DNA of 64,000 nucleotides from assembly GCF_013415905.1 (NCBI RefSeq), contig NZ_CP058909.1, positions 1,178,001 to 1,242,000 on the forward strand, read 5' to 3'. Each line of letters starts with the position of its first letter. Positions within the stretch are counted from its first letter, which is position 1. The position numbers and the translations under genes were made by a program. Origin of the DNA: Halosimplex pelagicum. GTDB taxonomy: Archaea > Halobacteriota > Halobacteria > Halobacteriales > Haloarculaceae. The notes under the pieces were generated by a model. It worked only from the letters and a program-made list of their open reading frames with translations. It made no database searches and was not told the origin of the DNA. This document shows, in pieces, positions 1 to 64,000 of the stretch.

Positions 1-4
1 CCTG

Positions 5-547
5 ATGGGGCCGTACAAGTCGTTCAACCTCAACTACGTCCTCAGTGAGGAGGAGCGTCGTGAGATTGATATCGACGATCTCCCGGGGCCCCTCCGCCGA
101 CTCTTCCGGAACAAGGACGACATCAACGCGGCGCAGACCCTCTTGCGCCGAATACAGGGAGCGCTTCGCAGCGACCCGGGCGTGAACGCCTTCCTCGCAC
201 TCGATGTCGATGTGGACACAGACGACGTGGACGCTGTGACACAGAGCATCGAATATGCACGATGTAGCAACGCGACGGCGTTCGTGTTGCCGTTTCTCGG
301 CCACAATTTCGGTGTCGGCGAAGAGGCCGGCAGCATCCTCGAAAACCTCGGGGATGAACACGGCGAACGGCTGATATTCGTCCACGAGGACGACGTAACG
401 AGTGCGATGATCCGATCGGCGCCAGTTCGGTGGGATCTGCGCGTCGAGACTTACGAAACCGAGGACGAACTCATCGCCAAACTCCGACGGTTCGCCGGCG
501 GGATTATGCACCGCGAGCGGCGTGGGGAACTCGAGCGACTGGATTGA
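5..547 (+). CDS. Conserved haloarchaeal protein, possibly DUF7509-like
   Basis: An acidic protein of at least 180 residues with a GPYKSFNLNYVL segment at its very start, an internal DVDVDTDDVD stretch and a conserved-looking core (CSNATAFVLPFLGHNFGVGEEAGSI split over residues 87-112). It resembles from memory a haloarchaeal family of unknown function (DUF7509); the G-x-Y start and alternating beta/alpha pattern recall nucleoside-deoxyribosyltransferase-like folds, but I see no proof of catalysis. The ATG at base 5 is at the window edge and the frame may continue upstream, so the true start may be missing. No signal peptide or membrane segment. The next gene runs convergently on the other strand. 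Confidence 0.6.
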   Translation: MGPYKSFNLNYVLSEEERREIDIDDLPGPLRRLFRNKDDINAAQTLLRRIQGALRSDPGVNAFLALDVDVDTDDVDAVTQSIEYARCSNATAFVLPFLGHNFGVGEEAGSILENLGDEHGERLIFVHEDDVTSAMIRSAPVRWDLRVETYETEDELIAKLRRFAGGIMHRERRGELERLD

Positions 548-655
548 CCATTCCCTGCATCGCACGCGGTCTGAACTCCCGAGTCGTGGACTCCTCAGAT
601 TCGCAGCCCGGCAACAGGACTCTCGTGCCGACGAGTTCGCGTAGCTGTCGGGCTT

Positions 656-1828
656 TCACTCCTGCGCGATCCGCTGGAGGTGCTCGGTCGTCCGCTCGAC
701 AGTTGTCTCCCAGTCGTAGCCGTCTTCGACGACCGCACGCGGCGAGTACGCCTCTCGTTGCTCCGTCACGGCCACCAGCGCGTTCGTGAACCCGTCCACG
801 TCGCCCACGGGGACAGTTTCCCCGCCGCCGTCGACGATGCTCGTGAGCTGGTCGAGCGCGCTCGTAACCACGGGCACGTCGCTCGCCATCGCCTCTAACA
901 CCGTGCGCGGTAGCCCCTCGGCCTCACTCGGCAACACGAGCGCGTCGGCCGCTCGGTAGACCGCGGGCATCGCCTCGTAGGGGAGGTGGCCCAGAAACTG
1001 GACTGCGTCGCCGAGGCTGCGGTCGCGAACCTCCCGTTTGAGGTCCTCGCGCAACGGCCCGTCACCGCAGATGGTGAGGCCGGCGTCGGGTGCCCGTTCG
1101 CGGAGTCGCTCGAACGCCGCGAGCGCGTCGCCCGGTCGTTTCCCGTCGACGAGACGGCCGACGAACAGAACCACGGGGTCACCAACCATGTCGTCGTGTC
1201 CCGGCCCGTCCGGCGTGAACCGCGCCGTGTCGATCCCGTTCGCGACGACTTCGACCGGGACCGAGACCCCGAGATCGCGGAGCCGGTCGCGGTCCTCGTC
1301 GGTGTAACAGAAGGCCACGTCCGCGCTGTCGAAGGTCCAGCGCCCGACCGTCCGGAGGTACCAGTCGAAGACCCACTTGGGCGCCGTCTGGGAGTACAGG
1401 CCGTGGTTCGTGACCGCCAGCGGCGTCCCCGACAGCCGACGGGCGAGCGCCGCGAGGTTCGTCGAGAAATAGAGATGCGAGTGGGCGTGGACCACGTCGT
1501 ACTCGCCCGCCCGCCGGAGGAACTGCGCGACGCCCGCGGAGAGGGCGTTCCCGAGCGGCTCCGCGGTGGGCGGAAACCGGACGACTGTGTAGCCGTCGCG
1601 CTGTTCGACGTGGGGCCAGTCCCCGTCGGCGTCGGGCGCGACCGCCAGCACCGTCACGTCGTGGCCCATCGCGGCCTGGTCGCGACTCAGTGCGTGGGCG
1701 TGATACGCTCCGCCGCCCGCCACGTCGGGGTAGACCTTCTGTGCGACCCGCAGGATCCGGAGCGTGCGCGCTGTCTCCTCGGATATCCCCGACCCTGTGT
1801 CCGCACTCCCTCGACGGTCGCGCGTCAT
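656..1828 (-). CDS. Glycosyltransferase family 4 (GT-B fold)
   Basis: A 390-residue retaining glycosyltransferase that would transfer a sugar from an activated donor during surface polysaccharide or glycan assembly in the cytoplasm. The N-terminal acceptor half has the glycine-rich GGGAYHAHALSRDQAAMGHDV loop (about residues 37-57) and DVVHAHSHL; the C-terminal donor half has VVANGIDTARFTP, VLFVGRLVDGKRPGDAL and the EAEGLPRTVLEAMASDVPVV segment containing the E-x7-E donor-binding pattern. Length is normal for GT4. It lies 13 bases downstream of the sugar transferase gene on the same strand, so the two probably form an operon that starts and extends a lipid-linked glycan. Donor and acceptor cannot be told from sequence. 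Confidence 0.9.
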   Translation of the reverse strand: MTRDRRGSADTGSGISEETARTLRILRVAQKVYPDVAGGGAYHAHALSRDQAAMGHDVTVLAVAPDADGDWPHVEQRDGYTVVRFPPTAEPLGNALSAGVAQFLRRAGEYDVVHAHSHLYFSTNLAALARRLSGTPLAVTNHGLYSQTAPKWVFDWYLRTVGRWTFDSADVAFCYTDEDRDRLRDLGVSVPVEVVANGIDTARFTPDGPGHDDMVGDPVVLFVGRLVDGKRPGDALAAFERLRERAPDAGLTICGDGPLREDLKREVRDRSLGDAVQFLGHLPYEAMPAVYRAADALVLPSEAEGLPRTVLEAMASDVPVVTSALDQLTSIVDGGGETVPVGDVDGFTNALVAVTEQREAYSPRAVVEDGYDWETTVERTTEHLQRIAQE

Positions 1829-1841
1829 CGGGCGTGGTGAC

Positions 1842-3287
1842 TCATCGCTCGGTGTTAGGTCGGACGGTTCGGACCGCGTCGGCGCCGACGTCCCACAGCT
1901 GTCGGATCACGATCTTCAGGTCGAACCAAAAGGACTGCCGGCGGATGTACTCCACGTCGTAGCGGAGCTTCTCCTCGGGGTCGTGGCCGGTCGCGTCGTT
2001 GATCTGGGCGAGCCCGGTCAGTCCCGGCCGGACGAACCAGCGTCGGCGCCACGTGTCGGCGGTCGTCTCCATCTCCGTATCGAGTTCCGGCCGCTCCGGT
2101 CGCGGGCCGACGACGCTCATGTCGCCGACGAGGATCGACCACAGCTGAGGGATCTCGTCGAGGTGGGTCTGCCGGAGGAATCGGCCCACGCGAGTGACCC
2201 TGGGGTCGACCTCCCCCGCGTCCTCCTCGCTCAGTTTCGGACCCGTGGCGGATTCGGCGTCGACGACCATGCTCCGGAACTTGTAGACCGGAAAGCGGTC
2301 GCCGAACTCGGCGGTGCGCTCCTGGCGGTACAGGACGGGGCCGGGGCTGTTGAGCCTGACGGCGAGGGCGACGGCGGCGATCACCGGCGCGAGGACGACG
2401 AGTCCCGTCGCGGCGAAGGCGATGTCGAACGCGCGCTTGACGACGTAGTCCTGGGTGTCCCACGGTTCCAGGTCGATGTCAAGGAGTTCTCTCTCGGAGA
2501 TGCCGCTGGTCAGCACGCTGTCGGCGTGGTCGCGGTGGACCTTCGCGACGACCCCGTGTTCGTAGCAGGTGTCGAGCGTCCCGAAGAACTCCATGCGGTC
2601 GGCGTCGCCAAAGGCCAGCACCGCCGTGTCGACGTCGTAGGCAACGAGAATCTCCTCCAGTCGGGAGAGGCCACCGAGACACTCCAGCTCGGCGAGGGGG
2701 TCTTCCTCAACGACGACGCCTCCGTCCGTGAAACTCTGCCCGTCCAGGCCGGCCCCGCTCTCCCGGCCCGCGAACGGCGAGACGTAGCCGACCACGTCGG
2801 GCTCGGCCGTCGCGAGCACGTCCGCCATCACCGCCGGGTCGTCGCCGACGATGACGGCCCGCTCGGTGCCCGGCGGCCGCCGCCGGATCGCCGCCATCGC
2901 CACCGGCAGGACGAGGAAGAGCAGCCCGGTCACGATCATCAGCGTCGACCGCGGGAGCTTGTAGGTGTAGTTGTAGTAACCCAGCGCGGCGAGACCGACC
3001 ATCGCCAGCAGGACCCGCTTCTGGGTCAGGAGGATGGTGTCGAGGATCCGTCGCGGACGCGGTTTGAAGACGGGCCACATCGCCGCGCTTACGACGCCGA
3101 TCGTCGTCGCAATGGCGACCGCGAACTGCCCGCCCGTGAGGACCGACGGCGCCGGCCCCCCGAAGTAGGGGACCAGCGCGAACAGGTTCTGGACGAGCGA
3201 GTGGTTCGCGACGACGAGTGCGAGGAGCGTCAGGGCTACGGTCGCCCCCACGCTCGCGACCCGATACTGCCACCGCGAATTCATCAT
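1842..3287 (-). CDS. Polyprenyl-phosphate sugar-1-phosphate transferase (bacterial sugar transferase family)
   Basis: A 481-residue membrane protein of the exopolysaccharide polyprenyl glycosylphosphotransferase type. Four to five hydrophobic segments lie in the first 130 residues, then a Rossmann-like linker domain (RAVIVGDDPAVMADVL), then a membrane re-entrant segment (KRAFDIAFAATGLVVLAPVI) and the catalytic domain with YRQERTAEFGDRFPVYKFRSM, RVTRVGRFLRQTHLDEIPQLW, GDMSVVGPRPERPEL and RPGLTGLAQIN. The DEIPQL and GPRPERPEL elements are family hallmarks. Such enzymes move a sugar-1-phosphate from a nucleotide sugar to a polyprenyl phosphate at the inner membrane face and start glycan assembly. 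First gene of a likely two-gene operon with the downstream GT4. Sugar specificity is unknown. Confidence 0.93.
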   Translation of the reverse strand: MMNSRWQYRVASVGATVALTLLALVVANHSLVQNLFALVPYFGGPAPSVLTGGQFAVAIATTIGVVSAAMWPVFKPRPRRILDTILLTQKRVLLAMVGLAALGYYNYTYKLPRSTLMIVTGLLFLVLPVAMAAIRRRPPGTERAVIVGDDPAVMADVLATAEPDVVGYVSPFAGRESGAGLDGQSFTDGGVVVEEDPLAELECLGGLSRLEEILVAYDVDTAVLAFGDADRMEFFGTLDTCYEHGVVAKVHRDHADSVLTSGISERELLDIDLEPWDTQDYVVKRAFDIAFAATGLVVLAPVIAAVALAVRLNSPGPVLYRQERTAEFGDRFPVYKFRSMVVDAESATGPKLSEEDAGEVDPRVTRVGRFLRQTHLDEIPQLWSILVGDMSVVGPRPERPELDTEMETTADTWRRRWFVRPGLTGLAQINDATGHDPEEKLRYDVEYIRRQSFWFDLKIVIRQLWDVGADAVRTVRPNTER

Positions 3288-3399
3288 CTCGTATTGTCAA
3301 ACTATCCCATATAAGTACTACGCCCTAATTATTGTCTTTGAGGGCCACACATGTTTGCGATCAGGCACATGTAATATATTCGGAACCTTGAAGTGAACC

Positions 3400-3422
3400 G
3401 CCTCGGGGTCAAGCCCCGAGGC
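3400..3422. repeat. Solo hairpin resembling a tnpB-element end
   Basis: Perfect 9-bp stem GCCTCGGGG/CCCCGAGGC with a 5-base loop. It resembles the subterminal hairpins of haloarchaeal IS200/IS605-type elements, but no tnpA or tnpB lies beside it in matching position, so it may be a leftover end. Confidence 0.5.
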
Positions 3423-3536
3423 ACTCGACCTGCTCCGCCTGTAGAGCGGAAAGATACCGATAAGTAACTGATGTCACTATCGAATCCGGTTTCAACTTGG
3501 GTTGTCAAGGTGAATTCGATTCATGGAGGATATTCA

Positions 3537-3881
3537 ATGACCTCCCATACAACGGGTCCCGATAGATGCGACCGCTGCGATAGTATTGAATCAACCAACC
3601 CAACAGCGGAACCACTCGTTGTTGGTGAGATCGGTCAAGAACCAGTCTGTCATCTGTGCCGACGTGATGAATTATCTGAAGAGACGATTCTCTCCGAATC
3701 CGAGGCGCTTGTCGTCGCACTGAAAGAACTTGGCGATCTCCCACACAGCACTATCGCGAAGCAGTTTGGATTAGCAAAATCAACTGTCGACGAGTACAAC
3801 CGCCGTGCCGATAATAAACTCGCGCTCGCGAAACAGACCGTCGAGACACTGAATTCGAGCGTGACATCCGCTTCGGAGTAG
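3537..3881 (+). CDS. Small zinc-ribbon and HTH protein
   Basis: A 114-residue protein starting at the ATG at 3537, chosen because a GGAGGA ribosome site lies six bases upstream; an in-frame ATG at 3471 lacks one. The N-terminal half has two CxxC pairs (CDRCDS and CHLCRR) spaced like a zinc ribbon. The C-terminal half (DLPHSTIAKQFGLAKSTVDEY) looks like a helix-turn-helix of the sigma-70 region 4/homeodomain-like kind. A DNA-binding regulator is the simplest reading, target unknown. GC is lower than in the flanking sugar genes, and it sits between a solo IS-type hairpin and a tnpB element, suggesting an accessory origin. Confidence 0.7.
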   Translation: MTSHTTGPDRCDRCDSIESTNPTAEPLVVGEIGQEPVCHLCRRDELSEETILSESEALVVALKELGDLPHSTIAKQFGLAKSTVDEYNRRADNKLALAKQTVETLNSSVTSASE

Positions 3882-4029
3882 ATGGCGAGAACTTCAGCAT
3901 AGTGGGGCCCGATCTGCTACCGGCGGTATTGAGATTCTTTTCGTACAACAAGCCAAGGCTTCAGCTGTTGGTAGATGACGAAAGCCCCAGATAAGTGTAC
4001 GCCTCCATACTGCCTTCATGGGCCGATAG
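3882..4029. other. Intergenic stretch, no gene seen
   Basis: Spacer between the zinc-finger gene and the right end of the tnpB element. No supported ORF or strong hairpin. Confidence 0.5.
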
Positions 4030-4125
4030 CTGAATCCCGACGTGAGCAATCCTCGTGCTTTGGGGGTGAAGTCACCAACCCAGGGCTAGCGCCGTGGGCT
4101 TGTCGGTGGACTCCCGTTCTGGCCG

Positions 4126-5340
4126 CTACTGGGCGGCAGGCGAATACTCGCCGTTCACGCTCAGCGTCCCCGACTTCAGGGCGAGGTGACGGGTCGCCCC
4201 TCCGTGCGGAGACTTCTGCCCCGCACGGAGCTGTCGAACGCCGACGTTCTTCGCCGCGTTGTAATCGGCGTTGACCTCGTAACCGCACTTCTGACAGCAA
4301 AACCGCGACTGTGACGACCGATTCTCCGCCAGCGTCGTCCCGCACTTCGAACACCGCTGAGACGTGTACGCTGGGTCGACTTGCGTCGTCTCGATGCCCT
4401 CCGCTTCGGCCTTGTAGGCCACGTAATCATACAACCGCCGGAACGCCCACGCGTGGAATTGCTTCGCGTTGGGCATCCGCTCGCGGATGTCGGTCAACTC
4501 CTCGAAGACGATCGTCTCGCAGTCGTGGGCGAGCGCTTCCTGAACGATGGCCTTCGAAATCCGGTGCAGATAGTCCTCGACCCATCGCGTCTCGCGATCG
4601 CCAAGCCCTTCGAGCGTTCGATGGGCTGATTCTGTCCCGGTCTGCTGGAGGTTCCCACGGATGCGTTCGTACTCCCGGCGACGGTGGTTCAGGAAGCCAC
4701 CGCTCCAGAACTGTCCGGTCGAGGTGACGGCGAGCTGTTCGATACCGAGGTCGACACCGAGGACTGTGCTGTGCTCGGCATCGCCAGTGTCCGGCATCTC
4801 GGACTCCACCTCGGCCCTTGTGCCGATGTGGAGGAAGAACGTGTCCGTCGCCTCGCGGTACTGGAGCGTCGCGCCCGTAATTTCATAGTCGTCGTCGCGG
4901 AGGTACTCCGTCTGGGGATTGTCCCCCTCGGGCGGGAGGATATAGTCGGCCTCGATGCGGCCGTCGACCGTCGAAAGCGAGACGTGGTCGTCGTGGAAGG
5001 TGGCGCTGCGCTTGTCGTAGCGGACCGACCGCGTGGTAAACTGCGGTCGCGAGGCGTCCTTGCCCGCTTGCCAGCGCGCGACGACGCCCTTGATAGCCTC
5101 GGCAGCCTTGTTGCGCGCGGACTGGACGAGATTGGCCTGTAGTCTCGTCTGCTCGCGCACGTCCGAATAGGTCCGCTCGTGGAGTTGTTGTTTGGACGTG
5201 GGCTTGTACTCGTCCTGCCAGGCGTCCCCGACGACGTAGTTGGCCGCCCAGAGGTACTCTTCGATGGTCTCCTGGAGGAGAGCTGCGTCGCTGTCGTCGA
5301 CCGCGAGTTTGACGACGACAGTTCGCCGCACCTCCACCAT
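4126..5340 (-). CDS. tnpB: TnpB RNA-guided endonuclease, apparently intact
   Basis: A 404-residue TnpB of IS200/IS605 elements, a Cas12-ancestor nuclease that cuts DNA matching its guide RNA and favours element retention. All expected active-site parts are visible: RuvC-I Asp (GVDLG, D197), RuvC-II Glu (IVFEEL, E280), a four-cysteine zinc finger (C330, C333, C349, C352) and RuvC-III Asp (NADYNAAKN, D359). The ATG at 5340 is preceded by an AT-rich TATA-like box around 5364-5372, fitting a leaderless message. It is closely related to the tnpB at 45565-46821 in layout, and more distant from the one at 43460-44776. Confidence 0.93.
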   Translation of the reverse strand: MVEVRRTVVVKLAVDDSDAALLQETIEEYLWAANYVVGDAWQDEYKPTSKQQLHERTYSDVREQTRLQANLVQSARNKAAEAIKGVVARWQAGKDASRPQFTTRSVRYDKRSATFHDDHVSLSTVDGRIEADYILPPEGDNPQTEYLRDDDYEITGATLQYREATDTFFLHIGTRAEVESEMPDTGDAEHSTVLGVDLGIEQLAVTSTGQFWSGGFLNHRRREYERIRGNLQQTGTESAHRTLEGLGDRETRWVEDYLHRISKAIVQEALAHDCETIVFEELTDIRERMPNAKQFHAWAFRRLYDYVAYKAEAEGIETTQVDPAYTSQRCSKCGTTLAENRSSQSRFCCQKCGYEVNADYNAAKNVGVRQLRAGQKSPHGGATRHLALKSGTLSVNGEYSPAAQ

Positions 5341-5437
5341 ACTTCATATAACGAGCTGTAGATTTATATTATTTTCTGAATTGTGGGGGAGTCTGCCTGT
5401 CATCGGTCGTGGAGTGTGTCGGTGTCGTCGGCTTCCT

Positions 5438-5457
5438 CCCACGACTGAAGTCGTGGG
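5438..5457. repeat. Left-end hairpin of tnpB element
   Basis: CCCACGAC-TGAA-GTCGTGGG, a perfect 8-bp stem, followed by the CCTTGCT tail seen also next to the left ends at about 20806 and 44920. Likely the structure recognised by a Y1 transposase. Confidence 0.75.
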
Positions 5458-5481
5458 TTTCCGCCTTGCTACTCTATGAGG

Positions 5482-6627
5482 TCACCCTCGAAGCGCCTCA
5501 ACAGGCGGGTCGTTCGCAGCCTTCCATGCGGGATATAATCCACTCAGTACACTTGCTGTGACTGCAAACCCAAACCCGTACAAGAGGTACTTGGAACTAC
5601 TCCAGTCAAGCACACCAAGTGCGTTACCCATGATGTAGTGGAATATTACCGCTCCCGTTATAAGTGACATAGCAGCACCAACTAAACCGCCAACCGCACC
5701 CATCAGGGCCGCTTCAGTCAGGATCATTCGCAGAACCTCGCCACGACGGATCCCTACAGCTCGGAGAACGCCGATTTCGCCCCGCCGCTCAACTGTGCTC
5801 ATTAGCATCACATTGAGGATCGCGACACTTGCAACTACGAGCGAGATTCCACCGATCGCCAACAGTGCGAGCGACAGCGTATTGAAGAACCCGCCGATCT
5901 GCCCTGCTCCTCCGAACGTATTGATGCTCAATTCTTCTTCCTCTTCTGTATTGAAGTACTCGTCAAGCCTGTTTCCGATCTCGGTAGCAGTACTACTATC
6001 GGCGGTGAGGATTGTAACGGAATCGTAGTAGTTCTGCTCGGAAAGTGCTGAAAGCGGCAGGACGAGTTCGCCACCACCAGGGCCGAACGTCGGGCCGTCG
6101 GGTGCGATAAATCCCTGTATTCGGTAGAGACTCTCATCGTACTCGACCGGATCACCGGCCTCAAGACCGAGCCTGGTGGCCGTCGTGCTGCTAATTAGCG
6201 CACCACTTCGGAAACGTTCGGGCGCATCACCGGACGAAAGGTTATACAATGCGGCTGCGTTCGTCACTCCTGTAACTTGTAACCACGCTTCTTGGCCGCC
6301 TCTTGATGTGATTGTTGTCGAATTCGACTTCTGGGGAACCACTTCTCCGTTGCTCACGAGATTTCGAATTGTCTCAACCTGATCCTCGGTTACCCCATCG
6401 GTATCACTATCCTGCCCTGACCTGATCGTCACCTCATCCCCGATGCTGCCGAGTTGGGACATCGCCTGCTGTTGGAGTGCGACGGTTGCCATCCCCAGCG
6501 AGCAGATCGCAACCACACCGATGATGATCCCAAGCGCCGCAAGGGCGGTCCTGAGCCTGTTACGCCCGAGATTACGCCATGCCATCTGTGCGCTGGGGAA
6601 TCGCCAGAGGAGATCTGCGATACTCAT
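5482..6627 (-). CDS. MacB/FtsX-type ABC transporter permease
   Basis: A 381-residue membrane subunit. An N-terminal transmembrane helix (about 20-45, after MAWRNLGRNRLRTALAALGI) is followed by an extracytoplasmic MacB_PCD-type domain (about 45-250) and three C-terminal helices of the FtsX domain, including the SLVVASVAILNVMLMSTVERR and EIGVLRAVG elements. MacB-like permeases work as mechanotransmitters that release lipids, peptides or lipoproteins from the membrane rather than as classic pores. Its start overlaps the stop of the ATPase gene by 4 bases, and the secreted CARDB-like protein is encoded just before, so the three genes form one operon read from 9115 downward. Confidence 0.92.
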   Translation of the reverse strand: MSIADLLWRFPSAQMAWRNLGRNRLRTALAALGIIIGVVAICSLGMATVALQQQAMSQLGSIGDEVTIRSGQDSDTDGVTEDQVETIRNLVSNGEVVPQKSNSTTITSRGGQEAWLQVTGVTNAAALYNLSSGDAPERFRSGALISSTTATRLGLEAGDPVEYDESLYRIQGFIAPDGPTFGPGGGELVLPLSALSEQNYYDSVTILTADSSTATEIGNRLDEYFNTEEEEELSINTFGGAGQIGGFFNTLSLALLAIGGISLVVASVAILNVMLMSTVERRGEIGVLRAVGIRRGEVLRMILTEAALMGAVGGLVGAAMSLITGAVIFHYIMGNALGVLDWSSSKYLLYGFGFAVTASVLSGLYPAWKAANDPPVEALRG

Positions 6628-7301
6628 GTACGGGTTACCTCTTGAATAACCCCGTCGACGAGTCGGACGGTGCTGTCAGTGTAATCAAGCATCTGTTCGT
6701 CGTGGGTAACAGCGACGATCGCGACATTTTCCTGCTCTTTCAGTCGCGTTAATTCCTCAAGGATCGTCTCTCCGGTATCCTGGTCGAGATTCCCTGTAGG
6801 CTCGTCTGCAAGTAGAATATCGGGTTCGTTGATCAGCGAGCGCGCAATGGCGACGCGTTGTTTCTGTCCCCCAGATAGCTGATCTGGTGTGTGGTTGACC
6901 CGATCATCAAGGCCAACTCGGCGAAGAAGTTCATTCGCACGCTCATGGCGGTCAACTGAGGTGTCCCACATCGACGGCAGTTCGACGTTTTCTGTTGCTG
7001 TGAGCATCGGCAACAGGTGAAAATCCTGAAAGACAAACCCGATCCCAGTCCGACGCTCTTCGGTAAGCTCGTCTTCAGAGAAATCAGTCACCTCCCGATC
7101 GTCAAGGCGGACAATCCCCTCCGTGGGCGTATCAAGTAACCCGATGAGATTTAGCATCGTACTCTTGCCCGAACCTGATGGTCCGATAACAGTGACCATC
7201 TCGCCGCGTTTGGCGCCGAAGTCGACGCCTTTGAGCGCTTCGATCGTCTCCGCGCCGTTCTGATATCGCTTGACCACGTCTTCGAGTTCGATGACGCTCA
7301 T
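6624..7301 (-). CDS. ABC transporter ATP-binding protein (LolD/MacB type)
   Basis: The ATPase partner of the FtsX-type permease. Walker [11 protein letters not shown]-loop [13 protein letters not shown], signature [12 protein letters not shown], Walker [14 protein letters not shown] and the switch histidine (VAVTHD) are all present. I place the start at the ATG at 7301 ([10 protein letters not shown]), where the conserved domain begins; the longer frame adds only a few residues and starts inside the upstream gene. It overlaps both neighbours (a few bases with the CARDB-like gene, 4 bases with the permease), a sign of translational coupling. The complex probably exports or remodels something together with the secreted partner. 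Confidence 0.93.
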
Positions 7302-9115
7302 GAGTGTTGACGCCATCGACGGATGCCAAAGGCAACGACGCCGATTACGACTACACCGAGTGCGACCGGAAGCATCGACAGCAGCCCCCCACCGGACCCA
7401 CCAGGGGGGCCTTGTCCGCTGCCACTACCTGGGGGTCCCTGGCCAGCCCCAGCCTCAGCACCCGGTCCAGGTCCAGGCATAGCCATGGACGAATTGCCGG
7501 ATTCAACTTCTACTTGTTGGGTTGTCGTCATTCGTTCGCCATCGACGATATAGGAGAGTTCAATTGGCACCGCAGAGGCATCTCCCTGTGGTTGTGCCGT
7601 TAGTTCAAAGGTGGCAAACTCGCTCGCCTCGACAGTCCCGACGAAGTATTCACTTCCTTCGTTGTCCCCCTGAATGCTTATCAGGACGGACTCGGCATCA
7701 GTGCTCCCGACGTTTGAGGCGTCGCCCTCGATCGTGACTCGCGGGCCTACCTGCATCGTTTCGACGCTAGTCAGTCGTATCTCACCCAGGACTTCTTCCG
7801 TCAGATCTGCTGTGGTCGATGTTTCGTGGATCTCTCCGACAGATTCATAGGTCGCCGTGAAGTTGGCGGTTCCTCTAACTTCATTAGCAATCTCGAAGTG
7901 TGTCGACCCACTTCCTTCCGGTCCAATATCCGCGAGCAGTCTCTTCGCGATGACATCGCCGTCTGCAGTTGCCGTCACTTGAATATCTGAGAACACCGTG
8001 TTTCCGAAATTCGTCAGCTCGACAGCCGTCTCACTGTTGTTCGTGGTGACAGAGAGCCCCGCTTCGACATGTGGCTCCTCAACGTCAACTGCGATGGTGT
8101 TCTGGACGGTTCGGGTATAGCCCGCGGCAGTTCGGTAGGTTACTTCAGCGGTGAGCGGTTGCTGTCCAACCTTTGCGAACTCCGCGTTATACGTAAACGA
8201 GCGTTGTGATCCCGAACCGATCGATGCCTGCGTTCGCTCCGTATTCTCGACGGATCCATTCCCACCGAGAACAACTTGCACACTCGAGATCGGCCCTGAA
8301 CGGCCGTTCGAAACCGTGACATTGACCGGTGTCTCATCACCTGCCGCCGCATCGGTTGTCGAAAAGGACACTGAAACCTCATCCGGGTTCACCACGCTGA
8401 CCGAGACAGATTCTGTGATGGTCCGGCTCACATCGCCTGCAATAGTATACGTGAGGTTTCCCCTGATGATGTGTCTTCCAGGTTCGTCGAAGGCCACATC
8501 ATACTGGAATGATTTTTCCGAGGCGCCCTCGATAGAGGCCGTAACCCGTTCTGCTTTGTCAACCGCAGGGGACCCGCCCAGTTCGAGTTGGACGTTGCTG
8601 ATTGCGTCCGATCGGCTATTAACTGTGGTCACGTTCACTGATGTACCGCCGGTAACAGCTTCAGCCGTATCGAACTCTAATTGGACATCATCAGGTTCTT
8701 CGACAGTAACGTATACGGGGTGTCTATAGATATGCGTCTGTCCGTTGCCATCTCGGACGACCGCACGAACTGTCAGACGCTTTTCCCCGGGCTCATCAAA
8801 TGTGAGTGACAGTGGAATTGAAACCGATCCGTTTGGTTGGATCTCACTGAAATCGTCCGTCTCCGCTTCGACTGACGATGTCACCGTTTTCTGAACTGAA
8901 AGCCCAATGACCTTGATAGCGCCTTCATTTCCGTTTCTGTTTGTGATTGTTGTCGAAATCGTGACTTCCTCACCCGGTGCTGGATCGCTTGGTGTAAGCG
9001 AAACATTCGAGATCGCGGCGTCTGGTTGGGCGGCTGTTGCTGGGAGGGGTATAATTGTGATACTACTGGCAAGGGTTACTACGACAAGTATCCAAACTGG
9101 GAGGGACCGTTTCAT
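7298..9115 (-). CDS. Secreted, membrane-anchored CARDB-like protein of the ABC operon
   Basis: A 605-residue exported protein: a signal peptide (PVWILVVVTLASSITIIPLP, about 4-23), five or so repeated beta-rich segments of CARDB/COG1361 type (PGEEVTISTTITNRNGNE; GGTSVNVTTVNSRSDAISNVQL; GDETPVNVTVSNGRSGPISSVQV), a Gly/Pro-rich hinge (about 545-573) and one C-terminal helix with a basic tail (IRRWRQHS). It would stand outside the cell on its anchor. Many N-x-S/T sequons suggest N-glycosylation. The architecture matches the secreted partners of the two RND modules at 15-17 and 26-28 kb, so the same idea (surface beta-sandwich protein plus exporter) is paired here with an ABC system. Ligand unknown. 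Confidence 0.85.
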   Translation of the reverse strand: MKRSLPVWILVVVTLASSITIIPLPATAAQPDAAISNVSLTPSDPAPGEEVTISTTITNRNGNEGAIKVIGLSVQKTVTSSVEAETDDFSEIQPNGSVSIPLSLTFDEPGEKRLTVRAVVRDGNGQTHIYRHPVYVTVEEPDDVQLEFDTAEAVTGGTSVNVTTVNSRSDAISNVQLELGGSPAVDKAERVTASIEGASEKSFQYDVAFDEPGRHIIRGNLTYTIAGDVSRTITESVSVSVVNPDEVSVSFSTTDAAAGDETPVNVTVSNGRSGPISSVQVVLGGNGSVENTERTQASIGSGSQRSFTYNAEFAKVGQQPLTAEVTYRTAAGYTRTVQNTIAVDVEEPHVEAGLSVTTNNSETAVELTNFGNTVFSDIQVTATADGDVIAKRLLADIGPEGSGSTHFEIANEVRGTANFTATYESVGEIHETSTTADLTEEVLGEIRLTSVETMQVGPRVTIEGDASNVGSTDAESVLISIQGDNEGSEYFVGTVEASEFATFELTAQPQGDASAVPIELSYIVDGERMTTTQQVEVESGNSSMAMPGPGPGAEAGAGQGPPGSGSGQGPPGGSGGGLLSMLPVALGVVVIGVVAFGIRRWRQHS

Positions 9116-9457
9116 CTTTTGATCTTTTTGTTTCTTTTTGAACGTCGTGCTGATCCTGTGTGACTACTTGGTATTGGATGTACAACAGCTGGCTGTACAT
9201 CTTCTGCCTTGGAGGGTATATTCTGGTAAGGGAACGGAGGTATTAAATAGTGATCCTCTAGCTACACGGATTCTAACTTCTGGCTCTGAACGATGAGGCC
9301 ACCGCTGCCATTACCAGTAGTTCAGCGGTAGAAAGGGCTTCTACTGACAAGTCCACTCCCCTGCCATAGTCGATCACAGTGCGGTCTCTTAGTGGCTAAA
9401 GATGGCTGTTGCTACGTATTTCGGTTTGGATCGTTCAATAAAAATGGACGGCTAAGG
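9116..9457. other. Intergenic region before the ABC operon
   Basis: No supported gene. It holds the likely promoter of the ABC operon, the TGTACA palindrome at 9179-9199, and sequence read as the downstream tail of the S-layer-type gene. Confidence 0.6.
9179..9199. promoter_or_regulatory. Candidate operator, TGTACA inverted repeat
   Basis: TGTACA, 9 bases including a central CAGCTG, then TGTACA: a 21-base near-palindrome about 64 bases before the start of the CARDB-like gene. Binding protein unknown. Confidence 0.4.
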
Positions 9458-9474
9458 ACCGGACGAAGTCCGGT
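9458..9474 (-). terminator. Terminator hairpin after the S-layer-type gene
   Basis: ACCGGAC-GAA-GTCCGGT, 10 bases beyond the stop codon; read on the minus strand it is followed within about 20 bases by a T-rich run (ATTTTTATT), as archaeal termination favours. Confidence 0.6.
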
Positions 9475-9483
9475 TAGTTGCTA

Positions 9484-11937
9484 TCAGTCTCGGCGGCGCG
9501 TCGCGATGAGCGCAGCCGCGAGCAGGGCGATCAGCGAGACGACGACACCGAAGCCAGGACCGTCACCGGTCGTGGTCGGGGACGGCGTCGTGTCGCCACC
9601 GTCGTCACCGTCGGACGGTGCGTCGGTCGGCGTCGCGGTCGCCGTCGGCGTCGGCTCGGGCGTCGGCGTCGGCGTCGGCTCAGGCGTCGGCGTCGGCGTC
9701 GGCGTCGGCTCAGGCGTCGGCGACGGAGTGGCCGTCGGCGTCGGCTCGGGCGTCGGCGTCGGCGTGCTGATCTCTTCGACGACGCTCACTTGAGTAGAGG
9801 CCGACGTTTCGTCGCCCTCTATCGCGAACGTGTAGTTGCCAGTCTCGACATCCTGGAGGTTCGCGTTGAACGACCAGGTACCCTCGTCAGAGACCTCGAT
9901 CTGACCACTGACAACGGAGTTGCCGTCGTCGTCAGTCATCTCCGCGAAGAGGACCGTACCCGGTTCGCGGTTGGAGGTCCCGTTGAAGACAGTCGGCGAC
10001 GGGGTGACCTCGCTCACATCCTCAACGGTGATGCTCGGGCTACGTGCAGTCAGGTTCGCACGTGCGATATCGTCATTGTATCCCGTGGCATCGTGCTTGT
10101 CCAGGATGATGGCAACTGCATCTTCCTGGGTCATACTATCCTCGTTAATCGTCGTAACGATGGTGCTCGGGTCCCAGCCACCATCTCCCTGCTGGACCGG
10201 GACGTACCGACTGTCGCCACCGGTTCCGACAACGATGAGGTTGTGGGTACCCCGACGGTTGAAGCCATCGAGCTCTTGACTGAACTCGTTGCCCTCGATG
10301 TCGAGAGACTCTTGCTCGACATCGCCACGCGGTCCAACGGTGTAGACAACGGCCTTACTCTGGCCGAAAGCACCGCCGGAGAGCGTCACACTGTCGTCAC
10401 TGACGGCTGCGATGTCCGTCCGCGAGAGGCTTGCACTCAGGTTGCCAGCGACGGTCTGGATGGAGGTCGAGGCCGTCGGAGTGACCGTGTCTCCCCAGGC
10501 GTCGCTATCAATGATTTCAGCATTCTCCTCAGGGGAACCAGGAGCAACCCCGATACGGTAGCTGCCGGCGATTGCGAGTTCACCGTCAGCGGTCGCTTCG
10601 AGGTTGAACTCACCGTCTTCATCGATATCCACCGTGTCGTCATCGACGGTGATCTGGTGCCACTCGGTGCCAACTTTGGCGTACGGGGTGACACTGTCGA
10701 TCTCCGGAGCCGACCCATTCATCATGAAGTCTTCGTTGACTGCAATCGGTGAGTCAACGTTATCGAGGGTGATCGTCTGCTCGGCCACCTCAAGGTCTGC
10801 CTCAGCTAGCGTATCCTCACCGCGGATAGCTGCCATCTGCTCCTCCTCGGTAGGGTTAGTAGCGTCAGGGGTAACTGCTTCAACCGTGAGAGTCGAATCG
10901 GCTTCGAAGTCCGCCGATCCGAGGCGGACACGGTCCTCACCGTCATCTCCGAGGTCGACCTGAGCGTAGATGTATTCGGACTGTGAATCGTAGTCGGCGT
11001 CGCTGAAGCCGTTCTCGAAGACACTATCGAGGATGGCGTTCTCGTTCGAGTCTTCGCCTTCCTGGATAACTTCAGTGTCCAGATCATCACTGTCGATCCG
11101 GATCCACGGCGTTGCGCCGGGGTTCCCGGATACGTTCAAGACAGCGTTTTCGCCCTTGATGATGGAAGAACTATCGAACTCGAGGTTTGCGTCGTCCTCG
11201 CCAATCGTGAACGTCACCGTCTGGCTTGCACCGATGTCATCACCTTCAGCGGTAACGTCATAGGTGCCCGGCGGAAGGTCCTCAACATCGATTTTCACGA
11301 ACTCATCATCGGTGTTGTCCGGGAGGAGGATGTTGTTAGTCTGGTCGGCTGCGTCAACCTCCTCGGAATTCTCGGTGAGGGCGCGGTCAGTGATGTTGAA
11401 CCCTTCCTCGTCTTCGACAGTCACCGAGACTTTATCAGCGACCTCGAAGTTGTAGTCGGGTTCGATGGTAAGGTAATCCGTGTCGCCGATGCGACCGTTC
11501 TGCACTTCGGCCCCATCGGTATTGAGTCCCTGATAGATGGTGACACCGCTCATTTCACCTTCTTGGACGGAAATGTCAGTACTGCCACCTACCGTGCCAG
11601 ATGCATCATCCCCGCTTGCACCTGCGGTTTGGATGTCGTATGCACCGGTACTGAACTCACCAGTATCGACAGTGGACGGATCCGATACAGTGATGATATC
11701 ACCATCAGCATCTCCGGACGTGCCGTAGAAGACGATGCCTTGGTTATCGGAGATATCACCAACCGGTGTGAAGTCGAGGTCGCCTTCCCCGACAAACACC
11801 GTTTCTGGCAGGGTCTCTACGTTACCTGCACCACGATCTGCAGCCACAGTTCCGGACAGCGCGATGGTCCCGGCGAATACCGAGGTAACCATCAGCGCAG
11901 CCAGGATGAGGCCGCGTAGTTTATCTTGTGTTGTCAT
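9484..11937 (-). CDS. S-layer-type surface glycoprotein with PGF-CTERM
   Basis: An 817-residue acidic exported protein. I place the start at the ATG at 11937 (MTTQDKLRGLILAALM), which begins a haloarchaeal surface-glycoprotein signal peptide ending near TVAADRG; the longer frame reads through a basic, untranslated-looking leader. The mature part is rich in Asp/Glu and beta-type segments. A Thr-Pro-Glu rich stalk, the usual site of O-glycans, comes before a PGF motif, a hydrophobic helix (VVVSLIALLAAALIA) and an RRRD tail, the tripartite signal recognised by archaeosortase A, which would swap the helix for a lipid anchor. It is either the main S-layer protein or a paralogue; expression cannot be judged. 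Confidence 0.9.
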   Translation of the reverse strand: MTTQDKLRGLILAALMVTSVFAGTIALSGTVAADRGAGNVETLPETVFVGEGDLDFTPVGDISDNQGIVFYGTSGDADGDIITVSDPSTVDTGEFSTGAYDIQTAGASGDDASGTVGGSTDISVQEGEMSGVTIYQGLNTDGAEVQNGRIGDTDYLTIEPDYNFEVADKVSVTVEDEEGFNITDRALTENSEEVDAADQTNNILLPDNTDDEFVKIDVEDLPPGTYDVTAEGDDIGASQTVTFTIGEDDANLEFDSSSIIKGENAVLNVSGNPGATPWIRIDSDDLDTEVIQEGEDSNENAILDSVFENGFSDADYDSQSEYIYAQVDLGDDGEDRVRLGSADFEADSTLTVEAVTPDATNPTEEEQMAAIRGEDTLAEADLEVAEQTITLDNVDSPIAVNEDFMMNGSAPEIDSVTPYAKVGTEWHQITVDDDTVDIDEDGEFNLEATADGELAIAGSYRIGVAPGSPEENAEIIDSDAWGDTVTPTASTSIQTVAGNLSASLSRTDIAAVSDDSVTLSGGAFGQSKAVVYTVGPRGDVEQESLDIEGNEFSQELDGFNRRGTHNLIVVGTGGDSRYVPVQQGDGGWDPSTIVTTINEDSMTQEDAVAIILDKHDATGYNDDIARANLTARSPSITVEDVSEVTPSPTVFNGTSNREPGTVLFAEMTDDDGNSVVSGQIEVSDEGTWSFNANLQDVETGNYTFAIEGDETSASTQVSVVEEISTPTPTPEPTPTATPSPTPEPTPTPTPTPEPTPTPTPEPTPTATATPTDAPSDGDDGGDTTPSPTTTGDGPGFGVVVSLIALLAAALIATRRRD
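9640..9768. repeat. GC-rich minisatellite coding the Thr-Pro stalk
   Basis: Tandem GGCGTC/GGCTC units (for example GTCGGCGTCGGCTCAGGC) on the plus strand encode the PTPTPEPT-type stalk on the minus strand. Unit number is likely to vary between strains through slippage. Confidence 0.8.
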
Positions 11938-11985
11938 AGTTTCTTTTGATTTCGTCTTGTCCCGTGTGAGATTTCGCCTCAATTG

Positions 11986-12007
11986 CCACCGCCTTTTGAG
12001 ACGGTGG
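11986..12007 (-). promoter_or_regulatory. Hairpin in the S-layer-type gene leader
   Basis: CCACCG-10 bases-CGGTGG lies about 50-70 bases before the ATG. A TATA-like CTTATTA (on the minus strand, around 12068-12076) implies a leader of roughly 110 bases, long for a haloarchaeon and like the hairpin leaders known for S-layer genes. Confidence 0.55.
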
Positions 12008-12063
12008 TTTGGAACTACTCTCTTACACAGTCGGGTAGGGGTACGGGTATTTGTCCTCCCCAT

Positions 12064-12297
12064 TTTGTAATAAGCTTTGTGTACTCTCCACTGTATGGTA
12101 GCGGTTTACGAATCTCCGTAGTAGCTCCTCCTTTCTGAATTTACGACGATAATTTGGTGCCATCAGAAGCATCGAAGAGAGCGGAACGACTGAGTAGCGC
12201 AGTTGGGGAGACAGTGAATCAAACTACTTGCGCGGGTACGTGGAACGCCTTGCGGAGTCCACCTACTTCACTTTGGAAAGAAGGTGTCCGAAACCAC
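12064..12297. other. Intergenic region with S-layer-type gene promoter
   Basis: About 230 bases between the S-layer-type gene leader and the stop of the RND gene. Apart from the TATA-like site near 12070, I see nothing I can name. Confidence 0.5.
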
Positions 12298-14754
12298 TCA
12301 GGACAGCCGATGAGTTGCTTGCTCCCAGAGAACGGCCACAGACGGCGTAATGAGTACTGACGCGAGGAACGAGAAGAACACTGCGAGGGCAATAATCAAG
12401 CCAAACTGGCCGAGCACAGGCGTTATCGCCAGTGCCAAGATCCCCGTTCCAGTCGTCGTTGTCAACATACTGCCCGCAAGCGCACCACCGGTTCCGCGAA
12501 CAGTTCGCTCTAATGCTTGATGGATATCGTCTGCGGACTCGTACTCTTCGGCGAATCGATGGACGATGTGGGCCGAGTAGTCAATCCCGAGGCCGACTGC
12601 GATCGAGAGTACCGTGCCCGTGAGCGCGTTAAATGGGATTCCGAAGAACCGCATCGAGCCAGCAATGTAGACAACAGTCACGAGAATCGGGACCAGATTG
12701 ACGAGTCCCAGCGATGGGCGTCGCTCAAGCACCCAGTAGATAGCGATCAGAAAGACTGCAGTGACCGCTAAGGCAGCGGCGAGGCTTTGGACAGCCGAGG
12801 AAAGGATAACATCGGACACAGCGGCAAACACTAGCGTCTGCCCAGTTGCGGTCGCATCTAATCGGAACTTCGAAGCCAATTCTTTCCCGTCAGCCGTGAT
12901 CTCACCTTGCGTGGCGTCAGCTTCCGTGGAATAGACCACGCGCGTGGATCGATAATCTTCGGTGATATAATTGAGCGCTTGCGATCGGCTCGAGGAACTG
13001 AGCAAGTAATTGTACACCCGCTCCAAATTCTGGTCCGGGATTCCGTCGCTGTTGAGATCATTCTGATTGACGATCCGAGCGAACTCCGGGTCCTGTTCGA
13101 CACGGCTTGTGATAACTGAGACGATGCTATCGGGCTGTGCCCGCCGGTTATTTGAGACGACTGCTGGTGGTGGATCCGCGCTTGCCCGATGGATCTGTTG
13201 TAACGTGTCCGCTTGTCGAAGTGGCCCCTCAATATAGATCGTGAGGCTGCTCCCTTGACTCGCCTCGAAATTGTCTTCGAGATAATTGAGCGTCCGGGTC
13301 ACCGTATACTCCCCAGGCGCAAACGGTTCCGGAAGCGCCTCAACGTAGTCGGGGTTCTCTTCCGGCGGCAGGAAATCCTCATTTGAGAATGAGGTATCGA
13401 CCCCGGTGCCGTAGGCCCCAACGGCGACACTCGAAACAAGCACCAGCGCAAGGAACGCTTTTGGCGTCCGCTTTGCAAACCAGTTCCCAATCATGAGAAA
13501 CCGAATTAGGTACGAGTCGCCACTCCCGATCGGTGCGCCACCGAACGACGGAATGTTGAGCCGCTGGCGTAGATTATCGAGCAAGATCTTCAGCGACGGC
13601 AGGAAGACACCGAAGATCAGGAATGTGAAGATCATTCCAATGCCTGCCACCATCCCGAAGTCACGAATGGGGCCGAGGTCGCTGATCAGATTCGCGCTAA
13701 ACCCGATGACAGTCGTCCCAGTGACGATGAAGAATGCGATGAGCAACTGGTCGGTTGCAGTCCGCATCGCTGGCCGAATGGCGACGTCTTGGACTCGTTC
13801 CTCTCGGTACCGATTAACCGTGTGAATCCCAAAGTCGATCCCGACAGCCAGCAACAATACTGGGACAGCAATGAGCATCTGGCTGAATGCGATTCCAGCC
13901 AGGCCCATGAAGCCAAACGTCCACAGCAGCGCCATTGCGAGGGAGATTATGCCGAGCAACAGATCGACTGGGTCTCGATACGAGAACGTGAGGAAAATTA
14001 GAATGAGGAGTGCCGCTGCAGGGACGACGATGGCCATCGAATCCCCAATCACATTCGCTAACTCCGCTGAGATGATGCCACTCCCAAAGACAGTGAAGTC
14101 TCCTTTGGTGTTCTGTGCGACGTCCTCGACAGTCAGCTGAATCGATGTGAGCGGACTGTCACCCGTCGCACCAGCAGACGAGGAGAGTCCGCCCGGGATA
14201 TTGTGTTGGACACTTGCGATCGTCGCCGATGCAGATGCCGCTTGGCTATTGAAGTCGTTACTGACTAACCCTGTGAAGCCGGGCGTCTGAGCTGCCTGCT
14301 GGATCGTCCGATCGAGCGTTGCTGGTGTGGCCGACTCGATGGCTCGCTGTTGGGCAGCAATCGTTGTTGCTTCCGGGTCAAGGCGCTGTGCGATGATCGT
14401 CGCAACGCTCGATTGGCCAGAGACACGCAAGTCCTCTCGAGCCTCGATTCGCTCTTGTAGGGTGAGCAGTTGTAGGAGTGAAGGCTTCGAGAGGACGTTT
14501 TGACTCTTATAGATGACCTGTGTGTTCCCAGTGTCGCCAGCAAATGGGTCAGCAACGAATTGCTCGTTTACCTCCTCGAACGCCTCCTGAGCAGGAATGC
14601 CCTCCGCGAACTGACTCGTCCCTGAATCGGTGCTCACATTTCCAAGTCCCCCAGCGAATCCGACTGAGAGCACCAGAAAGATAGCAACGACTGTCTTCGG
14701 TCTGTCGACTATCCAACTATCTGCCGTCTCAAGCAGGGTATCGACCGAGATCAT
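12298..14754 (-). CDS. RND-superfamily exporter (MMPL/sterol-sensing type), module 1
   Basis: An 818-residue integral membrane protein with the duplicated RND layout: one N-terminal helix (about 19-38), an external loop domain, five helices (about 225-380, with SQMLIAVPVLLLAVGIDFGIH), another single helix near 430, a second external domain and a final five-helix block (SLGLVNLVPILVTVVYI; VGLGIDYSAHIVHRF). The two GID(F/Y)xxH/S motifs carry the Asp residues of proton relay in this family. It probably moves lipids or other hydrophobic cargo across or out of the membrane, powered by ion flow. It follows the secreted COG1361-type gene after a 432-base gap; in module 2 the same pair is directly abutted. 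Sequence agreement with the module 2 RND is only moderate. Confidence 0.92.
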   Translation of the reverse strand: MISVDTLLETADSWIVDRPKTVVAIFLVLSVGFAGGLGNVSTDSGTSQFAEGIPAQEAFEEVNEQFVADPFAGDTGNTQVIYKSQNVLSKPSLLQLLTLQERIEAREDLRVSGQSSVATIIAQRLDPEATTIAAQQRAIESATPATLDRTIQQAAQTPGFTGLVSNDFNSQAASASATIASVQHNIPGGLSSSAGATGDSPLTSIQLTVEDVAQNTKGDFTVFGSGIISAELANVIGDSMAIVVPAAALLILIFLTFSYRDPVDLLLGIISLAMALLWTFGFMGLAGIAFSQMLIAVPVLLLAVGIDFGIHTVNRYREERVQDVAIRPAMRTATDQLLIAFFIVTGTTVIGFSANLISDLGPIRDFGMVAGIGMIFTFLIFGVFLPSLKILLDNLRQRLNIPSFGGAPIGSGDSYLIRFLMIGNWFAKRTPKAFLALVLVSSVAVGAYGTGVDTSFSNEDFLPPEENPDYVEALPEPFAPGEYTVTRTLNYLEDNFEASQGSSLTIYIEGPLRQADTLQQIHRASADPPPAVVSNNRRAQPDSIVSVITSRVEQDPEFARIVNQNDLNSDGIPDQNLERVYNYLLSSSSRSQALNYITEDYRSTRVVYSTEADATQGEITADGKELASKFRLDATATGQTLVFAAVSDVILSSAVQSLAAALAVTAVFLIAIYWVLERRPSLGLVNLVPILVTVVYIAGSMRFFGIPFNALTGTVLSIAVGLGIDYSAHIVHRFAEEYESADDIHQALERTVRGTGGALAGSMLTTTTGTGILALAITPVLGQFGLIIALAVFFSFLASVLITPSVAVLWEQATHRLS

Positions 14755-15186
14755 GAATTGGGGGAGAGACCTCTGTCAGTAGGCGCGTGCGGAAGCCGAC
14801 AGTTGTGAACTGTTTTCCGGTTGGTGGCGGGGATAGCCCCACCGCAAGCACTGTCCTTCATGGGGATGGGGGCAGTGACGTATGCTACATCGACCAGATT
14901 AGTCGACACAGAGGTGCCGCCGTAGGTCGGCCCTGCACAACGGGATTGTGGCGACGGCGCTCCGGCCGCCATTCTGGGGCCATGAAGCGCCCGACTCCAC
15001 GCTGGAGTACCACGAAGTGAGACGCCAGCGGCCTGCACTAGATCCGGTCCAGTGAGTGTCCGCTGGGGCGACCTGTGCTGTTCGTTCCGGCGGAATCGGC
15101 ACTGTTGCTCCCGCTGCGGTCTGGCGTAGGTCAGTTGCTGGAAATCCATCATTGGAGGAATGTCACGGCCAAAAGGCCATGGTTGT
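14755..15186. other. 432-base spacer splitting the module 1 gene pair
   Basis: No gene recognised. The open frame across it on the minus strand lacks any family signature and low-complexity basic content suggests it is chance. It carries a GGCCAAAAGGCC hairpin close to the upstream gene's stop. Module 2 has no bases at all at this point, so the stretch is either an insertion or a lost ancestral gap. Confidence 0.6.
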
Positions 15187-17226
15187 TTACCCCTGCTTTC
15201 GGCGGACATAGAAGCCTACCGCTGCAACCACTCCGATAATCAAAACGCCAATGATGAGGAGTGGGGGCCCGCCACCACCGTTGTTGTCAACCGGTTCGGT
15301 GATGTCGAGGGGGACCTGGTAGGTGTCGGAAAGCACCGTGTCGCCGTCGGGTTCTTCGTACTGGAAGTCCATCTCGACGGGTCGCGGGCGAGCGGCCGCA
15401 CCGCTGGCGACACTCATGTCGAAGGCGATGGTCGCCGACTCACCAGGTTCGAGGACAGGAATGTACGACTCGTCGGAGCTGGCCGAGACCGGGGCGTCGA
15501 CGTACGCTTTAGCGTTGATGTTCCGCAGCGTTTTATCATAGCTGTTCGTGAGTCTGATCTCGACGGGTCCGCTCGCCCCGGCTGTCAGCGTCGCGTTCGT
15601 CCCAGTGACGGCGAAGACATCCTGCTGTTGGCCGACATCAAGCTGGTTGTTGAGCGTCTTACTGGAGACCTGTGCGCCATCCGCGTCCTCATAGTTGACC
15701 GTGAAGCCGAACTGGTAGGGCCCTGCATCGATACTTTCGGTCGCCGTCACGGGGAAGCGGACGGTCGCCGACTCACCGTTGGTGAGATCGCCGACCGGAT
15801 ACGTGGTTCGCTGTGGTTCCAGCCCGGTCGCCGGCGCCTGGAATTCGATGACCGCGTCATCGACAACCCCCGTTCTGAGCTTCGTGATCGTTGCAGTGAC
15901 GTTCCCCTCTTCGCCCGCGCGGAGCGTACTCGAAGCGTTTTCGAGGCGGAACAAGTCGCGCTCTTCGCCAATAACGACTTCTGACGTGAGAGAGTCACTG
16001 CTGAACTGTGACCCCGTCCGGTCTTCGTAATCGACAGTAAAGCCGAACTGATACGGTCCCGAGTCAGTGTCATTCGGCACGGTGACTGGGAAGCGAACCG
16101 TGGCGGACTCGCCGGATGGGAGGTCGTCAATGGGGAAGGAAGTCCGCTGGAGTTGCAGTCCTTGGTCAGCGGCCTGGATATTCACGACAGGGTCGATAGC
16201 TGTCCGTGGGCCAGTGTTGGTGACTGTCGCGGTGACATTGCCGTCTTCCCCGACGTACAGCGACCCGGAGACACCGGCGATGCTAAAGCGTTCGCCCGAC
16301 TGGATATCCCCACCGAGCGTGATCGGGTCGGCCGAGCCTGCGAGGCCATTCGGCGTTTTATACTCGATCGAAGCCTGAATCGAATATTGATCAACAGAGG
16401 GTGCGGAGGACGAGAGGATGCGAACGGATGCATTATACGATTCGTCGGGCGCTAATTCGGGGATATAGATGTTCGTTTGACTCTGTGAGGAGCCACCACT
16501 GGCCTGGGCTTGGGATTGTGAGCCGCCAGAGAATTGAACGGCGGGATTTTGCGAGGTGAGCCCAACGGTAACTTCCTCGGCACGTTGCGTCCCCGTGTTG
16601 GTAATCGAGAAGTTGATGTAATCCGAACCACCCGAGTGGATTTGGCTTGCGCCGTCGTCTGAGAGTGAGAACGCTGGCCGCTCGCCGACAACGATCCTGG
16701 GGGTTTTGGTCTCGGCTTCCGTGTAGTCGACGTTCTCGATGTTCGAGTAGCCCGATTGTGTCACCTCGTAGTTGACGATGCCAGTGTAGGCGTATTTGAT
16801 GTCGACAGGCAGTTTATACGAGCCTGGCTCGAGATCCTCGCCGGTTTCGACGGTAAACACTGCCTCGCTGACGCCGCCACTTTGTAGCGTCCCTAACGTG
16901 ACGGTGCCTGATTTGATGTTGATCGGTGCATCGATCTCGCTTTCATCGATAGAGACGCGGACGTTGCGGGCGGTTTCGACCCGCTGAACGAACTGTTGTG
17001 GGCCCGAGCGAGACACCTCGCCAGCGTTCGAGAGCGAGATAGTCACGTCACGCTCCTCACTCGGTTCGAGCTGATTCCCTTGGATGTTCGCGGAGATATC
17101 CGGGCTTCCAATCACCTGTTCAACTTGCCCTGCAACGGGGATCGCAGTGAGAGCAACGGAGCTAACGAGCAAACATATCATCAGGAGCTCTGCTACTGGT
17201 GGCACTTTCGACCTGAATGAGGGCAT
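15187..17226 (-). CDS. Secreted COG1361-type protein of RND module 1
   Basis: A 679-residue exported protein, started at the ATG at 17226 to match its twin at 28334 (both run R-S-K-V-P-P-V-A-E-L-L-M). Signal peptide about 8-32; then repeated beta-sandwich segments with the family phrases ERDVTISLSNAGE, YINFSITNTGTQRAEEV, GNVTATVTNTGPRTA and GPVEIRLTNSYDKTL; then a Gly hinge and C-terminal helix (PLLIIGVLIIGVVAAVGFYV) with basic tail. It probably sits outside the cell and works with the RND exporter encoded next, in the way of a periplasmic adaptor or cargo binder; that role is inferred from repeated co-occurrence. The ectodomain is nearly identical to the module 2 copy even in DNA, while the anchor is not. 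Confidence 0.87.
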   Translation of the reverse strand: MPSFRSKVPPVAELLMICLLVSSVALTAIPVAGQVEQVIGSPDISANIQGNQLEPSEERDVTISLSNAGEVSRSGPQQFVQRVETARNVRVSIDESEIDAPINIKSGTVTLGTLQSGGVSEAVFTVETGEDLEPGSYKLPVDIKYAYTGIVNYEVTQSGYSNIENVDYTEAETKTPRIVVGERPAFSLSDDGASQIHSGGSDYINFSITNTGTQRAEEVTVGLTSQNPAVQFSGGSQSQAQASGGSSQSQTNIYIPELAPDESYNASVRILSSSAPSVDQYSIQASIEYKTPNGLAGSADPITLGGDIQSGERFSIAGVSGSLYVGEDGNVTATVTNTGPRTAIDPVVNIQAADQGLQLQRTSFPIDDLPSGESATVRFPVTVPNDTDSGPYQFGFTVDYEDRTGSQFSSDSLTSEVVIGEERDLFRLENASSTLRAGEEGNVTATITKLRTGVVDDAVIEFQAPATGLEPQRTTYPVGDLTNGESATVRFPVTATESIDAGPYQFGFTVNYEDADGAQVSSKTLNNQLDVGQQQDVFAVTGTNATLTAGASGPVEIRLTNSYDKTLRNINAKAYVDAPVSASSDESYIPVLEPGESATIAFDMSVASGAAARPRPVEMDFQYEEPDGDTVLSDTYQVPLDITEPVDNNGGGGPPLLIIGVLIIGVVAAVGFYVRRKQG

Positions 17227-17230
17227 GTGA

Positions 17231-17250
17231 TTAACTAATCGATTAGTGCA
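17231..17250. promoter_or_regulatory. Candidate operator of RND module 1
   Basis: TTAACTAATCGATTAGTGCA, with the perfect 14-base palindrome ACTAATCGATTAGT at 17234-17247. It lies 4 bases before the start codon and downstream of a TATA-like stretch, a good place for a repressor. Module 2 has a matching site at the same place. Confidence 0.65.
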
Positions 17251-17413
17251 TTCGCTCATATGCCTTTTGCATTTTGCAGGCGGAACCGACCGGATGCCCT
17301 AGAGACTTGAGAAGGAGGCTCACAGCGGTACCAGCGTGGAAGTCCACGGCCTCAGCCGTTGGTAGCCGGCGGGAGCACAAAACATATACCCACATAATCG
17401 GATCGCTCTATGT

Positions 17414-18976
17414 ATGATAACGAAAGATCAGTCCGGTGCAGTCATTTTTGCCGTTTTACTCTGTCTTTCCGCTCTTTCGCCTACCGCTCTAGGGTCTTCA
17501 ATTTCAGCTCAGGAGGTGGATGCGAAGATCGATCAAAATATAATTCAGGAAGAAATTGGAGATGTTGCAACAATACCGATTTCGCTCACAGAGGGGAGTG
17601 ATGCATCGCTAGCCATCTACGGGGCAGGTATTGAATACAACGTCACCGTCCACGATACGGATTCGGATGGAAACATAACTGTCTATCTTAACACTCATAC
17701 ATTCAATGAGGGGTCCGGAGGAGGGTTCTCGGTTGCAACGGGCGATTCACTCAAGTCTGTGAATAAATCATCATACGCACCGTTAGCACAGGGCAGGTAT
17801 ACACTCGTTTTGTCGGCGGGTAGCACCCGGCAGGACACATCGGCCCTTGAGTTGCAGACTGGTAGGTTCAGGGATGGTGTGCTCCGTGCAACACCACAGG
17901 ATGTCCCGTCAAATACGACTGCAATAGTCAAGAATTCGCATCCAGTGGATAATACAGTTGCATACGGCGATACTGCGGTTGTTGAATTTACCGCCGAAGG
18001 AATCAACGGTATCGCGAACTTCACCAATCCTCCTGGAAGACAGCAGATCTACACGCAGCGAGATCCAACTGGAAACTCGTCCACTCATACAGCCACGTTC
18101 TCAAATCCGAGTTCTGAGATGCAATTTTCGTCTCTTTCGGTTACATACGAGGATCGACAGAGGAGCATCCCAGAACTGTCTAATGCCAATATTACGCACT
18201 TTGGTATCGATGTCGATGATAACGGTCAAATCGACCGCGATCTACAATCGGCTATCAGTGCAGCTACGATCTCTGAGAATACGATTTCTCTCGAGCTATC
18301 GGAAACAATTGAGCTCCCTGCAGACGGTGACGTACTAATTCAGTATGGAAACATAACGGATCCTGATACGTCGGGTCAGTACCCGGTGACCGTACAAGTC
18401 GGTTCAGCCGTTCAGTCTGGAAGCATCTCGTACGGGATGGCTGGGCTCGGTGAGTTCGGTAATGGTGTCGGCGTCGACGTAGAAAGCACAATGTCGACAC
18501 CGATTGTTGAGCCGATGGCATATCAGTATCTTAGCGATAGCAATGACAAGGTCTACCTCTTATTCAATACCTCTCAGTTTACCCAACCGCGGAACGCTAC
18601 TATTGATGTTACGCTTTGGAAACAAACAACGAAAGGAACTGAGGCCGAGCGATCCCGCAGTATCTCTACTAGCTTTCGAATAGTTAATCGAACCGCTACT
18701 GTGGATGTGACAAACAAGTCGACTTGGAATGTTAGCGAGTCCAAGGCGCCTGTGTCGGGAGAAACTACACTCGCTCCGGGAACCGAAATTACAGTTGAAC
18801 TTCGAACTGAGGGGGACTCTCGCGAACTCTTAACCCGGTATACAACTGTCGGGAAAAATCGGACCTTCACCACACAATTTGACCTCTTCAACCAAATCCG
18901 CGAAGGTACAATCAGCATCATCGTAAAACACCGGGAAGAACGAATTAGCAAGATATACCGGCTGATATATAATTAG
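17414..18976 (+). CDS. Secreted surface protein with DUF7827-like domain
   Basis: A 520-residue exported protein with a signal peptide (AVIFAVLLCLSALSPTALG, about 10-28). The first 150 residues follow the DUF7827 pattern found in haloarchaeal S-layer-like proteins (IIQEEIGDVATIPISL, YNVTVHDTDSDGNITVYLNT, GRYTLVLSAGS). The rest is beta-rich with many N-x-S/T sequons. Unlike typical relatives I see no Thr-rich stalk, no PGF-CTERM and no C-terminal helix, so it may be released, held by partners or truncated. A TATA-like AACATATACC about 30 bases before the ATG fits a leaderless message. GC content is clearly lower than in the sugar genes, suggesting transfer. It is divergent from RND module 1. 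Confidence 0.75.
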   Translation: MITKDQSGAVIFAVLLCLSALSPTALGSSISAQEVDAKIDQNIIQEEIGDVATIPISLTEGSDASLAIYGAGIEYNVTVHDTDSDGNITVYLNTHTFNEGSGGGFSVATGDSLKSVNKSSYAPLAQGRYTLVLSAGSTRQDTSALELQTGRFRDGVLRATPQDVPSNTTAIVKNSHPVDNTVAYGDTAVVEFTAEGINGIANFTNPPGRQQIYTQRDPTGNSSTHTATFSNPSSEMQFSSLSVTYEDRQRSIPELSNANITHFGIDVDDNGQIDRDLQSAISAATISENTISLELSETIELPADGDVLIQYGNITDPDTSGQYPVTVQVGSAVQSGSISYGMAGLGEFGNGVGVDVESTMSTPIVEPMAYQYLSDSNDKVYLLFNTSQFTQPRNATIDVTLWKQTTKGTEAERSRSISTSFRIVNRTATVDVTNKSTWNVSESKAPVSGETTLAPGTEITVELRTEGDSRELLTRYTTVGKNRTFTTQFDLFNQIREGTISIIVKHREERISKIYRLIYN

Positions 18977-19050
18977 CCGTGCTCTTGTTTTCTATACTTT
19001 GGTTACATTATTGACCCCCCAATCGACTAATCTTCCACTGTTGACATCCT

Positions 19051-19070
19051 CCTCCGCCTGAAGGCGGAGG
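19051..19070. repeat. Right-end hairpin of tnpB element
   Basis: CCTCCGCC-TGAA-GGCGGAGG directly after the conserved TGACATCCT tag; same structure at 43418-43437. Confidence 0.75.
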
Positions 19071-19092
19071 AATCCCGACCGCAGTTGGGATA

Positions 19093-20662
19093 TTAGGGTT
19101 TGCAGTCTACCACTTGTGCCTGCGGTTGGAATCCGCTGGACAAGTCATACAGGTAGACTCCGGGCTGTGCCAACCAGCCGGTACTCCTATCTCCACCTAA
19201 ATCGGGTGCAGACTCGGAGTTACGTTGGTTCAAGTCGAGACGGATGTTCTCCGCCCCGTTCACGTCGGCGTTGAACGCCGAGTCACACGCCACACACACG
19301 TACAGACCGTGTTCAACACGCTGGCTGTCGTCTTCCCTACCGCACACGCAACACGTCTTGCTCGTGTTGCGTTCGGATACTTCTACGACCTCGATTCCCT
19401 CGACCTTTGCCTTGTATTCGAGAATCGAGCTGAAGCGGTCGAACGCCCACCCGTGCAAGTCGAGGTTCCCGTGCCGACCCCAGTTCTTCGACTCGCCGTT
19501 CTCGTCATCGCGGACGCCCTCCAAGTCCCCGACGTTGATGCGCCCAACTCCTTTCTCAACACACCGTTTAACGATGTGTTTCGCCAAGGAGTGGAAGAAG
19601 TGTGTACGACGTTCCGACCACTTGTGATGTAGTCGCGTGGCTCTGTCGCCACTCGAGTCGTCGCACTTGGCGATCTCCTTCGGGAAGTAGTATCCGTCCT
19701 GTTTCAGGCGGTTGCCGGGGTACAGGTCGGCGTCATCGGTGCTGTATGCGACGGCGGCGAAGTTGCTGATGCCGAGGTCGATACCTGCTGTCTCGTTGCC
19801 GGGAGCGTTGGGCGTCTCAAGTTCGTCTTGACAAACGAGGTGGAGTTCCCACCGCTCCTTCTGCTGGTCGTAGACGGCCCTAACTTGTTGCAGGTTCTCG
19901 ACCGTGACGCCGGGACGTGTTTCGTACTCGACAAGGATGTATTCCCACGCTTTCGGGTGTTCCTTGTGATTCGCGCCCTTCGAGAGGCGAACACGGTTGT
20001 TCTTGGTGTCGTGGCGGATACCATTCTGTTTCCACGTTACCGTTGAATGTGGGTGTTCTTCGTGGACGCGGTTGCCCTGTTGGTCGTAGTAATTTTTCTT
20101 GCGGTAGCCGGGCGGATTCGCTCGGTCGTCGGACTTCCGCTTACCGTACCACGAGTTGAAGGCTTCAGCGAGTTCCTCCAGAACCCGCTGACTGGACTGC
20201 GAATGCAGTCCCTTGGGCCGTGTTTAGACGCTAGTAAGAGCGGTTGAGAACACTGATTCCCGAGTCCACAAGTCGGAGTTGTCGATGAGTATCGGCAGTT
20301 TTCGAGCCGAGGTCAGTCTGATCAGCCTGGATTGGTTGCAGTAGCCGGGCAATTCGGTACGAGGAAGCAAATAGACGAACCGAACCACTGGCGTCTGTTC
20401 ATCCCTGATCGAGACACAGGCTTTCAACGGCCTGTAATTCGGCGTCTAAACAAGGCCGTCCCTTGTACTTTGGATGGGTCTTCAACTCGTCTTTCAACGC
20501 CTCGTGGTCGGGAATCTCGCCCGTCTCCTCCCAGACTTCTCGGGAGTGGTAGTTGGCGACGTTCCAGAGCTTGCTGGCACTCCACCCGTGCCGGTCAAGC
20601 GACTCCGCGACCTGCGAGTGGTTGTGGATTTTCGCTCGATGGGTGCGGTGGACTTCCAGCAT
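19093..20662 (-). pseudogene. tnpB: tnpB split by a 242-bp MITE
   Basis: Two in-frame parts of one TnpB gene: 20662-20458 encodes the N-terminal part (from MLEVHRTHRA) and 20215-19093 the rest. Leaving out the inserted element and one copy of its 8-bp target repeat (250 bases) gives 440 codons in one frame, so a 439-residue protein, matching the 438-residue relative at 43460-44776. I checked the middle part by eye against that relative and found no stop or shift. Visible parts: AGIDLG (RuvC-I), the zinc finger CCVCG...CVAC and NADVNGAEN (RuvC-III). At the RuvC-II position it reads INVGDLEGV, so the usual acidic residue is a Gly. The gene was therefore probably whole until a recent MITE insertion. 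Confidence 0.88.
20216..20457. mobile_element. 242-bp MITE with 16-bp terminal repeats
   Basis: Left end GGCCGTGTTTAGACGC (20216-20231) and right end GCGTCTAAACAAGGCC (20442-20457) are inverted repeats with one mismatch; similarity continues weakly for about 15 more bases inward. Flanks are the perfect direct repeat GTCCCTTG (20208-20215 and 20458-20465). An 8-bp duplication is known for some haloarchaeal IS5-group (ISH1-like) elements, so a transposase of that kind may move it. It has no convincing gene of its own. Confidence 0.9.
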
Positions 20663-20779
20663 TCAGAACGCCTGTATAATTGCTTATACTCTCTTCTTTT
20701 GTAAATATTGGTGTTTGGGGCGATGGAATACCCGGCCTTGCTATTGGTGGTGGACTGTGGACTGGGTTTTCGGATTCAT

Positions 20780-20798
20780 CCCGCGCCGAAGGCGCGGG
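20780..20798. repeat. Left-end hairpin of tnpB element
   Basis: CCCGCGCC-GAA-GGCGCGGG followed by GTATTCTCCTTGCTC; the same arrangement is at 44894-44913. Confidence 0.75.
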
Positions 20799-20813
20799 TA
20801 TTCTCCTTGCTCT

Positions 20814-21416
20814 CTATAAATCGTCGATAAGCTCATCAATGATCGAGTGAACGCGCTCGGTAGCATCATCACGATTCGTCGTCACACGTGTGTATATTCC
20901 CTGTTTGAGAAGGAAGAGGATGTGATCAGCGGTTCGCTCTGGATTGACCGGTCGGAACTGATCGCGTTCAATTCCAGCGCGAATTGTTTTGGTGAATATC
21001 TCTTTGAGTCTCAACTCGATCTCTGTCGTTTCCCTACGGAAGTCGTCATCCCAGATCGCGTGTGTCCATAATTCTACGAACATTCGGGAAATTGCAGTTC
21101 TCATATCGGTTGAAGAGTCTGGCAGTATGTCATTTTTGTCTTCGGTCTGAAGTACATGATCAACCATTTCGCGTAGCTCCTGTTCAGGATCTGTAATCGG
21201 TCGGTCACCTCGTCCATCTACGAAAATATCGACAAATGTCTCCAACATCGAGAATAAAAGGTCATCTTTACTATCATAATAGTGGTATATGATGGAAGGG
21301 TTCTGTCCTAATTCGTTGCCGATATCCGTCAGTGAGAGATCCGCATATCCGTGTTTGACGAGCGCCCGAAATGCGGCTTCTCTAATTCGGTGTTCCGTCT
21401 CCGATGCGTTACCCAT
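20814..21416 (-). CDS. TetR-family transcriptional regulator
   Basis: A 200-residue repressor-type protein started at the ATG at 21416 (MGNASETEHRIREAAF). The N-terminal HTH (about 8-55) has ALVKHGYADLSLTDIGNELGQNPSIIYHYYDSKDDLL, the classic TetR pattern; the C-terminal helical half would bind an inducer and dimerise. The frame runs upstream into a tnpB remnant, which I exclude. Its stop codon (TAG, 20814-20816) lies exactly at the left end of the neighbouring tnpB element. TetR proteins often control exporters, and two RND modules with a shared palindromic operator flank it at about 4 kb and 7 kb, so it is the best local candidate for that operator. That link is inference. Confidence 0.88.
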   Translation of the reverse strand: MGNASETEHRIREAAFRALVKHGYADLSLTDIGNELGQNPSIIYHYYDSKDDLLFSMLETFVDIFVDGRGDRPITDPEQELREMVDHVLQTEDKNDILPDSSTDMRTAISRMFVELWTHAIWDDDFRRETTEIELRLKEIFTKTIRAGIERDQFRPVNPERTADHILFLLKQGIYTRVTTNRDDATERVHSIIDELIDDL

Positions 21417-21461
21417 TATAAACCAAATCGGGTACTCATTCACAAGAGGTTTCCGCTCTCC

Positions 21462-21671
21462 TGACATCCTTCCACAGCTAAAGCCGTGGGGTTCCCCACT
21501 AAGGGTTGCACCCACGGATACGGTGAGGTTCGCAGATTCGTCGTCACGGTAGACGATGACCTGCGTTTCGGGCTGTGCCAGTCCGCCCCCGCCTCGGACA
21601 GAAGGCTTTGAGAACTTGTCCAAGGCTCGTTTGCCGATGTTCAGCGCACCATTCTTGTCTGCATTATAGTA
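21462..21671 (-). pseudogene. tnpB: C-terminal remnant of a tnpB
   Basis: About 70 codons encoding YNADKNGALNIGKRAL, then LAQPETQVIVYRDDESANL and GEPHGFSCGRMS, the end of a TnpB (RuvC-III Asp present). A hairpin with the TGACATCCT tag (21462-21489) marks its right end. Everything upstream is missing: at about 21680 it meets the 5'-truncated tnpB of the other strand head to head. Confidence 0.75.
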
Positions 21672-21692
21672 CAGAAGGAGAACGGACGCGCC

Positions 21693-22635
21693 GTGAGAAT
21701 GCTCAAGTGGAAACCGCCTCGGGAGTATCGGTCGCTCACCTACAACCAGTCCGGCTTCAAACTCAAGAATACGAGTGGTCGGCCTGTCCTGTGGTTGAGC
21801 AAAATCGGAGAGGTTCCGATTCACCTCCACCGAGATCTTCTTGAGAGCGCGACCATCAAGCAGGTCACGTCAAGCAGGAACCTACAGGCGAGTGGCACGC
21901 TACGTTCGGCATCGACGTGGACAAAGAAACACCCGAAAAACCGGAGAACCCCGAGAAGGTCGTCGGTATCGACGTGTGGATTCTCACGTACGCCCATGAC
22001 ACCGATGGAACTGCCATTGGGAGTCCTGACTTCAGCGAAGAACGTGACCGACTCGAACGCGCTCAATGCGACCTCTCACGGAAGGAACACGGGTCGAACA
22101 ATTGGGAGGAACAGCGGAAGTTGTGGCTGAACGGCACGCCGACCTGAAGCGCAAGCGTCGAGACTTCCTCAACAAGTTGTCAAACTACTATGCCCGCGAG
22201 TACGATCTCGTGGCCGTGGATGACTTGGACGCGATGGGCTTGGTTAAACTACCAGGCAACTCTCGTAACCGAGCCGGGGCCTCGTGGGGGATGTTCCTGC
22301 GAATGCTCGAATACAGCGCGAGCGCGAAGAAACGCATTTCGTTACCGTGGACTCGAGAGGGACAACCAAGGAGTGCACGTCTTGTGGTGTCGAGACGGAC
22401 AAGCCGTTGTGGGTGTACGAGCATTCGTGTCTCCTGCGGGTTCGAGGCGGACAGGGACGCGAACGCAGCGTGGAACATCCGTTCTCGCGGTCTTGAAAAA
22501 GTAGGAGTGGTTCACTTCGAATCAACGCTTGTGGAGACTGCGCTCCCTGTAGACACCGTTGTGTCTGCAAAGCCCGTCGTGGAAACAGGAAGCCCCACCC
22601 TCACTGAGCGAACCGCGTCAGCGGTGAGCGAGTAG
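21693..22635 (+). pseudogene. tnpB: Frameshifted, 5'-truncated tnpB
   Basis: Pieces in all three frames add up to a haloarchaeal TnpB: frame 1 WKPPREYRSLTYNQSGFKL to about 21860; frame 2 DKETPEKPENPEKVVGIDV to about 22125; frame 3 ADLKRKRRDFLNKLSNYYAREYDLVAVDDLDAMG to about 22310; frame 1 again TTKECTSCGVETDKPLW; then frame 3 SCGFEADRDANAAWNIRSRGLEKVGVV to the stop. At least four frameshifts are needed, and the first 80 or so residues are missing. RuvC motifs (GIDV, VDDL, DRDAN) are still readable, so decay is moderate. Confidence 0.85.
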
Positions 22636-22642
22636 GGTGGGG
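22593..22642. repeat. Right-end stem of decayed tnpB element
   Basis: CCCCACCCT (22593-22601) pairs with AGGGTGGGG (22634-22642), followed by TAGTT. The same stem and tail close the intact element at 46789-46837. Confidence 0.75.
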
Positions 22643-23005
22643 TAGTTCACGTGACAGACCACCGTACAAAGGGTAGGAATCGGCCGGAACGGAGCGGATT
22701 CCGAACCGTTCTTTGACAGCGGCCTGTCCGCCCACGTAACGAGGTCGTTCGAAAATCGCAGATTTTCGTGATCACGAGAGACGGAGTCTCTCGGACGGCA
22801 GTATCTGAAAGGGCAGGCGATGAACGTATATCGTCGAAGAGTGTGCCGACATGCTGACTGCTCGAAGCGGACCAGACGATACCTCCAACTCTGCCAACGC
22901 CTGCTGGCGTCCCCGTGAGAGTGTCATAGAACGGTTCGTATACCCTGTTCGTCGCTCCCTCGATCCGTTCAGTACAGAAGAAAGACGTATCGCCCAGCAC
23001 AGGAG
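22643..23005. other. Intergenic region with paired hairpins
   Basis: No supported gene. Contains the two adjacent hairpins listed separately and nothing else I can name. Confidence 0.6.
22750..22793. repeat. Two adjacent perfect hairpins
   Basis: CGAAAATC-GCA-GATTTTCG (22750-22768) and CGAGAGAC-GGA-GTCTCTCG (22775-22793), each an 8-bp stem with a 3-base loop, six bases apart. Confidence 0.7.
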
Positions 23006-23410
23006 TCACTCTATCACGCGCTCGCGCTCGGTCGTCTGCTGCTCCAGTTCTTCCGTTTTGATGAGCTGGTCGAGACGCTGCTCAAACGCTTCGTCATCAA
23101 GTTCACCTTCCGCATACCGTCGCCGAAGCGTTTCAATTGGCGTTTCGTTCGCTTCGTCTGTCCGCTGACCGTCCTGTAGACTGTCCACAGGGGCCGCATT
23201 CGCCTGACGAACAACCCCTCGTACCAATTGTCCGGCGACACCAAGCGTTACAGTACTGAGCAAGAGGAACAAGAGTCCTGCCGCGACGTTTCCAGATAGT
23301 CCAACGAGTCCGAGTACGAGTGCTGGGACACCAATCAAACAGGCGACGATGGCAGTCGCAGTTCGACCGGCGGGACTTTGGGGGGCATATTGGTGGACCA
23401 ATTCAAACAT
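23006..23410 (-). CDS. Small membrane protein with SHOCT domain
   Basis: A 134-residue protein with two hydrophobic helices (TATAIVACLIGVPALVLGLVGL, about 18-39, and AAGLLFLLLSTVTLGVAGQLV, about 43-63) and a C-terminal SHOCT motif (TPIETLRRRYAEGELDDEAFEQRLDQLI, about 92-119), a short module common at the ends of haloarchaeal membrane proteins and thought to aid oligomer contacts. Function is not known. It stands alone between a decayed tnpB element and RND module 2. Confidence 0.85.
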   Translation of the reverse strand: MFELVHQYAPQSPAGRTATAIVACLIGVPALVLGLVGLSGNVAAGLLFLLLSTVTLGVAGQLVRGVVRQANAAPVDSLQDGQRTDEANETPIETLRRRYAEGELDDEAFEQRLDQLIKTEELEQQTTERERVIE

Positions 23411-23822
23411 AGTTGTTTCGTAACTAGTTCACAACTTAAGTATCTCGGAAACGGGACAAGGATTCGATCAAGGAACGAATTTAAGATTTGTGTAGAGAGA
23501 TAGGACATTGGTCAACGCGCACGCGCACTGAGTAGGTAATTCATCCCCGACAGTCGTGAAATTAGTCTCCTTGGGGGCGGTTCTATGACACCCTGACCCC
23601 CGGCAAAAACAACATCGGGACGCCATACACGGTCAAGAATAGGGGTCTGGTCACTTGGCAGGGCCAGCAGTCCACCGGCTCGATACCGAGGGATTATCGT
23701 GCCCGAACGGGCTGGTAGTCGGTGACTGGACTCCAAACCTGACACTCCCACCGCTCGGGAGCCCTCCGCGGTTACGCGGAGGAGGATGTTACCGTGGTTT
23801 CGGATAGAAACTGAATCCTGTC
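23411..23822. other. Intergenic region with a solo tnpB-element end
   Basis: No gene I can support; short frames here lack family features. A hairpin (23763-23782) with the reversed TGACATCCT-like tag shows that a tnpB element of opposite orientation once ended here. Confidence 0.55.
23763..23790. repeat. Solo right-end hairpin of a lost tnpB element
   Basis: CCTCCGCG-GTTA-CGCGGAGG followed by AGGATGTT, the reverse of the (TG)ACATCCT-hairpin arrangement at 19041, 42498 and 43409. Confidence 0.6.
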
Positions 23823-26306
23823 CTATTGCAGTGCTGGACGGAGACGCCCCAATAGATCGGAGTCAAATTCGTATACTCGTTCCCAGAGCAATATTGCTGG
23901 TGGGAGCGCAATTACTGCCATTAGGAACGAATAGATGACACTCAAAGCGATCAGAACTCCGAAGTTGCCGAGGATTGGGGTGATCGCTAGGGCAAGTGCG
24001 CCAGTCCCCAGAGCAGTAGTCAACATACTTCCAAATAGCGCTCCGCCAGTCCCTGTCAGTGTCGTCATCATTGCCTCATGTGCATCTGTTGTTGCATCGT
24101 ATTCGTCAATGAATCGATGGGTCGTATGCACTGAATAGGCGATCCCAACCCCAATCGAGATCGACAGGATCGTTGCTGTGAGAGCATTTAGTGTGATGCC
24201 CATATACCGCATCGTTCCAAGCAAGAATGCAATTGCAACCAATATCGGGAAGACATTCACCACACCGAGTAACGGTTTCCGTTCTAAGGCACCGTATACA
24301 ATCACGAGGAACGCGGCAGTCAATCCGATTGCTAAACCGAGTCCTTGAATAGCTGACTGGAAGATGCGATCCATTACCGTTGAGCGAACAATAACGCCCC
24401 CAGTGGCCGTCGCTTCGGTCCGGAACTTCTCTGCGAATTCGGCTCCAGCAGCGGCGGCCTCCGATTGTGATGCATCGGTGTCAACCGTATATTCGACCTG
24501 CACGGCTCGATAGTCTTCAGTGAGGTACCGTTCAGCCTGAGAACCGGCTGAGGATGCGAACAACTCATCGTAAATGAGGCCGAGGTTTTGATCAGGGATC
24601 CCATTGTCATTCTTGTCGTTCCGATTTACAAGTGCGGCGAAGTCATCGTTTTCGTTCGCATGAGACTTAATGACGGTCACAATGCTTTGTGACTGTGCCT
24701 GTCCACCAGGTCCAACTGCAAGTGATTCCGGCGGGTTATCGTTTGGGGCTGCAAGAGCCTCAAGTGCGTGATCTTGCTTGAAGTTCCCCTCGATATACAA
24801 TTTTACAGTATCACCCTGATTACTGGTGAACTTCTCATCCAAGAGGTTGATCGTCTCTGTAATCGTATACTCTCCTGGGCTGAATGGCTCTGGTAATTCC
24901 GTGAGATACGCTGGGACCTCCTCAGGTGGCAAGAAGTCCTCGTTCTCGAATGATGTTCCGACACCAGATCCATACGCACCCATGAAGGCACCTCCTAGGA
25001 GCAAGACTAAAACAATCAGCGTCGGAGCGTATCGGCTGACCTGTGCAGGAAATGCCAACACTCGTCCGAGGATTGATTCATCTGACGCTATCGGGGAAGA
25101 GTTGAAGTCAGGAATCCCGAGACGTTTCCGTATATCGTCGCTCACCAACTTGGCTGCAGGTAAAAATAATCCGAAGATAAGGAATGTGAAGACAATTCCA
25201 ATTGCTGAGGCGATCCCCAGGTTCCGGATCGGTGCCAGGTCAGACACAACGTTTGCACCGAACCCGAATACTGCGGTCACAGTAACGATGATGAAAGCGA
25301 CCATGAGCTGGCTGTTCGCTTCTCGCATCGCTTCAACCGCTTCAAACCCGCGTTCTGTCTCTTCTCGATAGCGGTTAATGATGTGGATGCCAAAGTCAAC
25401 CCCAACAGCAAGCAGTAACACTGGAACTGAAATCATCTGTTGACTGAACGGAATTTTGGCATACCCGAGGAAGCCGAATGTCCAGATGATCGTCATCACG
25501 AGCGCAATCAACCCTAACACGACGTCAATCGGATCACGATATGCAACTACTAAGAAGAATAGTAGCAATAGAATTACTACTGGCATTACAACGAGGAGAG
25601 AATCCGACATCGATTGGGTGATCTCAGATTGAGTCGTTCCAGACCCGAAAGCGCGAATATCGCTCGGCGCATCCTCAGCGATCGCTTGGATCTCGGTTTG
25701 GACAGCAGTCAGGCCATTATCACCGAAATTCTCGGGAAAGTCATGCGATATCGTGGTGATTGACCCAGATGCCGAAGCACTGGTCGGATTGAAATCGTCC
25801 GCTAACGAGCCAGTAAATCGGGAATTCTCTTCGAGTTCTCGAATAGCCTGCTCGATTGCAGAGGGGGGTTCACGCTCGAGCGTCTCCCGGTATTCTTCCG
25901 GCGTCGTTGCCGACGGATTCAGGGTCTGTGCGAGAAGGGGAACAGGCCCACTTGCCGCCTCCATCCGAAGATCAGGCCGTGAGGCAACGCGTTCAAGGAC
26001 GCGAGCTTCCCGGATCAGTGACTCTTTCGCCAAGACGTTCTCGTCGGTTCGGATGAGTTGTGTCGTGGTTTGCGTATCTGTCTGAAACGGTTCTTCGAAA
26101 TTCCGATTGATGTTATCTAGCGCTTCTTGTTCTGGAAGTCCCTCCGTAAACGCATCAAGCCCTCCGGCGTTCACCTGAATAGCTCCTAATCCGCCGATGA
26201 AGCCCCCCGTGAGAAGCAAGAATACGAGGATAACTGTCCGTGGCCGCTCCACGATAACAGTGTTGAGACGGTCTATTGCCGTTTCAACTCCGTCCGAGAA
26301 TGACAT
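23823..26306 (-). CDS. RND-superfamily exporter, module 2
   Basis: An 827-residue protein with the same layout as the module 1 exporter: N-terminal helix (PRTVILVFLLLTGGFIGGLG, about 21-40), two external domains, two five-helix blocks, and the proton-relay motifs VGVDFGIHIINRY and VGIAYSVHTTHRF. In the second motif the usual GID Asp is replaced (ISIGVGIAYS against VGLGIDYS in module 1), a difference in a functionally important position. Its ATG follows the stop of the secreted partner gene with no gap (TGAATG), so translation is coupled. Likely role: export or flipping of a hydrophobic cargo with the secreted protein as outer partner. Confidence 0.92.
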   Translation of the reverse strand: MSFSDGVETAIDRLNTVIVERPRTVILVFLLLTGGFIGGLGAIQVNAGGLDAFTEGLPEQEALDNINRNFEEPFQTDTQTTTQLIRTDENVLAKESLIREARVLERVASRPDLRMEAASGPVPLLAQTLNPSATTPEEYRETLEREPPSAIEQAIRELEENSRFTGSLADDFNPTSASASGSITTISHDFPENFGDNGLTAVQTEIQAIAEDAPSDIRAFGSGTTQSEITQSMSDSLLVVMPVVILLLLFFLVVAYRDPIDVVLGLIALVMTIIWTFGFLGYAKIPFSQQMISVPVLLLAVGVDFGIHIINRYREETERGFEAVEAMREANSQLMVAFIIVTVTAVFGFGANVVSDLAPIRNLGIASAIGIVFTFLIFGLFLPAAKLVSDDIRKRLGIPDFNSSPIASDESILGRVLAFPAQVSRYAPTLIVLVLLLGGAFMGAYGSGVGTSFENEDFLPPEEVPAYLTELPEPFSPGEYTITETINLLDEKFTSNQGDTVKLYIEGNFKQDHALEALAAPNDNPPESLAVGPGGQAQSQSIVTVIKSHANENDDFAALVNRNDKNDNGIPDQNLGLIYDELFASSAGSQAERYLTEDYRAVQVEYTVDTDASQSEAAAAGAEFAEKFRTEATATGGVIVRSTVMDRIFQSAIQGLGLAIGLTAAFLVIVYGALERKPLLGVVNVFPILVAIAFLLGTMRYMGITLNALTATILSISIGVGIAYSVHTTHRFIDEYDATTDAHEAMMTTLTGTGGALFGSMLTTALGTGALALAITPILGNFGVLIALSVIYSFLMAVIALPPAILLWERVYEFDSDLLGRLRPALQ

Positions 26307-28334
26307 TCAGTTAAACCTCCGGTAGGCAACTACTGCACCCCCGACGCCAATTACACCCAGCACCAAGATTAGTATCGCAGATGGACCACCACCGCTGTTG
26401 TCAACCGGTTCGGTGATGTCGAGGGGGACCTGGTAGGTGTCGGAAAGCACCGTGTCTCCGTCGGGTTCTTCGTACTGGAAGTCCATTTCGACGGGTCGCG
26501 GGCGAGCGGCCGCACCGCTGGCGACACTCATGTCGAAGGCGATGGTCGCCGACTCACCAGGTTCGAGGACAGGAATGTACGACTCGTCGGAGCTGGCCGA
26601 GACCGGGGCGTCGACGTACGCTTTAGCGTTGATGTTCCGCAGCGTTTTATCGTAGCTGTTCGTGAGTCTGATCTCGACGGGTCCGCTCGCCCCGGCTGTC
26701 AGCGTCGCGTTGGTCCCAGTGACGGCGAAGACATCCTGCTGTTGGCCGACATCAAGCTGGTTGTTGAGCGTCTTACTGGAGACCTGTGCGCCATCCGCGT
26801 CCTCATAGTTGACCGTGAAGCCGAACTGGTAGGGCCCTGCATCGATACTTTCGGTCGCCGTCACGGGGAAGCGGACGGTCGCCGATTCACCGTTGCTAAG
26901 ATCGCCGACTGGATACGTGGTTCGCTGCGGTTCCAGCCCGGTCGCCGGCGCCTGGAACTCGATGACCGCGTCATCGACAACCCCCGTTCTGAGCTTCGTG
27001 ACCGTTGCGGTGACGTTCCCCTCTTCGCCCGCACGGAGCGTACTCGAAGCGTTTTCGAGGCGGAACAAGTCGCGCTCTTCGCCAATAACAACTTCTGAGG
27101 TGAGAGAGTCACTGCTGAACTGTGACCCCGTCCGGTCTTCGTAATCGACAGTAAAGCCGAACTGATACGGCCCCGAGTCAGTGTCATTCGGCACGGTGAC
27201 TGGGAAGCGGACCGTGGCGGACTCGCCGGATGGGAGGTCGTCAATGGGGAAGGATGTCCGCTGGAGTTGCAGTTCCTGGTCAGCGGCCTGGAGATTCACG
27301 ACGGGGTCGATAGCTGTCCGTGGGCCAGTGTTGGTGACTGTCGCGGTGACATTGCCGTCTTCCCCGACGTACAGCGACCCGGAGACACCGGCGATGCTAA
27401 AGCGTTCGCCCGATTGAATATCTCCACCGAGCGTGATCGGGTCGGCAGAGCCTGAGAGCCCATTCGGCGTTTTATACTCGATCGAAGCCTGGATCGAATA
27501 CTGGTCGACAGAGGGTGCGGAGGACGAGAGGATGCGAACGGAGGCGTTATACGATTCGTCGGGCGCTAATTCGGGGATATAGATGTTCGTTTGACTCTGC
27601 GAGGACCCACCACTGGCCTGGGATTGCGAGCCGCCGGAGAATTGGACGGCGGGATTTTGCGAGGTGAGTCCAACGGTAACTTCTTCGGCACGTTCGGTCC
27701 CCGTGTTGGTAATCGAGAAATTGAGGTAATCCGAACCACCGGAATGGATTTGGCTTGCGCCGTCGTCCGAGAGCGAGAATGCGGGCCGCTCGCCGACGAC
27801 GACTCTCGGCGTTTTCGTCTCGGCTTCCGTGTAGTCGACGTTCTCGATGTTCGAGTAGCCCGATTGTGTCACTTCGTAGTTGACGATGCCAGTGTAGGCG
27901 TATCTGATTCGGACGGGCAGTTTATACGAGCCTGGCTCGAGATCTTCGCCAGTTTCGACGGTAAACACTGCCTCGCTAATGCCGCCACTTTGGAGCGTCC
28001 CCAACGTGACGGTGCCTGATTTGATATTGATCGGTGCATCGATTTCGCTTTCATCGATAGAGACGCGGACGTTGCGAGCGGTTTCGACCCGCTGAACGAA
28101 CTGCTGGGGGCCCGAGCGAGACACCTCGCCAGCGTTCGAGAGCGAGATAGTCACGTCACGCTCCTCACTCGGTTCGAGCTGATTCCCTTGAATATTCGCG
28201 GAGATATCCGGGCTTCCAATTACCTGTTCAACTTGCCCTGCAACGGGGATGGCAGTGAGAGCAACGGAACTAACGAGCAAAAATACCATGAGAAGCTCTG
28301 CTACTGGTGGCACCTTCGACCTGAGTCGTCTCAT
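26307..28334 (-). CDS. Secreted COG1361-type protein of RND module 2
   Basis: A 675-residue exported protein, twin of the module 1 partner. Signal peptide about 10-32 (AELLMVFLLVSSVALTAIPV), the same series of beta-sandwich repeats, and a different C-terminal anchor (AILILVLGVIGVGGAVVAY). Compared with the twin, changes are scattered single bases and one two-residue length difference in the SQSQAQASGG stretch. The stop abuts the RND start, so the pair is one operon behind the operator at 28338. Function as an outer adaptor or binding protein is inferred from this pairing. Confidence 0.88.
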   Translation of the reverse strand: MRRLRSKVPPVAELLMVFLLVSSVALTAIPVAGQVEQVIGSPDISANIQGNQLEPSEERDVTISLSNAGEVSRSGPQQFVQRVETARNVRVSIDESEIDAPINIKSGTVTLGTLQSGGISEAVFTVETGEDLEPGSYKLPVRIRYAYTGIVNYEVTQSGYSNIENVDYTEAETKTPRVVVGERPAFSLSDDGASQIHSGGSDYLNFSITNTGTERAEEVTVGLTSQNPAVQFSGGSQSQASGGSSQSQTNIYIPELAPDESYNASVRILSSSAPSVDQYSIQASIEYKTPNGLSGSADPITLGGDIQSGERFSIAGVSGSLYVGEDGNVTATVTNTGPRTAIDPVVNLQAADQELQLQRTSFPIDDLPSGESATVRFPVTVPNDTDSGPYQFGFTVDYEDRTGSQFSSDSLTSEVVIGEERDLFRLENASSTLRAGEEGNVTATVTKLRTGVVDDAVIEFQAPATGLEPQRTTYPVGDLSNGESATVRFPVTATESIDAGPYQFGFTVNYEDADGAQVSSKTLNNQLDVGQQQDVFAVTGTNATLTAGASGPVEIRLTNSYDKTLRNINAKAYVDAPVSASSDESYIPVLEPGESATIAFDMSVASGAAARPRPVEMDFQYEEPDGDTVLSDTYQVPLDITEPVDNSGGGPSAILILVLGVIGVGGAVVAYRRFN

Positions 28335-28655
28335 GCGTTAATTAATCGGTTGGTTAATCTAATATAGTTCTTTTGAATCTGTGTATGCTCTTTCCCTGTG
28401 AACTACCCCTGCCTATATGGCCTTAACCACACGTCCATGGGAGATTCAACATCGGCGCTGGGTTCGCGGCTTCCCGAGTAACAATCAGAATAGTAACTGA
28501 TCATACTACGCATGTAGTCATCAATGATTAGTCAGTAGACGGTAAACGAATAGGCGACGTTCCGCCGGGTTCTACGGGTGTGGAGAGCGCGGCCGGAACG
28601 GCGAGAGAACACCGCCAGCGCCTCGATCAGTGGCAACTGGCAGGGACCGATACAT
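28335..28655. other. Promoter region of RND module 2 and of the first DUF7344 gene
   Basis: About 320 bases between divergent genes. Holds the operator at 28338-28357 and a TATA-like stretch at 28361-28367. An in-frame extension of the plus-strand gene from 28578 exists but looks untranslated. Confidence 0.55.
28338..28357. promoter_or_regulatory. Candidate operator of RND module 2
   Basis: TTAATTAATCGGTTGGTTAA; arms match with only purine/pyrimidine-type swaps. It starts 4 bases before the start codon and lies just downstream of a TATA-like box (28361-28367 on the minus strand), at the same place as the site at 17231. Confidence 0.65.
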
Positions 28656-29243
28656 ATGTCACGACCGATCACGCCACAGGCGTCGTCTCCGGTGCACGGG
28701 CCGCCGGGTGGGGACGATGGGTGCAACGAACTGGACCGCACGACGGTTCACGAACTACTGAGCAACGAGCGGCGGATGCGAGTACTGGAACTGCTGGGAG
28801 GGGAACAGACGTGGGACCTCTCGGACCTCGCCGAGGAAGTTGCGGCGGCCGAAACCGGCGAGCGGCCGCCCCCGAGGAACAAACGCCAGAGTGTTTACGT
28901 GACGCTCCACCAGACGCACCTGCCGAAGCTCGCCGACCACGGCGTCGTCGACTACGACTCCGAGCGCAAGACCGTCACGGTGGAGCCGCGGGGCCTCTCC
29001 ATCGTCGGCTCGGAACGCGAGAGGACGGACGCAGGGGAGACGGAGGGGTCGGACGGAATGGAGTCGCCGGATCCGGTTCGCCTGGAATGGAGTATCGCCG
29101 TCGCCGCGGTGGGGCTCGTGCTGGCCGTGGTCGACCCGTCGGCCTGGACGCCGACGCCCGCGGTGCTCGACGGTGTCTACGCGGAGCTGTCGCTGTTCGC
29201 GGTGTTGCTCGTACTGGTCTATCAGAAGGGACGACACGGCTGA
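28656..29243 (+). CDS. DUF7344 winged-helix membrane regulator 1
   Basis: A 195-residue protein from the ATG at 28656; a longer frame from 28578 is possible but Arg-rich and unlike the family. The core (ELLSNERRMRVLELLGGEQTWDLSDLAEEVAAAE...NKRQSVYVTLHQTHLPKLADHGVVDYDSERKTVTV) is the haloarchaeal DUF7344 winged helix, followed by two C-terminal membrane helices (WSIAVAAVGLVLAVV and ELSLFAVLLVLVYQ). Members are predicted transcription regulators held at the membrane. It converges with a second DUF7344 gene and stands right before the SipW-type locus, which it may control. Confidence 0.85.
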   Translation: MSRPITPQASSPVHGPPGGDDGCNELDRTTVHELLSNERRMRVLELLGGEQTWDLSDLAEEVAAAETGERPPPRNKRQSVYVTLHQTHLPKLADHGVVDYDSERKTVTVEPRGLSIVGSERERTDAGETEGSDGMESPDPVRLEWSIAVAAVGLVLAVVDPSAWTPTPAVLDGVYAELSLFAVLLVLVYQKGRHG

Positions 29244-29301
29244 CCACGCGAACGGTCCGGAAACCGCCGGAGGTGTGGCTGGGCGGCTCGACGGGTCACG
29301 G

Positions 29302-29835
29302 TCAGTCGGTGAGTGCCCACAGGACGAACCAGCGTCGGTTCCAGAGCTGATAGCTCGTCGAGACGGCGACGGCGAGCAGCATGACCGTGATCAGAAAGAC
29401 GGGGTCGAGCCGCACGAACACCGGGAACTCCAGTTCGGCGCTCAGCAGGACGACCAGCCCGATCGTCGCCAGCGCGCGGTAGAACGACGCCCAGGTGATC
29501 CCGTACGGCGAGACGACCTCCATGTAGATGTCGACTTCGCGAGCGGACTCGTCGAGCGTGACCGTCTTCCGGTCTTTGTCGTAGACGACGATGCCCTCAC
29601 GGTCCAGTTTCGGCAGGTGCGTCTGATGGAGGGAGTTGTACACGCTTTCGCGGAGGTCGGTCGGTGGCGGCGACTCGCCCGACTCCCCCTCCGCGATGGA
29701 GACCGACAGCTCGCGTAGCGAGACCGACCCGATGGTCCGCTGGAGATGCGTGAGTACCGCTCGCCGCCGCTCGTTCCTGAGAACGTCGTGGATCTGTTCC
29801 TCGGCTAACGACTGCGTGTTTCGTAACGTACCCAT
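29302..29835 (-). CDS. DUF7344 winged-helix membrane regulator 2
   Basis: A 177-residue relative of the preceding protein, started at the ATG at 29835 (MGTLRNTQSLAEEQIHDVL); an ATG/GTG 21 bases further up cannot be ruled out. It has the winged helix (NERRRAVLTHLQRTIGSVSLRELSVSIAEGE and VYNSLHQTHLPKLDREGIVVYDKDRKTVTLDE) and two C-terminal helices (ALATIGLVVLLSAEL and PVFLITVMLLAVAVSTSY). Its 5' end faces the SipW-type run, with about 460 bases of shared upstream DNA, so it is the better placed of the two to control that run. No target is known. Confidence 0.85.
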   Translation of the reverse strand: MGTLRNTQSLAEEQIHDVLRNERRRAVLTHLQRTIGSVSLRELSVSIAEGESGESPPPTDLRESVYNSLHQTHLPKLDREGIVVYDKDRKTVTLDESAREVDIYMEVVSPYGITWASFYRALATIGLVVLLSAELEFPVFVRLDPVFLITVMLLAVAVSTSYQLWNRRWFVLWALTD

Positions 29836-30315
29836 ACCCTTCCCGAGGGGGACCACTCCCTCCTCCTGCTTAATTATCGACCCGCTTTGCCGAATTCACG
29901 CCCTACAGCCCTCTGTAGCCCCGATATATCGGAGCGGCTTATCGAGTGGTTTACGACCGAACCCGTCGTTTCGGACGGCTCAACAGTCGGTTAAACCCCG
30001 TCAGTAACTCGCTTTACCGCGACCGTACCCCGCCCGAAACCGTTCGCAGACGTGTCGAACTCCCGGGAAACCGACTCCGTCCTGCCGTCCGCGGGGTCGA
30101 TCCGTCCGTCGGCGCCACGGTCGCGTCACCTGAACCCGTGGTTAAGCCGCCAAACGACACCATTGGGGAGACAATCGCCGATTGTTTCCGACCAACGGCA
30201 CGTTCGAACCCGTCGAACGAGACGATTGATAAAAAATCCGGTAATTACCTATGGGGTGTCCCGATGTGGGTCGTAGCAAGCCCGTCCCGTCCCGCGGAAC
30301 GGGTGGAGAAAACTC
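29836..30315. promoter_or_regulatory. Divergent upstream region of the SipW-type locus
   Basis: About 480 bases without a supported gene. An AT-rich TATA-like GATAAAAAATCC lies near 30226-30237, a CCCGT...ACGGG stem near 30283-30303, and a GGTGGAG ribosome site just before the ATG at 30316. Confidence 0.5.
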
Positions 30316-31203
30316 ATGTCAGACAAGGAATTCGGACTGTCCCGCCGGCAGATGCTCGCCGGGCTCGGCACCATCGGTGTCGCGTCCGCGGGCGCCGGTC
30401 TCGGGACGACGGCGTTGTTCAGCGACGAGGAATCGTTCGAGGGCAACTCGGTCACCGCAGGGACGCTCGACATGAGCGTCACCGCGTCGGTCGAGGCCGC
30501 AAACGAGTACTGGGCCGAGCAGGTCGACCTGGCCGAGCTGGAGGCGACCGCCGACGGCGATGCGGTCACCGGCATCCAGGTCTCGGACGTCAAGCCCGGC
30601 GACTGGGGTATCATCTGCTTCGAGTTCGAGGTCGGCGACAACCCCGGCTACATCCGCACGCGCGCGGAGGGACGCGAAACCGGCGAGAACGGCTACACGG
30701 AACCCGAACCGACCGACGGCGAGGCCGAGAACGACCCCGATGACGACGACGGCGCGGGCGAGCTGCAGGACTTCATGCTCGCCGAGGTCTACCAGAACTC
30801 TGTCGACGCCAACAGTGACGACCCCCGAGACTACGTGGAGAACCTCGATCCCGTCACTCCCGAGGGATCGACGCTACAGGAGACCTACGACACGTTCTCC
30901 GGTGGCGTGATCATGCGCGACGGCGACGGCGAGCCGCTCGAGGTCGGGTCGGACCCCGAGGAGGGCACTCCCGACGGCCCCGGCTCGGCGGAGTGGTGTC
31001 TCCTGCTGTACGTCCCCGAGGACGTGGGCAACATCATCCAGAGCGACACGCTGTCGTTCGACCTCGTGTTCGAGGCCGAGCAGGTCCGCAACAACGACGT
31101 GCCGTTCGACGGCGACAGCGCGGTCAGCGAGACGGCGACGCCCGAGCCCACGGCGACGCCGGACCCGACTTCGACCCCCGAAGGGACCGCCACGCCCGAG
31201 TGA
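30316..31203 (+). CDS. SipW-cognate (TasA-like) secreted protein 1
   Basis: A 295-residue exported protein. The first 45 residues have the SipW-cognate signal (LSRRQMLAGLGTIGVASAGAG, then LGTTALFSDEESFEGNSVTAGTLDM): a twin-arginine motif, Gly/Ala core, and the FSDEES...N...AGTLDL sequence that in TasA and camelysin relatives follows SipW cleavage. The mature part is acidic and beta-rich with VKPGDWGIICFEFEVGDNPGYI, the conserved PGD segment of the family, and ends in a Thr-Pro-rich tail. TasA-like proteins polymerise into surface fibres by donor-strand exchange; archaeal relatives build bundling pili. Fibre formation here is inferred. The matching peptidase gene is at 36329. Confidence 0.88.
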   Translation: MSDKEFGLSRRQMLAGLGTIGVASAGAGLGTTALFSDEESFEGNSVTAGTLDMSVTASVEAANEYWAEQVDLAELEATADGDAVTGIQVSDVKPGDWGIICFEFEVGDNPGYIRTRAEGRETGENGYTEPEPTDGEAENDPDDDDGAGELQDFMLAEVYQNSVDANSDDPRDYVENLDPVTPEGSTLQETYDTFSGGVIMRDGDGEPLEVGSDPEEGTPDGPGSAEWCLLLYVPEDVGNIIQSDTLSFDLVFEAEQVRNNDVPFDGDSAVSETATPEPTATPDPTSTPEGTATPE

Positions 31204-31378
31204 CCCTCGGGTAACCGTTCCCCCGACCCCACATACCCCTGCGACTCCGGTCGCGCCCGCGGACAGCGCGACCGCTCCGGCGGCCACAGCCGCCGGGACC
31301 CGCGTCGGCGCTCGTCACCGCGACGACGGCGGTTCGACTCCGCCGGCGGGCTTCGCCCGACACTCGGGTGTAGTAACC
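31204..31378. other. Leader region of SipW-cognate protein 2
   Basis: GC-rich spacer of 175 bases holding the T-arm-like hairpin at 31327-31345 and a CGGGC-TTC-GCCCG stem directly after it. Confidence 0.6.
31327..31345 (+). repeat. T-arm-like hairpin, copy 1
   Basis: C-GGCGG-TTCGACT-CCGCC-G: 6-bp stem and a 7-base TTCGACT loop, the TTCRANY form of a tRNA T-loop. Begins 52 bases before the ATG at 31379. Confidence 0.75.
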
Positions 31379-32212
31379 ATGACCGGAGACAACGACTCGA
31401 CCGACGGCGTCCGCTTCACGCGGCGCTCGCTGCTCGCCGGACTCGGCACCATCGGTGTCGCCGGCGCCGGCGCGGGCCTCGGGACGACGGCGCTGTTCGG
31501 CGACGGGGAATCGTTCGCGGACAACCAGCTGAGCGCGGGCGCGCTGAACCTGCGCGTCACGGTGGACAACATCGCCCACAGTACCCCCACCGTCCGGGAC
31601 AACACCGAGATCACGCCGAAGGACACGGCCGACGGCGAGGCGGTCACGATCGCGGTGTCCGACCTGAAACCGGGCGACTGGCTCCTCCTGGAGTGGAACC
31701 CGGAGGTGATCGCCAGCCCGGGATACGTGCGGGTCACTTCCGTCGACGAGGACTACTCGAACACCGAGGGCCGAACCCCCGAGTCCGAGACGGACACCGA
31801 CTCGCCGGGCGACCTCGGCGACGTGCTCCTCTCGACCATATGGGCGTCGTACGAGGACCTCAGCGGCGGGATCAGCCGGGGGGACCTCACCGGGCTCGAT
31901 ACGACGACTGACAACGAGGACACCGGCCTCGCCGACTGGGAGCTGCCGGATCTGGACGGCGTGACCGCCAGCGGCGCTCACTACACGACGATGAACGAGG
32001 CCCACGAGGTCTACCGGTCTGGCGTGGTGCTCCGCGACGGAAACGGCGAGCCGCTGACGGTCGGGAGCAACTCCGAGGCCGCCTGGTTCTACCAGCTGCT
32101 CGAACTGCCGATCCGCGTCGGCAACGACGTGCAGGGCGACGAGGTGTCGTTCACCTTGCGGTTCGACGCAGAACAGACCCGAAACAACGAGACGCCGTTC
32201 GACGGGGCGTGA
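31379..32212 (+). CDS. SipW-cognate (TasA-like) secreted protein 2
   Basis: A 277-residue exported protein with the same signal layout (FTRRSLLAGLGTIGVAGAGAG, LGTTALFGDGESFADNQLSAGALNL). The mature part keeps the conserved VSDLKPGDWLLLEWNPEVIASPGYVRV core and the RVGNDVQGDEVSFTLRFDAEQTRNNETPF end block shared with the other family members here. It lacks the Thr-Pro tail of protein 1. About 175 bases and the T-arm-like hairpin separate it from the preceding gene. Likely a second fibre subunit or a cap; this is inference from family and position. Confidence 0.87.
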   Translation: MTGDNDSTDGVRFTRRSLLAGLGTIGVAGAGAGLGTTALFGDGESFADNQLSAGALNLRVTVDNIAHSTPTVRDNTEITPKDTADGEAVTIAVSDLKPGDWLLLEWNPEVIASPGYVRVTSVDEDYSNTEGRTPESETDTDSPGDLGDVLLSTIWASYEDLSGGISRGDLTGLDTTTDNEDTGLADWELPDLDGVTASGAHYTTMNEAHEVYRSGVVLRDGNGEPLTVGSNSEAAWFYQLLELPIRVGNDVQGDEVSFTLRFDAEQTRNNETPFDGA

Positions 32213-32258
32213 CAGCGGGATGACCGACGGTACTCACGCGAGCGCCCGCGGATCGCGG

Positions 32259-32277
32259 CGGCGGTTCGACTCCGCCG
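32259..32277 (+). repeat. T-arm-like hairpin, copy 2
   Basis: Same 19-base sequence C-GGCGG-TTCGACT-CCGCC-G, 28 bases before the ATG at 32306. Confidence 0.75.
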
Positions 32278-32305
32278 GTGGGCCTGCCCCTGACGGGGTG
32301 GTACG

Positions 32306-34357
32306 ATGACCGACGAACCGATGGAACTCTCACGGCGGAAACTGCTGGGCGGGCTCGGCGCGATCGGACTCGCGAGCGCCGGCGCCGGACTGGGTACGTC
32401 CGCGCTGTTCAGCGACGAGGAATCGTTCGAGAGCAATACGTTCGCGGCGGGCGAGCTCGACCTCAAGGTCGACTGGGAGGAACACTACTCCTACCCGCAA
32501 CGCTACGGGTTCGACGACCCCGCGGCGGACCTGGACGTGACCCGGATCGAACCGGAGGACGACGGCTACGTCGGCCTCCCGGACCCCGAGAGCCCCGCGG
32601 TCTGGGTCGCCGAAGACGATCTCCCGGCGTACATGGACAACACGTCGATCGAGTCGTTCCCCGACCCGAACGACGACGGGGTCCAGGAGATGCAAGACGG
32701 GGAATTCGCCTACTCCCCCTGCCGGGACGGCGCCGACCTCGACGAGCACTTCGACCCGGTCGGCGGGCTGCGGACGACCAACGCGGACACGCTGGTCGAC
32801 GGCGAGGTCGAACCGCTGGTCAGCCTCGACGACGTCAAACCCGGAGACTTCGGGGAGCTCACGCTGAGCTTCCATCTCTGTGACAACCCCGGCTACGTCT
32901 GGTTGCGGGCCCGCGGCGTCTCCGAGTCCGAGAACGGTCTCACCGGGCCGGAGGCGACCGTCGACGACAGCCCCGCCGACCCGGAGCTGGCCGAGCAGAT
33001 CCGGACCGTCTGGTGGTACGACACCGACGGCAACAACGTCGTCGACGAATCGGTCGGCGCGGTCGACGTGATGATCGCGGTGGACACGTCGGCCTCGCTC
33101 AGCGATGACGACGTGGGCGCGCTCGAAACCGCGGCCAACGACCTCGCCGCCGACCTCGACGCGAATGCCGACGCCCGCGTGGGCGGCGTCTCCTTCGGGA
33201 ACGACGTGAACGACTTCACCGCGCTCGCCGACGGACCGGTCTCCTTCTCCGGCCTCGACGCCGACGGGAGCACCGCGATGCCCGCCGCGCTCGACGTCGC
33301 CGCGGCCGAACTGGACGCGAACGCGCGCTCGGGCGCCGAGACGTTCGTCGTGCTGTTCACCGACGGCGGCCCGAACTACGAGAACCGGGAGTACTCGACG
33401 GGAGGGTACACCGTCGGGGGCGGCTACACTGGCGGGAACCCCGGAAACTCGACCGTCGACGACAGCGAGCTCGACGAGACCGCGGCCGTCGCGGACGCGA
33501 TCCGCGGGGCTCACCGCATCCTCGCGGTCGGGATCGACGACGACAAGCGACCGACCGGCCGCGAGGCCGAGTCCGGCGTCCCGCTACTCTCGACGTACCT
33601 CCGCGACGACATCGCGGGGAGCCCGGGTGACTACTTCAGCAGCGACGACCCTGGCACCGTGTCGGGCGTCCTGAGCGCGATCACCGACGCGATCGCCATG
33701 GACGAGGAGGTGTTCCACCGTGGGACCCTCGCCGACGACCTGGCGGCGCTGTCCGACGGCGCGGGGATCCCGCTGGACGCGGGGCTGCAAACCTCCTTCG
33801 ACGAGCTGTCGGACCCCGACGACAGCCCAGACCGCGAGTGCTTCCAGCCCGGCGTCAACCACTTCGTCGGGTTCGGCTGGTGGCTCCCGGCCGACGCCGG
33901 CAACGAGGTCCAGAGCGACTCCGTGAGCTTCGACTTCGGCTTCTACACCGAACAGTGCCGCGGCAACGACGGCGGCGGCACGAGCACCGTCGACGACGGC
34001 GGTGACGACGAGGGGGACGGAGACGAGGCGACCGCGACCGTGACGGCGCAGGGGTTCCCCAGTGACGACGACGGCGCGACCATCGAGACGGTCGACGTGG
34101 AGTTCCCTTTCGCCCTCTCAGGAGCGTCGGTCGACGACACGTCGTGGAGCGTCGGCCCCTCGGGCTCGGAGGTCGTCGCGATCGACGGGGACACCGTCGA
34201 GCTCGACTACCCCGACAACTCGAACACGTACACGTCGGACACCTTCCTGGAGCTGACGGTGAGCGGTATCGCGGCGCCGTCGGGGACCTACGACGTGGAC
34301 TTCGTCTTCGAGGACGACGACAGCGCGGTCGACTCGACGGACCAGGTGACGATATAG
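32306..34357 (+). CDS. SipW-cognate secreted protein with von Willebrand A domain
   Basis: A 683-residue exported protein. SipW-cognate signal about 8-50 (LSRRKLLGGLGAIGLASAGAG, SALFSDEESFESNTFAAGELDL). A TasA-like first part has LDDVKPGDFGELTLSFHLCDNPGYVW. It is split by a von Willebrand A domain, about residues 253-445, with the metal-binding MIDAS residues D-T-S-A-S (MIAVDTSASL, about 258-262), a Thr in GSTAMPAAL and the Asp of LFTDGGPN (about 352). The TasA-like part then resumes with GVNHFVGFGWWLPADAGNEVQSDSVSFDFGFYTEQCRGND. A final acidic linker leads to a beta domain. It may be the adhesive tip or a large minor subunit of a fibre made by its neighbours. Confidence 0.87.
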   Translation: MTDEPMELSRRKLLGGLGAIGLASAGAGLGTSALFSDEESFESNTFAAGELDLKVDWEEHYSYPQRYGFDDPAADLDVTRIEPEDDGYVGLPDPESPAVWVAEDDLPAYMDNTSIESFPDPNDDGVQEMQDGEFAYSPCRDGADLDEHFDPVGGLRTTNADTLVDGEVEPLVSLDDVKPGDFGELTLSFHLCDNPGYVWLRARGVSESENGLTGPEATVDDSPADPELAEQIRTVWWYDTDGNNVVDESVGAVDVMIAVDTSASLSDDDVGALETAANDLAADLDANADARVGGVSFGNDVNDFTALADGPVSFSGLDADGSTAMPAALDVAAAELDANARSGAETFVVLFTDGGPNYENREYSTGGYTVGGGYTGGNPGNSTVDDSELDETAAVADAIRGAHRILAVGIDDDKRPTGREAESGVPLLSTYLRDDIAGSPGDYFSSDDPGTVSGVLSAITDAIAMDEEVFHRGTLADDLAALSDGAGIPLDAGLQTSFDELSDPDDSPDRECFQPGVNHFVGFGWWLPADAGNEVQSDSVSFDFGFYTEQCRGNDGGGTSTVDDGGDDEGDGDEATATVTAQGFPSDDDGATIETVDVEFPFALSGASVDDTSWSVGPSGSEVVAIDGDTVELDYPDNSNTYTSDTFLELTVSGIAAPSGTYDVDFVFEDDDSAVDSTDQVTI

Positions 34358-34390
34358 CGGCGCGACGCGGCGACTCGCCCACTCGGAGCA

Positions 34391-34409
34391 CGGCGGTTCG
34401 ACTCCGCCG
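34391..34409 (+). repeat. T-arm-like hairpin, copy 3
   Basis: Third identical 19-base copy, 34 bases before the ATG at 34444. A weaker relative (GGGGCGGTTCGACCC) lies at 34518-34532. Confidence 0.75.
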
Positions 34410-34443
34410 GTGGGTCTGCACCGGGAGACCGGTACGCACAATC

Positions 34444-34563
34444 ATGATCCGGGATCACTCGCACCGTTCGGAAGACGGAAAGCCGTCGGCCGCGTTCGGC
34501 CGTCGAGACCGCCGTGCGGGGCGGTTCGACCCTCTACGCCGCGCGAGCGGCGGGCGGAGGTGA
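34444..34563 (+). CDS. Possible 39-residue leader peptide
   Basis: ATG-initiated frame of 39 basic residues beginning MIRDHSHRSEDGKPSAAF and ending TGA at 34561-34563, four bases into the next gene. It stands at the position where the other T-arm-hairpin leaders have a signal-peptide gene, but has no signal. It may be a coupling or regulatory peptide, or a degraded gene start. Whether it is translated is unknown. Confidence 0.35.
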   Translation: MIRDHSHRSEDGKPSAAFGRRDRRAGRFDPLRRASGGRR

Positions 34564-34568
34564 CGACC

Positions 34569-35318
34569 GTGGCTTGCGTCCAGTCCGGAACGGGATACGT
34601 GCTCGTCGTCCCGCGAGTCGTCTGTCACCAGGGGCCGGGCCCGACGGAGCTCCCGCTGGCCGCGCTGGTCGCCGGGGAGACGGCGCTCGGACGACTCGCG
34701 GATGACGTGCTGGGGAGCGACCTGCTGCCGCGGGCGACGGCCGACCCCGACGGCTCGACTCCCGCGGAGCCGTCGGTGTCGCTCGACCCCGACACCGAGA
34801 CGGTCTCGGACGCGCCGGGAGCTCTGGATGCATCGAAGGCGCTGGGGACCACGGACCCCTCGGAGACCGGCGAGGAGCCGGAACTGGCCGACCAGCGTCC
34901 CGGGATGGCGGCCGACGCCGGCGAGCGCGACTCCTTCGTCCTCGGCGTCCACGCCGCGTCGGTCGGCGACGGGGACCCGACCTCGCCCGCGTCGCTCGTC
35001 GGCGTCCGCGTCCTGGCGCCCGGGGAGTACCGCGGGGTACCGGTGCCGGTCTGGGAGGCGAACCCCTTCCCTATCTCCGCGCCGAGCGCGGTCGGTGAGC
35101 GTCCCCGAACGGAGTGGACCGACACCGGGCTCACGCCCGAACCCGGGGGCCGTCGGCGCATCGAGGTCACCGCGACACTGTGGGCTGACCTGGGCGGCGA
35201 CGCCGAACGGTCCCGACCGCTGTACGACGGGCTCGGGTGGCCCGTGACCGACTCCCGAACCGTGACGTTCGGCCACGCCGGCGACGCTGGCTCGGACTGT
35301 TTCGAGGTCGCGAGGTGA
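34569..35318 (+). CDS. Unknown protein of the SipW-type locus
   Basis: A 249-residue acidic protein that I do not recognise. I start it at the GTG at 34569, eight bases after a GGAGG; a GTG at 34560 overlaps that site. It opens with VACVQSGTGYVLVVPRVVCHQGPGPTELPLAALVAGETAL, has a long low-complexity Asp/Pro/Glu middle and a beta-rich end (RRIEVTATLWADLGG). No signal peptide, helix or RR motif is visible, so it may stay in the cytoplasm as a chaperone or assembly factor, or be exported another way. The same strand and short gaps tie it to the SipW-cognate genes on both sides. Confidence 0.65.
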   Translation: MACVQSGTGYVLVVPRVVCHQGPGPTELPLAALVAGETALGRLADDVLGSDLLPRATADPDGSTPAEPSVSLDPDTETVSDAPGALDASKALGTTDPSETGEEPELADQRPGMAADAGERDSFVLGVHAASVGDGDPTSPASLVGVRVLAPGEYRGVPVPVWEANPFPISAPSAVGERPRTEWTDTGLTPEPGGRRRIEVTATLWADLGGDAERSRPLYDGLGWPVTDSRTVTFGHAGDAGSDCFEVAR

Positions 35319-35382
35319 CCGCCGTGTCTCCGCAGGCCACGACTCCCGGACCGGGACGCGCCGGGCGACGGGGTGGTCGACC

Positions 35383-36336
35383 GTGACCGAAGACGACGGA
35401 TCGCTGTCGCGGCGGGCCGTCCTCGCGGGGCTCACCTCGGCCGGCGCGGTCGCGGCGGCCGGCGCCGGCGTCGGGACGAGGGCGGTGTTCCGCGACGACG
35501 AGCGGGTCGAGGGGTCGGCCGGTAGCGGCGTCCTCGACCTCCGGGCGTCGTGGGCGAGCGGCGGAGTCGACGCCTCGTTCGGGACGGTTGGCGCGGTCGG
35601 CGACGGCGGGAGCGACGCGGTCGCCCTGTCGCTGGCGCCCGGAAGCAATCCGGCGTACGTCTGGGCCCGGACGCGGTGTCGGCGGTGTACCGAGATCGAG
35701 CGCAAACTCCGGGTCACGCTCTCGCTGGTCGCCGACGGGACCGAGACGCGGCTGTTCCGCGGACGACTCGGCGACGCCCGGTCGAACCTGGGCGACGGCG
35801 TTCGGCTCGACGGGTCGATCGCGCCCGGCGACGACTGGCGGCTGACCGTCGAGTGGGAGCTCCGCGAGCCGCTGACGGCCGACGCGACGGTCTCCGTCGA
35901 CTTCGAGTTCTACGCAGTCCAGACGCGCAACGTCGCGGACCCTGAGGCCTTCGGCCCGGGATGGACCTGCTCGGCCGGGTGCGGCGACCGCCCGCCGGAG
36001 ACGGCCGACATCAGCTGGGTCGGGTTCTGCGCGGCCTCGGACGAGCGGCTCCGCCCGGCGGATCTGCGCTTCGCGGTCGACGGGTCGGTCCTCGAACTGA
36101 CCGACGCGCCGCCCGCTCTCGGGACGGTCCTGCTCAAGTACGGGACGAGCCTGGACGTCTTCGAGCGAGCCTCGCCGGGACGGTTCGTCGCCGGGGCCGG
36201 CGAAACGTACGACCAGCGCGGCCCCGGCTTCCCCGGGTCGGGCCGCTCGAACCCGACGCCGTGTCCCGGCGGCTGCGGGCTGAAGTACGACGTCGACGGC
36301 GACGAGTTCGAATTAAACGGGTGTGACAATGACTGA
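35383..36336 (+). CDS. SipW-cognate (TasA-like) secreted protein 4
   Basis: A 317-residue exported protein from a GTG start at 35383. Signal: LSRRAVLAGLTSAGAVAAAGAG, then VGTRAVFRDDERVEGSAGSGVLDL, a drifted form of the SipW-cognate motif. The middle keeps VALSLAPGSNPAYVWARTRC and a VDFEFYAVQTRNV block typical of the family. The C-terminal third is new: a Cys-rich domain (CSAGCGDRPPETADISWVGFC, ending CPGGCGLKYDVDGDEF) seen in none of the other three. It overlaps the peptidase start by eight bases, strong evidence that substrate and peptidase are made together. Confidence 0.83.
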   Translation: MTEDDGSLSRRAVLAGLTSAGAVAAAGAGVGTRAVFRDDERVEGSAGSGVLDLRASWASGGVDASFGTVGAVGDGGSDAVALSLAPGSNPAYVWARTRCRRCTEIERKLRVTLSLVADGTETRLFRGRLGDARSNLGDGVRLDGSIAPGDDWRLTVEWELREPLTADATVSVDFEFYAVQTRNVADPEAFGPGWTCSAGCGDRPPETADISWVGFCAASDERLRPADLRFAVDGSVLELTDAPPALGTVLLKYGTSLDVFERASPGRFVAGAGETYDQRGPGFPGSGRSNPTPCPGGCGLKYDVDGDEFELNGCDND

Positions 36337-37708
36337 GAATTTCAGAACCAGAGTGCAGGCGCGGGTTGCATCGTACGACAGGTGGAGTCTCCTCAGGGCG
36401 GCGCTGGTGGCGTTGCTCGTCGCGGCGGTCGTCCCGTTCGTGGTCTTCGCGGTCCCGCAGGTCGTGGGCGCGGAGGCCAGCTACGTCGTCCTGAGCGGGA
36501 GCATGGAGCCGGCGATCAGCCCCGGGGACGTGGTGATCGTCGACGACGTGTCGCCGGCGACCGTCTCGGTGGGGGACGTGATCACGTTCGGCGGCGGCCC
36601 GACCGAGCCGCCGACGACCCACAGGGTGATCGGCGTCGAGCGGGAGGCCGGTGAGCTCGTCTTCGAGACGAAAGGCGACAACAACCAGGCGCCGGACCCC
36701 GAGCGGGTGTCGACCGGCGAGATCGCCGGGCGAGTGATGGAGCCGTCGTTGCCGGGGCTCGGGCCGACGCTGTTCGCGGTCCCCTACCTCGGGTTCGTCG
36801 TCCGCTTCGCCAACACCACCCACGGCTTCGCCACTCTGGTGGTCGCGCCGCTGTCGCTGCTCGCTCTCTCGGAGGCGTGGGGCGCGCTCGTCCGCCGGCG
36901 CGACGCCGCGGACGACTCCGGGAGCGACGACCCCGAGGACGACGGCGCGGACGCGACGGACGCCGACGCGCCGACGGACGGGTCCACCGGCGGGGCGTCA
37001 GATCCGGTCGTGACCCTCTCGCCGCGGGCCGGGGGACTGCTCGCCGTCGTGCTGGCGGCGCTGGCGGTCGTCGCCGGACGCTACGCCCTCCAGGCGCGCC
37101 GCCCGCTCGCGGCCGTGGTCGCCGTCGGGTCGGGCGTCGGCGCGCTCCTGCTGGTGGCGTTCCTCGCCGGCGCCAGGCCCGAGGAGGCGGCCGACGGGGA
37201 GTCCGGGGCCGGCGGCGGTGCGGACCCGGACACGGTACCCGACGGCGGTTCGGACGCGGCGTCGGACGGCGGCGAGCGGGTTGTCGCCGGGACCGTCGTC
37301 TCGGACCGTTCGCGCGCCAGACGGGTCGAAGTCCGCGATATCGCCGCGTTTCGCGAACTCGCGGCGGACTCGGGCGCGTGGGTCGTCCACGACGAGGTCG
37401 CCGGCGAGTACGCGCTGCTCGAAGACGGCGTGACGTTCGTCGCGACTGAGCCGGCGGACCCGGCGGAGTCGGGCGAGCGAGACGACTCCCCATCGGACGC
37501 CCGAGCGGGCGATCCGCTCGCCGGGTCGGGAGACGCGGCCGCGGAGGACGCGTCTACGGACGAAACAGCCGTGGACGAGACGGTCGCGAACAGCGCGGCT
37601 ACGGACGAGACGGCCGCGGGGCGGACCGACGGCGGGGTCGACGCGGATAGGCCCACCCCGCGGTCGCGGGACCGCGACGGTCGGGAGTGCGACGATGGCC
37701 CGGAGTGA
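36329..37708 (+). CDS. SipW-type signal peptidase I with extended C-terminus
   Basis: A 459-residue membrane peptidase (S26B group) started at the ATG at 36329; a GTG six bases earlier is possible. After a first helix (AALVALLVAAVVPFVVFAVP) come the catalytic Ser (SGSMEPAI) and, where bacterial enzymes have Lys, a His (TTHRVIGV), the archaeal/SipW Ser-His form. KGDNNQAPD supplies the downstream conserved Asp. A further helix follows (ATLVVAPLSLLALSEAW). The second half, unusual for the family, adds two more helices (GLLAVVLAALAVVAGRYAL; AAVVAVGSGVGALLLVAFLAG), a small folded patch (RVEVRDIAAFRELAADSGAWVVHDEVAGEY) and a disordered tail. It would cut the signals of the SipW-cognate proteins encoded beside it. 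Confidence 0.9.
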   Translation: MTENFRTRVQARVASYDRWSLLRAALVALLVAAVVPFVVFAVPQVVGAEASYVVLSGSMEPAISPGDVVIVDDVSPATVSVGDVITFGGGPTEPPTTHRVIGVEREAGELVFETKGDNNQAPDPERVSTGEIAGRVMEPSLPGLGPTLFAVPYLGFVVRFANTTHGFATLVVAPLSLLALSEAWGALVRRRDAADDSGSDDPEDDGADATDADAPTDGSTGGASDPVVTLSPRAGGLLAVVLAALAVVAGRYALQARRPLAAVVAVGSGVGALLLVAFLAGARPEEAADGESGAGGGADPDTVPDGGSDAASDGGERVVAGTVVSDRSRARRVEVRDIAAFRELAADSGAWVVHDEVAGEYALLEDGVTFVATEPADPAESGERDDSPSDARAGDPLAGSGDAAAEDASTDETAVDETVANSAATDETAAGRTDGGVDADRPTPRSRDRDGRECDDGPE

Positions 37709-38147
37709 CTGCCCCCGCTCCGGGGCGAAACTCGCGGCGCTCGCGCTGTCGACGGCGCTGCTGTTCGCCGCGGCGACCGGCGGACTCACTCACGGCGTCC
37801 TGATCGACCGGGAGTCGGTGAGCGCGACGCTGGCCGGTAACGTCGGCGCCGGGAACGCTCCGGTCTCCGGGCCCCTGGGGACCGGAAACTCCCCCGCAAG
37901 CGTCGAGAACGGGGCGAACGGCCACGGAGACGGACCCGGCGGTTCGGGGGACGGACCGAACGGTGCCGGCAACGCTCCGGTCGGCCACGGGAACGGCCCC
38001 GCCGGCGCCGGCAACGCTCCGGGGAGCGCGGGACCGTCGCTCGTCGCGGGCGCGTCCCCGGCCGAGGCGCCGGTGGTGCGCCCGAACCCCACCGAGCGAC
38101 GCCGCGCTCGCGGCGGGTCGAGCGGCGCCAGGGGTGGCTCGAAGTGA
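37695..38147 (+). CDS. Small Gly/Asn-rich exported protein
   Basis: A 150-residue protein that overlaps the end of the peptidase gene by 14 bases. One hydrophobic segment (KLAALALSTALLFAAATGGLTHG, about 12-34) is followed by VLIDRESVSATLAGN, which resembles the SipW-cognate cleavage area but lacks twin arginines. The rest is GN/GA/GP repeats (GNAPVSGPLG, GAGNAP) and a basic end. It may be a minor exported component or a tether. Function unknown. Confidence 0.7.
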   Translation: MARSDCPRSGAKLAALALSTALLFAAATGGLTHGVLIDRESVSATLAGNVGAGNAPVSGPLGTGNSPASVENGANGHGDGPGGSGDGPNGAGNAPVGHGNGPAGAGNAPGSAGPSLVAGASPAEAPVVRPNPTERRRARGGSSGARGGSK

Positions 38148-38332
38148 CGGAGCGACGGCCGCGACGGTCGATCGCGACGGTCGTGCCGGGCGTCCGGACG
38201 GACACGCCGAAACGGAACGTCATCGTCCTTCTGGTTTACCTGTTCCTGCTGGCCATCGCGCTCTCGGGACTGAAGGTCGCGACTGACCTCCTGTTGACGG
38301 GGACCTTCGCCGCGACGCGAACGGTAATATAA
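38144..38332 (+). CDS. Small single-helix membrane protein
   Basis: A 62-residue protein from a GTG start that overlaps the previous stop (GTGA). A basic N-terminal part is followed by one helix (VIVLLVYLFLLAIALSGLKVA, about 26-46). It closes the SipW-type run and may help peptidase or fibre assembly; there is no family clue. Confidence 0.6.
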   Translation: MTERRPRRSIATVVPGVRTDTPKRNVIVLLVYLFLLAIALSGLKVATDLLLTGTFAATRTVI

Positions 38333-38522
38333 GTGGAGAACTTGTATATGTGCCAACTAGTGTTCGACCGACTGACTCGGCCGCGAACTGGCGTCCACGA
38401 CGCCGGGTCCGGCCACCGCCAGCGGGTCCACGGGCTCCCGGAGGGAGCTCCCCGGTCTGACCACGAGTCGACACTGCCGGGAACGGACCGCCTTCACGGC
38501 TCGAACGCGCCGAAAGGTGTCG
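38333..38522. other. Intergenic region before the Bat-like regulator
   Basis: A TATA-like GTAATATAAG near 38324-38333 overlaps the end of the previous gene. No other feature seen. Confidence 0.4.
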
Positions 38523-40208
38523 ATGACCGGTGAGAGCCCCGACGAAACGGGTGCCGACGGGACCGATACCGACGGGGCCGACGCCGACGACGGACTCTCG
38601 TCGCGGGCGACGGTGCTAGTCGTCGACGACGACGAAATGTGGGGCCGGACCGCGGCTCGACTCCTCGAACGTCAGCGCGAACGGCTCTCCGTCACGACGG
38701 CGACGACGCTCTCGGAGGCGGAGGCGGCCTTCGAACGCCTCGATCCCGACTGCGTCGTCTGCGACTACCGGCTCGACGACGCGACCGGATTCGACCTCCT
38801 CTCGGCCGTGCGTCGGGTCGACTCGGACCGGCCGTTCGTCCTCGTGACCGGCGAGGGCGACGAGGGGGTCGCCAGCGAGGCCATCAGACGCGGCGCGACG
38901 GATTACGTCCGCAAGGGTCGTCACAGCGACGATCCGGGATTGCTGGCCGAGCGAGTGACCTCCGCGGTCGGGGCCTATCGGACACGGCGGGCGCTGACCC
39001 GCGAGCGCCGGAGCAAGGAGGCGATGCTCGACATCGTGACCACGACCGCGTCCCGGGAGACGCTCTGTCAGGCCTTTTGCGACCTGCTCGTCGACGAACA
39101 CGGCTACACCGGCGCGTGGATCGGGATCGAGGAGGGGGTCGACGGCCTCGACCCGTGGGCGGCGGTCGACTGCGGCGGCTACCTCGACCGCGTCGGCTCC
39201 GCCCAGCGGGCCGGTGACGGGGAGACCCCGGCCCTGGTCGCGCGGAACCGGGGCGAGGTCTACGTCGTCGACCGGATCGGGTCGGGTGACCCCGACGCGA
39301 CCGCTCCGTCGGAGGGCGACGGTGCCAGCGGGACCGACAACCGCGACTGGCAGTCGGCGGCGCTGGCGGCAGGCTTCCGGAGCGTCGCGGCCGTTCCGCT
39401 GGGCGAGGACGGCGGTCGCGTTGGGGTCCTGACGGTTTTCGCGGCCGATCCGGGGACGTTCGACGACCGGGAGTGCCGGTTGCTGTCGGACTACGCGGCC
39501 ACCGTCGCCTACGCGCTGCGGACGGCGAACTGGAAGCGCTCGCTGGTGTCCTCGGTCCCGGTGTCCGTCGGGTTCCGGTTCTCCGGCGACGAAGTGCCGC
39601 TTGTCGCGTTCAGCCGCACGCTCCCCGACGGGGCGTCGGTGTCGGTGGTCTCGACGGCGGTCAAGAGCGACCGATCACTGCTGTATCTCCTCCGGGTGAC
39701 GGGCGTTCCCGGGTCGGCGCTCCCGGACGCGGCGTCGATGCCGGGCGTCGAGTCGGTGCGCGTCGACGACGACGTGGCGCCTCTCCGGGTCGAACTCGTC
39801 GCCGACGGACCGACCCCGGAGCGCCTGCTGGCGAATCGCGGGGCGAAAGTCACCGGAACCACCGTCGAGGACGACGCAGTGACGGTCTCGGTGTCGTACC
39901 CCAGGGAGGGGGACATCCAGGCGCTCTCGCGGGCGCTCCGCGACGAGTTCCCCGAGGTGTCCGTCGGTCGCATCAGGGCCGACGAATCCAGGGCGGAGCC
40001 GGTCGTCGACGAGGGGCTCGCAGCGGACCTCACCGACAAGCAGCGGCAGGCGCTGGAGATCGCGTACCATCAGGGGTACTTCGAACGGCCCCGCGAACAC
40101 AACGCGACCGAGGTCGCCGACACGCTCGGGATCAATCGGGTCACGTTCACTCAGCACCTCCGGACCGCCGAACGGAAGGTCTTCGCGCGACTGTTCGACC
40201 CCGACTGA
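38523..40208 (+). CDS. Bat-like response regulator with HTH_10 output
   Basis: A 561-residue regulator from the ATG at 38523 (a GTG two codons earlier is possible). Order: acidic N-terminal tail; receiver domain (VLVVDDDEMW, phospho-acceptor in VVCDYRLDD at about D81, conserved Thr in VLVTGEG, Lys in YVRKGRH); GAF domain (about 165-335); the bacterio-opsin-activator N-terminal type linker (SVGFRFSGDEVPLVAFSR); and HTH_10 (LTDKQRQALEIAYHQGYF...ATEVADTLGINRVTFTQHLRTAERKV). Known HTH_10 proteins respond to light, oxygen or redox state. It lies between the SipW-type run and a histidine kinase on the same strand, a likely partner. Confidence 0.92.
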   Translation: MTGESPDETGADGTDTDGADADDGLSSRATVLVVDDDEMWGRTAARLLERQRERLSVTTATTLSEAEAAFERLDPDCVVCDYRLDDATGFDLLSAVRRVDSDRPFVLVTGEGDEGVASEAIRRGATDYVRKGRHSDDPGLLAERVTSAVGAYRTRRALTRERRSKEAMLDIVTTTASRETLCQAFCDLLVDEHGYTGAWIGIEEGVDGLDPWAAVDCGGYLDRVGSAQRAGDGETPALVARNRGEVYVVDRIGSGDPDATAPSEGDGASGTDNRDWQSAALAAGFRSVAAVPLGEDGGRVGVLTVFAADPGTFDDRECRLLSDYAATVAYALRTANWKRSLVSSVPVSVGFRFSGDEVPLVAFSRTLPDGASVSVVSTAVKSDRSLLYLLRVTGVPGSALPDAASMPGVESVRVDDDVAPLRVELVADGPTPERLLANRGAKVTGTTVEDDAVTVSVSYPREGDIQALSRALRDEFPEVSVGRIRADESRAEPVVDEGLAADLTDKQRQALEIAYHQGYFERPREHNATEVADTLGINRVTFTQHLRTAERKVFARLFDPD

Positions 40209-40321
40209 CGACCCCGCCCGCGCCGCCGTTCGTTCGGGTCCGTGTTCGACCGTACGCGTCCGTTTCCTGCTGCTCTCCGCCCGTTGCGGGTCGCCCCGTC
40301 GACCGGTGAAGTGGTAACCAG

Positions 40322-40329
40322 TTTTATAC
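40322..40329 (+). promoter_or_regulatory. TATA box of the histidine kinase gene
   Basis: TTTTATAC about 30 bases before the ATG at 40359, as expected for a leaderless haloarchaeal message. Confidence 0.6.
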
Positions 40330-40358
40330 TTCACTACGCCCGAAGAATACACGGTCAG

Positions 40359-42311
40359 ATGGTTGAGTTCGTGGACGCCGTCGCAGGGCTAGCCGTCGCG
40401 AGCGCCGTCGTTTCGGCGGCGCTGGTCAGGGTCGCGCTGGCTCACCGGTCGGAGGTCGGCGCCCGCGGGCTCGCGCTCTCGATGGGCGGGATGACGGTGT
40501 GGCTCGCGGCCTACGGGACCGCGCTCGCCTTCGAGACGGTCGTCCCGCCGGTCGTCGCCTACAACTTCGTCATCCTCGCGGCCGGCGTCGGCACGGTCGG
40601 CTGGTTCCTCATGGCGCTGGAGTACACCCGCCAGCGGTTCCCGTCGCGCCGGGGGCTGGTCGCGCTGTTCGCAGTTCCGGCCGTGACGCAGGTCTTCGCG
40701 TGGACGAATCGGATGCACGAGCTGTTCTGGGCGCCGGGGACGACGCCCCTGCTGGGCGGCGGGCTCGACAGGGTCTACGGCCCGCTGTTCTACCCGCACG
40801 CAGCGTACAGCTACGTGCTGGTCGCCGCGGCGACCGCGCTGTTCCTCCGCCACGCGTTGCGCCGACGGGGAGTCTTCCGGAAGCAGGCGGGCGCGATGGC
40901 GCTCGCCGGCGTCGGGCCGCTGCTCGCCGACATCGGCCACGTCACCCTGTCGGTCCTCGGCCCGCGCGTGGACCTGACGCCGTTGAGCTTCGTCTTCGGC
41001 GGACTGGTCGCGACGTGGGCGCTGTTCCGCTATCGGTTTCTGGAACTGGTGCCGGTCGCGCGTCGGACAGCCGTCGACCGAATGCGCGACCCGTTCGTCG
41101 CCCTCGACGACGAGGCGCGGATCATCGACGCCAACGGTCGGGCAGACGCGCTGCTCGGAACCGACCCGGTCCTCGGGGACCCGGTCTCCGAGTACTGGCC
41201 GGCCGTCGAGCGGGCGCTCCCCGAGGATCCGGAAGCGGCCCGGACAGTCGAACTCGTCGCTCGCGAGGGTGAGAGCGCCGATACCCGAAACTACAGCCTG
41301 AACGTCTCGCCGCTGCCGCTGGGCCCCGCCCGGACCGGCTGGGTCGTCGTCGCTCGCGACGTGACCGAACACAGGCGTCGCGAGTGCGAGCTCGCGGCGA
41401 AGAACCGGGAACTCGAGCGGACGACCGCACAGCTCCGCCGCAAGAACGACCAGCTCGAACGGGTCGCGGACATTGCTGCCCACGATCTCCGGACGCCACT
41501 GGCGACCGCGGACGCGCTGGTCGAGCTGCTCCGGACGGATATCGAGGACGCCGACCCGTCGGTTCGGCAGTCGCTGTCGGACCTGGAGACGGTCCACGCG
41601 CGGCTCCGCGAGTTCGCCGCCCGGATCCCCGATCTCGCCCGCGAGAGCCTGGCCGTCGAGACCGAGACGCCGTTCGATCTGGAGGCGACAGCCAGGGACG
41701 CCTGGACCGTCGTCGACACCGGGCGGCTGTCGCTCGTCATCGAGGGGACCACGACGCTCCGCGGCCAGCCCTCGCGTGTCCAGCAGGCGCTGGAGAACCT
41801 CTTCGAGAACGCGGTCGTCCACGGCGTCGAACCGTTCGGCGCGGCGGACCAGCCGGCGACCCGGTCCGACCCCATCGGCTCCTCCGACTCCGACGCTACG
41901 AGAGACTCCTCGGAATCGGGAGCCGACGGACCGGCGCGGTCGGAGCCGCTGCTCCGCGGCGGATCCGGCGACCCCGACTTTGACCGCGATCCCGTCCCCG
42001 AGTCGGTAGCCGGTTCCGACGGCGATTCCGTGCCAGGGAGCGGCCCGGAGACCGATCGGGGGCCCGACGAGGCGGCGACGACGGTCCGCGTCGGGACTCT
42101 CGGGGACGAGGCGGGGTTCTACGTGGAGGACGACGGTCCGGGTATCCCGCCGGAGCGCCGGGAGCGCGCGCTCGCGTACGGCACGGAGGACGGCGAGGGA
42201 GGGTACGGACTGGCGATCGTCCGGACGACGGTCGAAGCACATGGTTGGCGGCTTTCAGTCACTGAATGTGACGCGGGTGGTGCGCGTTTTGAGGTACGGA
42301 CCGACGAGTGA
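40359..42311 (+). CDS. 7TM sensor histidine kinase with PAS domain
   Basis: A 650-residue kinase; start set at the ATG at 40359 from the TATA box spacing and the start of the first helix. Residues about 5-225 form the seven-helix N-terminal sensor (His_kinase_N_7TM type, with YNFVILAAGVGTVGWFLMALEYT). A PAS domain follows (about 235-345, DPFVALDDEARIIDANGRADALLG), then a coiled coil and the HisKA box with the phospho-His (IAAHDLRTPLATADAL, about H374), and the ATPase domain with N box (LENLFENAVVHG), G1 (VEDDGPGIPP) and GYGLAIV. An acidic, low-complexity run of about 75 residues is set between N and G1 boxes. It probably phosphorylates the preceding regulator. Confidence 0.92.
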   Translation: MVEFVDAVAGLAVASAVVSAALVRVALAHRSEVGARGLALSMGGMTVWLAAYGTALAFETVVPPVVAYNFVILAAGVGTVGWFLMALEYTRQRFPSRRGLVALFAVPAVTQVFAWTNRMHELFWAPGTTPLLGGGLDRVYGPLFYPHAAYSYVLVAAATALFLRHALRRRGVFRKQAGAMALAGVGPLLADIGHVTLSVLGPRVDLTPLSFVFGGLVATWALFRYRFLELVPVARRTAVDRMRDPFVALDDEARIIDANGRADALLGTDPVLGDPVSEYWPAVERALPEDPEAARTVELVAREGESADTRNYSLNVSPLPLGPARTGWVVVARDVTEHRRRECELAAKNRELERTTAQLRRKNDQLERVADIAAHDLRTPLATADALVELLRTDIEDADPSVRQSLSDLETVHARLREFAARIPDLARESLAVETETPFDLEATARDAWTVVDTGRLSLVIEGTTTLRGQPSRVQQALENLFENAVVHGVEPFGAADQPATRSDPIGSSDSDATRDSSESGADGPARSEPLLRGGSGDPDFDRDPVPESVAGSDGDSVPGSGPETDRGPDEAATTVRVGTLGDEAGFYVEDDGPGIPPERRERALAYGTEDGEGGYGLAIVRTTVEAHGWRLSVTECDAGGARFEVRTDE

Positions 42312-42497
42312 GTGCCGACGACCGTGGTCAGTCCTTCCGCGGCTCAGCCGGTCGGATGTGGCGGGCGACCCGTCGGCAGTTCGGCCCGGCCGTGAGCAGG
42401 AGGGGTGCGTTGTGGCCCATCTACTCCCACATGTAGACGCGGTTGAGCATGAGGTTGGTATGGATACCGATGATCGACAAACCGACAACTTCAGCGT

Positions 42498-42525
42498 GAC
42501 ATCCTCCGCGCCGTGAACGGCGCGG
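42498..42525. repeat. Solo right-end hairpin of a lost tnpB element
   Basis: TGACATCCT tag followed by CCGCGCC-6 bases-GGCGCGG. The tnpB expected on its high-coordinate side is missing. Confidence 0.6.
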
Positions 42526-42803
42526 CTTCCCGGCATGGGAATACCAGCTACGTTTCGCTGTTGCTGGCAGAGGGTTCCAACCCGTGGATAGCGAACGTAG
42601 GCGGCAAAAGGGCGCACGGGGGAAAATGTGCACCCAACGACGGGTAACGCGGATACCTGCGGCGGGTGCAGGCAAGTAACCCGTTATGAAAATACATTCA
42701 TAAGTCTTGTGAGTCAAGCATATGTGGCCCTTAAGCGAGACTGCGAGGGGAGTATATTAATTGGGTATAATACTGCTATCCGGAGCTGGACATACGGGAA
42801 GTA

Positions 42804-42832
42804 GTGTGCCCGGGTTCGGGAGTGGGGCACAC
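42804..42832. repeat. GTGTGCCC inverted repeat, copy 1
   Basis: GTGTGCCC, 13 bases, GGGCACAC. Confidence 0.75.
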
Positions 42833-43122
42833 AAGACAGCATCTTTGCCTCGCGAAGGAACCCACCGTAGAGTGGGCATTATTATTTCAGACACCTCTCA
42901 CAATGAATGTTCCGCCGTCTCAACTTTCGTTGCTGGACTACCTCAACGGCTGACTATCCATAGCAGAATACTACCGACAAACCGCTGGATGGACGGGGGC
43001 AAAGTTCCTGGCACGGAAACGGCACCCCCGCGAATGACCCTGCTCCGAGGAGCAGGTACCGGTATGTTTGTCTGCTCATATAAATTCCTTGTGGATGCGA
43101 GAGTGGCCGTGTTTAGTTTCTG

Positions 43123-43290
43123 TTAGCCGTGTCGCTGTACAATCTGTGGGCGCTGGTGAACCTCTTGCTGACCGCAGACCGGACAGTCGAGAGTGACCAA
43201 GTCCTCCCGACCGTCCTGTTCCGGCAGTTCCTCGGCCAAATCCCGTACGGATAGCGATTCAGTCGGTGGATGACTCTGGTCGAAACGCCC
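43123..43290 (-). pseudogene. C-terminal fragment of an unidentified zinc-motif protein
   Basis: About 55 codons read FDQSHPPTESLSVRDLAEEL, then LVTLDCPVCGQQEV and stop at a TAA (43123-43125). The regular codon use and CPVCG pair suggest a real gene end; a stop codon just upstream and IS debris on both sides show the rest is gone. Family not recognised. Confidence 0.4.
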
Positions 43291-43417
43291 GAGTTAGCCC
43301 GCCACTGGCTACTGGTAAAACTGCCAGAACATCCCTTATTGAAGGTTCTTGGCGGGCAGATACCAGCCGCTTCCTCTATACGGCAAAATCGATGCTGAAC
43401 AGTGCCGTTGACATCCT

Positions 43418-43437
43418 CCTCCGCCTTCAGGCGGAGG
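43418..43437. repeat. Right-end hairpin of tnpB element
   Basis: CCTCCGCC-TTCA-GGCGGAGG after the TGACATCCT tag. Confidence 0.75.
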
Positions 43438-43459
43438 AATCCCGACCGCATTTGGGATA

Positions 43460-44776
43460 TTAGGGTTTGGAGTCTACCACTTGTTCCTGCGGTTGGAATC
43501 CGCTGGACAAGTCATACAGGTAGACTCCGGGCTGTGCCAACCAGCCGGTACTCCTATCCTCGCCCAAACTGACCGAAGACTCGGAGTTACTTGTGTTGTT
43601 GATGTTGAGACGGATGTTCTCCGCCCCATTCACGTCAGCGTTGAACGCATCATCGTGTTCCTCACAGACGTACAGACCGCGTTCGACACGCTGACTCTCG
43701 TCTTCTCTCCCGCAGACGCAACACGTCTTGCTCGTGTCGCGCTCGGACACTTCTACGACTTCGATGCCCTCAACCTTCGCTTTGTATCCGAGGATGTTAG
43801 TGAAGCGGTCGAACGCCCATCCGTGAAGGTCAAGGTTGCCGTGCTTGCCCCAATTCTTCGACTCGCCGTTGTCGTCCTCTCGAACACCAGCGAGCGTCCC
43901 AACGTTAATCCGCCCCACGTCCCGCTCGATACACTTCTCAACGATGTGCTTAGCGAGGCTGTGGAAGAAGTGGGTGCGGCGCTCCGACCACTTCGCGTGT
44001 AACCGAGTGGCTCGTTCGCTACCCGAGTCGTCACACTTGGCAATCTCTTTCGGGAAGTAGTACCCGTCTTGTTTCAGTCGGTTACCGGGGTACAGGTCGG
44101 CGTCTTCGGTGCTGTACGCGACCGCCGCGAAGTTGCAGATGCCAAGGTCGATACCTACCGTCTCCTCACCGGGCGCGGCGGGGGTCTCGATTTCATCTTT
44201 ACAGACGAGGTGCAGTTCCCACTGACCTTTCGCTCGATCGTAGACAGCTCTGACCTGCTGTAGGTTCTCAACCGTGACGCCGGGGCGTGTCTCGTATTCG
44301 ACAAGGATGTATTCCCATGCTTTTGGGTGTTCCTTGTGATTTGCGCCCTTGGACAGTCGAACACGGTTGTTCTTGGCGTCGTGTTTGATGCCGTTCTGTT
44401 TCCACGTCACCGTGCTACGTGGGTGTTCCTCGTGGACGCGACGACCTTCTGAATCGTAGTAGTTTTCTTTGCGGTAGCCGGGGGGATTGTCCCGTTCGTC
44501 GTCGGAGCCGTACCACGAGTTGAAGGCTTCAGCGAGTTCCTCCAGAACCCGCTGACTGGACTGCGAATGCAATCCGTTGTACTTGTTGTGGGTCTTCAAC
44601 TCGTCTTTGAGGTCTCCGTGGTCAGGAATCTCCCCGATTTCATCCCATCGTTGGCGGGAATGGTAGTTGGCGACGTTCCAGAGTTTGCTGGCGCTCCACC
44701 CGTGCCGGTCGAGCGAGTCCTCTACCTGTGAGTGGTTGTGTATTTTCGCTTGGTGGGTTCGGTGGACTTCCAGCAT
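43460..44776 (-). CDS. tnpB: TnpB-family protein lacking the RuvC-II acidic residue
   Basis: A 438-residue TnpB from the ATG at 44776. I prefer this start over the ATG at 44797 because the TATA-like AATATAAATGG directly before 44797 places the message start near 44776 and the split twin begins at the same residue. Seen: RuvC-I Asp (VGIDLG, D210), zinc finger CCVCG...CEEH (a His replaces the last Cys), and RuvC-III Asp (NADVNG, D381). The RuvC-II site reads INVGTLAGV, with Gly293 where other TnpBs here have Glu or Asp (VFEEL, AFEEL, VDDL). The nuclease may be dead or use another residue. Reading frame, ends and promoter are otherwise whole. Confidence 0.88.
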   Translation of the reverse strand: MLEVHRTHQAKIHNHSQVEDSLDRHGWSASKLWNVANYHSRQRWDEIGEIPDHGDLKDELKTHNKYNGLHSQSSQRVLEELAEAFNSWYGSDDERDNPPGYRKENYYDSEGRRVHEEHPRSTVTWKQNGIKHDAKNNRVRLSKGANHKEHPKAWEYILVEYETRPGVTVENLQQVRAVYDRAKGQWELHLVCKDEIETPAAPGEETVGIDLGICNFAAVAYSTEDADLYPGNRLKQDGYYFPKEIAKCDDSGSERATRLHAKWSERRTHFFHSLAKHIVEKCIERDVGRINVGTLAGVREDDNGESKNWGKHGNLDLHGWAFDRFTNILGYKAKVEGIEVVEVSERDTSKTCCVCGREDESQRVERGLYVCEEHDDAFNADVNGAENIRLNINNTSNSESSVSLGEDRSTGWLAQPGVYLYDLSSGFQPQEQVVDSKP

Positions 44777-44893
44777 TCTGAACGCCTGTATAACCATTTA
44801 TATTTGTATCTATTGTAAATGTTTGGTTTGAGACCGGTGGAATATCCGAGCCTTCTATCGAACGGTGGGTTGTGGAGGAATTGTCGGATTCAT

Positions 44894-44913
44894 CCCGCGC
44901 CTTTAGGCGCGGG
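44894..44913. repeat. Left-end hairpin of tnpB element
   Basis: CCCGCGCC-TTTA-GGCGCGGG, perfect 8-bp stem. Confidence 0.75.
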
Positions 44914-45179
44914 TATTCTCCTTGCTCTTTATAATCGAATCTGGTGTAGCAGTCATTTGAGGCCGGGGCGATGAATGTTTTCCAGAAGACATTTACTACG
45001 GTGGTGATTAAATAAGGCCACCCGTGTCAGTGACACGGGTCGGCGATAGCCATCAATCGCCTGTGTGAAGGGATGGTTCTCGTTCCAGTGAATCACCCTT
45101 TCGGACCGATCGTGCTCCCTCGCCCCAGGGAGCACGTTTCCTCTCATATCGAGAGCGTGGATTCGGTGAGTTCCCAGTC

Positions 45180-45325
45180 TCGTTGTTGAGGGACCGGTGT
45201 CGGTAGCCGTCTTCGTCATGAGGCAACGCGAGGTCGTACCGAATACGCTCGTCAACCGTTGAGAGGGAGACGCGACCATCATCGAACAGCATTCACCGTC
45301 CGGGTGTCGTGTTTGCCGTGTTGGC
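45180..45325 (-). pseudogene. tnpB: Internal fragment of a tnpB
   Basis: Minus-strand codons read GKHDTRTV and, after a frameshift, MLFDDGRVSLSTVDERIRYD and LALPHDEDGYRHRSLNNE, matching residues about 106-150 of the intact TnpB next door (VKYDTRTMTLFDDDTVSLST, LALPDAEDGYQRQYLNSDE). The remainder is absent. Confidence 0.75.
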
Positions 45326-45532
45326 GATGGATGCCGGACGAGGGGGTCTTGTAGTCCTCATCGAAGTCTTCGATTTCATCGCTCCTTGCTGTCGTCTTTT
45401 TGTACAGGACCGAAATACGTACCGTTTGTGTGCTCAACTGAAGCGGTAGCGCGGAGACCCCTTCCTCAAGGAGCGGCCGAAGGGAGTGAGTAGGGAGGGG
45501 AGGAGCGCGTTCGTATCGGTCACTGAAACCAA

Positions 45533-45540
45533 TTTATAAG
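45533..45540 (+). promoter_or_regulatory. TATA box of tnpB
   Basis: TTTATAAG, 25 bases before the GTG start at 45565; fits a leaderless message. Confidence 0.6.
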
Positions 45541-45564
45541 TAGCCACAATACTACATTGAAACT

Positions 45565-46821
45565 GTGGGAGACGACTACGTGCGTCGGACCGCAATCACC
45601 CGACTCTCGGTAGATGGTAAGCAACGCGAGTTGCTTGAGGAAACCATTTCTGAGTGGACGCGTGGTTGCCAGCTCGCCACCGATATGGCGTGGGGCAACT
45701 GCAACGCCAAGAGCGACGTACAGCCTCTCGCCTACGACGACGTGCGTGAGCAAACCGACCTCGGGAGTCAGCACGCGATTCTCGCCACCCACCAAGCCGC
45801 ACAAGCCATCACCGGCTGTATCGAACGTCGGTCCAACGGAAAGAAGGTCAGCAAGCCGACGTTCACCGCACCCACGGTGAAGTACGACACCCGGACCATG
45901 ACGCTGTTCGATGACGACACAGTTTCTCTTTCCACCACGGAGAGTCGCGTCCGGTGTTCGCTCGCCCTTCCCGATGCCGAGGATGGCTACCAACGGCAGT
46001 ACCTCAACTCTGACGAATGGAGCGTTACGGAAAGTACGCTCACCGCCCGCGATGGCAACTACTTCTTGCACATCGGCTTCCGCCGACCGAAGACCGACAC
46101 CGAACAGGAAACCGCCGAGGACGGAACGGTCCTCGGGGTTGACCTCGGTATCGAAAACCTCGCCGTCACCAGCACCGCCTCCTTCTTTAGCGGGCGAGAG
46201 TTAACCCACGACCTCCGCGAGTTCGAGAAAGTACGTGCCGGACTCCAACAGACCGGCACCCGAAGTGCCCACCGGACGCTTGAACAGTCGAGTGGCCGTG
46301 AACTTCGCCACGTCCGCGACGTACTCCACCGAGCGTCGAACGCCATCGTAGACGAAGCACTCCGGTACGACTGTGACCTAATAGCGTTCGAGGAGTTGAC
46401 CCACATCCGTGACCGAACGGGTGCGTCGTGGGGTCACAAGTGGGCGTTTCGAACACTCTACGAGCAAGTGGAGTACAAAGCCGAGGCAGAGGGCATCTCG
46501 GTGAAGCAGGTGGGTTCAGCGTACACGTCGAAACGGTGCGCCGAGTGTGGCTTCACAGCCGACGAGAATCGCCCGACCCGTAACGACTTTCGGTGCGTGA
46601 AGTGTGAGTCGGAAGCGAACGCAGACTACAACGCGGCGAAGAACATCGGTATGCGGTACATCCGCCGAGGCCAACAGTCGTCTCGGCGGACGGGCAACAG
46701 TCAGCTTGCCCTGCAGTCTGGAACGGTGACACCGAGTGGCGGATTTACCGCCCACCCGAACGGGTTCGAGGTCGAGGACACGGACAAGCCCCACCCTCCA
46801 CGAGCGAACCCGTCAGGGTGA
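45565..46821 (+). CDS. tnpB: TnpB RNA-guided endonuclease, apparently intact
   Basis: A 418-residue TnpB starting at a GTG 25 bases after a TATA box. All active-site parts are present: D193 (GVDLG), E276 (IAFEEL), zinc-finger cysteines C325, C328, C344 and C347, and D354 (NADYNAAKN). Compared with the TnpB at 4126-5340 the layout is the same and many blocks agree, so they are cousins from one subfamily. The C-terminal tail runs into the right-end stem (46789-46837), where the guide RNA is expected to end. Cutting of guide-matched DNA is inferred from the family. Confidence 0.93.
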   Translation: MGDDYVRRTAITRLSVDGKQRELLEETISEWTRGCQLATDMAWGNCNAKSDVQPLAYDDVREQTDLGSQHAILATHQAAQAITGCIERRSNGKKVSKPTFTAPTVKYDTRTMTLFDDDTVSLSTTESRVRCSLALPDAEDGYQRQYLNSDEWSVTESTLTARDGNYFLHIGFRRPKTDTEQETAEDGTVLGVDLGIENLAVTSTASFFSGRELTHDLREFEKVRAGLQQTGTRSAHRTLEQSSGRELRHVRDVLHRASNAIVDEALRYDCDLIAFEELTHIRDRTGASWGHKWAFRTLYEQVEYKAEAEGISVKQVGSAYTSKRCAECGFTADENRPTRNDFRCVKCESEANADYNAAKNIGMRYIRRGQQSSRRTGNSQLALQSGTVTPSGGFTAHPNGFEVEDTDKPHPPRANPSG

Positions 46822-46837
46822 GCGAAGTAGGGTGGGG
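46789..46837. repeat. Right-end stem of tnpB element
   Basis: CCCCACCCT (46789-46797) pairs with AGGGTGGGG (46829-46837), then TAGTT; same as at 22593-22642. Confidence 0.78.
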
Positions 46838-46886
46838 TAGTTGACTAGATAATTCCAAGGTATCGGTCTGAAATAGAACCCACTAG

Positions 46887-47606
46887 ATGCCCTACTCAGA
46901 TACTGATCTCTTGTCGGAGATCGAGCGGTTGGCTGATGAATTAGGCCACCCACCGTCGCTTACCGAGGTTCGTGAACACGGACAATACAGCGTCACAACG
47001 TATTATGATCGCTTCGGGTCGTGGCAAGACGCAGTGGAAGCGGCTGGGTACGACCCGCAAGCACCGACGACAGAAATTCCAGAATCGGAGCTTCTAGCTG
47101 AACTCCGCGAGCTCGCCGAAGAGTTCGGCGAGCCACCGAGTGCAGCCCAGATGGATGCTGATGGCGAATATTGGGCGTCTACCTATCGAGACCGGTTTGG
47201 GTCATGGAATGAGGCTATCGAAGCAGCAGGACTAGAGCCAACCGACGAGCCGTCTCAAATCCCCGATTCGGACTTACTTGCGGAAATCAACCGACTCGCG
47301 GATGACCTTGGTGACCCGCCGACGTTCCAAGAGATGGACGAACAGGGAGAATATGCAGCGAGAGTGTACGTGAGCCACTTTGGCTCCTGGAATGCGGCGA
47401 TCGAGGCGGCTGGGTTCGAGCCGACACAGCGCGGGTCGTCACTCAGCGAATCTGAACTGCTCTTTGAACTACAGCGATTAGCAGACGAACTGGAGAAGCA
47501 ACCGTCCGCTCGAGAGATGGATGCCGACGGGAAATTTGGGTCGGCAACATATCAGCGGCAGTTCGGTTCGTGGTCAGCAGCTCTCGAGGCAGCGTTTGAA
47601 AACTGA
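46887..47606 (+). CDS. Four-repeat HNR (homing-endonuclease-associated repeat) protein
   Basis: A 239-residue protein made almost wholly of four tandem repeats of about 57 residues. Each has the form (D/E)-x-(D/E)-L-L-x-E-(I/L)-x-R-L-A-D-(D/E)-L, PP-S/T, (E)-M-D-x-x-G-x-Y, a Tyr-x-x-x-FGSW block and A-(I/A)-E-A-A-G. This is the HNH-repeat/HNR unit found beside homing endonuclease domains and thought to bind DNA. Here no nuclease domain follows. It begins 50 bases after the right end of a tnpB element, without a clear ribosome site, so it may be leaderless. A sequence-specific DNA-binding role is likely by analogy; the target is unknown. Confidence 0.82.
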   Translation: MPYSDTDLLSEIERLADELGHPPSLTEVREHGQYSVTTYYDRFGSWQDAVEAAGYDPQAPTTEIPESELLAELRELAEEFGEPPSAAQMDADGEYWASTYRDRFGSWNEAIEAAGLEPTDEPSQIPDSDLLAEINRLADDLGDPPTFQEMDEQGEYAARVYVSHFGSWNAAIEAAGFEPTQRGSSLSESELLFELQRLADELEKQPSAREMDADGKFGSATYQRQFGSWSAALEAAFEN

Positions 47607-47733
47607 CTGCAGTGGTACTAAAGAACTGTTGGCGGAATTCGCTTGGAGTCAGCAGGATACAGCAACAGCGATTGTGCAACCGCTCCGAGAGACGGAATCG
47701 ACCGCCTTAGCTTCGAAGGCCGCAAATTAACTG

Positions 47734-48015
47734 CTAGAGCCTAGAAGAGAACCGTTCTCTGCCCAGCTCCCACAGTGACTCGAGTGAAATCCAGACTAGC
47801 AACCAAAGCGCAAAAAGGCCAAACACAAGAACTGTCGTTGAGAACTCGGCGAACTGCTGGATGAATTCCAGTAGTAGTGTCGTAAAATAGACAATAAGGA
47901 CAGCGACGGCACCTAATCCCGCGACTGCACAGACAGCGTGTTGGACCCGCGACGAGTTGTTTGAGTAGCTGCTATCTGTTCCTGCCTCCCGAGTGGCCGA
48001 GGACGGGTTGTGCAT
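47734..48015 (-). CDS. Small two-helix membrane protein
   Basis: A 93-residue protein with a polar N-terminus and two hydrophobic helices (AVCAVAGLGAVAVLIVYFTTLLL, about 27-49, and TVLVFGLFALWLLVWISL, about 61-78) and a short basic end. No family recognised. It stands alone, converging with the HNR gene. Confidence 0.6.
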   Translation of the reverse strand: MHNPSSATREAGTDSSYSNNSSRVQHAVCAVAGLGAVAVLIVYFTTLLLEFIQQFAEFSTTVLVFGLFALWLLVWISLESLWELGRERFSSRL

Positions 48016-48382
48016 ACATTCTCTCCTAGATTATCTTTCGTGACCTTCGCACAAGAGTGTTTGGCTTCTGTTCACATGACGCATACTTAGTCGGGATACT
48101 ATCTAGTTCTGGGTCCCTCAGCTGGCGTTTTCCTGTCGTGTGATCGCCGTTCAAGCGTCGATGAACGTGGCTGGGCACCGTACCCGCTTTTGAGCCGTTG
48201 CCCTGCTTTCCCACTCTCTGTCTGAGGCGTATGCATCCACGATCTCAGTCTGAGAACTTCTACTACTACGGGCGTGAGGTGTGTGGGTCCATAACATTCT
48301 TTGCTGGTCGGGCCCAATAGCAACAGGCCCGCCATCAGATGGGCCGTTACCACCAAGCGTTTGCGACACGGCAGCTGTCAGG

Positions 48383-48414
48383 GTGTGCCCCACTGTTCGA
48401 GCCTTGGGGCACAC
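48383..48414. repeat. GTGTGCCC inverted repeat, copy 2
   Basis: GTGTGCCCC, 14 bases beginning ACTGTTCG, GGGGCACAC. Confidence 0.75.
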
Positions 48415-48611
48415 TATTCCCGTGTGGTCGTCTCAGGTGAGCCCCAGCAGTCAAAGCCGTATACAACTGCACCGGGTGCCAGAGTGAGTATAGCTGAGGA
48501 AAACTGATAAGTCCGTCCACGGTAACAGTCTAGCTACCCGCCAGTGATGGCGGGGACGGGAGCGATCAGGACTCCCAAGCTATCGTCGCGACTCTCACAG
48601 TTGCGAGGTAT

Positions 48612-48643
48612 GTGTGCCCACTGTCCCGCACACGGGGGCACAC
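48612..48643. repeat. GTGTGCCC inverted repeat, copy 3
   Basis: GTGTGCCC, 16 bases beginning ACTGTCCCG, GGGCACAC. The following 60 bases resemble those after copy 2 (TGAGC-CCA-AG elements). Confidence 0.75.
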
Positions 48644-49171
48644 TCCTTTGCGTTTGACTGTCCCGGTGAGCGCCAATAGCCGTCGCGAAGGTGCAGCGGG
48701 TCTCGGAACCGTTGTGGATCTCGTTTCGATTCCTCCAGCGTCTGGTTCCACGGTTCAAATACGGGACCTTGGAGGAGATGTTTCTGACTGCAACTAGGAA
48801 TCACAGGGTACCAAGCAGAAGTCGGCCGGGATGTGTTGGATCCGCCCGACCATGCTTCGAGACAGGAACCAACGATGCCACGAAGCAGTCTAGTTTTTGT
48901 GTTGACTCCTGAAAATAATTTCGGAGCGTTGACTGTCTCTCGCATGGCCGCACTCTTGATCATAGAGGTTTCCTATTGGGCAGCACATTGTTGCTGGCAT
49001 CCTACCTTGCGATTCTGATGGATAACCTGCCTCACAAGAGCGGAGGGATTTTTGGTCAGTCTCTTCCGAAAAGGCTGTACGGGTGCCGATAATATGTCTC
49101 CCCAGAAACAGACGAACTGGTAGCCAGTGCGGTTCTGGTTCGTATCATAATGACGCCCCAACCTAGCAATC

Positions 49172-51592
49172 ATGACTGACGTTCGTGAGGAAACACAGCA
49201 ATTACTTGCTGATCGCCCAGATCTTGCGTCTGCACTGGAACACCTCGTTGACATCGACGCTGATGGGAAATGGGATTTTCACGATACCTCGCTTGATTCT
49301 GGTGAGTTCGGCGAGATCGTCGCACAGGATATCGTCACCCAGCAGGGTGAAGCCTATCGACTTGTTGACCGGGAAGCAACCGCTGCTGCTCTCGACGGGG
49401 AAATCGATCCTGAATCGTCTAAGACAGTATCCGAAGTGCCCACACCAGACTCTCTTTCCGAACTGTCGGTACGCGACCGACTCTCTGCAGCTGTCAGCGA
49501 CCCGCTCTCAATCGGGTTCGTGTTGTTAGGACTTGTTTTGATCATTCTGGTCCGCACTGTCTTTGCGGCCAATGCAGTATTCCGAAACGGCACTGTCGTC
49601 CTGACAGGAAACGATCCATATCGCTATCGGTACTGGGTAGAGTTCCTCCTCGACAGTCAGATTCCGGCATTTTCTCCAACCGGTCTCGGTGCGCTTCCGG
49701 AGTACGTCACAAATCATGACACGCTGATGATCGTCACAGCTTGGTGGTGGTCAGCACTGTTTGGCGGATCCGCACATATCGCCGGGCTTGTCCTCGCGTG
49801 GTATCCGGTTGTTGCTGCGGTCGTCGCTGGGCTTGCAGTCTACTTGCTGGCCGTCCAAGTGACGGGTGACCGCCGGATCGGGTTGGCGACGCTAGCTCTC
49901 TACGCGGTCATCCCCGTGAACGCTTATCGGACCATGATCGGCTTTGCAGATCATCACGCGTTCGATTACGTGTGGTTGGCTCTCACGCTTCTTTCACTCG
50001 GGATTCTCGCAACAGCACGCGGGACTGACCGAATGTATCGCGGCGACATACTGGCGGGTGTCCTTGGGCTCTCTATTGGCGTAGCCGCCCAGACACTCGC
50101 CTGGCGAGGTGGCCCGCTCCTCATCCTCCCGGTCGGGCTCTACGTCCTCAGTCGAACACTACTTGACGTTCGTGAAGGGCGATCCCCTGTTCAAACCAGT
50201 GGCCCGTTGCTCGCTGGACTCGGTGGAGCTGCTGTACTCTCTGTTGTCTCTCATCTTGGGTGGGGGTGGTTGCCGACGTATCGAGCAGCGGCACCGCTCT
50301 TGTTGGTTGTCGGTTCCGCTTTCGTGATTGCGATCGGTGAGGCGAATCACCGCATAGAATACAGCGCTAAAGCGACAGCTGTCGAAATATTCTCACTCGG
50401 AGGGGTTGGATTCGCGGCCCTTTGGGTTACTGTCCCAGCCGTATCCAGTGGACTGAGTGCATTTGTGACGTATATGCAGACGTATACTGGAAGCGGTATC
50501 GCTGAAACACAGTCGCTCATCGGTGGCGAAGGCGGCTTGTTCTTGGGTCCGCTCCTGCTTTTCGGATTCATCCTTTTTCTCTCGCTGCCGTATCTTGCCC
50601 TGCTAACCGTCCGTGGCGTTCGAACGGATACACCTCACTGGCTACTTCTCTCGATATATGGGTGGTATTTCTTGCTCCTATCGCTGATCCAGCTCAGATT
50701 TGCTGGGGAATTTTCGGTTGTGATCGCTCCTGTTGCCGGGATCGGGTTCGTTGACCTGGCCGCGCGGCTTGATATCACCCAACAGGTTGACCTCTGGGGA
50801 GATTCAGACCATACTGACAGGTTCTCTTGGAGTGAGTCCGACCGAGAGGGATCGTCACTCTCGCTTCCCGATGGTCGGACAGTCGGGACGCTGCTCGTCC
50901 TCTTCATCCTTATTGCGAGCTTTTCGTTCGTACAGATCCCGGTCAAACAGAGTCAGCTCACCACTGCTGACGGCGAGTACGAGACGGCAACCTGGATGAA
51001 TGGATACGCGGCTGAGCGCGGTTGGACATATCCCGACAACTACGTCTTCAGCCCGTGGAGCAACAATATGATGCTAAACTACTTCGTTAATAGTGAGTCT
51101 CGTGACTACGGATATGCAAAAGAGCACTACACATCGTTCCTCGCTTCTGATGCGCCAAAGCAGTGGTATGATCGACTCCATGACCGGGTTGGATTCGTGA
51201 CTGTCCGTGACAGAGGCGGTGACCCGAATCCGCAAACCGTCTACAGTCGGCTGACTGCCCAGTACGGAAGCCAGACCGAAGATACCGCCGCTGTCTCACA
51301 CTATCGAGCGGTGTATGTTGATGACGGCAGCCAACTGACGGTCTTTACGCTCGTCCCAGGGGCGACACTCACTGGCCAGGCAGCTGCCAACGAGTCGTTC
51401 GTAGTCGAGACAGCGGTTGACGTTCCGGGTGCGGAATTCACCTACCGCCACCTGGTCACAGCCGGACCCGACGGTCAGTACGCTGTCACAGTCCCCTACC
51501 CGGGTTCATACGAGATCGGGAATCATTCCGTCTCCGTCTCTGCAACGGCTGTCCGAGAAGGAGAGAACGTCTCCGTGAGTTCTCCTCCCTGA
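49172..51592 (+). CDS. STT3/AglB-like oligosaccharyltransferase paralogue
   Basis: An 806-residue membrane protein. A soluble N-terminal part of 110 residues comes first, then about 12-13 helices and an external C-terminal domain (from about 600). Seen: the first acidic motif in the outer loop (GNDPYRYRYW, D148), the second (GFADHHAFDYVW, D260-H262) and the LRFAGEF helix, all at the places known for archaeal AglB, which attaches lipid-linked glycans to Asn in N-x-S/T. The external WWDYG motif is changed: the matching segment reads SPWSNNMMLNYF (about 627-638). It may glycosylate with other specificity or use another acceptor. It opens the glycan cluster that follows. Confidence 0.85.
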   Translation: MTDVREETQQLLADRPDLASALEHLVDIDADGKWDFHDTSLDSGEFGEIVAQDIVTQQGEAYRLVDREATAAALDGEIDPESSKTVSEVPTPDSLSELSVRDRLSAAVSDPLSIGFVLLGLVLIILVRTVFAANAVFRNGTVVLTGNDPYRYRYWVEFLLDSQIPAFSPTGLGALPEYVTNHDTLMIVTAWWWSALFGGSAHIAGLVLAWYPVVAAVVAGLAVYLLAVQVTGDRRIGLATLALYAVIPVNAYRTMIGFADHHAFDYVWLALTLLSLGILATARGTDRMYRGDILAGVLGLSIGVAAQTLAWRGGPLLILPVGLYVLSRTLLDVREGRSPVQTSGPLLAGLGGAAVLSVVSHLGWGWLPTYRAAAPLLLVVGSAFVIAIGEANHRIEYSAKATAVEIFSLGGVGFAALWVTVPAVSSGLSAFVTYMQTYTGSGIAETQSLIGGEGGLFLGPLLLFGFILFLSLPYLALLTVRGVRTDTPHWLLLSIYGWYFLLLSLIQLRFAGEFSVVIAPVAGIGFVDLAARLDITQQVDLWGDSDHTDRFSWSESDREGSSLSLPDGRTVGTLLVLFILIASFSFVQIPVKQSQLTTADGEYETATWMNGYAAERGWTYPDNYVFSPWSNNMMLNYFVNSESRDYGYAKEHYTSFLASDAPKQWYDRLHDRVGFVTVRDRGGDPNPQTVYSRLTAQYGSQTEDTAAVSHYRAVYVDDGSQLTVFTLVPGATLTGQAAANESFVVETAVDVPGAEFTYRHLVTAGPDGQYAVTVPYPGSYEIGNHSVSVSATAVREGENVSVSSPP

Positions 51593-51614
51593 TGTTAGTG
51601 ACGTGCTCCCACGA

Positions 51615-52835
51615 CTAAATCGTACCGTCGCGGGCGTTCGTGATCGCGGCTTCGACTAGCGATGTGATCTCTGACCGGAATCGTTCGCGACTGTAGTGAG
51701 ATGCTGACGCGACCAGTTCCGATTGGAGTGACTGCTGATGTTCGTTCGAAGAGCGGATACGTTTCATCTTCCGGATGGCTTCGCTGGGAGATGTATAGGT
51801 CAGTTCGTCGCGATCCTCGACGATCTCTATCTGGCCGCCACTGTCGTGAACGAAGGGTATTGTCCCGCCAGCGACGAGTTCGGCGACGGCGATCCCAAAG
51901 TGTTCGAAGCGCCTCGCGTGGACACCATAGCGGTGAGTTTCGATCAGCTCGACGAGGCGGTCGCGCGACACTCGCCCCTCGAGATGGACGTACGATCGCT
52001 CTGCTGCGAGTCGTTCGATACGGTCGACGTACTCGTCGCTTCCCGATGGGCCGATGAGGTGGAGGTGCGTGTCGATCCCGGCCTCGCGAAGGCCGTCGAC
52101 GACCTCGATCGCGACGTGTTGGCGCTTCAGCGGATGTATCCGTCCGAGACAGACAATCCCGTCCGCCTGACTGCCCCATTCCGGTGGGTCGAAATCCGCG
52201 ACACCGACGGGCGGGGCCACTACGTTCGCCGATTTTCGGGTCGTCTCGGCGAGCACCGCCGCAGTCCACCGGGAGTTCGTTACGGTGATTGTGCTGTCAC
52301 TGCCTGTCGGTGCTCCGGTTTCATCCGGGCGGAGCATGCGACAGAGCCAGTGATACTGTGGATACAGCGACTCCTCGAAGCGTGTCCCGTACCGACGCAT
52401 GGCCGCTGGTTCGAAGTACGGGAAGTGGACGTACTCCAGAGCCGGCCCGCAGGCAGCCAACTGGCCATCTGTACTCACGAGAAGGTCATGGCTGTCCTGC
52501 TGGCGAACGACCCGTCGTTCCATCACCGCCCGTCGTAAGAGTGGGAGGTCCGTGACGCCCGTAACGGTACGTGCTGCGTCAGTCAACCGGTCGACAGTGA
52601 GCCGCGCGGTCGATGCCGGCTGTTTCACATCGATCGGCGACTCACTTCCCGTGGTGACGGCCGTTGAGAGATCCGTCCCGAACGTCTCGTCCAGGGCCAC
52701 GAAGTTGGGATCGTCTGCGGTATACACAGTCAGTTCGTGACCAGCATCGTGGAGGGCCTGTAACGTATTGGCGGCGACGGCCTCCGCACCGCCCCCCGCC
52801 ATGAGCCCCGCATGAAACACACCGATATCTGCCAT
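51615..52835 (-). CDS. Glycosyltransferase family 4
   Basis: A 406-residue GT4 enzyme started at the ATG at 52835 (MADIGVFHAGLMAGGGAEAVA); the frame extends 8 codons further but those lack conservation. Motifs: HAGLMAGGGAEAVAANTL near the start, TVTNSRWTAAVLAE, VCLGRIHPLKRQHVAIEVV and RRFEHFGIAVAELVAGGTIPFVHDSGGQIE with the acidic donor site. A TATA-like sequence around 52863-52869 (minus strand) fits. It is divergent from the next GT4. The sugar it uses is unknown. Confidence 0.9.
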   Translation of the reverse strand: MADIGVFHAGLMAGGGAEAVAANTLQALHDAGHELTVYTADDPNFVALDETFGTDLSTAVTTGSESPIDVKQPASTARLTVDRLTDAARTVTGVTDLPLLRRAVMERRVVRQQDSHDLLVSTDGQLAACGPALEYVHFPYFEPAAMRRYGTRFEESLYPQYHWLCRMLRPDETGAPTGSDSTITVTNSRWTAAVLAETTRKSANVVAPPVGVADFDPPEWGSQADGIVCLGRIHPLKRQHVAIEVVDGLREAGIDTHLHLIGPSGSDEYVDRIERLAAERSYVHLEGRVSRDRLVELIETHRYGVHARRFEHFGIAVAELVAGGTIPFVHDSGGQIEIVEDRDELTYTSPSEAIRKMKRIRSSNEHQQSLQSELVASASHYSRERFRSEITSLVEAAITNARDGTI

Positions 52836-53004
52836 CCGATACCTGCCCTCTCGGTCCACTAGGGTTTATACCCGTCTCACTTCAGGTTGGGAAGATTGGT
52901 CGCGGTTCCCTCGTCGCCGGATGCACGATACTGGTGCTTGCTTGTGGGATCGCGTCCCTTTTTATCTATCCCAGTCTGGTCGGTGGTACGCCGGTTCGCC
53001 TGCT

Positions 53005-54117
53005 ATGAAGGTCACGCTCGTCTCGACACCGCCGGACGTTACCTCCGGAACGGGGAAGTACGCCGACCAGCTCGCAGATGCACTCGAGACTAGCGTTGAG
53101 CTCGATCGTGTGTACCTCCGGACCGACAGTGTCGACCCGATTCATTTTGTGAGACAGGCGATCGCTGCGAGCGCTACCGGGGCGGACGTGATCCACGTCC
53201 AGTTCGATTACGTGTTGTTTGGTCCACGCGGGCTTTATACGCCGCTGTTTTTCGGACTGATCCGGGCGCTTGCGAACCGCGACGGAAGTTCGATCGTCGT
53301 GACGGTCCACGAGGTGCTCACGCCCGATCTGGTGGCGCCTCCCGCCGCCCGAGTAAAGGGCGCGTACGTGAGCGGCCTGAACCGAATTCTTGACGGCTGT
53401 AGCGACCGACTCGTCTTCCTGTCCGACCAGGCGCGCAATCGATTCAGTGACGACGTGCGTCGCTCTACGGCGACCGTTCTCCCCCACGGCGTCACCCGGG
53501 ACGTGCCGGTCGCTCCTGATCCGGCCGCGGCGCGGGCTGAGTTCGGATACGGTCCCGACGACGTGGTCGTCGTCGAACCGGGCTACGTCAGCCCGCGAAA
53601 GGGGAGCGAGACGATGCTCGCGCTCGCCGAGCGCTGTCCGGACTTCGAGTTCCTGCTCGCGGGCGGGCCACCACGTGACCGCCACGACCAGTTCGTTGAG
53701 GATCTGCGGGCGCGGGCCCCGGCGAACCTCACGATTACGGGCCATCTCTCGGACGAGCGATTCCACGCCGCCTTCGCTGGCGCGGCCCTGATCGTCCTCC
53801 CGTACCGCGAGACGACGCAGACCGGTATCGTCAATACCGTCAACCAGAGCGGCGTGTTCAACTGGGCGATGGCACATGGGGCGCCTGTTCTGGCGAGTGA
53901 CTGTGAGCGGTTTCGCGCGGTGGCCGACCGATGGGGCACACCTGCGCTGTTCGACCCCACCGATGTCGATGCCGCGGCGACACGTGTCCGCGATCTCGTC
54001 GCCGACGAGGGCCGCCGCGCCGAACTGCGCGACGCCTGTGCGGCATATCTGGATGCGAATGACCTGGCGACTGTCGCCGAGCGACACGTCGAACTCTATC
54101 AGGAGATTGCCGGATGA
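53005..54117 (+). CDS. Glycosyltransferase family 4
   Basis: A 370-residue GT4 enzyme; I use the ATG at 53005 (MKVTLVSTPPDVTSGTGKYA), where the fold begins, about 35 bases after a TTTTTATC box. Seen: TSGTGKYADQLADAL loop, DVIHVQFDYVLFG, VTVHEVL, LPHGVTRDVPVAP, EPGYVSPRKGSETML and a C-terminal TGIVNTVNQSGVFNWAMAHGAPVLASDC. The last block replaces the usual E-x7-E form, as in some GT4 branches. It overlaps the next gene by 4 bases (ATGA), so the two are made together. Confidence 0.88.
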   Translation: MKVTLVSTPPDVTSGTGKYADQLADALETSVELDRVYLRTDSVDPIHFVRQAIAASATGADVIHVQFDYVLFGPRGLYTPLFFGLIRALANRDGSSIVVTVHEVLTPDLVAPPAARVKGAYVSGLNRILDGCSDRLVFLSDQARNRFSDDVRRSTATVLPHGVTRDVPVAPDPAAARAEFGYGPDDVVVVEPGYVSPRKGSETMLALAERCPDFEFLLAGGPPRDRHDQFVEDLRARAPANLTITGHLSDERFHAAFAGAALIVLPYRETTQTGIVNTVNQSGVFNWAMAHGAPVLASDCERFRAVADRWGTPALFDPTDVDAAATRVRDLVADEGRRAELRDACAAYLDANDLATVAERHVELYQEIAG

Positions 54118-55241
54118 GGGTGGCATTCGTCTCAAATGTTGTCTATCCGTTCGTCACCGGCGGTGCGGAGAAGCGGATCTACGAAATCGGGCGGCGACTC
54201 TCCGCCCGCGGCCACGATGTGACTGTCTACGGCCGCCATTACTGGGACGGCCCCGCGGAGATGGAGTACGAGGGGATGACGCTCCGTGCAGTTGCACCGG
54301 ATCGCGACCTCTACACTGCGGATCGCCGCTCCATCACGGAGGCGGTTGACTTCGCCGCCAGAGCGACACCCACGCTTGTCCGGCGGGCCGGCGACCACGA
54401 CGTTCTCGTGGCCTCGGTGTTTCCGTTCTTCCCCGTGCTGTCCGCGCGACTCGCGGCGTCACTCGGTTCGACCCCGCTCGTGACTACCTGGCACGAAGTC
54501 TGGCGAGAGTACTGGCGCGAGTATCTCGGCTCCCCTGGTCTAGCCGGCATGGCCGTCGAGCGGACGGTAGCCAACATTCCCCAGCGACCTGTCGCCGTCT
54601 CGGATGTGACCGCCGACCGCTTGGCCGGACTCGGCGTGGATCGTGACCGAATTACCGTCGTCCCCAACGGTGTGGACATCGACCGAATCCGGTCGATCCC
54701 ACCGGCGACGGATGGGTACGATATCGTCTTCGCCGGTCGACTCGTCCCGGAGAAGCGAGTCGATCGTCTGATCCGGGCGTTCGCAACCGCCGACGTTGAA
54801 GCGACACTCGGTATCATCGGCGACGGGCCGGAACGAGACCGACTGGAACAGCTGGCCGTCGACAGCGGGGTTGCCGGTGATGTCGACTTTCTCGGCTTCC
54901 TCCCAGAGTCCGACGATGTCCTGGCGCAATTCCGGTCGGCCGATATCTTTGCGACCGCGTCGACTCGCGAAGGGTTCGGTATCACCACGCTCGAAGCACT
55001 CGCCGCCGATTGTACCGTCGTCGCGACCGACCACCCACGCTCGGCCGCCGCCGAAGTGGTCGGCGACGCGGGATTTTTGGTGGCGCCGTCGGCATCAGCG
55101 CTCGCGGCCGGTCTCGAAACTGCCTGTTCCGGTGAGCGCCCTTCTCTGAACCCGCGAGAGCGCGCTGCCGCGTTCGACTGGGACCGCGTGACCGACGACG
55201 CCGAACAGGTCTATGAAGCGGCGTGTAGTCTCGAAGGCTGA
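54114..55241 (+). CDS. Glycosyltransferase family 4
   Basis: A 375-residue GT4 enzyme with FVTGGAEKRIYEIGRRLSARGHDVTV at the start, LVTTWHEVWREYW, VVPNGVDIDRIRSIP, IVFAGRLVPEKRVDRLIRAF and TASTREGFGITTLEALAADCTVV (E-x7-E). Its start codon overlaps the stop of the preceding GT4, showing translational coupling. Together they probably add successive sugars to a lipid-linked glycan. It converges with the GT2 gene behind it. Confidence 0.92.
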   Translation: MRVAFVSNVVYPFVTGGAEKRIYEIGRRLSARGHDVTVYGRHYWDGPAEMEYEGMTLRAVAPDRDLYTADRRSITEAVDFAARATPTLVRRAGDHDVLVASVFPFFPVLSARLAASLGSTPLVTTWHEVWREYWREYLGSPGLAGMAVERTVANIPQRPVAVSDVTADRLAGLGVDRDRITVVPNGVDIDRIRSIPPATDGYDIVFAGRLVPEKRVDRLIRAFATADVEATLGIIGDGPERDRLEQLAVDSGVAGDVDFLGFLPESDDVLAQFRSADIFATASTREGFGITTLEALAADCTVVATDHPRSAAAEVVGDAGFLVAPSASALAAGLETACSGERPSLNPRERAAAFDWDRVTDDAEQVYEAACSLEG

Positions 55242-55266
55242 GGGCCTTCCTCGAAAGGATTCTGGG

Positions 55267-56469
55267 TTAGCGACGATTCCGCCGGACCGCAGTGACGAAG
55301 AACGCGGCGAAGACAGTCTGTATCCCGAGGACGATGCAGGTGAACGCCAGGATGTCCCGGGTCATCGGCGGGAGCGACGCGTAGCCGTCGCGGAGCCACG
55401 CGAGGACGATCGACGCGGCGAAGCTGCCGCCCACCGCCATCATGAGCCCACCGACTGCGATACCCGTTTCGAGGCGCAGGTGTTCCACGAGCCACGTCGT
55501 CACGCGGTCCGTGGGGCGACGTATTGGTTCGCTTGCGATCGTCGCGAAGACGCCGAGGCTGGCGATCTGGAAGCCGACGATTGTCAGGAGGCTTCCGGCG
55601 ACCATCGTCCGGATCCCGAACCAGATCGGCCCCATACCGTTTAAATTCACAGTCACGTCGAAAAACGCCAGCAGCATCAACACCGCTCCGGCCACGAGCG
55701 AGACCGCGCCGGGGATCGTAAAGAGGTAGCCAGGTGCATTGAGCAGCATGAACCGCAGGTGTTTCCACCCGTCGTGCCACGTGTCGAGCGTCGCATCCCC
55801 CTCCCGGGGGTGGTAGGTAATCGGTACCTCCTCGATATGGAGGCCGCGGGCGCTCGCCTCCATAATCATCTCGCTCGCGAACTCCATTCCATCGGTCCGC
55901 AGCGTCAGCGCGTCGAGCGCCTCCCGCCGGAGGACGCGAAAGCCCGTGTGAGCGTCGCTGATGTCCGCGTCGTAGAATCGGTTCAGGAACGCGGTCAGGG
56001 CCGGGTTTCCGACGTGCTTGTGAAGCCACGGCATCGCGCCGTCTCTGATCTCGCCGGCGAAGCGGCTTCCAAGGACGAGGTCCGCTTCAGTCTCTCGGAT
56101 AGCCCCGAACAGCTTCGGCAGCTCCCCGAAGTCGTAGGTCGTGTCCGCGTCCCCCATGACGATGTATTCTCCCCGAGCCCGCTCGAACGCGTATCGGTAG
56201 GCGTAGCCGTAGCCCCGGCGGTCCGGACTCACGACGATAGCCCCGTATTCGCGGGCGATCTCCGGCGTTCGGTCGGTCGAGCTATCGCTGACGATGATCT
56301 CCGCGGTACAGCCGATCTCGTCGATGGCGTCAATAATTGCGTCCAGACAGGCAGCGACACCGGTCTCTTCGTTCAGCGTCGGGAGCACGACACTCATCGT
56401 CGGCGTCTCGTCGCTGGCCGCGTCCAGCAGATTCGCTGATGATGTTGCTGCTGTCTGACTCGTCTGCAC
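55267..56469 (-). CDS. GT2 glycosyltransferase with C-terminal membrane domain (dolichyl-phosphate sugar synthase type)
   Basis: A 400-residue enzyme. I choose the GTG at 56469, 29 bases after a TATA box (56498-56504), giving a leaderless start; the ATG at 56397 (MSVVLPTLNEE) would give 376 residues. The GT2 domain has SVVLPTLNEETGVAACLD, IIVSDSSTDRT, RGYGYAYRYAFERARGEYIVMGDADTTYDF (DAD metal site), VLGSRF and DAHTGFRVLRREAL. About four helices follow (GYLFTIPGAVSLVAGAVLMLL and others). Such enzymes load dolichol phosphate with a sugar that later steps transfer outside the cell. A much longer frame upstream is an artefact over the next gene. Confidence 0.9.
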   Translation of the reverse strand: MQTSQTAATSSANLLDAASDETPTMSVVLPTLNEETGVAACLDAIIDAIDEIGCTAEIIVSDSSTDRTPEIAREYGAIVVSPDRRGYGYAYRYAFERARGEYIVMGDADTTYDFGELPKLFGAIRETEADLVLGSRFAGEIRDGAMPWLHKHVGNPALTAFLNRFYDADISDAHTGFRVLRREALDALTLRTDGMEFASEMIMEASARGLHIEEVPITYHPREGDATLDTWHDGWKHLRFMLLNAPGYLFTIPGAVSLVAGAVLMLLAFFDVTVNLNGMGPIWFGIRTMVAGSLLTIVGFQIASLGVFATIASEPIRRPTDRVTTWLVEHLRLETGIAVGGLMMAVGGSFAASIVLAWLRDGYASLPPMTRDILAFTCIVLGIQTVFAAFFVTAVRRNRR

Positions 56470-56497
56470 GGTCGTACGGATACAAATCCAGTTACGT

Positions 56498-56504
56498 GTA
56501 TAAC
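56498..56504 (-). promoter_or_regulatory. TATA box of the GT2 gene
   Basis: TTATACA on the minus strand, 29 bases before the GTG at 56469. Confidence 0.5.
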
Positions 56505-56703
56505 CGTTCTGTTCGTCGGCCGATACGGCGACCGCGGGCCCTCCGCCGGCATCGCGCTGTATGGTCGGTCCGCCGACGACCCGCAACCAATATTGGTCGT
56601 CAAATCGTCTCGGAGACGTAGTGGCGTCCGTCCGACTCGACAACGACGTGGGCCAGCGCTGTTGCGTCGCGAGGAGTCGACCGCGCGCCGAAATCACGAA
56701 CCG

Positions 56704-57825
56704 ATGCACCTCTTGCTGATCACCAGGGAGTTCCCGCCCGCCGTCATCGGTGGCGTCGCGTATCATGCGCTCAACCTGGCGGAGGGTCTCGTCGGCAACG
56801 GCCACGAAGTGACAGTCCTCACGTCGGACTCCGGCGACCGCATCGTCGACGAACCGGATCGCCCGGAGCGGATCACCGTCGACCGAATCGACTGTCGGTC
56901 CGTCGCGAGCCCCCGTTACTGGTTCGACCGCGCGGTCAGACGACATCTCGCCGAGTCGGAGATTCTGGCCGATGTCGACATCGTCCACAGCCACGAGTAC
57001 ATTCGGTTCGGCCGGGTAGAAACGAGCGTCCCGGCGATCACGAAAGTCCACTATAACATTCGCCGGAAGCCGGAGTTCTTCCCCCTTGGCCGGTACCATC
57101 CCGTCGTCCGCCCCGCGGTTGGGGGTGCGCTTCGGTACGGCGTCGACCCGCTCGAACGGTCGCTCGCCCGCGACGCGCTGTCGGCCTCCGACGGCCGCAT
57201 CTTCATCAGCGAGCTGGCGAAGCGGTATCGGGCGGACCGCGGGTCCGCCGGGGCCGGAGGGTCGGAGCGGGTGGTCTACAACGGCGTCGACACCGACCGG
57301 TTCGACACGGCTCTCGGTAAGTCGGACGATGACTACTTCTTGTTCGTCGGCGGCACCCAGTCGCGGAAGGGCTACGAGCTGATCGAACGAGTCGCGACGG
57401 CCACCGACGCTCGGTTCAAGGTCGCGGGCGCAGGCCACCCGAGCGAACGGACCGACTCACGCGCCGTCGAGTTCTTAGGCCACGTCGAACAGACCGAGCT
57501 CCCGGCGCTCTACCGGAATGCGAAAGCGCTCGTTCACCCCGCGTTCTACGAGCCGTTCGGGAACGTCGTCCTCGAATCGCTCGCCTGCGGGACGCCCGTG
57601 ATCGTCTCCGACCCCGACCACTGCGGTGCGGCCGAAGTGCTCTCCGACAAGGTCGCCGTCGAGATCGACCCGGACTCGACGCGCGAACTCAGGGCAGCCG
57701 TGGAGTCGTTCGACCCGGCCGCATTCGACCCGGCCGCCTGTCACGCCCTCGCGGAACGGTTCGGCTGGAACGATGTCGCGACGGCGACCGTGGAGCTGGC
57801 ACGCGACGTGCTCGACCGTACCTAA
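56704..57825 (+). CDS. Glycosyltransferase family 4
   Basis: A 373-residue GT4 enzyme from the ATG at 56704 (MHLLLITREFPPAVIGGVAYH); the frame is open for 37 more codons but those are Arg-rich and non-conserved. Motifs: VIGGVAYHALNLAEGLVGNGHEVTVL, DIVHSHEYIRF, VVYNGVDTDRFDTAL, FLFVGGTQSRKGYELI and HPAFYEPFGNVVLESLACGTPVIV (E-x7-E). It is divergent from the GT2 gene and convergent with the GT39-like gene; a stand-alone unit in the cluster. Confidence 0.92.
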   Translation: MHLLLITREFPPAVIGGVAYHALNLAEGLVGNGHEVTVLTSDSGDRIVDEPDRPERITVDRIDCRSVASPRYWFDRAVRRHLAESEILADVDIVHSHEYIRFGRVETSVPAITKVHYNIRRKPEFFPLGRYHPVVRPAVGGALRYGVDPLERSLARDALSASDGRIFISELAKRYRADRGSAGAGGSERVVYNGVDTDRFDTALGKSDDDYFLFVGGTQSRKGYELIERVATATDARFKVAGAGHPSERTDSRAVEFLGHVEQTELPALYRNAKALVHPAFYEPFGNVVLESLACGTPVIVSDPDHCGAAEVLSDKVAVEIDPDSTRELRAAVESFDPAAFDPAACHALAERFGWNDVATATVELARDVLDRT

Positions 57826-57855
57826 TCGGCCCGCTCCCGGTTGCGGTGGGCGCGC

Positions 57856-59481
57856 TCACCCCTCTCGGTCGGATGCGGTGGCGTTCGTGTCGTAGTGGTA
57901 GACCGCCATGTTCGTCCACGAGGGGTCGCCGCGGCGTTCGAACTCCTGATGAACGAGTTGCCGGGCCTCGGGCGCGGTGAAGTCCTGGTGGAACTTCTTG
58001 CCGGCGAGCAACCAGATGTCGCGATCCTGCTGCAGCGCCGCCTCGATCGCGGCCGTCGAGTTCAGATAGACGGCCCCAGTTCGTGTATGAACGTACTGAC
58101 CCTCACGCCAAGCACCTCTGGAAACCCCGTTCTGCCTGAAGAAGTAATCCGTCTCTCCGTAGTACCACATCGACAGCTCCGGTCGTGTCGAGGCGACGAG
58201 GTCGTCGTCGGCCGCATTTTCGGTGAGCCACTGACTCGCCTTCTCCCAGTCGGAGCGCTCGGGGTGAGTCGGCGGGTCGTAGAGCGATGTCGTGACGCCG
58301 TAGGCGGCGACAGGCGACGCGACGACTAACAGAACGAGTATCGGAACTGTGTAGCAGAGTCCCGATTCGAAGACGGAGAGTTCGTCCGCTCCATCGTCGG
58401 TCACAGCCCGCCACGCTGCCCGTAACCCCATCGAAACGATATAGAGGCCGAACAAGGCCAGCAGCGGCATCAAATGATAGATATACCGCGGCGCCTTGCG
58501 CGGGGTTATTGATGCGACGATCAGCGGTACTACGAGCGCCAGCATTGCAATCCGGAGTTCCTTGTGGCGCCACCAGGTGTATACCATCCCAAGACCAGCC
58601 AGCGGTGTCAACACTGTGGCGTTCACGGCGAGGACCTTCCCGTAATAGATCGGTCCGCGGTCAGGCCACGTTTCGGGCGGAGAGAGGAACAGTATCGACG
58701 GAACACCTTCGACGGCAAGATACGCGACAGCGGCTCCGGTAGCGCCGACAGTCAAGATTGCTATTCGCGTGGTTTCCCGGTCTACCGCGCTCATGGAGAC
58801 CTCGTCGAGATTCCGGAGCCGAGTAACCAGCTCGATACCAAGGAATGCTAGCACTCCGGCACCGAGAGCGAGATAACTTCGTTGCGTCTTCATTCCCAGG
58901 AAGACGAGAATGCCGAGCAGATACGGGTAGGCACTTGTGAACGAGAAGTTCTTCTTTTCAAACCATACGACGAGTACGTACACCGACGTGAGATAGAAGA
59001 AGAGCAGCGGGCCGTACATTCGCGCCTCCCGGGACCAGACGAGCATGAACGGGTCGAAGGCGAGATATGCGGCCAGGAAATAGCCGAGCAGTCGGTTGTA
59101 CCGACGTCCGAACAGATAACCGACGAGAATGGAGAGGAGCCCGTAGATAACCACCGGTAGTCGGGCGGCGAACTCGGAGATGTCGAGGAGCGCGAACGAT
59201 CCTGCGATCGGCAGTGATGTCGTCAGCCATGCCCGTTGGTACGGCGACGACGGCCCGATCGGGTCCGAAAATCCGTTGCCATTAATGTAATTGCGAGCGG
59301 CCCAGCTCGTGTACGCCTCGTCGATCCACAGGGGCGCGACACCCAGTCGTCGTAGCCTGAAATAGCACCCCAGGACGAGGATCGCTCCGAGTACCACTAC
59401 CGGGAGGACATCGATTCTAGCGAGCCGTTCCCGGACCGAGCGGAAGTCGATTGAGCCCGGCGTTTCGGATGAAATACCCAT
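57856..59481 (-). CDS. GT39-like membrane glycosyltransferase (ArnT/PMT type)
   Basis: A 541-residue protein started at the ATG at 59481; a GTG at 59553 would add 24 polar residues. The first helix (VLPVVVLGAILVLGCYFRL) leads to an outer loop with LWIDEAYTSWAARNYI, whose Asp-Glu pair is the catalytic site in polyprenyl-phosphate-dependent enzymes of this group. Around ten further helices follow (LGYFLAAYLAFDPFMLVWSREARMYG is a typical inner loop) and an external C-terminal domain of about 130 residues. It would use a lipid-phosphate sugar, perhaps from a local GT2, to decorate a glycan or protein outside the membrane. Confidence 0.85.
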   Translation of the reverse strand: MGISSETPGSIDFRSVRERLARIDVLPVVVLGAILVLGCYFRLRRLGVAPLWIDEAYTSWAARNYINGNGFSDPIGPSSPYQRAWLTTSLPIAGSFALLDISEFAARLPVVIYGLLSILVGYLFGRRYNRLLGYFLAAYLAFDPFMLVWSREARMYGPLLFFYLTSVYVLVVWFEKKNFSFTSAYPYLLGILVFLGMKTQRSYLALGAGVLAFLGIELVTRLRNLDEVSMSAVDRETTRIAILTVGATGAAVAYLAVEGVPSILFLSPPETWPDRGPIYYGKVLAVNATVLTPLAGLGMVYTWWRHKELRIAMLALVVPLIVASITPRKAPRYIYHLMPLLALFGLYIVSMGLRAAWRAVTDDGADELSVFESGLCYTVPILVLLVVASPVAAYGVTTSLYDPPTHPERSDWEKASQWLTENAADDDLVASTRPELSMWYYGETDYFFRQNGVSRGAWREGQYVHTRTGAVYLNSTAAIEAALQQDRDIWLLAGKKFHQDFTAPEARQLVHQEFERRGDPSWTNMAVYHYDTNATASDREG

Positions 59482-59574
59482 GGAGACCCGTGATACGGAG
59501 TGTTGGGTCGAAGTACCCTCCGGAGTAAAAAGCTCACTATCGGGCGCTTCCACCGCGCGATCGGTGGCGCGTGC

Positions 59575-61086
59575 CTATTGGATCGTCCGAAGGACTGGCG
59601 AGAGATAGTCTCTAATCGAGGGTGGGAGGCGTGCGAGCGCAGCGTCAATTTCGACAGTATCCACGACACCCGCTTGTATCGCGACAAGAGCGTACGAGCA
59701 GCCGCCGACAGCGGGGACGATCAGAAGCGACAGAAGGGGAGAGTCCAGCAAACAGTCGATGCCAAAGATTGCAACTGCGGCGACCGCTGCGGTCGTGACG
59801 ACGCGCCTGACCCGAATGTCGCTGATCGGGTCGAAGCCGACACGTCTGGCGGCCCAGATATGCAGGAGAAGCATCGATCCGTATCCGACGCTGGTCGCGA
59901 TGGCCGCTCCGTACATCCCGTGTCGCGGGATGAGAACCAGGTTCAACAGGAGATTGAGGAGCGCGGCCGCTCCAGTAGCTGCTATCAGCGGCGTTAATTC
60001 CCCTTTTGCCTGGCTGATTGCGAAGATGGGACGTGCGATCGCGAACCCTAGGGCACCTGGGAGCAGATACACCACGACGGTACTGGCAGGCGCGAATGGG
60101 GCCCCGTAGTACAGGGGGACAAACGCGTCAGCGAGCGCTGCGATTCCGAGGGCGAGCAACACTGTCAATGAGAGCGTGTACCGGGTTGCTCGGGAGGCGA
60201 CCTCGGAAACCTCGTCGTGGCGTCCCTGTGACCACGTCTCCGACATCGAGTGCAACAGGACCATTTGCAAGGCGAAGGGAGCGAACCAGAGGAACTCCGC
60301 GACTAGGAGCGCCGCACGGTAGTAGCCAGTCTGTTCCCCGCTGGTGAGTACTCGCAGGAGCAGGATATCGACGTGATAGAGCGAGGTCATCAAAAGGACA
60401 AGCACGACACTACCCAGATTGAAGGTGAGTAACTCCCGAACCGGGAAGTCCGGAGGGAGCCGACTACCCAGGTGAGACATATCGACCTGTTGAGCAACGA
60501 TTCCGAAGGCCACGATACAAACGATCCCTGTGGCGAGAATGTGACCGGCTAATGCACCTGCGACATCCCACCCTATGTAGGTTAGTGAGATTCCGGTGAT
60601 CCCGAACAGGAGCTTCTGCACGATCGCCAACGGTTCGCTATACTGTTCGAGGCCAAGCCCCATGAGTGCGTTCCGTCCAGTCTGGAACAACTGCCGTCCG
60701 ACGAGTAAGGCCGCAGCGAGATACGCGTACAGTTCAAAGCGCTGGCCTAGCGTCTGCGCGATTAGTCCGGAAGCCGAAACGGCGATGAAGACGACTGCGC
60801 CGCCGATCGCCAACAGCGTCGCGGTTGACATATAAAACGCGAACACGTGAGATTCCCACGCTGGCTGGGTCCGTTCTTCGGCGATGAATTTACGGATGCC
60901 GTCATTGACACCGGCATTCACTACGATCACCGCTATGCTGAGCGCAGAGAGAACGAAAACGTAGTCTCCATACGCACTACTGCCGAGGAGTCGGACAAGG
61001 ACAGGCGTGATGAGGAGACCGATCAGTAGGGATCCGACTTCTGCAGAGAGTATCGAGAGAAAGCCACGGATGACGTTCCGACTCAT
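59575..61086 (-). CDS. Polysaccharide/oligosaccharide flippase (Wzx/AglR-like)
   Basis: A 503-residue protein with 12-14 helices of the MOP/MATE-like polysaccharide export family. Opening SRNVIRGFLSILSAEVGSLLIGLLITPVLVRLLGSSAYGDYVFVLSAL is typical, as are RNALMGLGLEQYSEPLAIVQKLLF and the paired helices (VVYLLPGALGFAIARPIFAIS; AATGAAALLNLLLNLVLIPRHGMYGAAIATSVGYG). It should flip lipid-linked glycans to the outer face, where the STT3-like or GT39-like enzymes act. It lies about 90 bases after the start of the GT39-like gene's upstream region and 77 bases after the hydrolase-like gene, same strand. Confidence 0.92.
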   Translation of the reverse strand: MSRNVIRGFLSILSAEVGSLLIGLLITPVLVRLLGSSAYGDYVFVLSALSIAVIVVNAGVNDGIRKFIAEERTQPAWESHVFAFYMSTATLLAIGGAVVFIAVSASGLIAQTLGQRFELYAYLAAALLVGRQLFQTGRNALMGLGLEQYSEPLAIVQKLLFGITGISLTYIGWDVAGALAGHILATGIVCIVAFGIVAQQVDMSHLGSRLPPDFPVRELLTFNLGSVVLVLLMTSLYHVDILLLRVLTSGEQTGYYRAALLVAEFLWFAPFALQMVLLHSMSETWSQGRHDEVSEVASRATRYTLSLTVLLALGIAALADAFVPLYYGAPFAPASTVVVYLLPGALGFAIARPIFAISQAKGELTPLIAATGAAALLNLLLNLVLIPRHGMYGAAIATSVGYGSMLLLHIWAARRVGFDPISDIRVRRVVTTAAVAAVAIFGIDCLLDSPLLSLLIVPAVGGCSYALVAIQAGVVDTVEIDAALARLPPSIRDYLSPVLRTIQ

Positions 61087-61163
61087 GCGTTAGTGTTCAC
61101 TTGCTGGGGTATCGGTGGAGGTCCATATTCCTAATGAGGGTCTCTCGTTCGATGTGATTGCTC

Positions 61164-61673
61164 TCAATTTGTCTGTTCGGATTGTCCCGTGTGCGATTGA
61201 TTCTGACGCCAGTACCACGCGGCCACGGCGAGTGAGGCAGCGACGACAAGCGGCCACAGATCCGTGCTGGTGTACAGCCCGGGCGTGGGCGGCTGATACG
61301 GCGTGAGCGGCCAGAAGATCGACTGCGAACGGCCGTCGGGAACGCGAATGAGCGCGTCGGTGAACAGATGGGAAACCGCGCCGACTGACAGCAGTGCGAA
61401 TACACGCCGGCGCTCGTTGGGGACAGCAACCACGACACCCCCGAGTATCAGCAGGAGGACCCCGCCGCCTGTCTGGAGCGCTGTCCAACTGATGAGGACA
61501 CCGAACTGGTGGTAAATCGCACCCGGGGGAGCGAGAACCGAGAAATGGTTTAGATCCGGCAGGAGTGCGCCAACCATTCCAGCCGTGACCGCGGCTGGTC
61601 CCCACTCGTAGCGCGTCGAGAGCCCTGTGCAGACGGCATAGGCCAACAGGACGTGTGTTAATAGGTCAGGCAT
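61164..61673 (-). CDS. YdjM-type membrane-bound metal-dependent hydrolase
   Basis: A 169-residue membrane protein started at the ATG at 61673 (MPDLLTHVLLAYAVC). LLTHVLLAYA near the start, GALLPDLNHF and AVSHLFTDALIRVPDG give the His/Asp pattern (TH...DLNH...SHLFTD) of the LexA-binding/inner-membrane hydrolase family (DUF457). Four helices. True substrate is unknown for the family. Its start overlaps the stop of the next upstream gene by 8 bases, so they share a message. Confidence 0.85.
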   Translation of the reverse strand: MPDLLTHVLLAYAVCTGLSTRYEWGPAAVTAGMVGALLPDLNHFSVLAPPGAIYHQFGVLISWTALQTGGGVLLLILGGVVVAVPNERRRVFALLSVGAVSHLFTDALIRVPDGRSQSIFWPLTPYQPPTPGLYTSTDLWPLVVAASLAVAAWYWRQNQSHTGQSEQTN

Positions 61674-62196
61674 CGCGTTCCGCCTCCTCTGAGTCGAACA
61701 TCGTCCCAAACGCGATGGGGAACGAACGGGGTCGTGCCCGCAGCTTCAGGAGGTCGATCCGCCAGTGACGGAGTAACCGTATCAGCACCCATAGCCCTGC
61801 GATGGCCGAGAGCAGTCTTGTTCGCCAGTAGGACCCGCCCGGTTTTCGGACCACTTCGGTGGCCTCGACTGTATTCTCTGGGCGGAGTACGCCGTATACA
61901 GAGAGTACGTCGCCCTTTTGAGCGGACTCTTCGTACCCGTCGACTGTGAGTTCGACGGGGCCATTTAGGACTGTCTCCCCGCGGATCCGCAGCGGATCGA
62001 CGGAGACTACGGTCCCGTATACGTGTACCCGCTGTCCGAGATAGTCACCGTACGCCGCTGCAACTTCGTCGTTGCCCGGTGGGACGCCCTTGTCGGGATG
62101 GGTATCCAGGGAGCCGAAACCTATCATTGCGGCTCCGAGACAACCGATCAGCACCGCGAGTGCGACGGCGCGATACGCGACACGTTTTCTCTGCAC
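61666..62196 (-). CDS. Membrane-anchored OB-fold-like protein
   Basis: A 176-residue protein from a GTG at 62196; a very long upstream frame is a shadow of the GT2 gene. One N-terminal helix (AVALAVLIGCLGAAMIGFGSL), then a small beta domain of OB type (YLGQRVHVYGTVVSVDPLRI; PVELTVDGYEESAQKGDVLSVYGVLRPENTVEATEV), then another helix (TRLLSAIAGLWVLIRLL) with a basic tail. It resembles haloarchaeal nucleic-acid-binding OB proteins by fold only; the outward-facing beta domain may bind something else. Co-transcribed with the YdjM-type gene. Confidence 0.7.
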   Translation of the reverse strand: MQRKRVAYRAVALAVLIGCLGAAMIGFGSLDTHPDKGVPPGNDEVAAAYGDYLGQRVHVYGTVVSVDPLRIRGETVLNGPVELTVDGYEESAQKGDVLSVYGVLRPENTVEATEVVRKPGGSYWRTRLLSAIAGLWVLIRLLRHWRIDLLKLRARPRSFPIAFGTMFDSEEAERDA

Positions 62197-62295
62197 GTGT
62201 TTTGTTCGGCGACACCAATAGCTATAAGTTCGGCGTTTAATCAATACTGCATTAACGTGGCGACAATCTCGACGGCGAAACCGGAGCGTGTCGGT

Positions 62296-63243
62296 ATGCA
62301 AGAGGAGGTGGAACTTTCGGTCGTCCTCCCGGTGTACAACGAAGCGGGCAACCTTCGGCCGCTTGCCGAGGAGATCCGCGAGGTCATCGATGATTACTAC
62401 GAACACTGGGAGGTCATCTTCGTCGATGACGGCTCTCAGGACGGCAGTTTCGAGACGCTCGAATCGATCCACGGTGCCGACCCGCGGTTCAAGGCCCTGA
62501 AGTTCCGGAAGAACTTCGGTCAAAGTCCCGCGATCGACGCGGGCCTCGATTTCGCCGCTGGTGAGGTCATCGTGACGATGGACGCCGACGGGCAGAACGA
62601 TCCGGCGGACATCCCAAAGCTCATCAGCAAACTCGAAGAGGGTTACGACTGCGTCTCCGGCTGGCGCCGCGACCGTGATGATCCGTTCACCAAGCGGTTC
62701 TTTTCGCGGCTCGCGTCTGGGATGCGTCAGGCGTTTCTCGGGACGGACCTGCACGACTACGGCTGTACGCTGAAGGCGTTCCGGCGACCTGCCGCGAAGG
62801 ACATCGACCTTGACGGCGAGATGCACCGCTATATCCCGGCGCTGTTGAGCTGGCACGGGTACCGGATCGCAGAGGTCGAAGTGAACCACCGCCCTCGCCG
62901 CAACGGCGAGACGAAGTACTCCTGGCAGCGACTGCCCAAGGGATTCTTGGATTTGGTGAATGTTTGGTTCTGGCAGAAGTTCTCCGGACGACCTTTGCAC
63001 ATCTTTGGAGGACTCGGAATCATATCTATGGGAATAGGGTCGCTGGCAGGGTTGTATACCGTTTGGTTAAAGATTGCTACAGGGGCGAACTTATCCTCGA
63101 CAGCATTACCACTCTTTGCCGTATTTATGGTGATGATCGGTGTTCAGTTCTTCATCTCCGGAATTCTAGCAGATATCGGTATCAAGGGATATCACCAAGC
63201 AAAGAACGACGAACCCTACCGCATCCAAAAAATGCTAGAATGA
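62296..63243 (+). CDS. GT2 glycosyltransferase (dolichyl-phosphate sugar synthase/ArnC type)
   Basis: A 315-residue enzyme from the ATG at 62296 (MQEEVELSVVLPVYNE). GT2 domain: SVVLPVYNEAGNLRPLAEEI, VIFVDDGSQDGS, NFGQSPAIDAGLDFAAGEVIVTMDADGQNDP (DAD metal site), SGWRRDRDDP and DYGCTLKAFRR; then two C-terminal helices (GLGIISMGIGSLAGLYTVW; PLFAVFMVMIGVQFFISGIL). This layout matches enzymes that put a sugar on dolichol or polyprenyl phosphate. The stop overlaps the next start (ATGA). GC content falls visibly in its last 250 bases, just before the AT-rich gene. Confidence 0.92.
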   Translation: MQEEVELSVVLPVYNEAGNLRPLAEEIREVIDDYYEHWEVIFVDDGSQDGSFETLESIHGADPRFKALKFRKNFGQSPAIDAGLDFAAGEVIVTMDADGQNDPADIPKLISKLEEGYDCVSGWRRDRDDPFTKRFFSRLASGMRQAFLGTDLHDYGCTLKAFRRPAAKDIDLDGEMHRYIPALLSWHGYRIAEVEVNHRPRRNGETKYSWQRLPKGFLDLVNVWFWQKFSGRPLHIFGGLGIISMGIGSLAGLYTVWLKIATGANLSSTALPLFAVFMVMIGVQFFISGILADIGIKGYHQAKNDEPYRIQKMLE

Positions 63244-64000
63244 CACGAGTGCTTGTCTTGAATTACGAATACCCTCCATTAGGTGGGGGAGCATCCCCAG
63301 TAACTGCAGAAATAGCAGAAAAGTATGTAGATATTGGATTTGATGTTGATGTAGTTACAATGGCCTTTGGTGATCTTCCAAAACATGAACGGAAAAATGG
63401 TGTTTCTATCTTTCGGGTTCCCTGTCGGAGAACATCAGAATCTTCTTGCACTCCGTTTGAGATGGCGACTTTTCTTCCCGCTGGTTTAATTAAATCTTGC
63501 GAGTTGATCAGAAAACATGAATACCAGTTCATCCATAGTCATTTTATTATCCCAACTGGCATAATATCATTTATCCTTCAAAAAATGTATTCTATACCAT
63601 ATATAATTACTGCTCATGGTTCAGACGTTCCAGGATATAATCCAGACCGGCTAGATCACCTACATCGGTTTATAAAACCAGTCTGGGGAAAAATACTGAG
63701 TTCAGCATACTCTATCACTGTACCCTCAAGATATCTTTCAACCTTGATTAAAGAAACCAAGCCGTCAATCTCACCCGAAATTATTCCCCACGGTATTCAA
63801 TATGAAGAATATTCGCCTAATAAAGAAGGCGAGCAATTTATCTTTCTCACAAGCAGGCTCTTTAAGCGAAAAGGTATACAATATGTTCTTGATGCGCTTC
63901 CGCATTGTGAGAACAATTGGGAAGTAATTATCGCAGGAGATGGGCCGTTTCGTCCCCAATTAGAAGAAAAGGCAGACGGAGTCTCCCAAGAAATCACATT
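63240..64000 (+). CDS. Glycosyltransferase family 4, cut by window end
   Basis: The first 253 residues of a GT4 enzyme (MTRVLVLNYEYPPLGGGASP start, FIHSHFIIPTG, ITAHGSDVPGYN, IIPHGIQYEEYSP, FLTSRLFKRKGIQYVLDAL, IIAGDGPF). The frame is open to the last base. It is joined to the GT2 gene by a 4-base overlap but is far richer in A and T than the other sugar genes, with codons such as AAA, ATA and AGA that are rare elsewhere in the window. Recent gain by transfer is likely, perhaps as part of a variable glycan cassette continuing beyond the window. Confidence 0.9.
   Translation, partial: MTRVLVLNYEYPPLGGGASPVTAEIAEKYVDIGFDVDVVTMAFGDLPKHERKNGVSIFRVPCRRTSESSCTPFEMATFLPAGLIKSCELIRKHEYQFIHSHFIIPTGIISFILQKMYSIPYIITAHGSDVPGYNPDRLDHLHRFIKPVWGKILSSAYSITVPSRYLSTLIKETKPSISPEIIPHGIQYEEYSPNKEGEQFIFLTSRLFKRKGIQYVLDALPHCENNWEVIIAGDGPFRPQLEEKADGVSQEIT

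What the first reader, a model, noticed from the sequence alone, without database searches (positions are those of the whole stretch)
28656..38332. A compact SipW-type surface-fibre locus in an archaeon
Four proteins with SipW-cognate signals, one carrying a von Willebrand A domain and one a Cys-rich tail, sit in one same-strand run with a Ser-His signal peptidase. Two DUF7344 membrane regulators precede it, and a Bat-like regulator and 7TM kinase follow. TasA in Bacillus and bundling pili in archaea share this precursor type. The set (main subunits, a large vWA subunit, an unknown soluble protein, the peptidase with extra helices and two small membrane proteins) looks like a full fibre or matrix system not yet described in this form.
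Basis: partly seen in the sequence, partly recalled or inferred. Interest (0 to 1): 0.8.

Follow-up and report, generated by a model that had tools for sequence, protein, structure and literature searches.

The report
Two-route fibre operon of salt archaea
A gene cluster shared by many salt-loving archaea encodes a signal-cutting enzyme next to several proteins that are predicted to fold like the subunit of a bacterial biofilm fibre, and their signal sequences suggest that the subunits would leave the cell already folded by one export route while a loose starter strand likely leaves by another, so that an uncharacterised archaeal surface fibre and its assembly become testable.

The parts
28656..29243 (+). 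DUF7344 regulator 1 (weak similarity to ArsR-type HTH; C-terminal membrane segments read by eye)
   Evidence: Pfam DUF7344 E 1.4e-30; HTH_metalloreg E 0.0047; kept in both Halosimplex relatives and in L085
29302..29856 (-). DUF7344 regulator 2, divergent from the subunit run
   Evidence: Pfam DUF7344 E 4.2e-28; a divergent DUF7344 gene lies within 1.5 kb of the first subunit in 57 of 66 testable loci, window included, 3 edge loci set aside
30316..31203 (+). S1, main TasA-type subunit with RR (Tat-type) SipW signal
   Evidence: TIGR04088 27.6 bits, cut-off 19; 940 proteins at E<=1e-3, itself included; model best matches TasA
31379..32212 (+). S2, second TasA-type subunit
   Evidence: 43% identical to S1 with the same junction
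32306..34357 (+). S3, large TasA-type subunit with a vWA domain inserted within the TasA-like region, plus a C-terminal part
   Evidence: Pfam VWA at residues 254-358; the last conserved TasA-like segment follows the insert; DTSAS...T...TDG MIDAS-like residues read by eye
34569..35318 (+). signal-less protein of unknown function, nearly Halosimplex-only; possibly accessory
   Evidence: 6 proteins found, itself included: Halosimplex plus two unnamed ones from short contigs; codon-position pattern of a real gene
35383..36336 (+). S4, last subunit of the run: TasA-type domain plus a second, Cys-rich beta domain
36323..37708 (+). SipW-type signal peptidase (Ser60/His100) with two extra hydrophobic segments and an acidic C-terminal extension
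   Evidence: TIGR02228 98.3 bits; conserved residues and hydrophobic segments starting at 20, 39, 172, 229, 260
37695..38147 (+). predicted starter (TapA-like) peptide: Sec-like signal, SipW-like junction and strand-like segment, disordered tail
   Evidence: 48 of 57 peptidases with room downstream, window included, have such a gene, none with a further TM segment
38144..38332 (+). 62-aa protein with one hydrophobic segment
   Evidence: present in both Halosimplex relatives; a weak match in L032
38517..40208 (+). Bat-like regulator (REC-GAF-BAT-HTH_10), part of the block in Halosimplex
   Evidence: Pfam hits; synteny
40242..42311 (+). 7TM-PAS histidine kinase, last gene of the block in Halosimplex
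   Evidence: Pfam HisKA_7TM E 1.3e-44; synteny ends at 42432 and 42459

Best explanation
This is a haloarchaeal TasA-type fibre operon in which several subunits predicted to have the TasA fold carry Tat-type (twin-arginine) signals, so that they would likely be exported folded, while a small neighbour with a Sec-like signal likely supplies a free donor strand that starts the fibre, all of them presumably matured by the SipW-type peptidase encoded beside them. Steps: (1) shown by sequence: RR signals with weakly hydrophobic cores on the subunits, a strongly hydrophobic non-RR signal on 37695-38147, the Ser-His peptidase in between. (2) Predicted: S1 and S4 have the TasA jelly roll, with the mature N-terminus disordered in both models and so free to serve as donor strand. 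(3) Inferred: while the signal peptide is attached the donor strand is blocked; cleavage outside the cell releases it, and subunits add to one another by donor-strand exchange as in TasA. (4) Inferred: the Sec-exported small protein, a donor strand with a disordered tail and no acceptor fold, primes the first subunit, as the first 14 residues of mature TapA suffice to do in Bacillus subtilis cells. (5) Inferred: S3 carries its vWA domain as an adhesive branch or end, and the two-domain Cys-rich S4 is a terminal subunit; DUF7344 proteins control expression.
Confidence: 0.53

Rival explanations
1. An ordinary TasA-type fibre in which the RR signals have no special meaning: haloarchaea send most secreted proteins through Tat, and the small post-peptidase protein is an uncleaved membrane-anchored glycoprotein or spacer rather than a starter.
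For: Wide use of Tat in haloarchaea is recalled, from no call. Many tails of the small proteins are rich in N-glycosylation sequons, though the window's copy has none. TIGR04088 does not recognise the window's copy.
Against: The small proteins keep a SipW-like junction right after the hydrophobic core (48 printed at 57 peptidases, read by eye), one compact-locus copy exceeds the TIGR04088 cut-off and weakly touches the TapA model (24.5 and 12.5 bits), and five of eight loci outside Halobacteria (L076 to L080) have a SipW-type protein directly beside the peptidase (by eye).
Confidence: 0.25
2. The proteins are surface proteins or adhesins that act as monomers on or in the S-layer and do not polymerise; the locus is an adhesion module with vWA and other inserted domains.
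For: 35 of 68 large subunits scanned (68 of 120 listed, of 165 found) contain a vWA domain; some relatives have PF13385 LamG-like domains. Loci hold several different subunits rather than one major one.
Against: The best fold matches are to fibre-forming proteins (TasA fibre, and lower down bundling pilus, thread, cannulae), the junction strand is conserved, and a starter-like gene has no evident use for monomers.
Confidence: 0.17
3. A camelysin-like secreted metallopeptidase system (Pfam name Peptidase_M73), with the signal peptidase activating it.
For: Weak Pfam M73 matches, below cut-off, of S1 to S3.
Against: The matches of S1 and S3 cover only the signal and junction region. PMC10151520 calls TasA homologues camelysins and treats TasA as a filament protein (passages read).
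Confidence: 0.03

Closest known systems
TasA-SipW-TapA fibre system of Bacillus subtilis
   Same: Dedicated SipW-type peptidase in the operon; subunits with SipW-type junction; S1 and S4 models match TasA best; a small accessory protein with a strand-like mature N-terminus.
   Different: Several different subunits, one with vWA and one with a second Cys-rich domain; Tat-type instead of Sec-type subunit signals; peptidase with extra hydrophobic segments and long tail; the accessory protein has no Ig domain, only a disordered tail.
Archaeal bundling pili (AbpA) of Pyrobaculum calidifontis, PDB 7ueg
   Different: Original paper not held. No vWA or Tat signal known to me there (recalled, not tested).
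Compact SipW loci of haloarchaea (such as G000:C1:4420217-4423340, L005)
   Same: RR-type TasA-like proteins plus Ser-His peptidase; in 8 of 9 scanned loci also the Sec-like small protein.
   Different: Peptidase of about 180-205 aa without the extension; in L005 two small subunits and no vWA, S4 or starter.
SipW-type loci of other classes of the phylum (L076-L083)
   Same: TasA-like proteins; in L076 to L080 also a SipW-type protein directly beside a peptidase.
   Different: Sec-type signals on the subunits (24 of 25 SipW-type proteins without RR).
Sulfolobus threads and Pyrodictium cannulae
   Different: No SipW operon compared here; threads are Sec-exported according to that paper.

Membership tests
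TasA/SipW-type fibre systems (superfamily level) | SipW-cognate signal and junction on subunits | tested here: met
   TIGR04088 above cut-off for S1 and S3; S2 and S4 by alignment only; 11 of 23 S4-family members match at E<=1
TasA/SipW-type fibre systems (superfamily level) | TasA jelly-roll fold of subunits | tested here: met
TasA/SipW-type fibre systems (superfamily level) | dedicated SipW-type (Ser-His) peptidase in the same operon | tested here: met
   co-occurrence in 43 of 44 peptidase genomes
TasA/SipW-type fibre systems (superfamily level) | polymerisation by donor-strand exchange | not testable with these tools
   mature N-terminus of low confidence in both models is only compatible with it
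TasA itself (NCBIfam NF046066 equivalog) | score above 450 bits | tested here: not met
   S4 10.1 bits; S1 to S3 no match
Camelysin Peptidase_M73 (Pfam PF12389) | score above 22.5 bits | tested here: not met
   19.3, 17.4, 20.8 bits for S1 to S3, none for S4; many of the 120 listed relatives do carry it
TapA (NCBIfam TIGR04087) | score above 80 bits | tested here: not met
   no match for 37695-38147; best among ten scanned 12.5 bits. 'Works like TapA' is a separate, untested claim
Tat substrates | twin-arginine motif before a weakly hydrophobic core | tested here: met
Tat substrates | export depends on TatC | not testable with these tools
   needs a mutant or inhibitor
Archaeal bundling pili (AbpA) | AbpA-like fold | tested here: inconclusive

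The most novel reading that the evidence does not exclude
Haloarchaea build donor-strand fibres from subunits that cross the membrane fully folded through Tat, with the donor strand held back by the uncleaved signal peptide, and start them with a bare donor strand on a disordered tail that crosses separately, unfolded, through Sec; one peptidase unlocks both. Splitting the export routes would keep starter and subunits apart until they meet outside the cell, a logic of fibre assembly that neither my search (12 of 53 papers listed) nor my memory knows from bacteria or other archaea.
Probability: 0.38. Interest if true: 0.85.

Novelty: new variant of a known kind. Interest (0 to 1): 0.66.

Why it matters
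It points to a likely surface- or matrix-fibre system of a large group of archaea for which my searches of open papers found no description (lists capped, subscription papers mostly absent). Halorubrum, the genus of many of the named loci, is one for which genetic systems appear in the listing. It would show that donor-strand fibres can be assembled from Tat-exported, pre-folded subunits, and that the minimal TapA segment defined by truncation in Bacillus exists as a natural gene. Both claims can be tested with a Tat block, one peptidase deletion and one small-gene deletion.

Tried and rejected
Rejected: that the window's signal-less protein (34569-35318) is the counterpart of the TasA-like protein found at that place in other haloarchaea; profile comparison gives probability 0.6%, while that other family does match the subunits (99.5%). 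Rejected: that a vWA subunit is in every locus; strict MIDAS pattern in 10 of 69 loci, Pfam VWA in 35 of 68 large subunits. Rejected: Bat-like regulator and kinase as core parts; they belong to the Halosimplex block but have no regular place elsewhere: a Bat-like gene in L023, kinase-like genes in L056 and L067, a Bat-like gene upstream and a kinase-like gene on the other strand in L085.

Led nowhere: PDB sequence search with the subunit profile (two hits that look like chance); Pfam and NCBIfam on the small proteins gave little; the original bundling-pili paper is not held. Limits: the 68 named loci come from one scan with two peptide patterns taken from the subunit junction, so loci without that junction are missed; 86 relatives were found and the best 80 kept. 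The class sample is 97 genomes and its counts lump long and compact locus types. In 'more matches are not listed', but the per-genome table is complete. In one search L107's peptidase was not recognised and L106 was scanned around the wrong peptidase, so both are left out of '8 of 9'; L103, L104 and L109 were judged by eye, and L104 and L109 were flagged RR by the script. In one search two post-peptidase loci (L025, L049) were dropped because the gene found was S4-like; L009 has a starter-like gene but not by the rule. The 25 non-Halobacteria proteins were chosen by a loose junction pattern plus hydropathy above 1.2; a few (L077 6281, L082 4129, L083 3161) may not be SipW substrates. One domain of S4 (about 208-313) was barely tested by the fold search.
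Full report
WHAT IS THERE. The window lies in a 5.2-Mb single-contig genome whose closest named S1 homologues are from Halosimplex (84 and 87% identity). From 28656 to 38332 the genes are: DUF7344 regulator 1 (+), DUF7344 regulator 2 (divergent), subunits S1, S2, S3 (vWA), a signal-less protein, S4 (Cys-rich second domain), a SipW-type peptidase, a 150-aa and a 62-aa protein; a Bat-like regulator and a 7TM kinase follow.

THE UNIT. In two other Halosimplex genomes (G225 and G223; their contig lengths equal those given for H. rubrum and H. halophilum) a colinear block matches window 28480 to about 42432-42459, with one extra S1-like gene in G225; of matches over 150 bp outside the block there is one of 243 bp. 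In the genus sample 3 of 8 genomes, this one included, have the vWA subunit. The block has 61 to 74% G+C; the stretches at 14-28 kb and 44-52 kb have 51 to 59%. Codon positions support real genes, most weakly for the 62-aa one; the signal-less protein, the peptidase and the small ones are the least conserved.

CONSERVATION. A scan of named genomes with a subunit profile gave 68 loci, all with haloarchaeal or halophilic-archaeon titles, one of them an uncultured archaeon with a haloarchaeal-type strain name. A SipW-type peptidase on the same strand was found in 58 of the 68 loci (59 peptidases); several of the rest are short contigs. A divergent DUF7344 gene lies within 1.5 kb of the first subunit in 57 of 66 testable loci, window included, 3 edge loci set aside. 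Large subunits above 430 aa are in 67 of 69 loci; 35 of 68 such proteins scanned (of 120 listed, of 165 found) have a vWA domain. A Cys-rich RR protein directly precedes 44 of 60 peptidases. In an even sample of 97 Halobacteria genomes the peptidase is in 44 and the subunits in 43, the same genomes but for one; this lumps long and compact locus types. So the locus is accessory and patchy, but when present it comes as a set.

EXPORT ROUTES. All 194 subunits with a recognised junction in the named loci have RR before a weakly hydrophobic core (Kyte-Doolittle best 15-residue mean 1.68, sd 0.12, maximum 1.97). To avoid the bias of searching with the signal itself, profiles cut after the junction were used: 248 of 256 hits have RR within the first 170 residues (a loose rule); of the 8 without, 6 look truncated or broken by eye and 2 are Halobellus genes with a hydrophobic non-RR start. 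In eight genomes of the same phylum outside the class, 24 of 25 SipW-type proteins lack RR and their cores average 2.63 (sd 0.23, minimum 2.11). The simplest reading is that Halobacteria moved the subunits from Sec to Tat. Two compact-locus subunits with RR but a hydrophobic core (2.56) do not fit neatly.

THE SMALL POST-PEPTIDASE GENE. Directly after the peptidase lies a gene for a hydrophobic, Sec-like N-terminus, a SipW-like junction followed by alternating hydrophobic residues, and a tail of 74 to 97% disorder-type residues with no further TM segment: 48 of 57 peptidases with at least 400 bases downstream, window included. Candidates there were chosen by hydropathy and an Arg-poor tail, not by junction. 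Their cores average 2.67 in the 41, of which 11 were flagged with RR near the core. Sequons for N-glycosylation are frequent in many but absent from the window's copy. In the compact type of locus the same kind of neighbour occurs in 8 of 9 scanned, three judged by eye; the exception is this genome's own second locus. In B. [quoted passage not shown] in vitro, however, a TapA 44-62 peptide in excess had only a weak effect (PMC10151520; passages, section 5 part 1). The haloarchaeal gene looks like that truncated TapA made by nature. It is not a TapA family member by score.

MECHANISM. Shown: gene order, conservation, signal sequences, conserved Ser and His. Predicted: folds. Inferred: Tat export of folded precursors; the peptidase frees the donor strand outside; the Sec-exported strand primes the first subunit; subunits then add by donor-strand exchange; S3 offers its vWA domain as adhesive part; S4 ends the fibre.

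WHAT IS KNOWN. NCBI names the subunits 'SipW-dependent-type signal peptide-containing' or 'TasA family', so the family is known by annotation. Full-text searches for haloarchaeal TasA or SipW and for Tat together with donor-strand fibres listed no paper whose title or abstract start describes this system; some lists were capped (30 of 35, 20 of 1,119, 12 of 53), and most subscription papers are not in that library. Passages of PMC9674648 and PMC9715654 describe TasA-like archaeal pili and Sec-exported threads.

VERDICT.

Noticed in passing
G000:C1:4420217-4423340 (L005:5218-8340): A second, compact SipW locus in the same genome: two small RR-type TasA-like proteins, a 188-aa peptidase and a 402-aa RR protein with three similar repeats (by eye), without the Sec-like starter gene.
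   Followed up: partly
window 26307-28334 (-): 675-aa surface-type protein with CARDB/NEW3 repeats and a C-terminal hydrophobic segment, just outside the conserved block.
   Followed up: partly
window 28480 to about 42459: The block is much richer in G+C than its flanks and sits in different surroundings in two relatives, as if it moves as a cassette.
   Followed up: partly
L015:14256-15071 and 17 others (alignment A3): At the place of the window's signal-less protein, other haloarchaea have a TasA-like protein with an RR signal but no SipW junction, that is a jelly roll apparently without its own donor strand: a possible end cap.
   Followed up: partly
L078:4634-5122 and 5580-6539; L079:252-1124 and 1557-2012: Two loci outside Halobacteria appear to carry two different signal peptidases beside the SipW-type proteins (read by eye).
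   Followed up: no
L104:5338-5871 and L105:4046-4585: Compact-locus subunits with RR but a strongly hydrophobic core (2.56), possible intermediates between Sec and Tat signals.
   Followed up: no
L042:14913-16739: Post-peptidase protein whose tail is made of PKD domains instead of a disordered tail (Pfam PKD_4).
   Followed up: no
L081 (G114): Locus outside Halobacteria with TasA-like proteins of 237 and 468 aa, a 169-aa peptidase and a 410-aa protein with a hydrophobic signal next to it.
   Followed up: no
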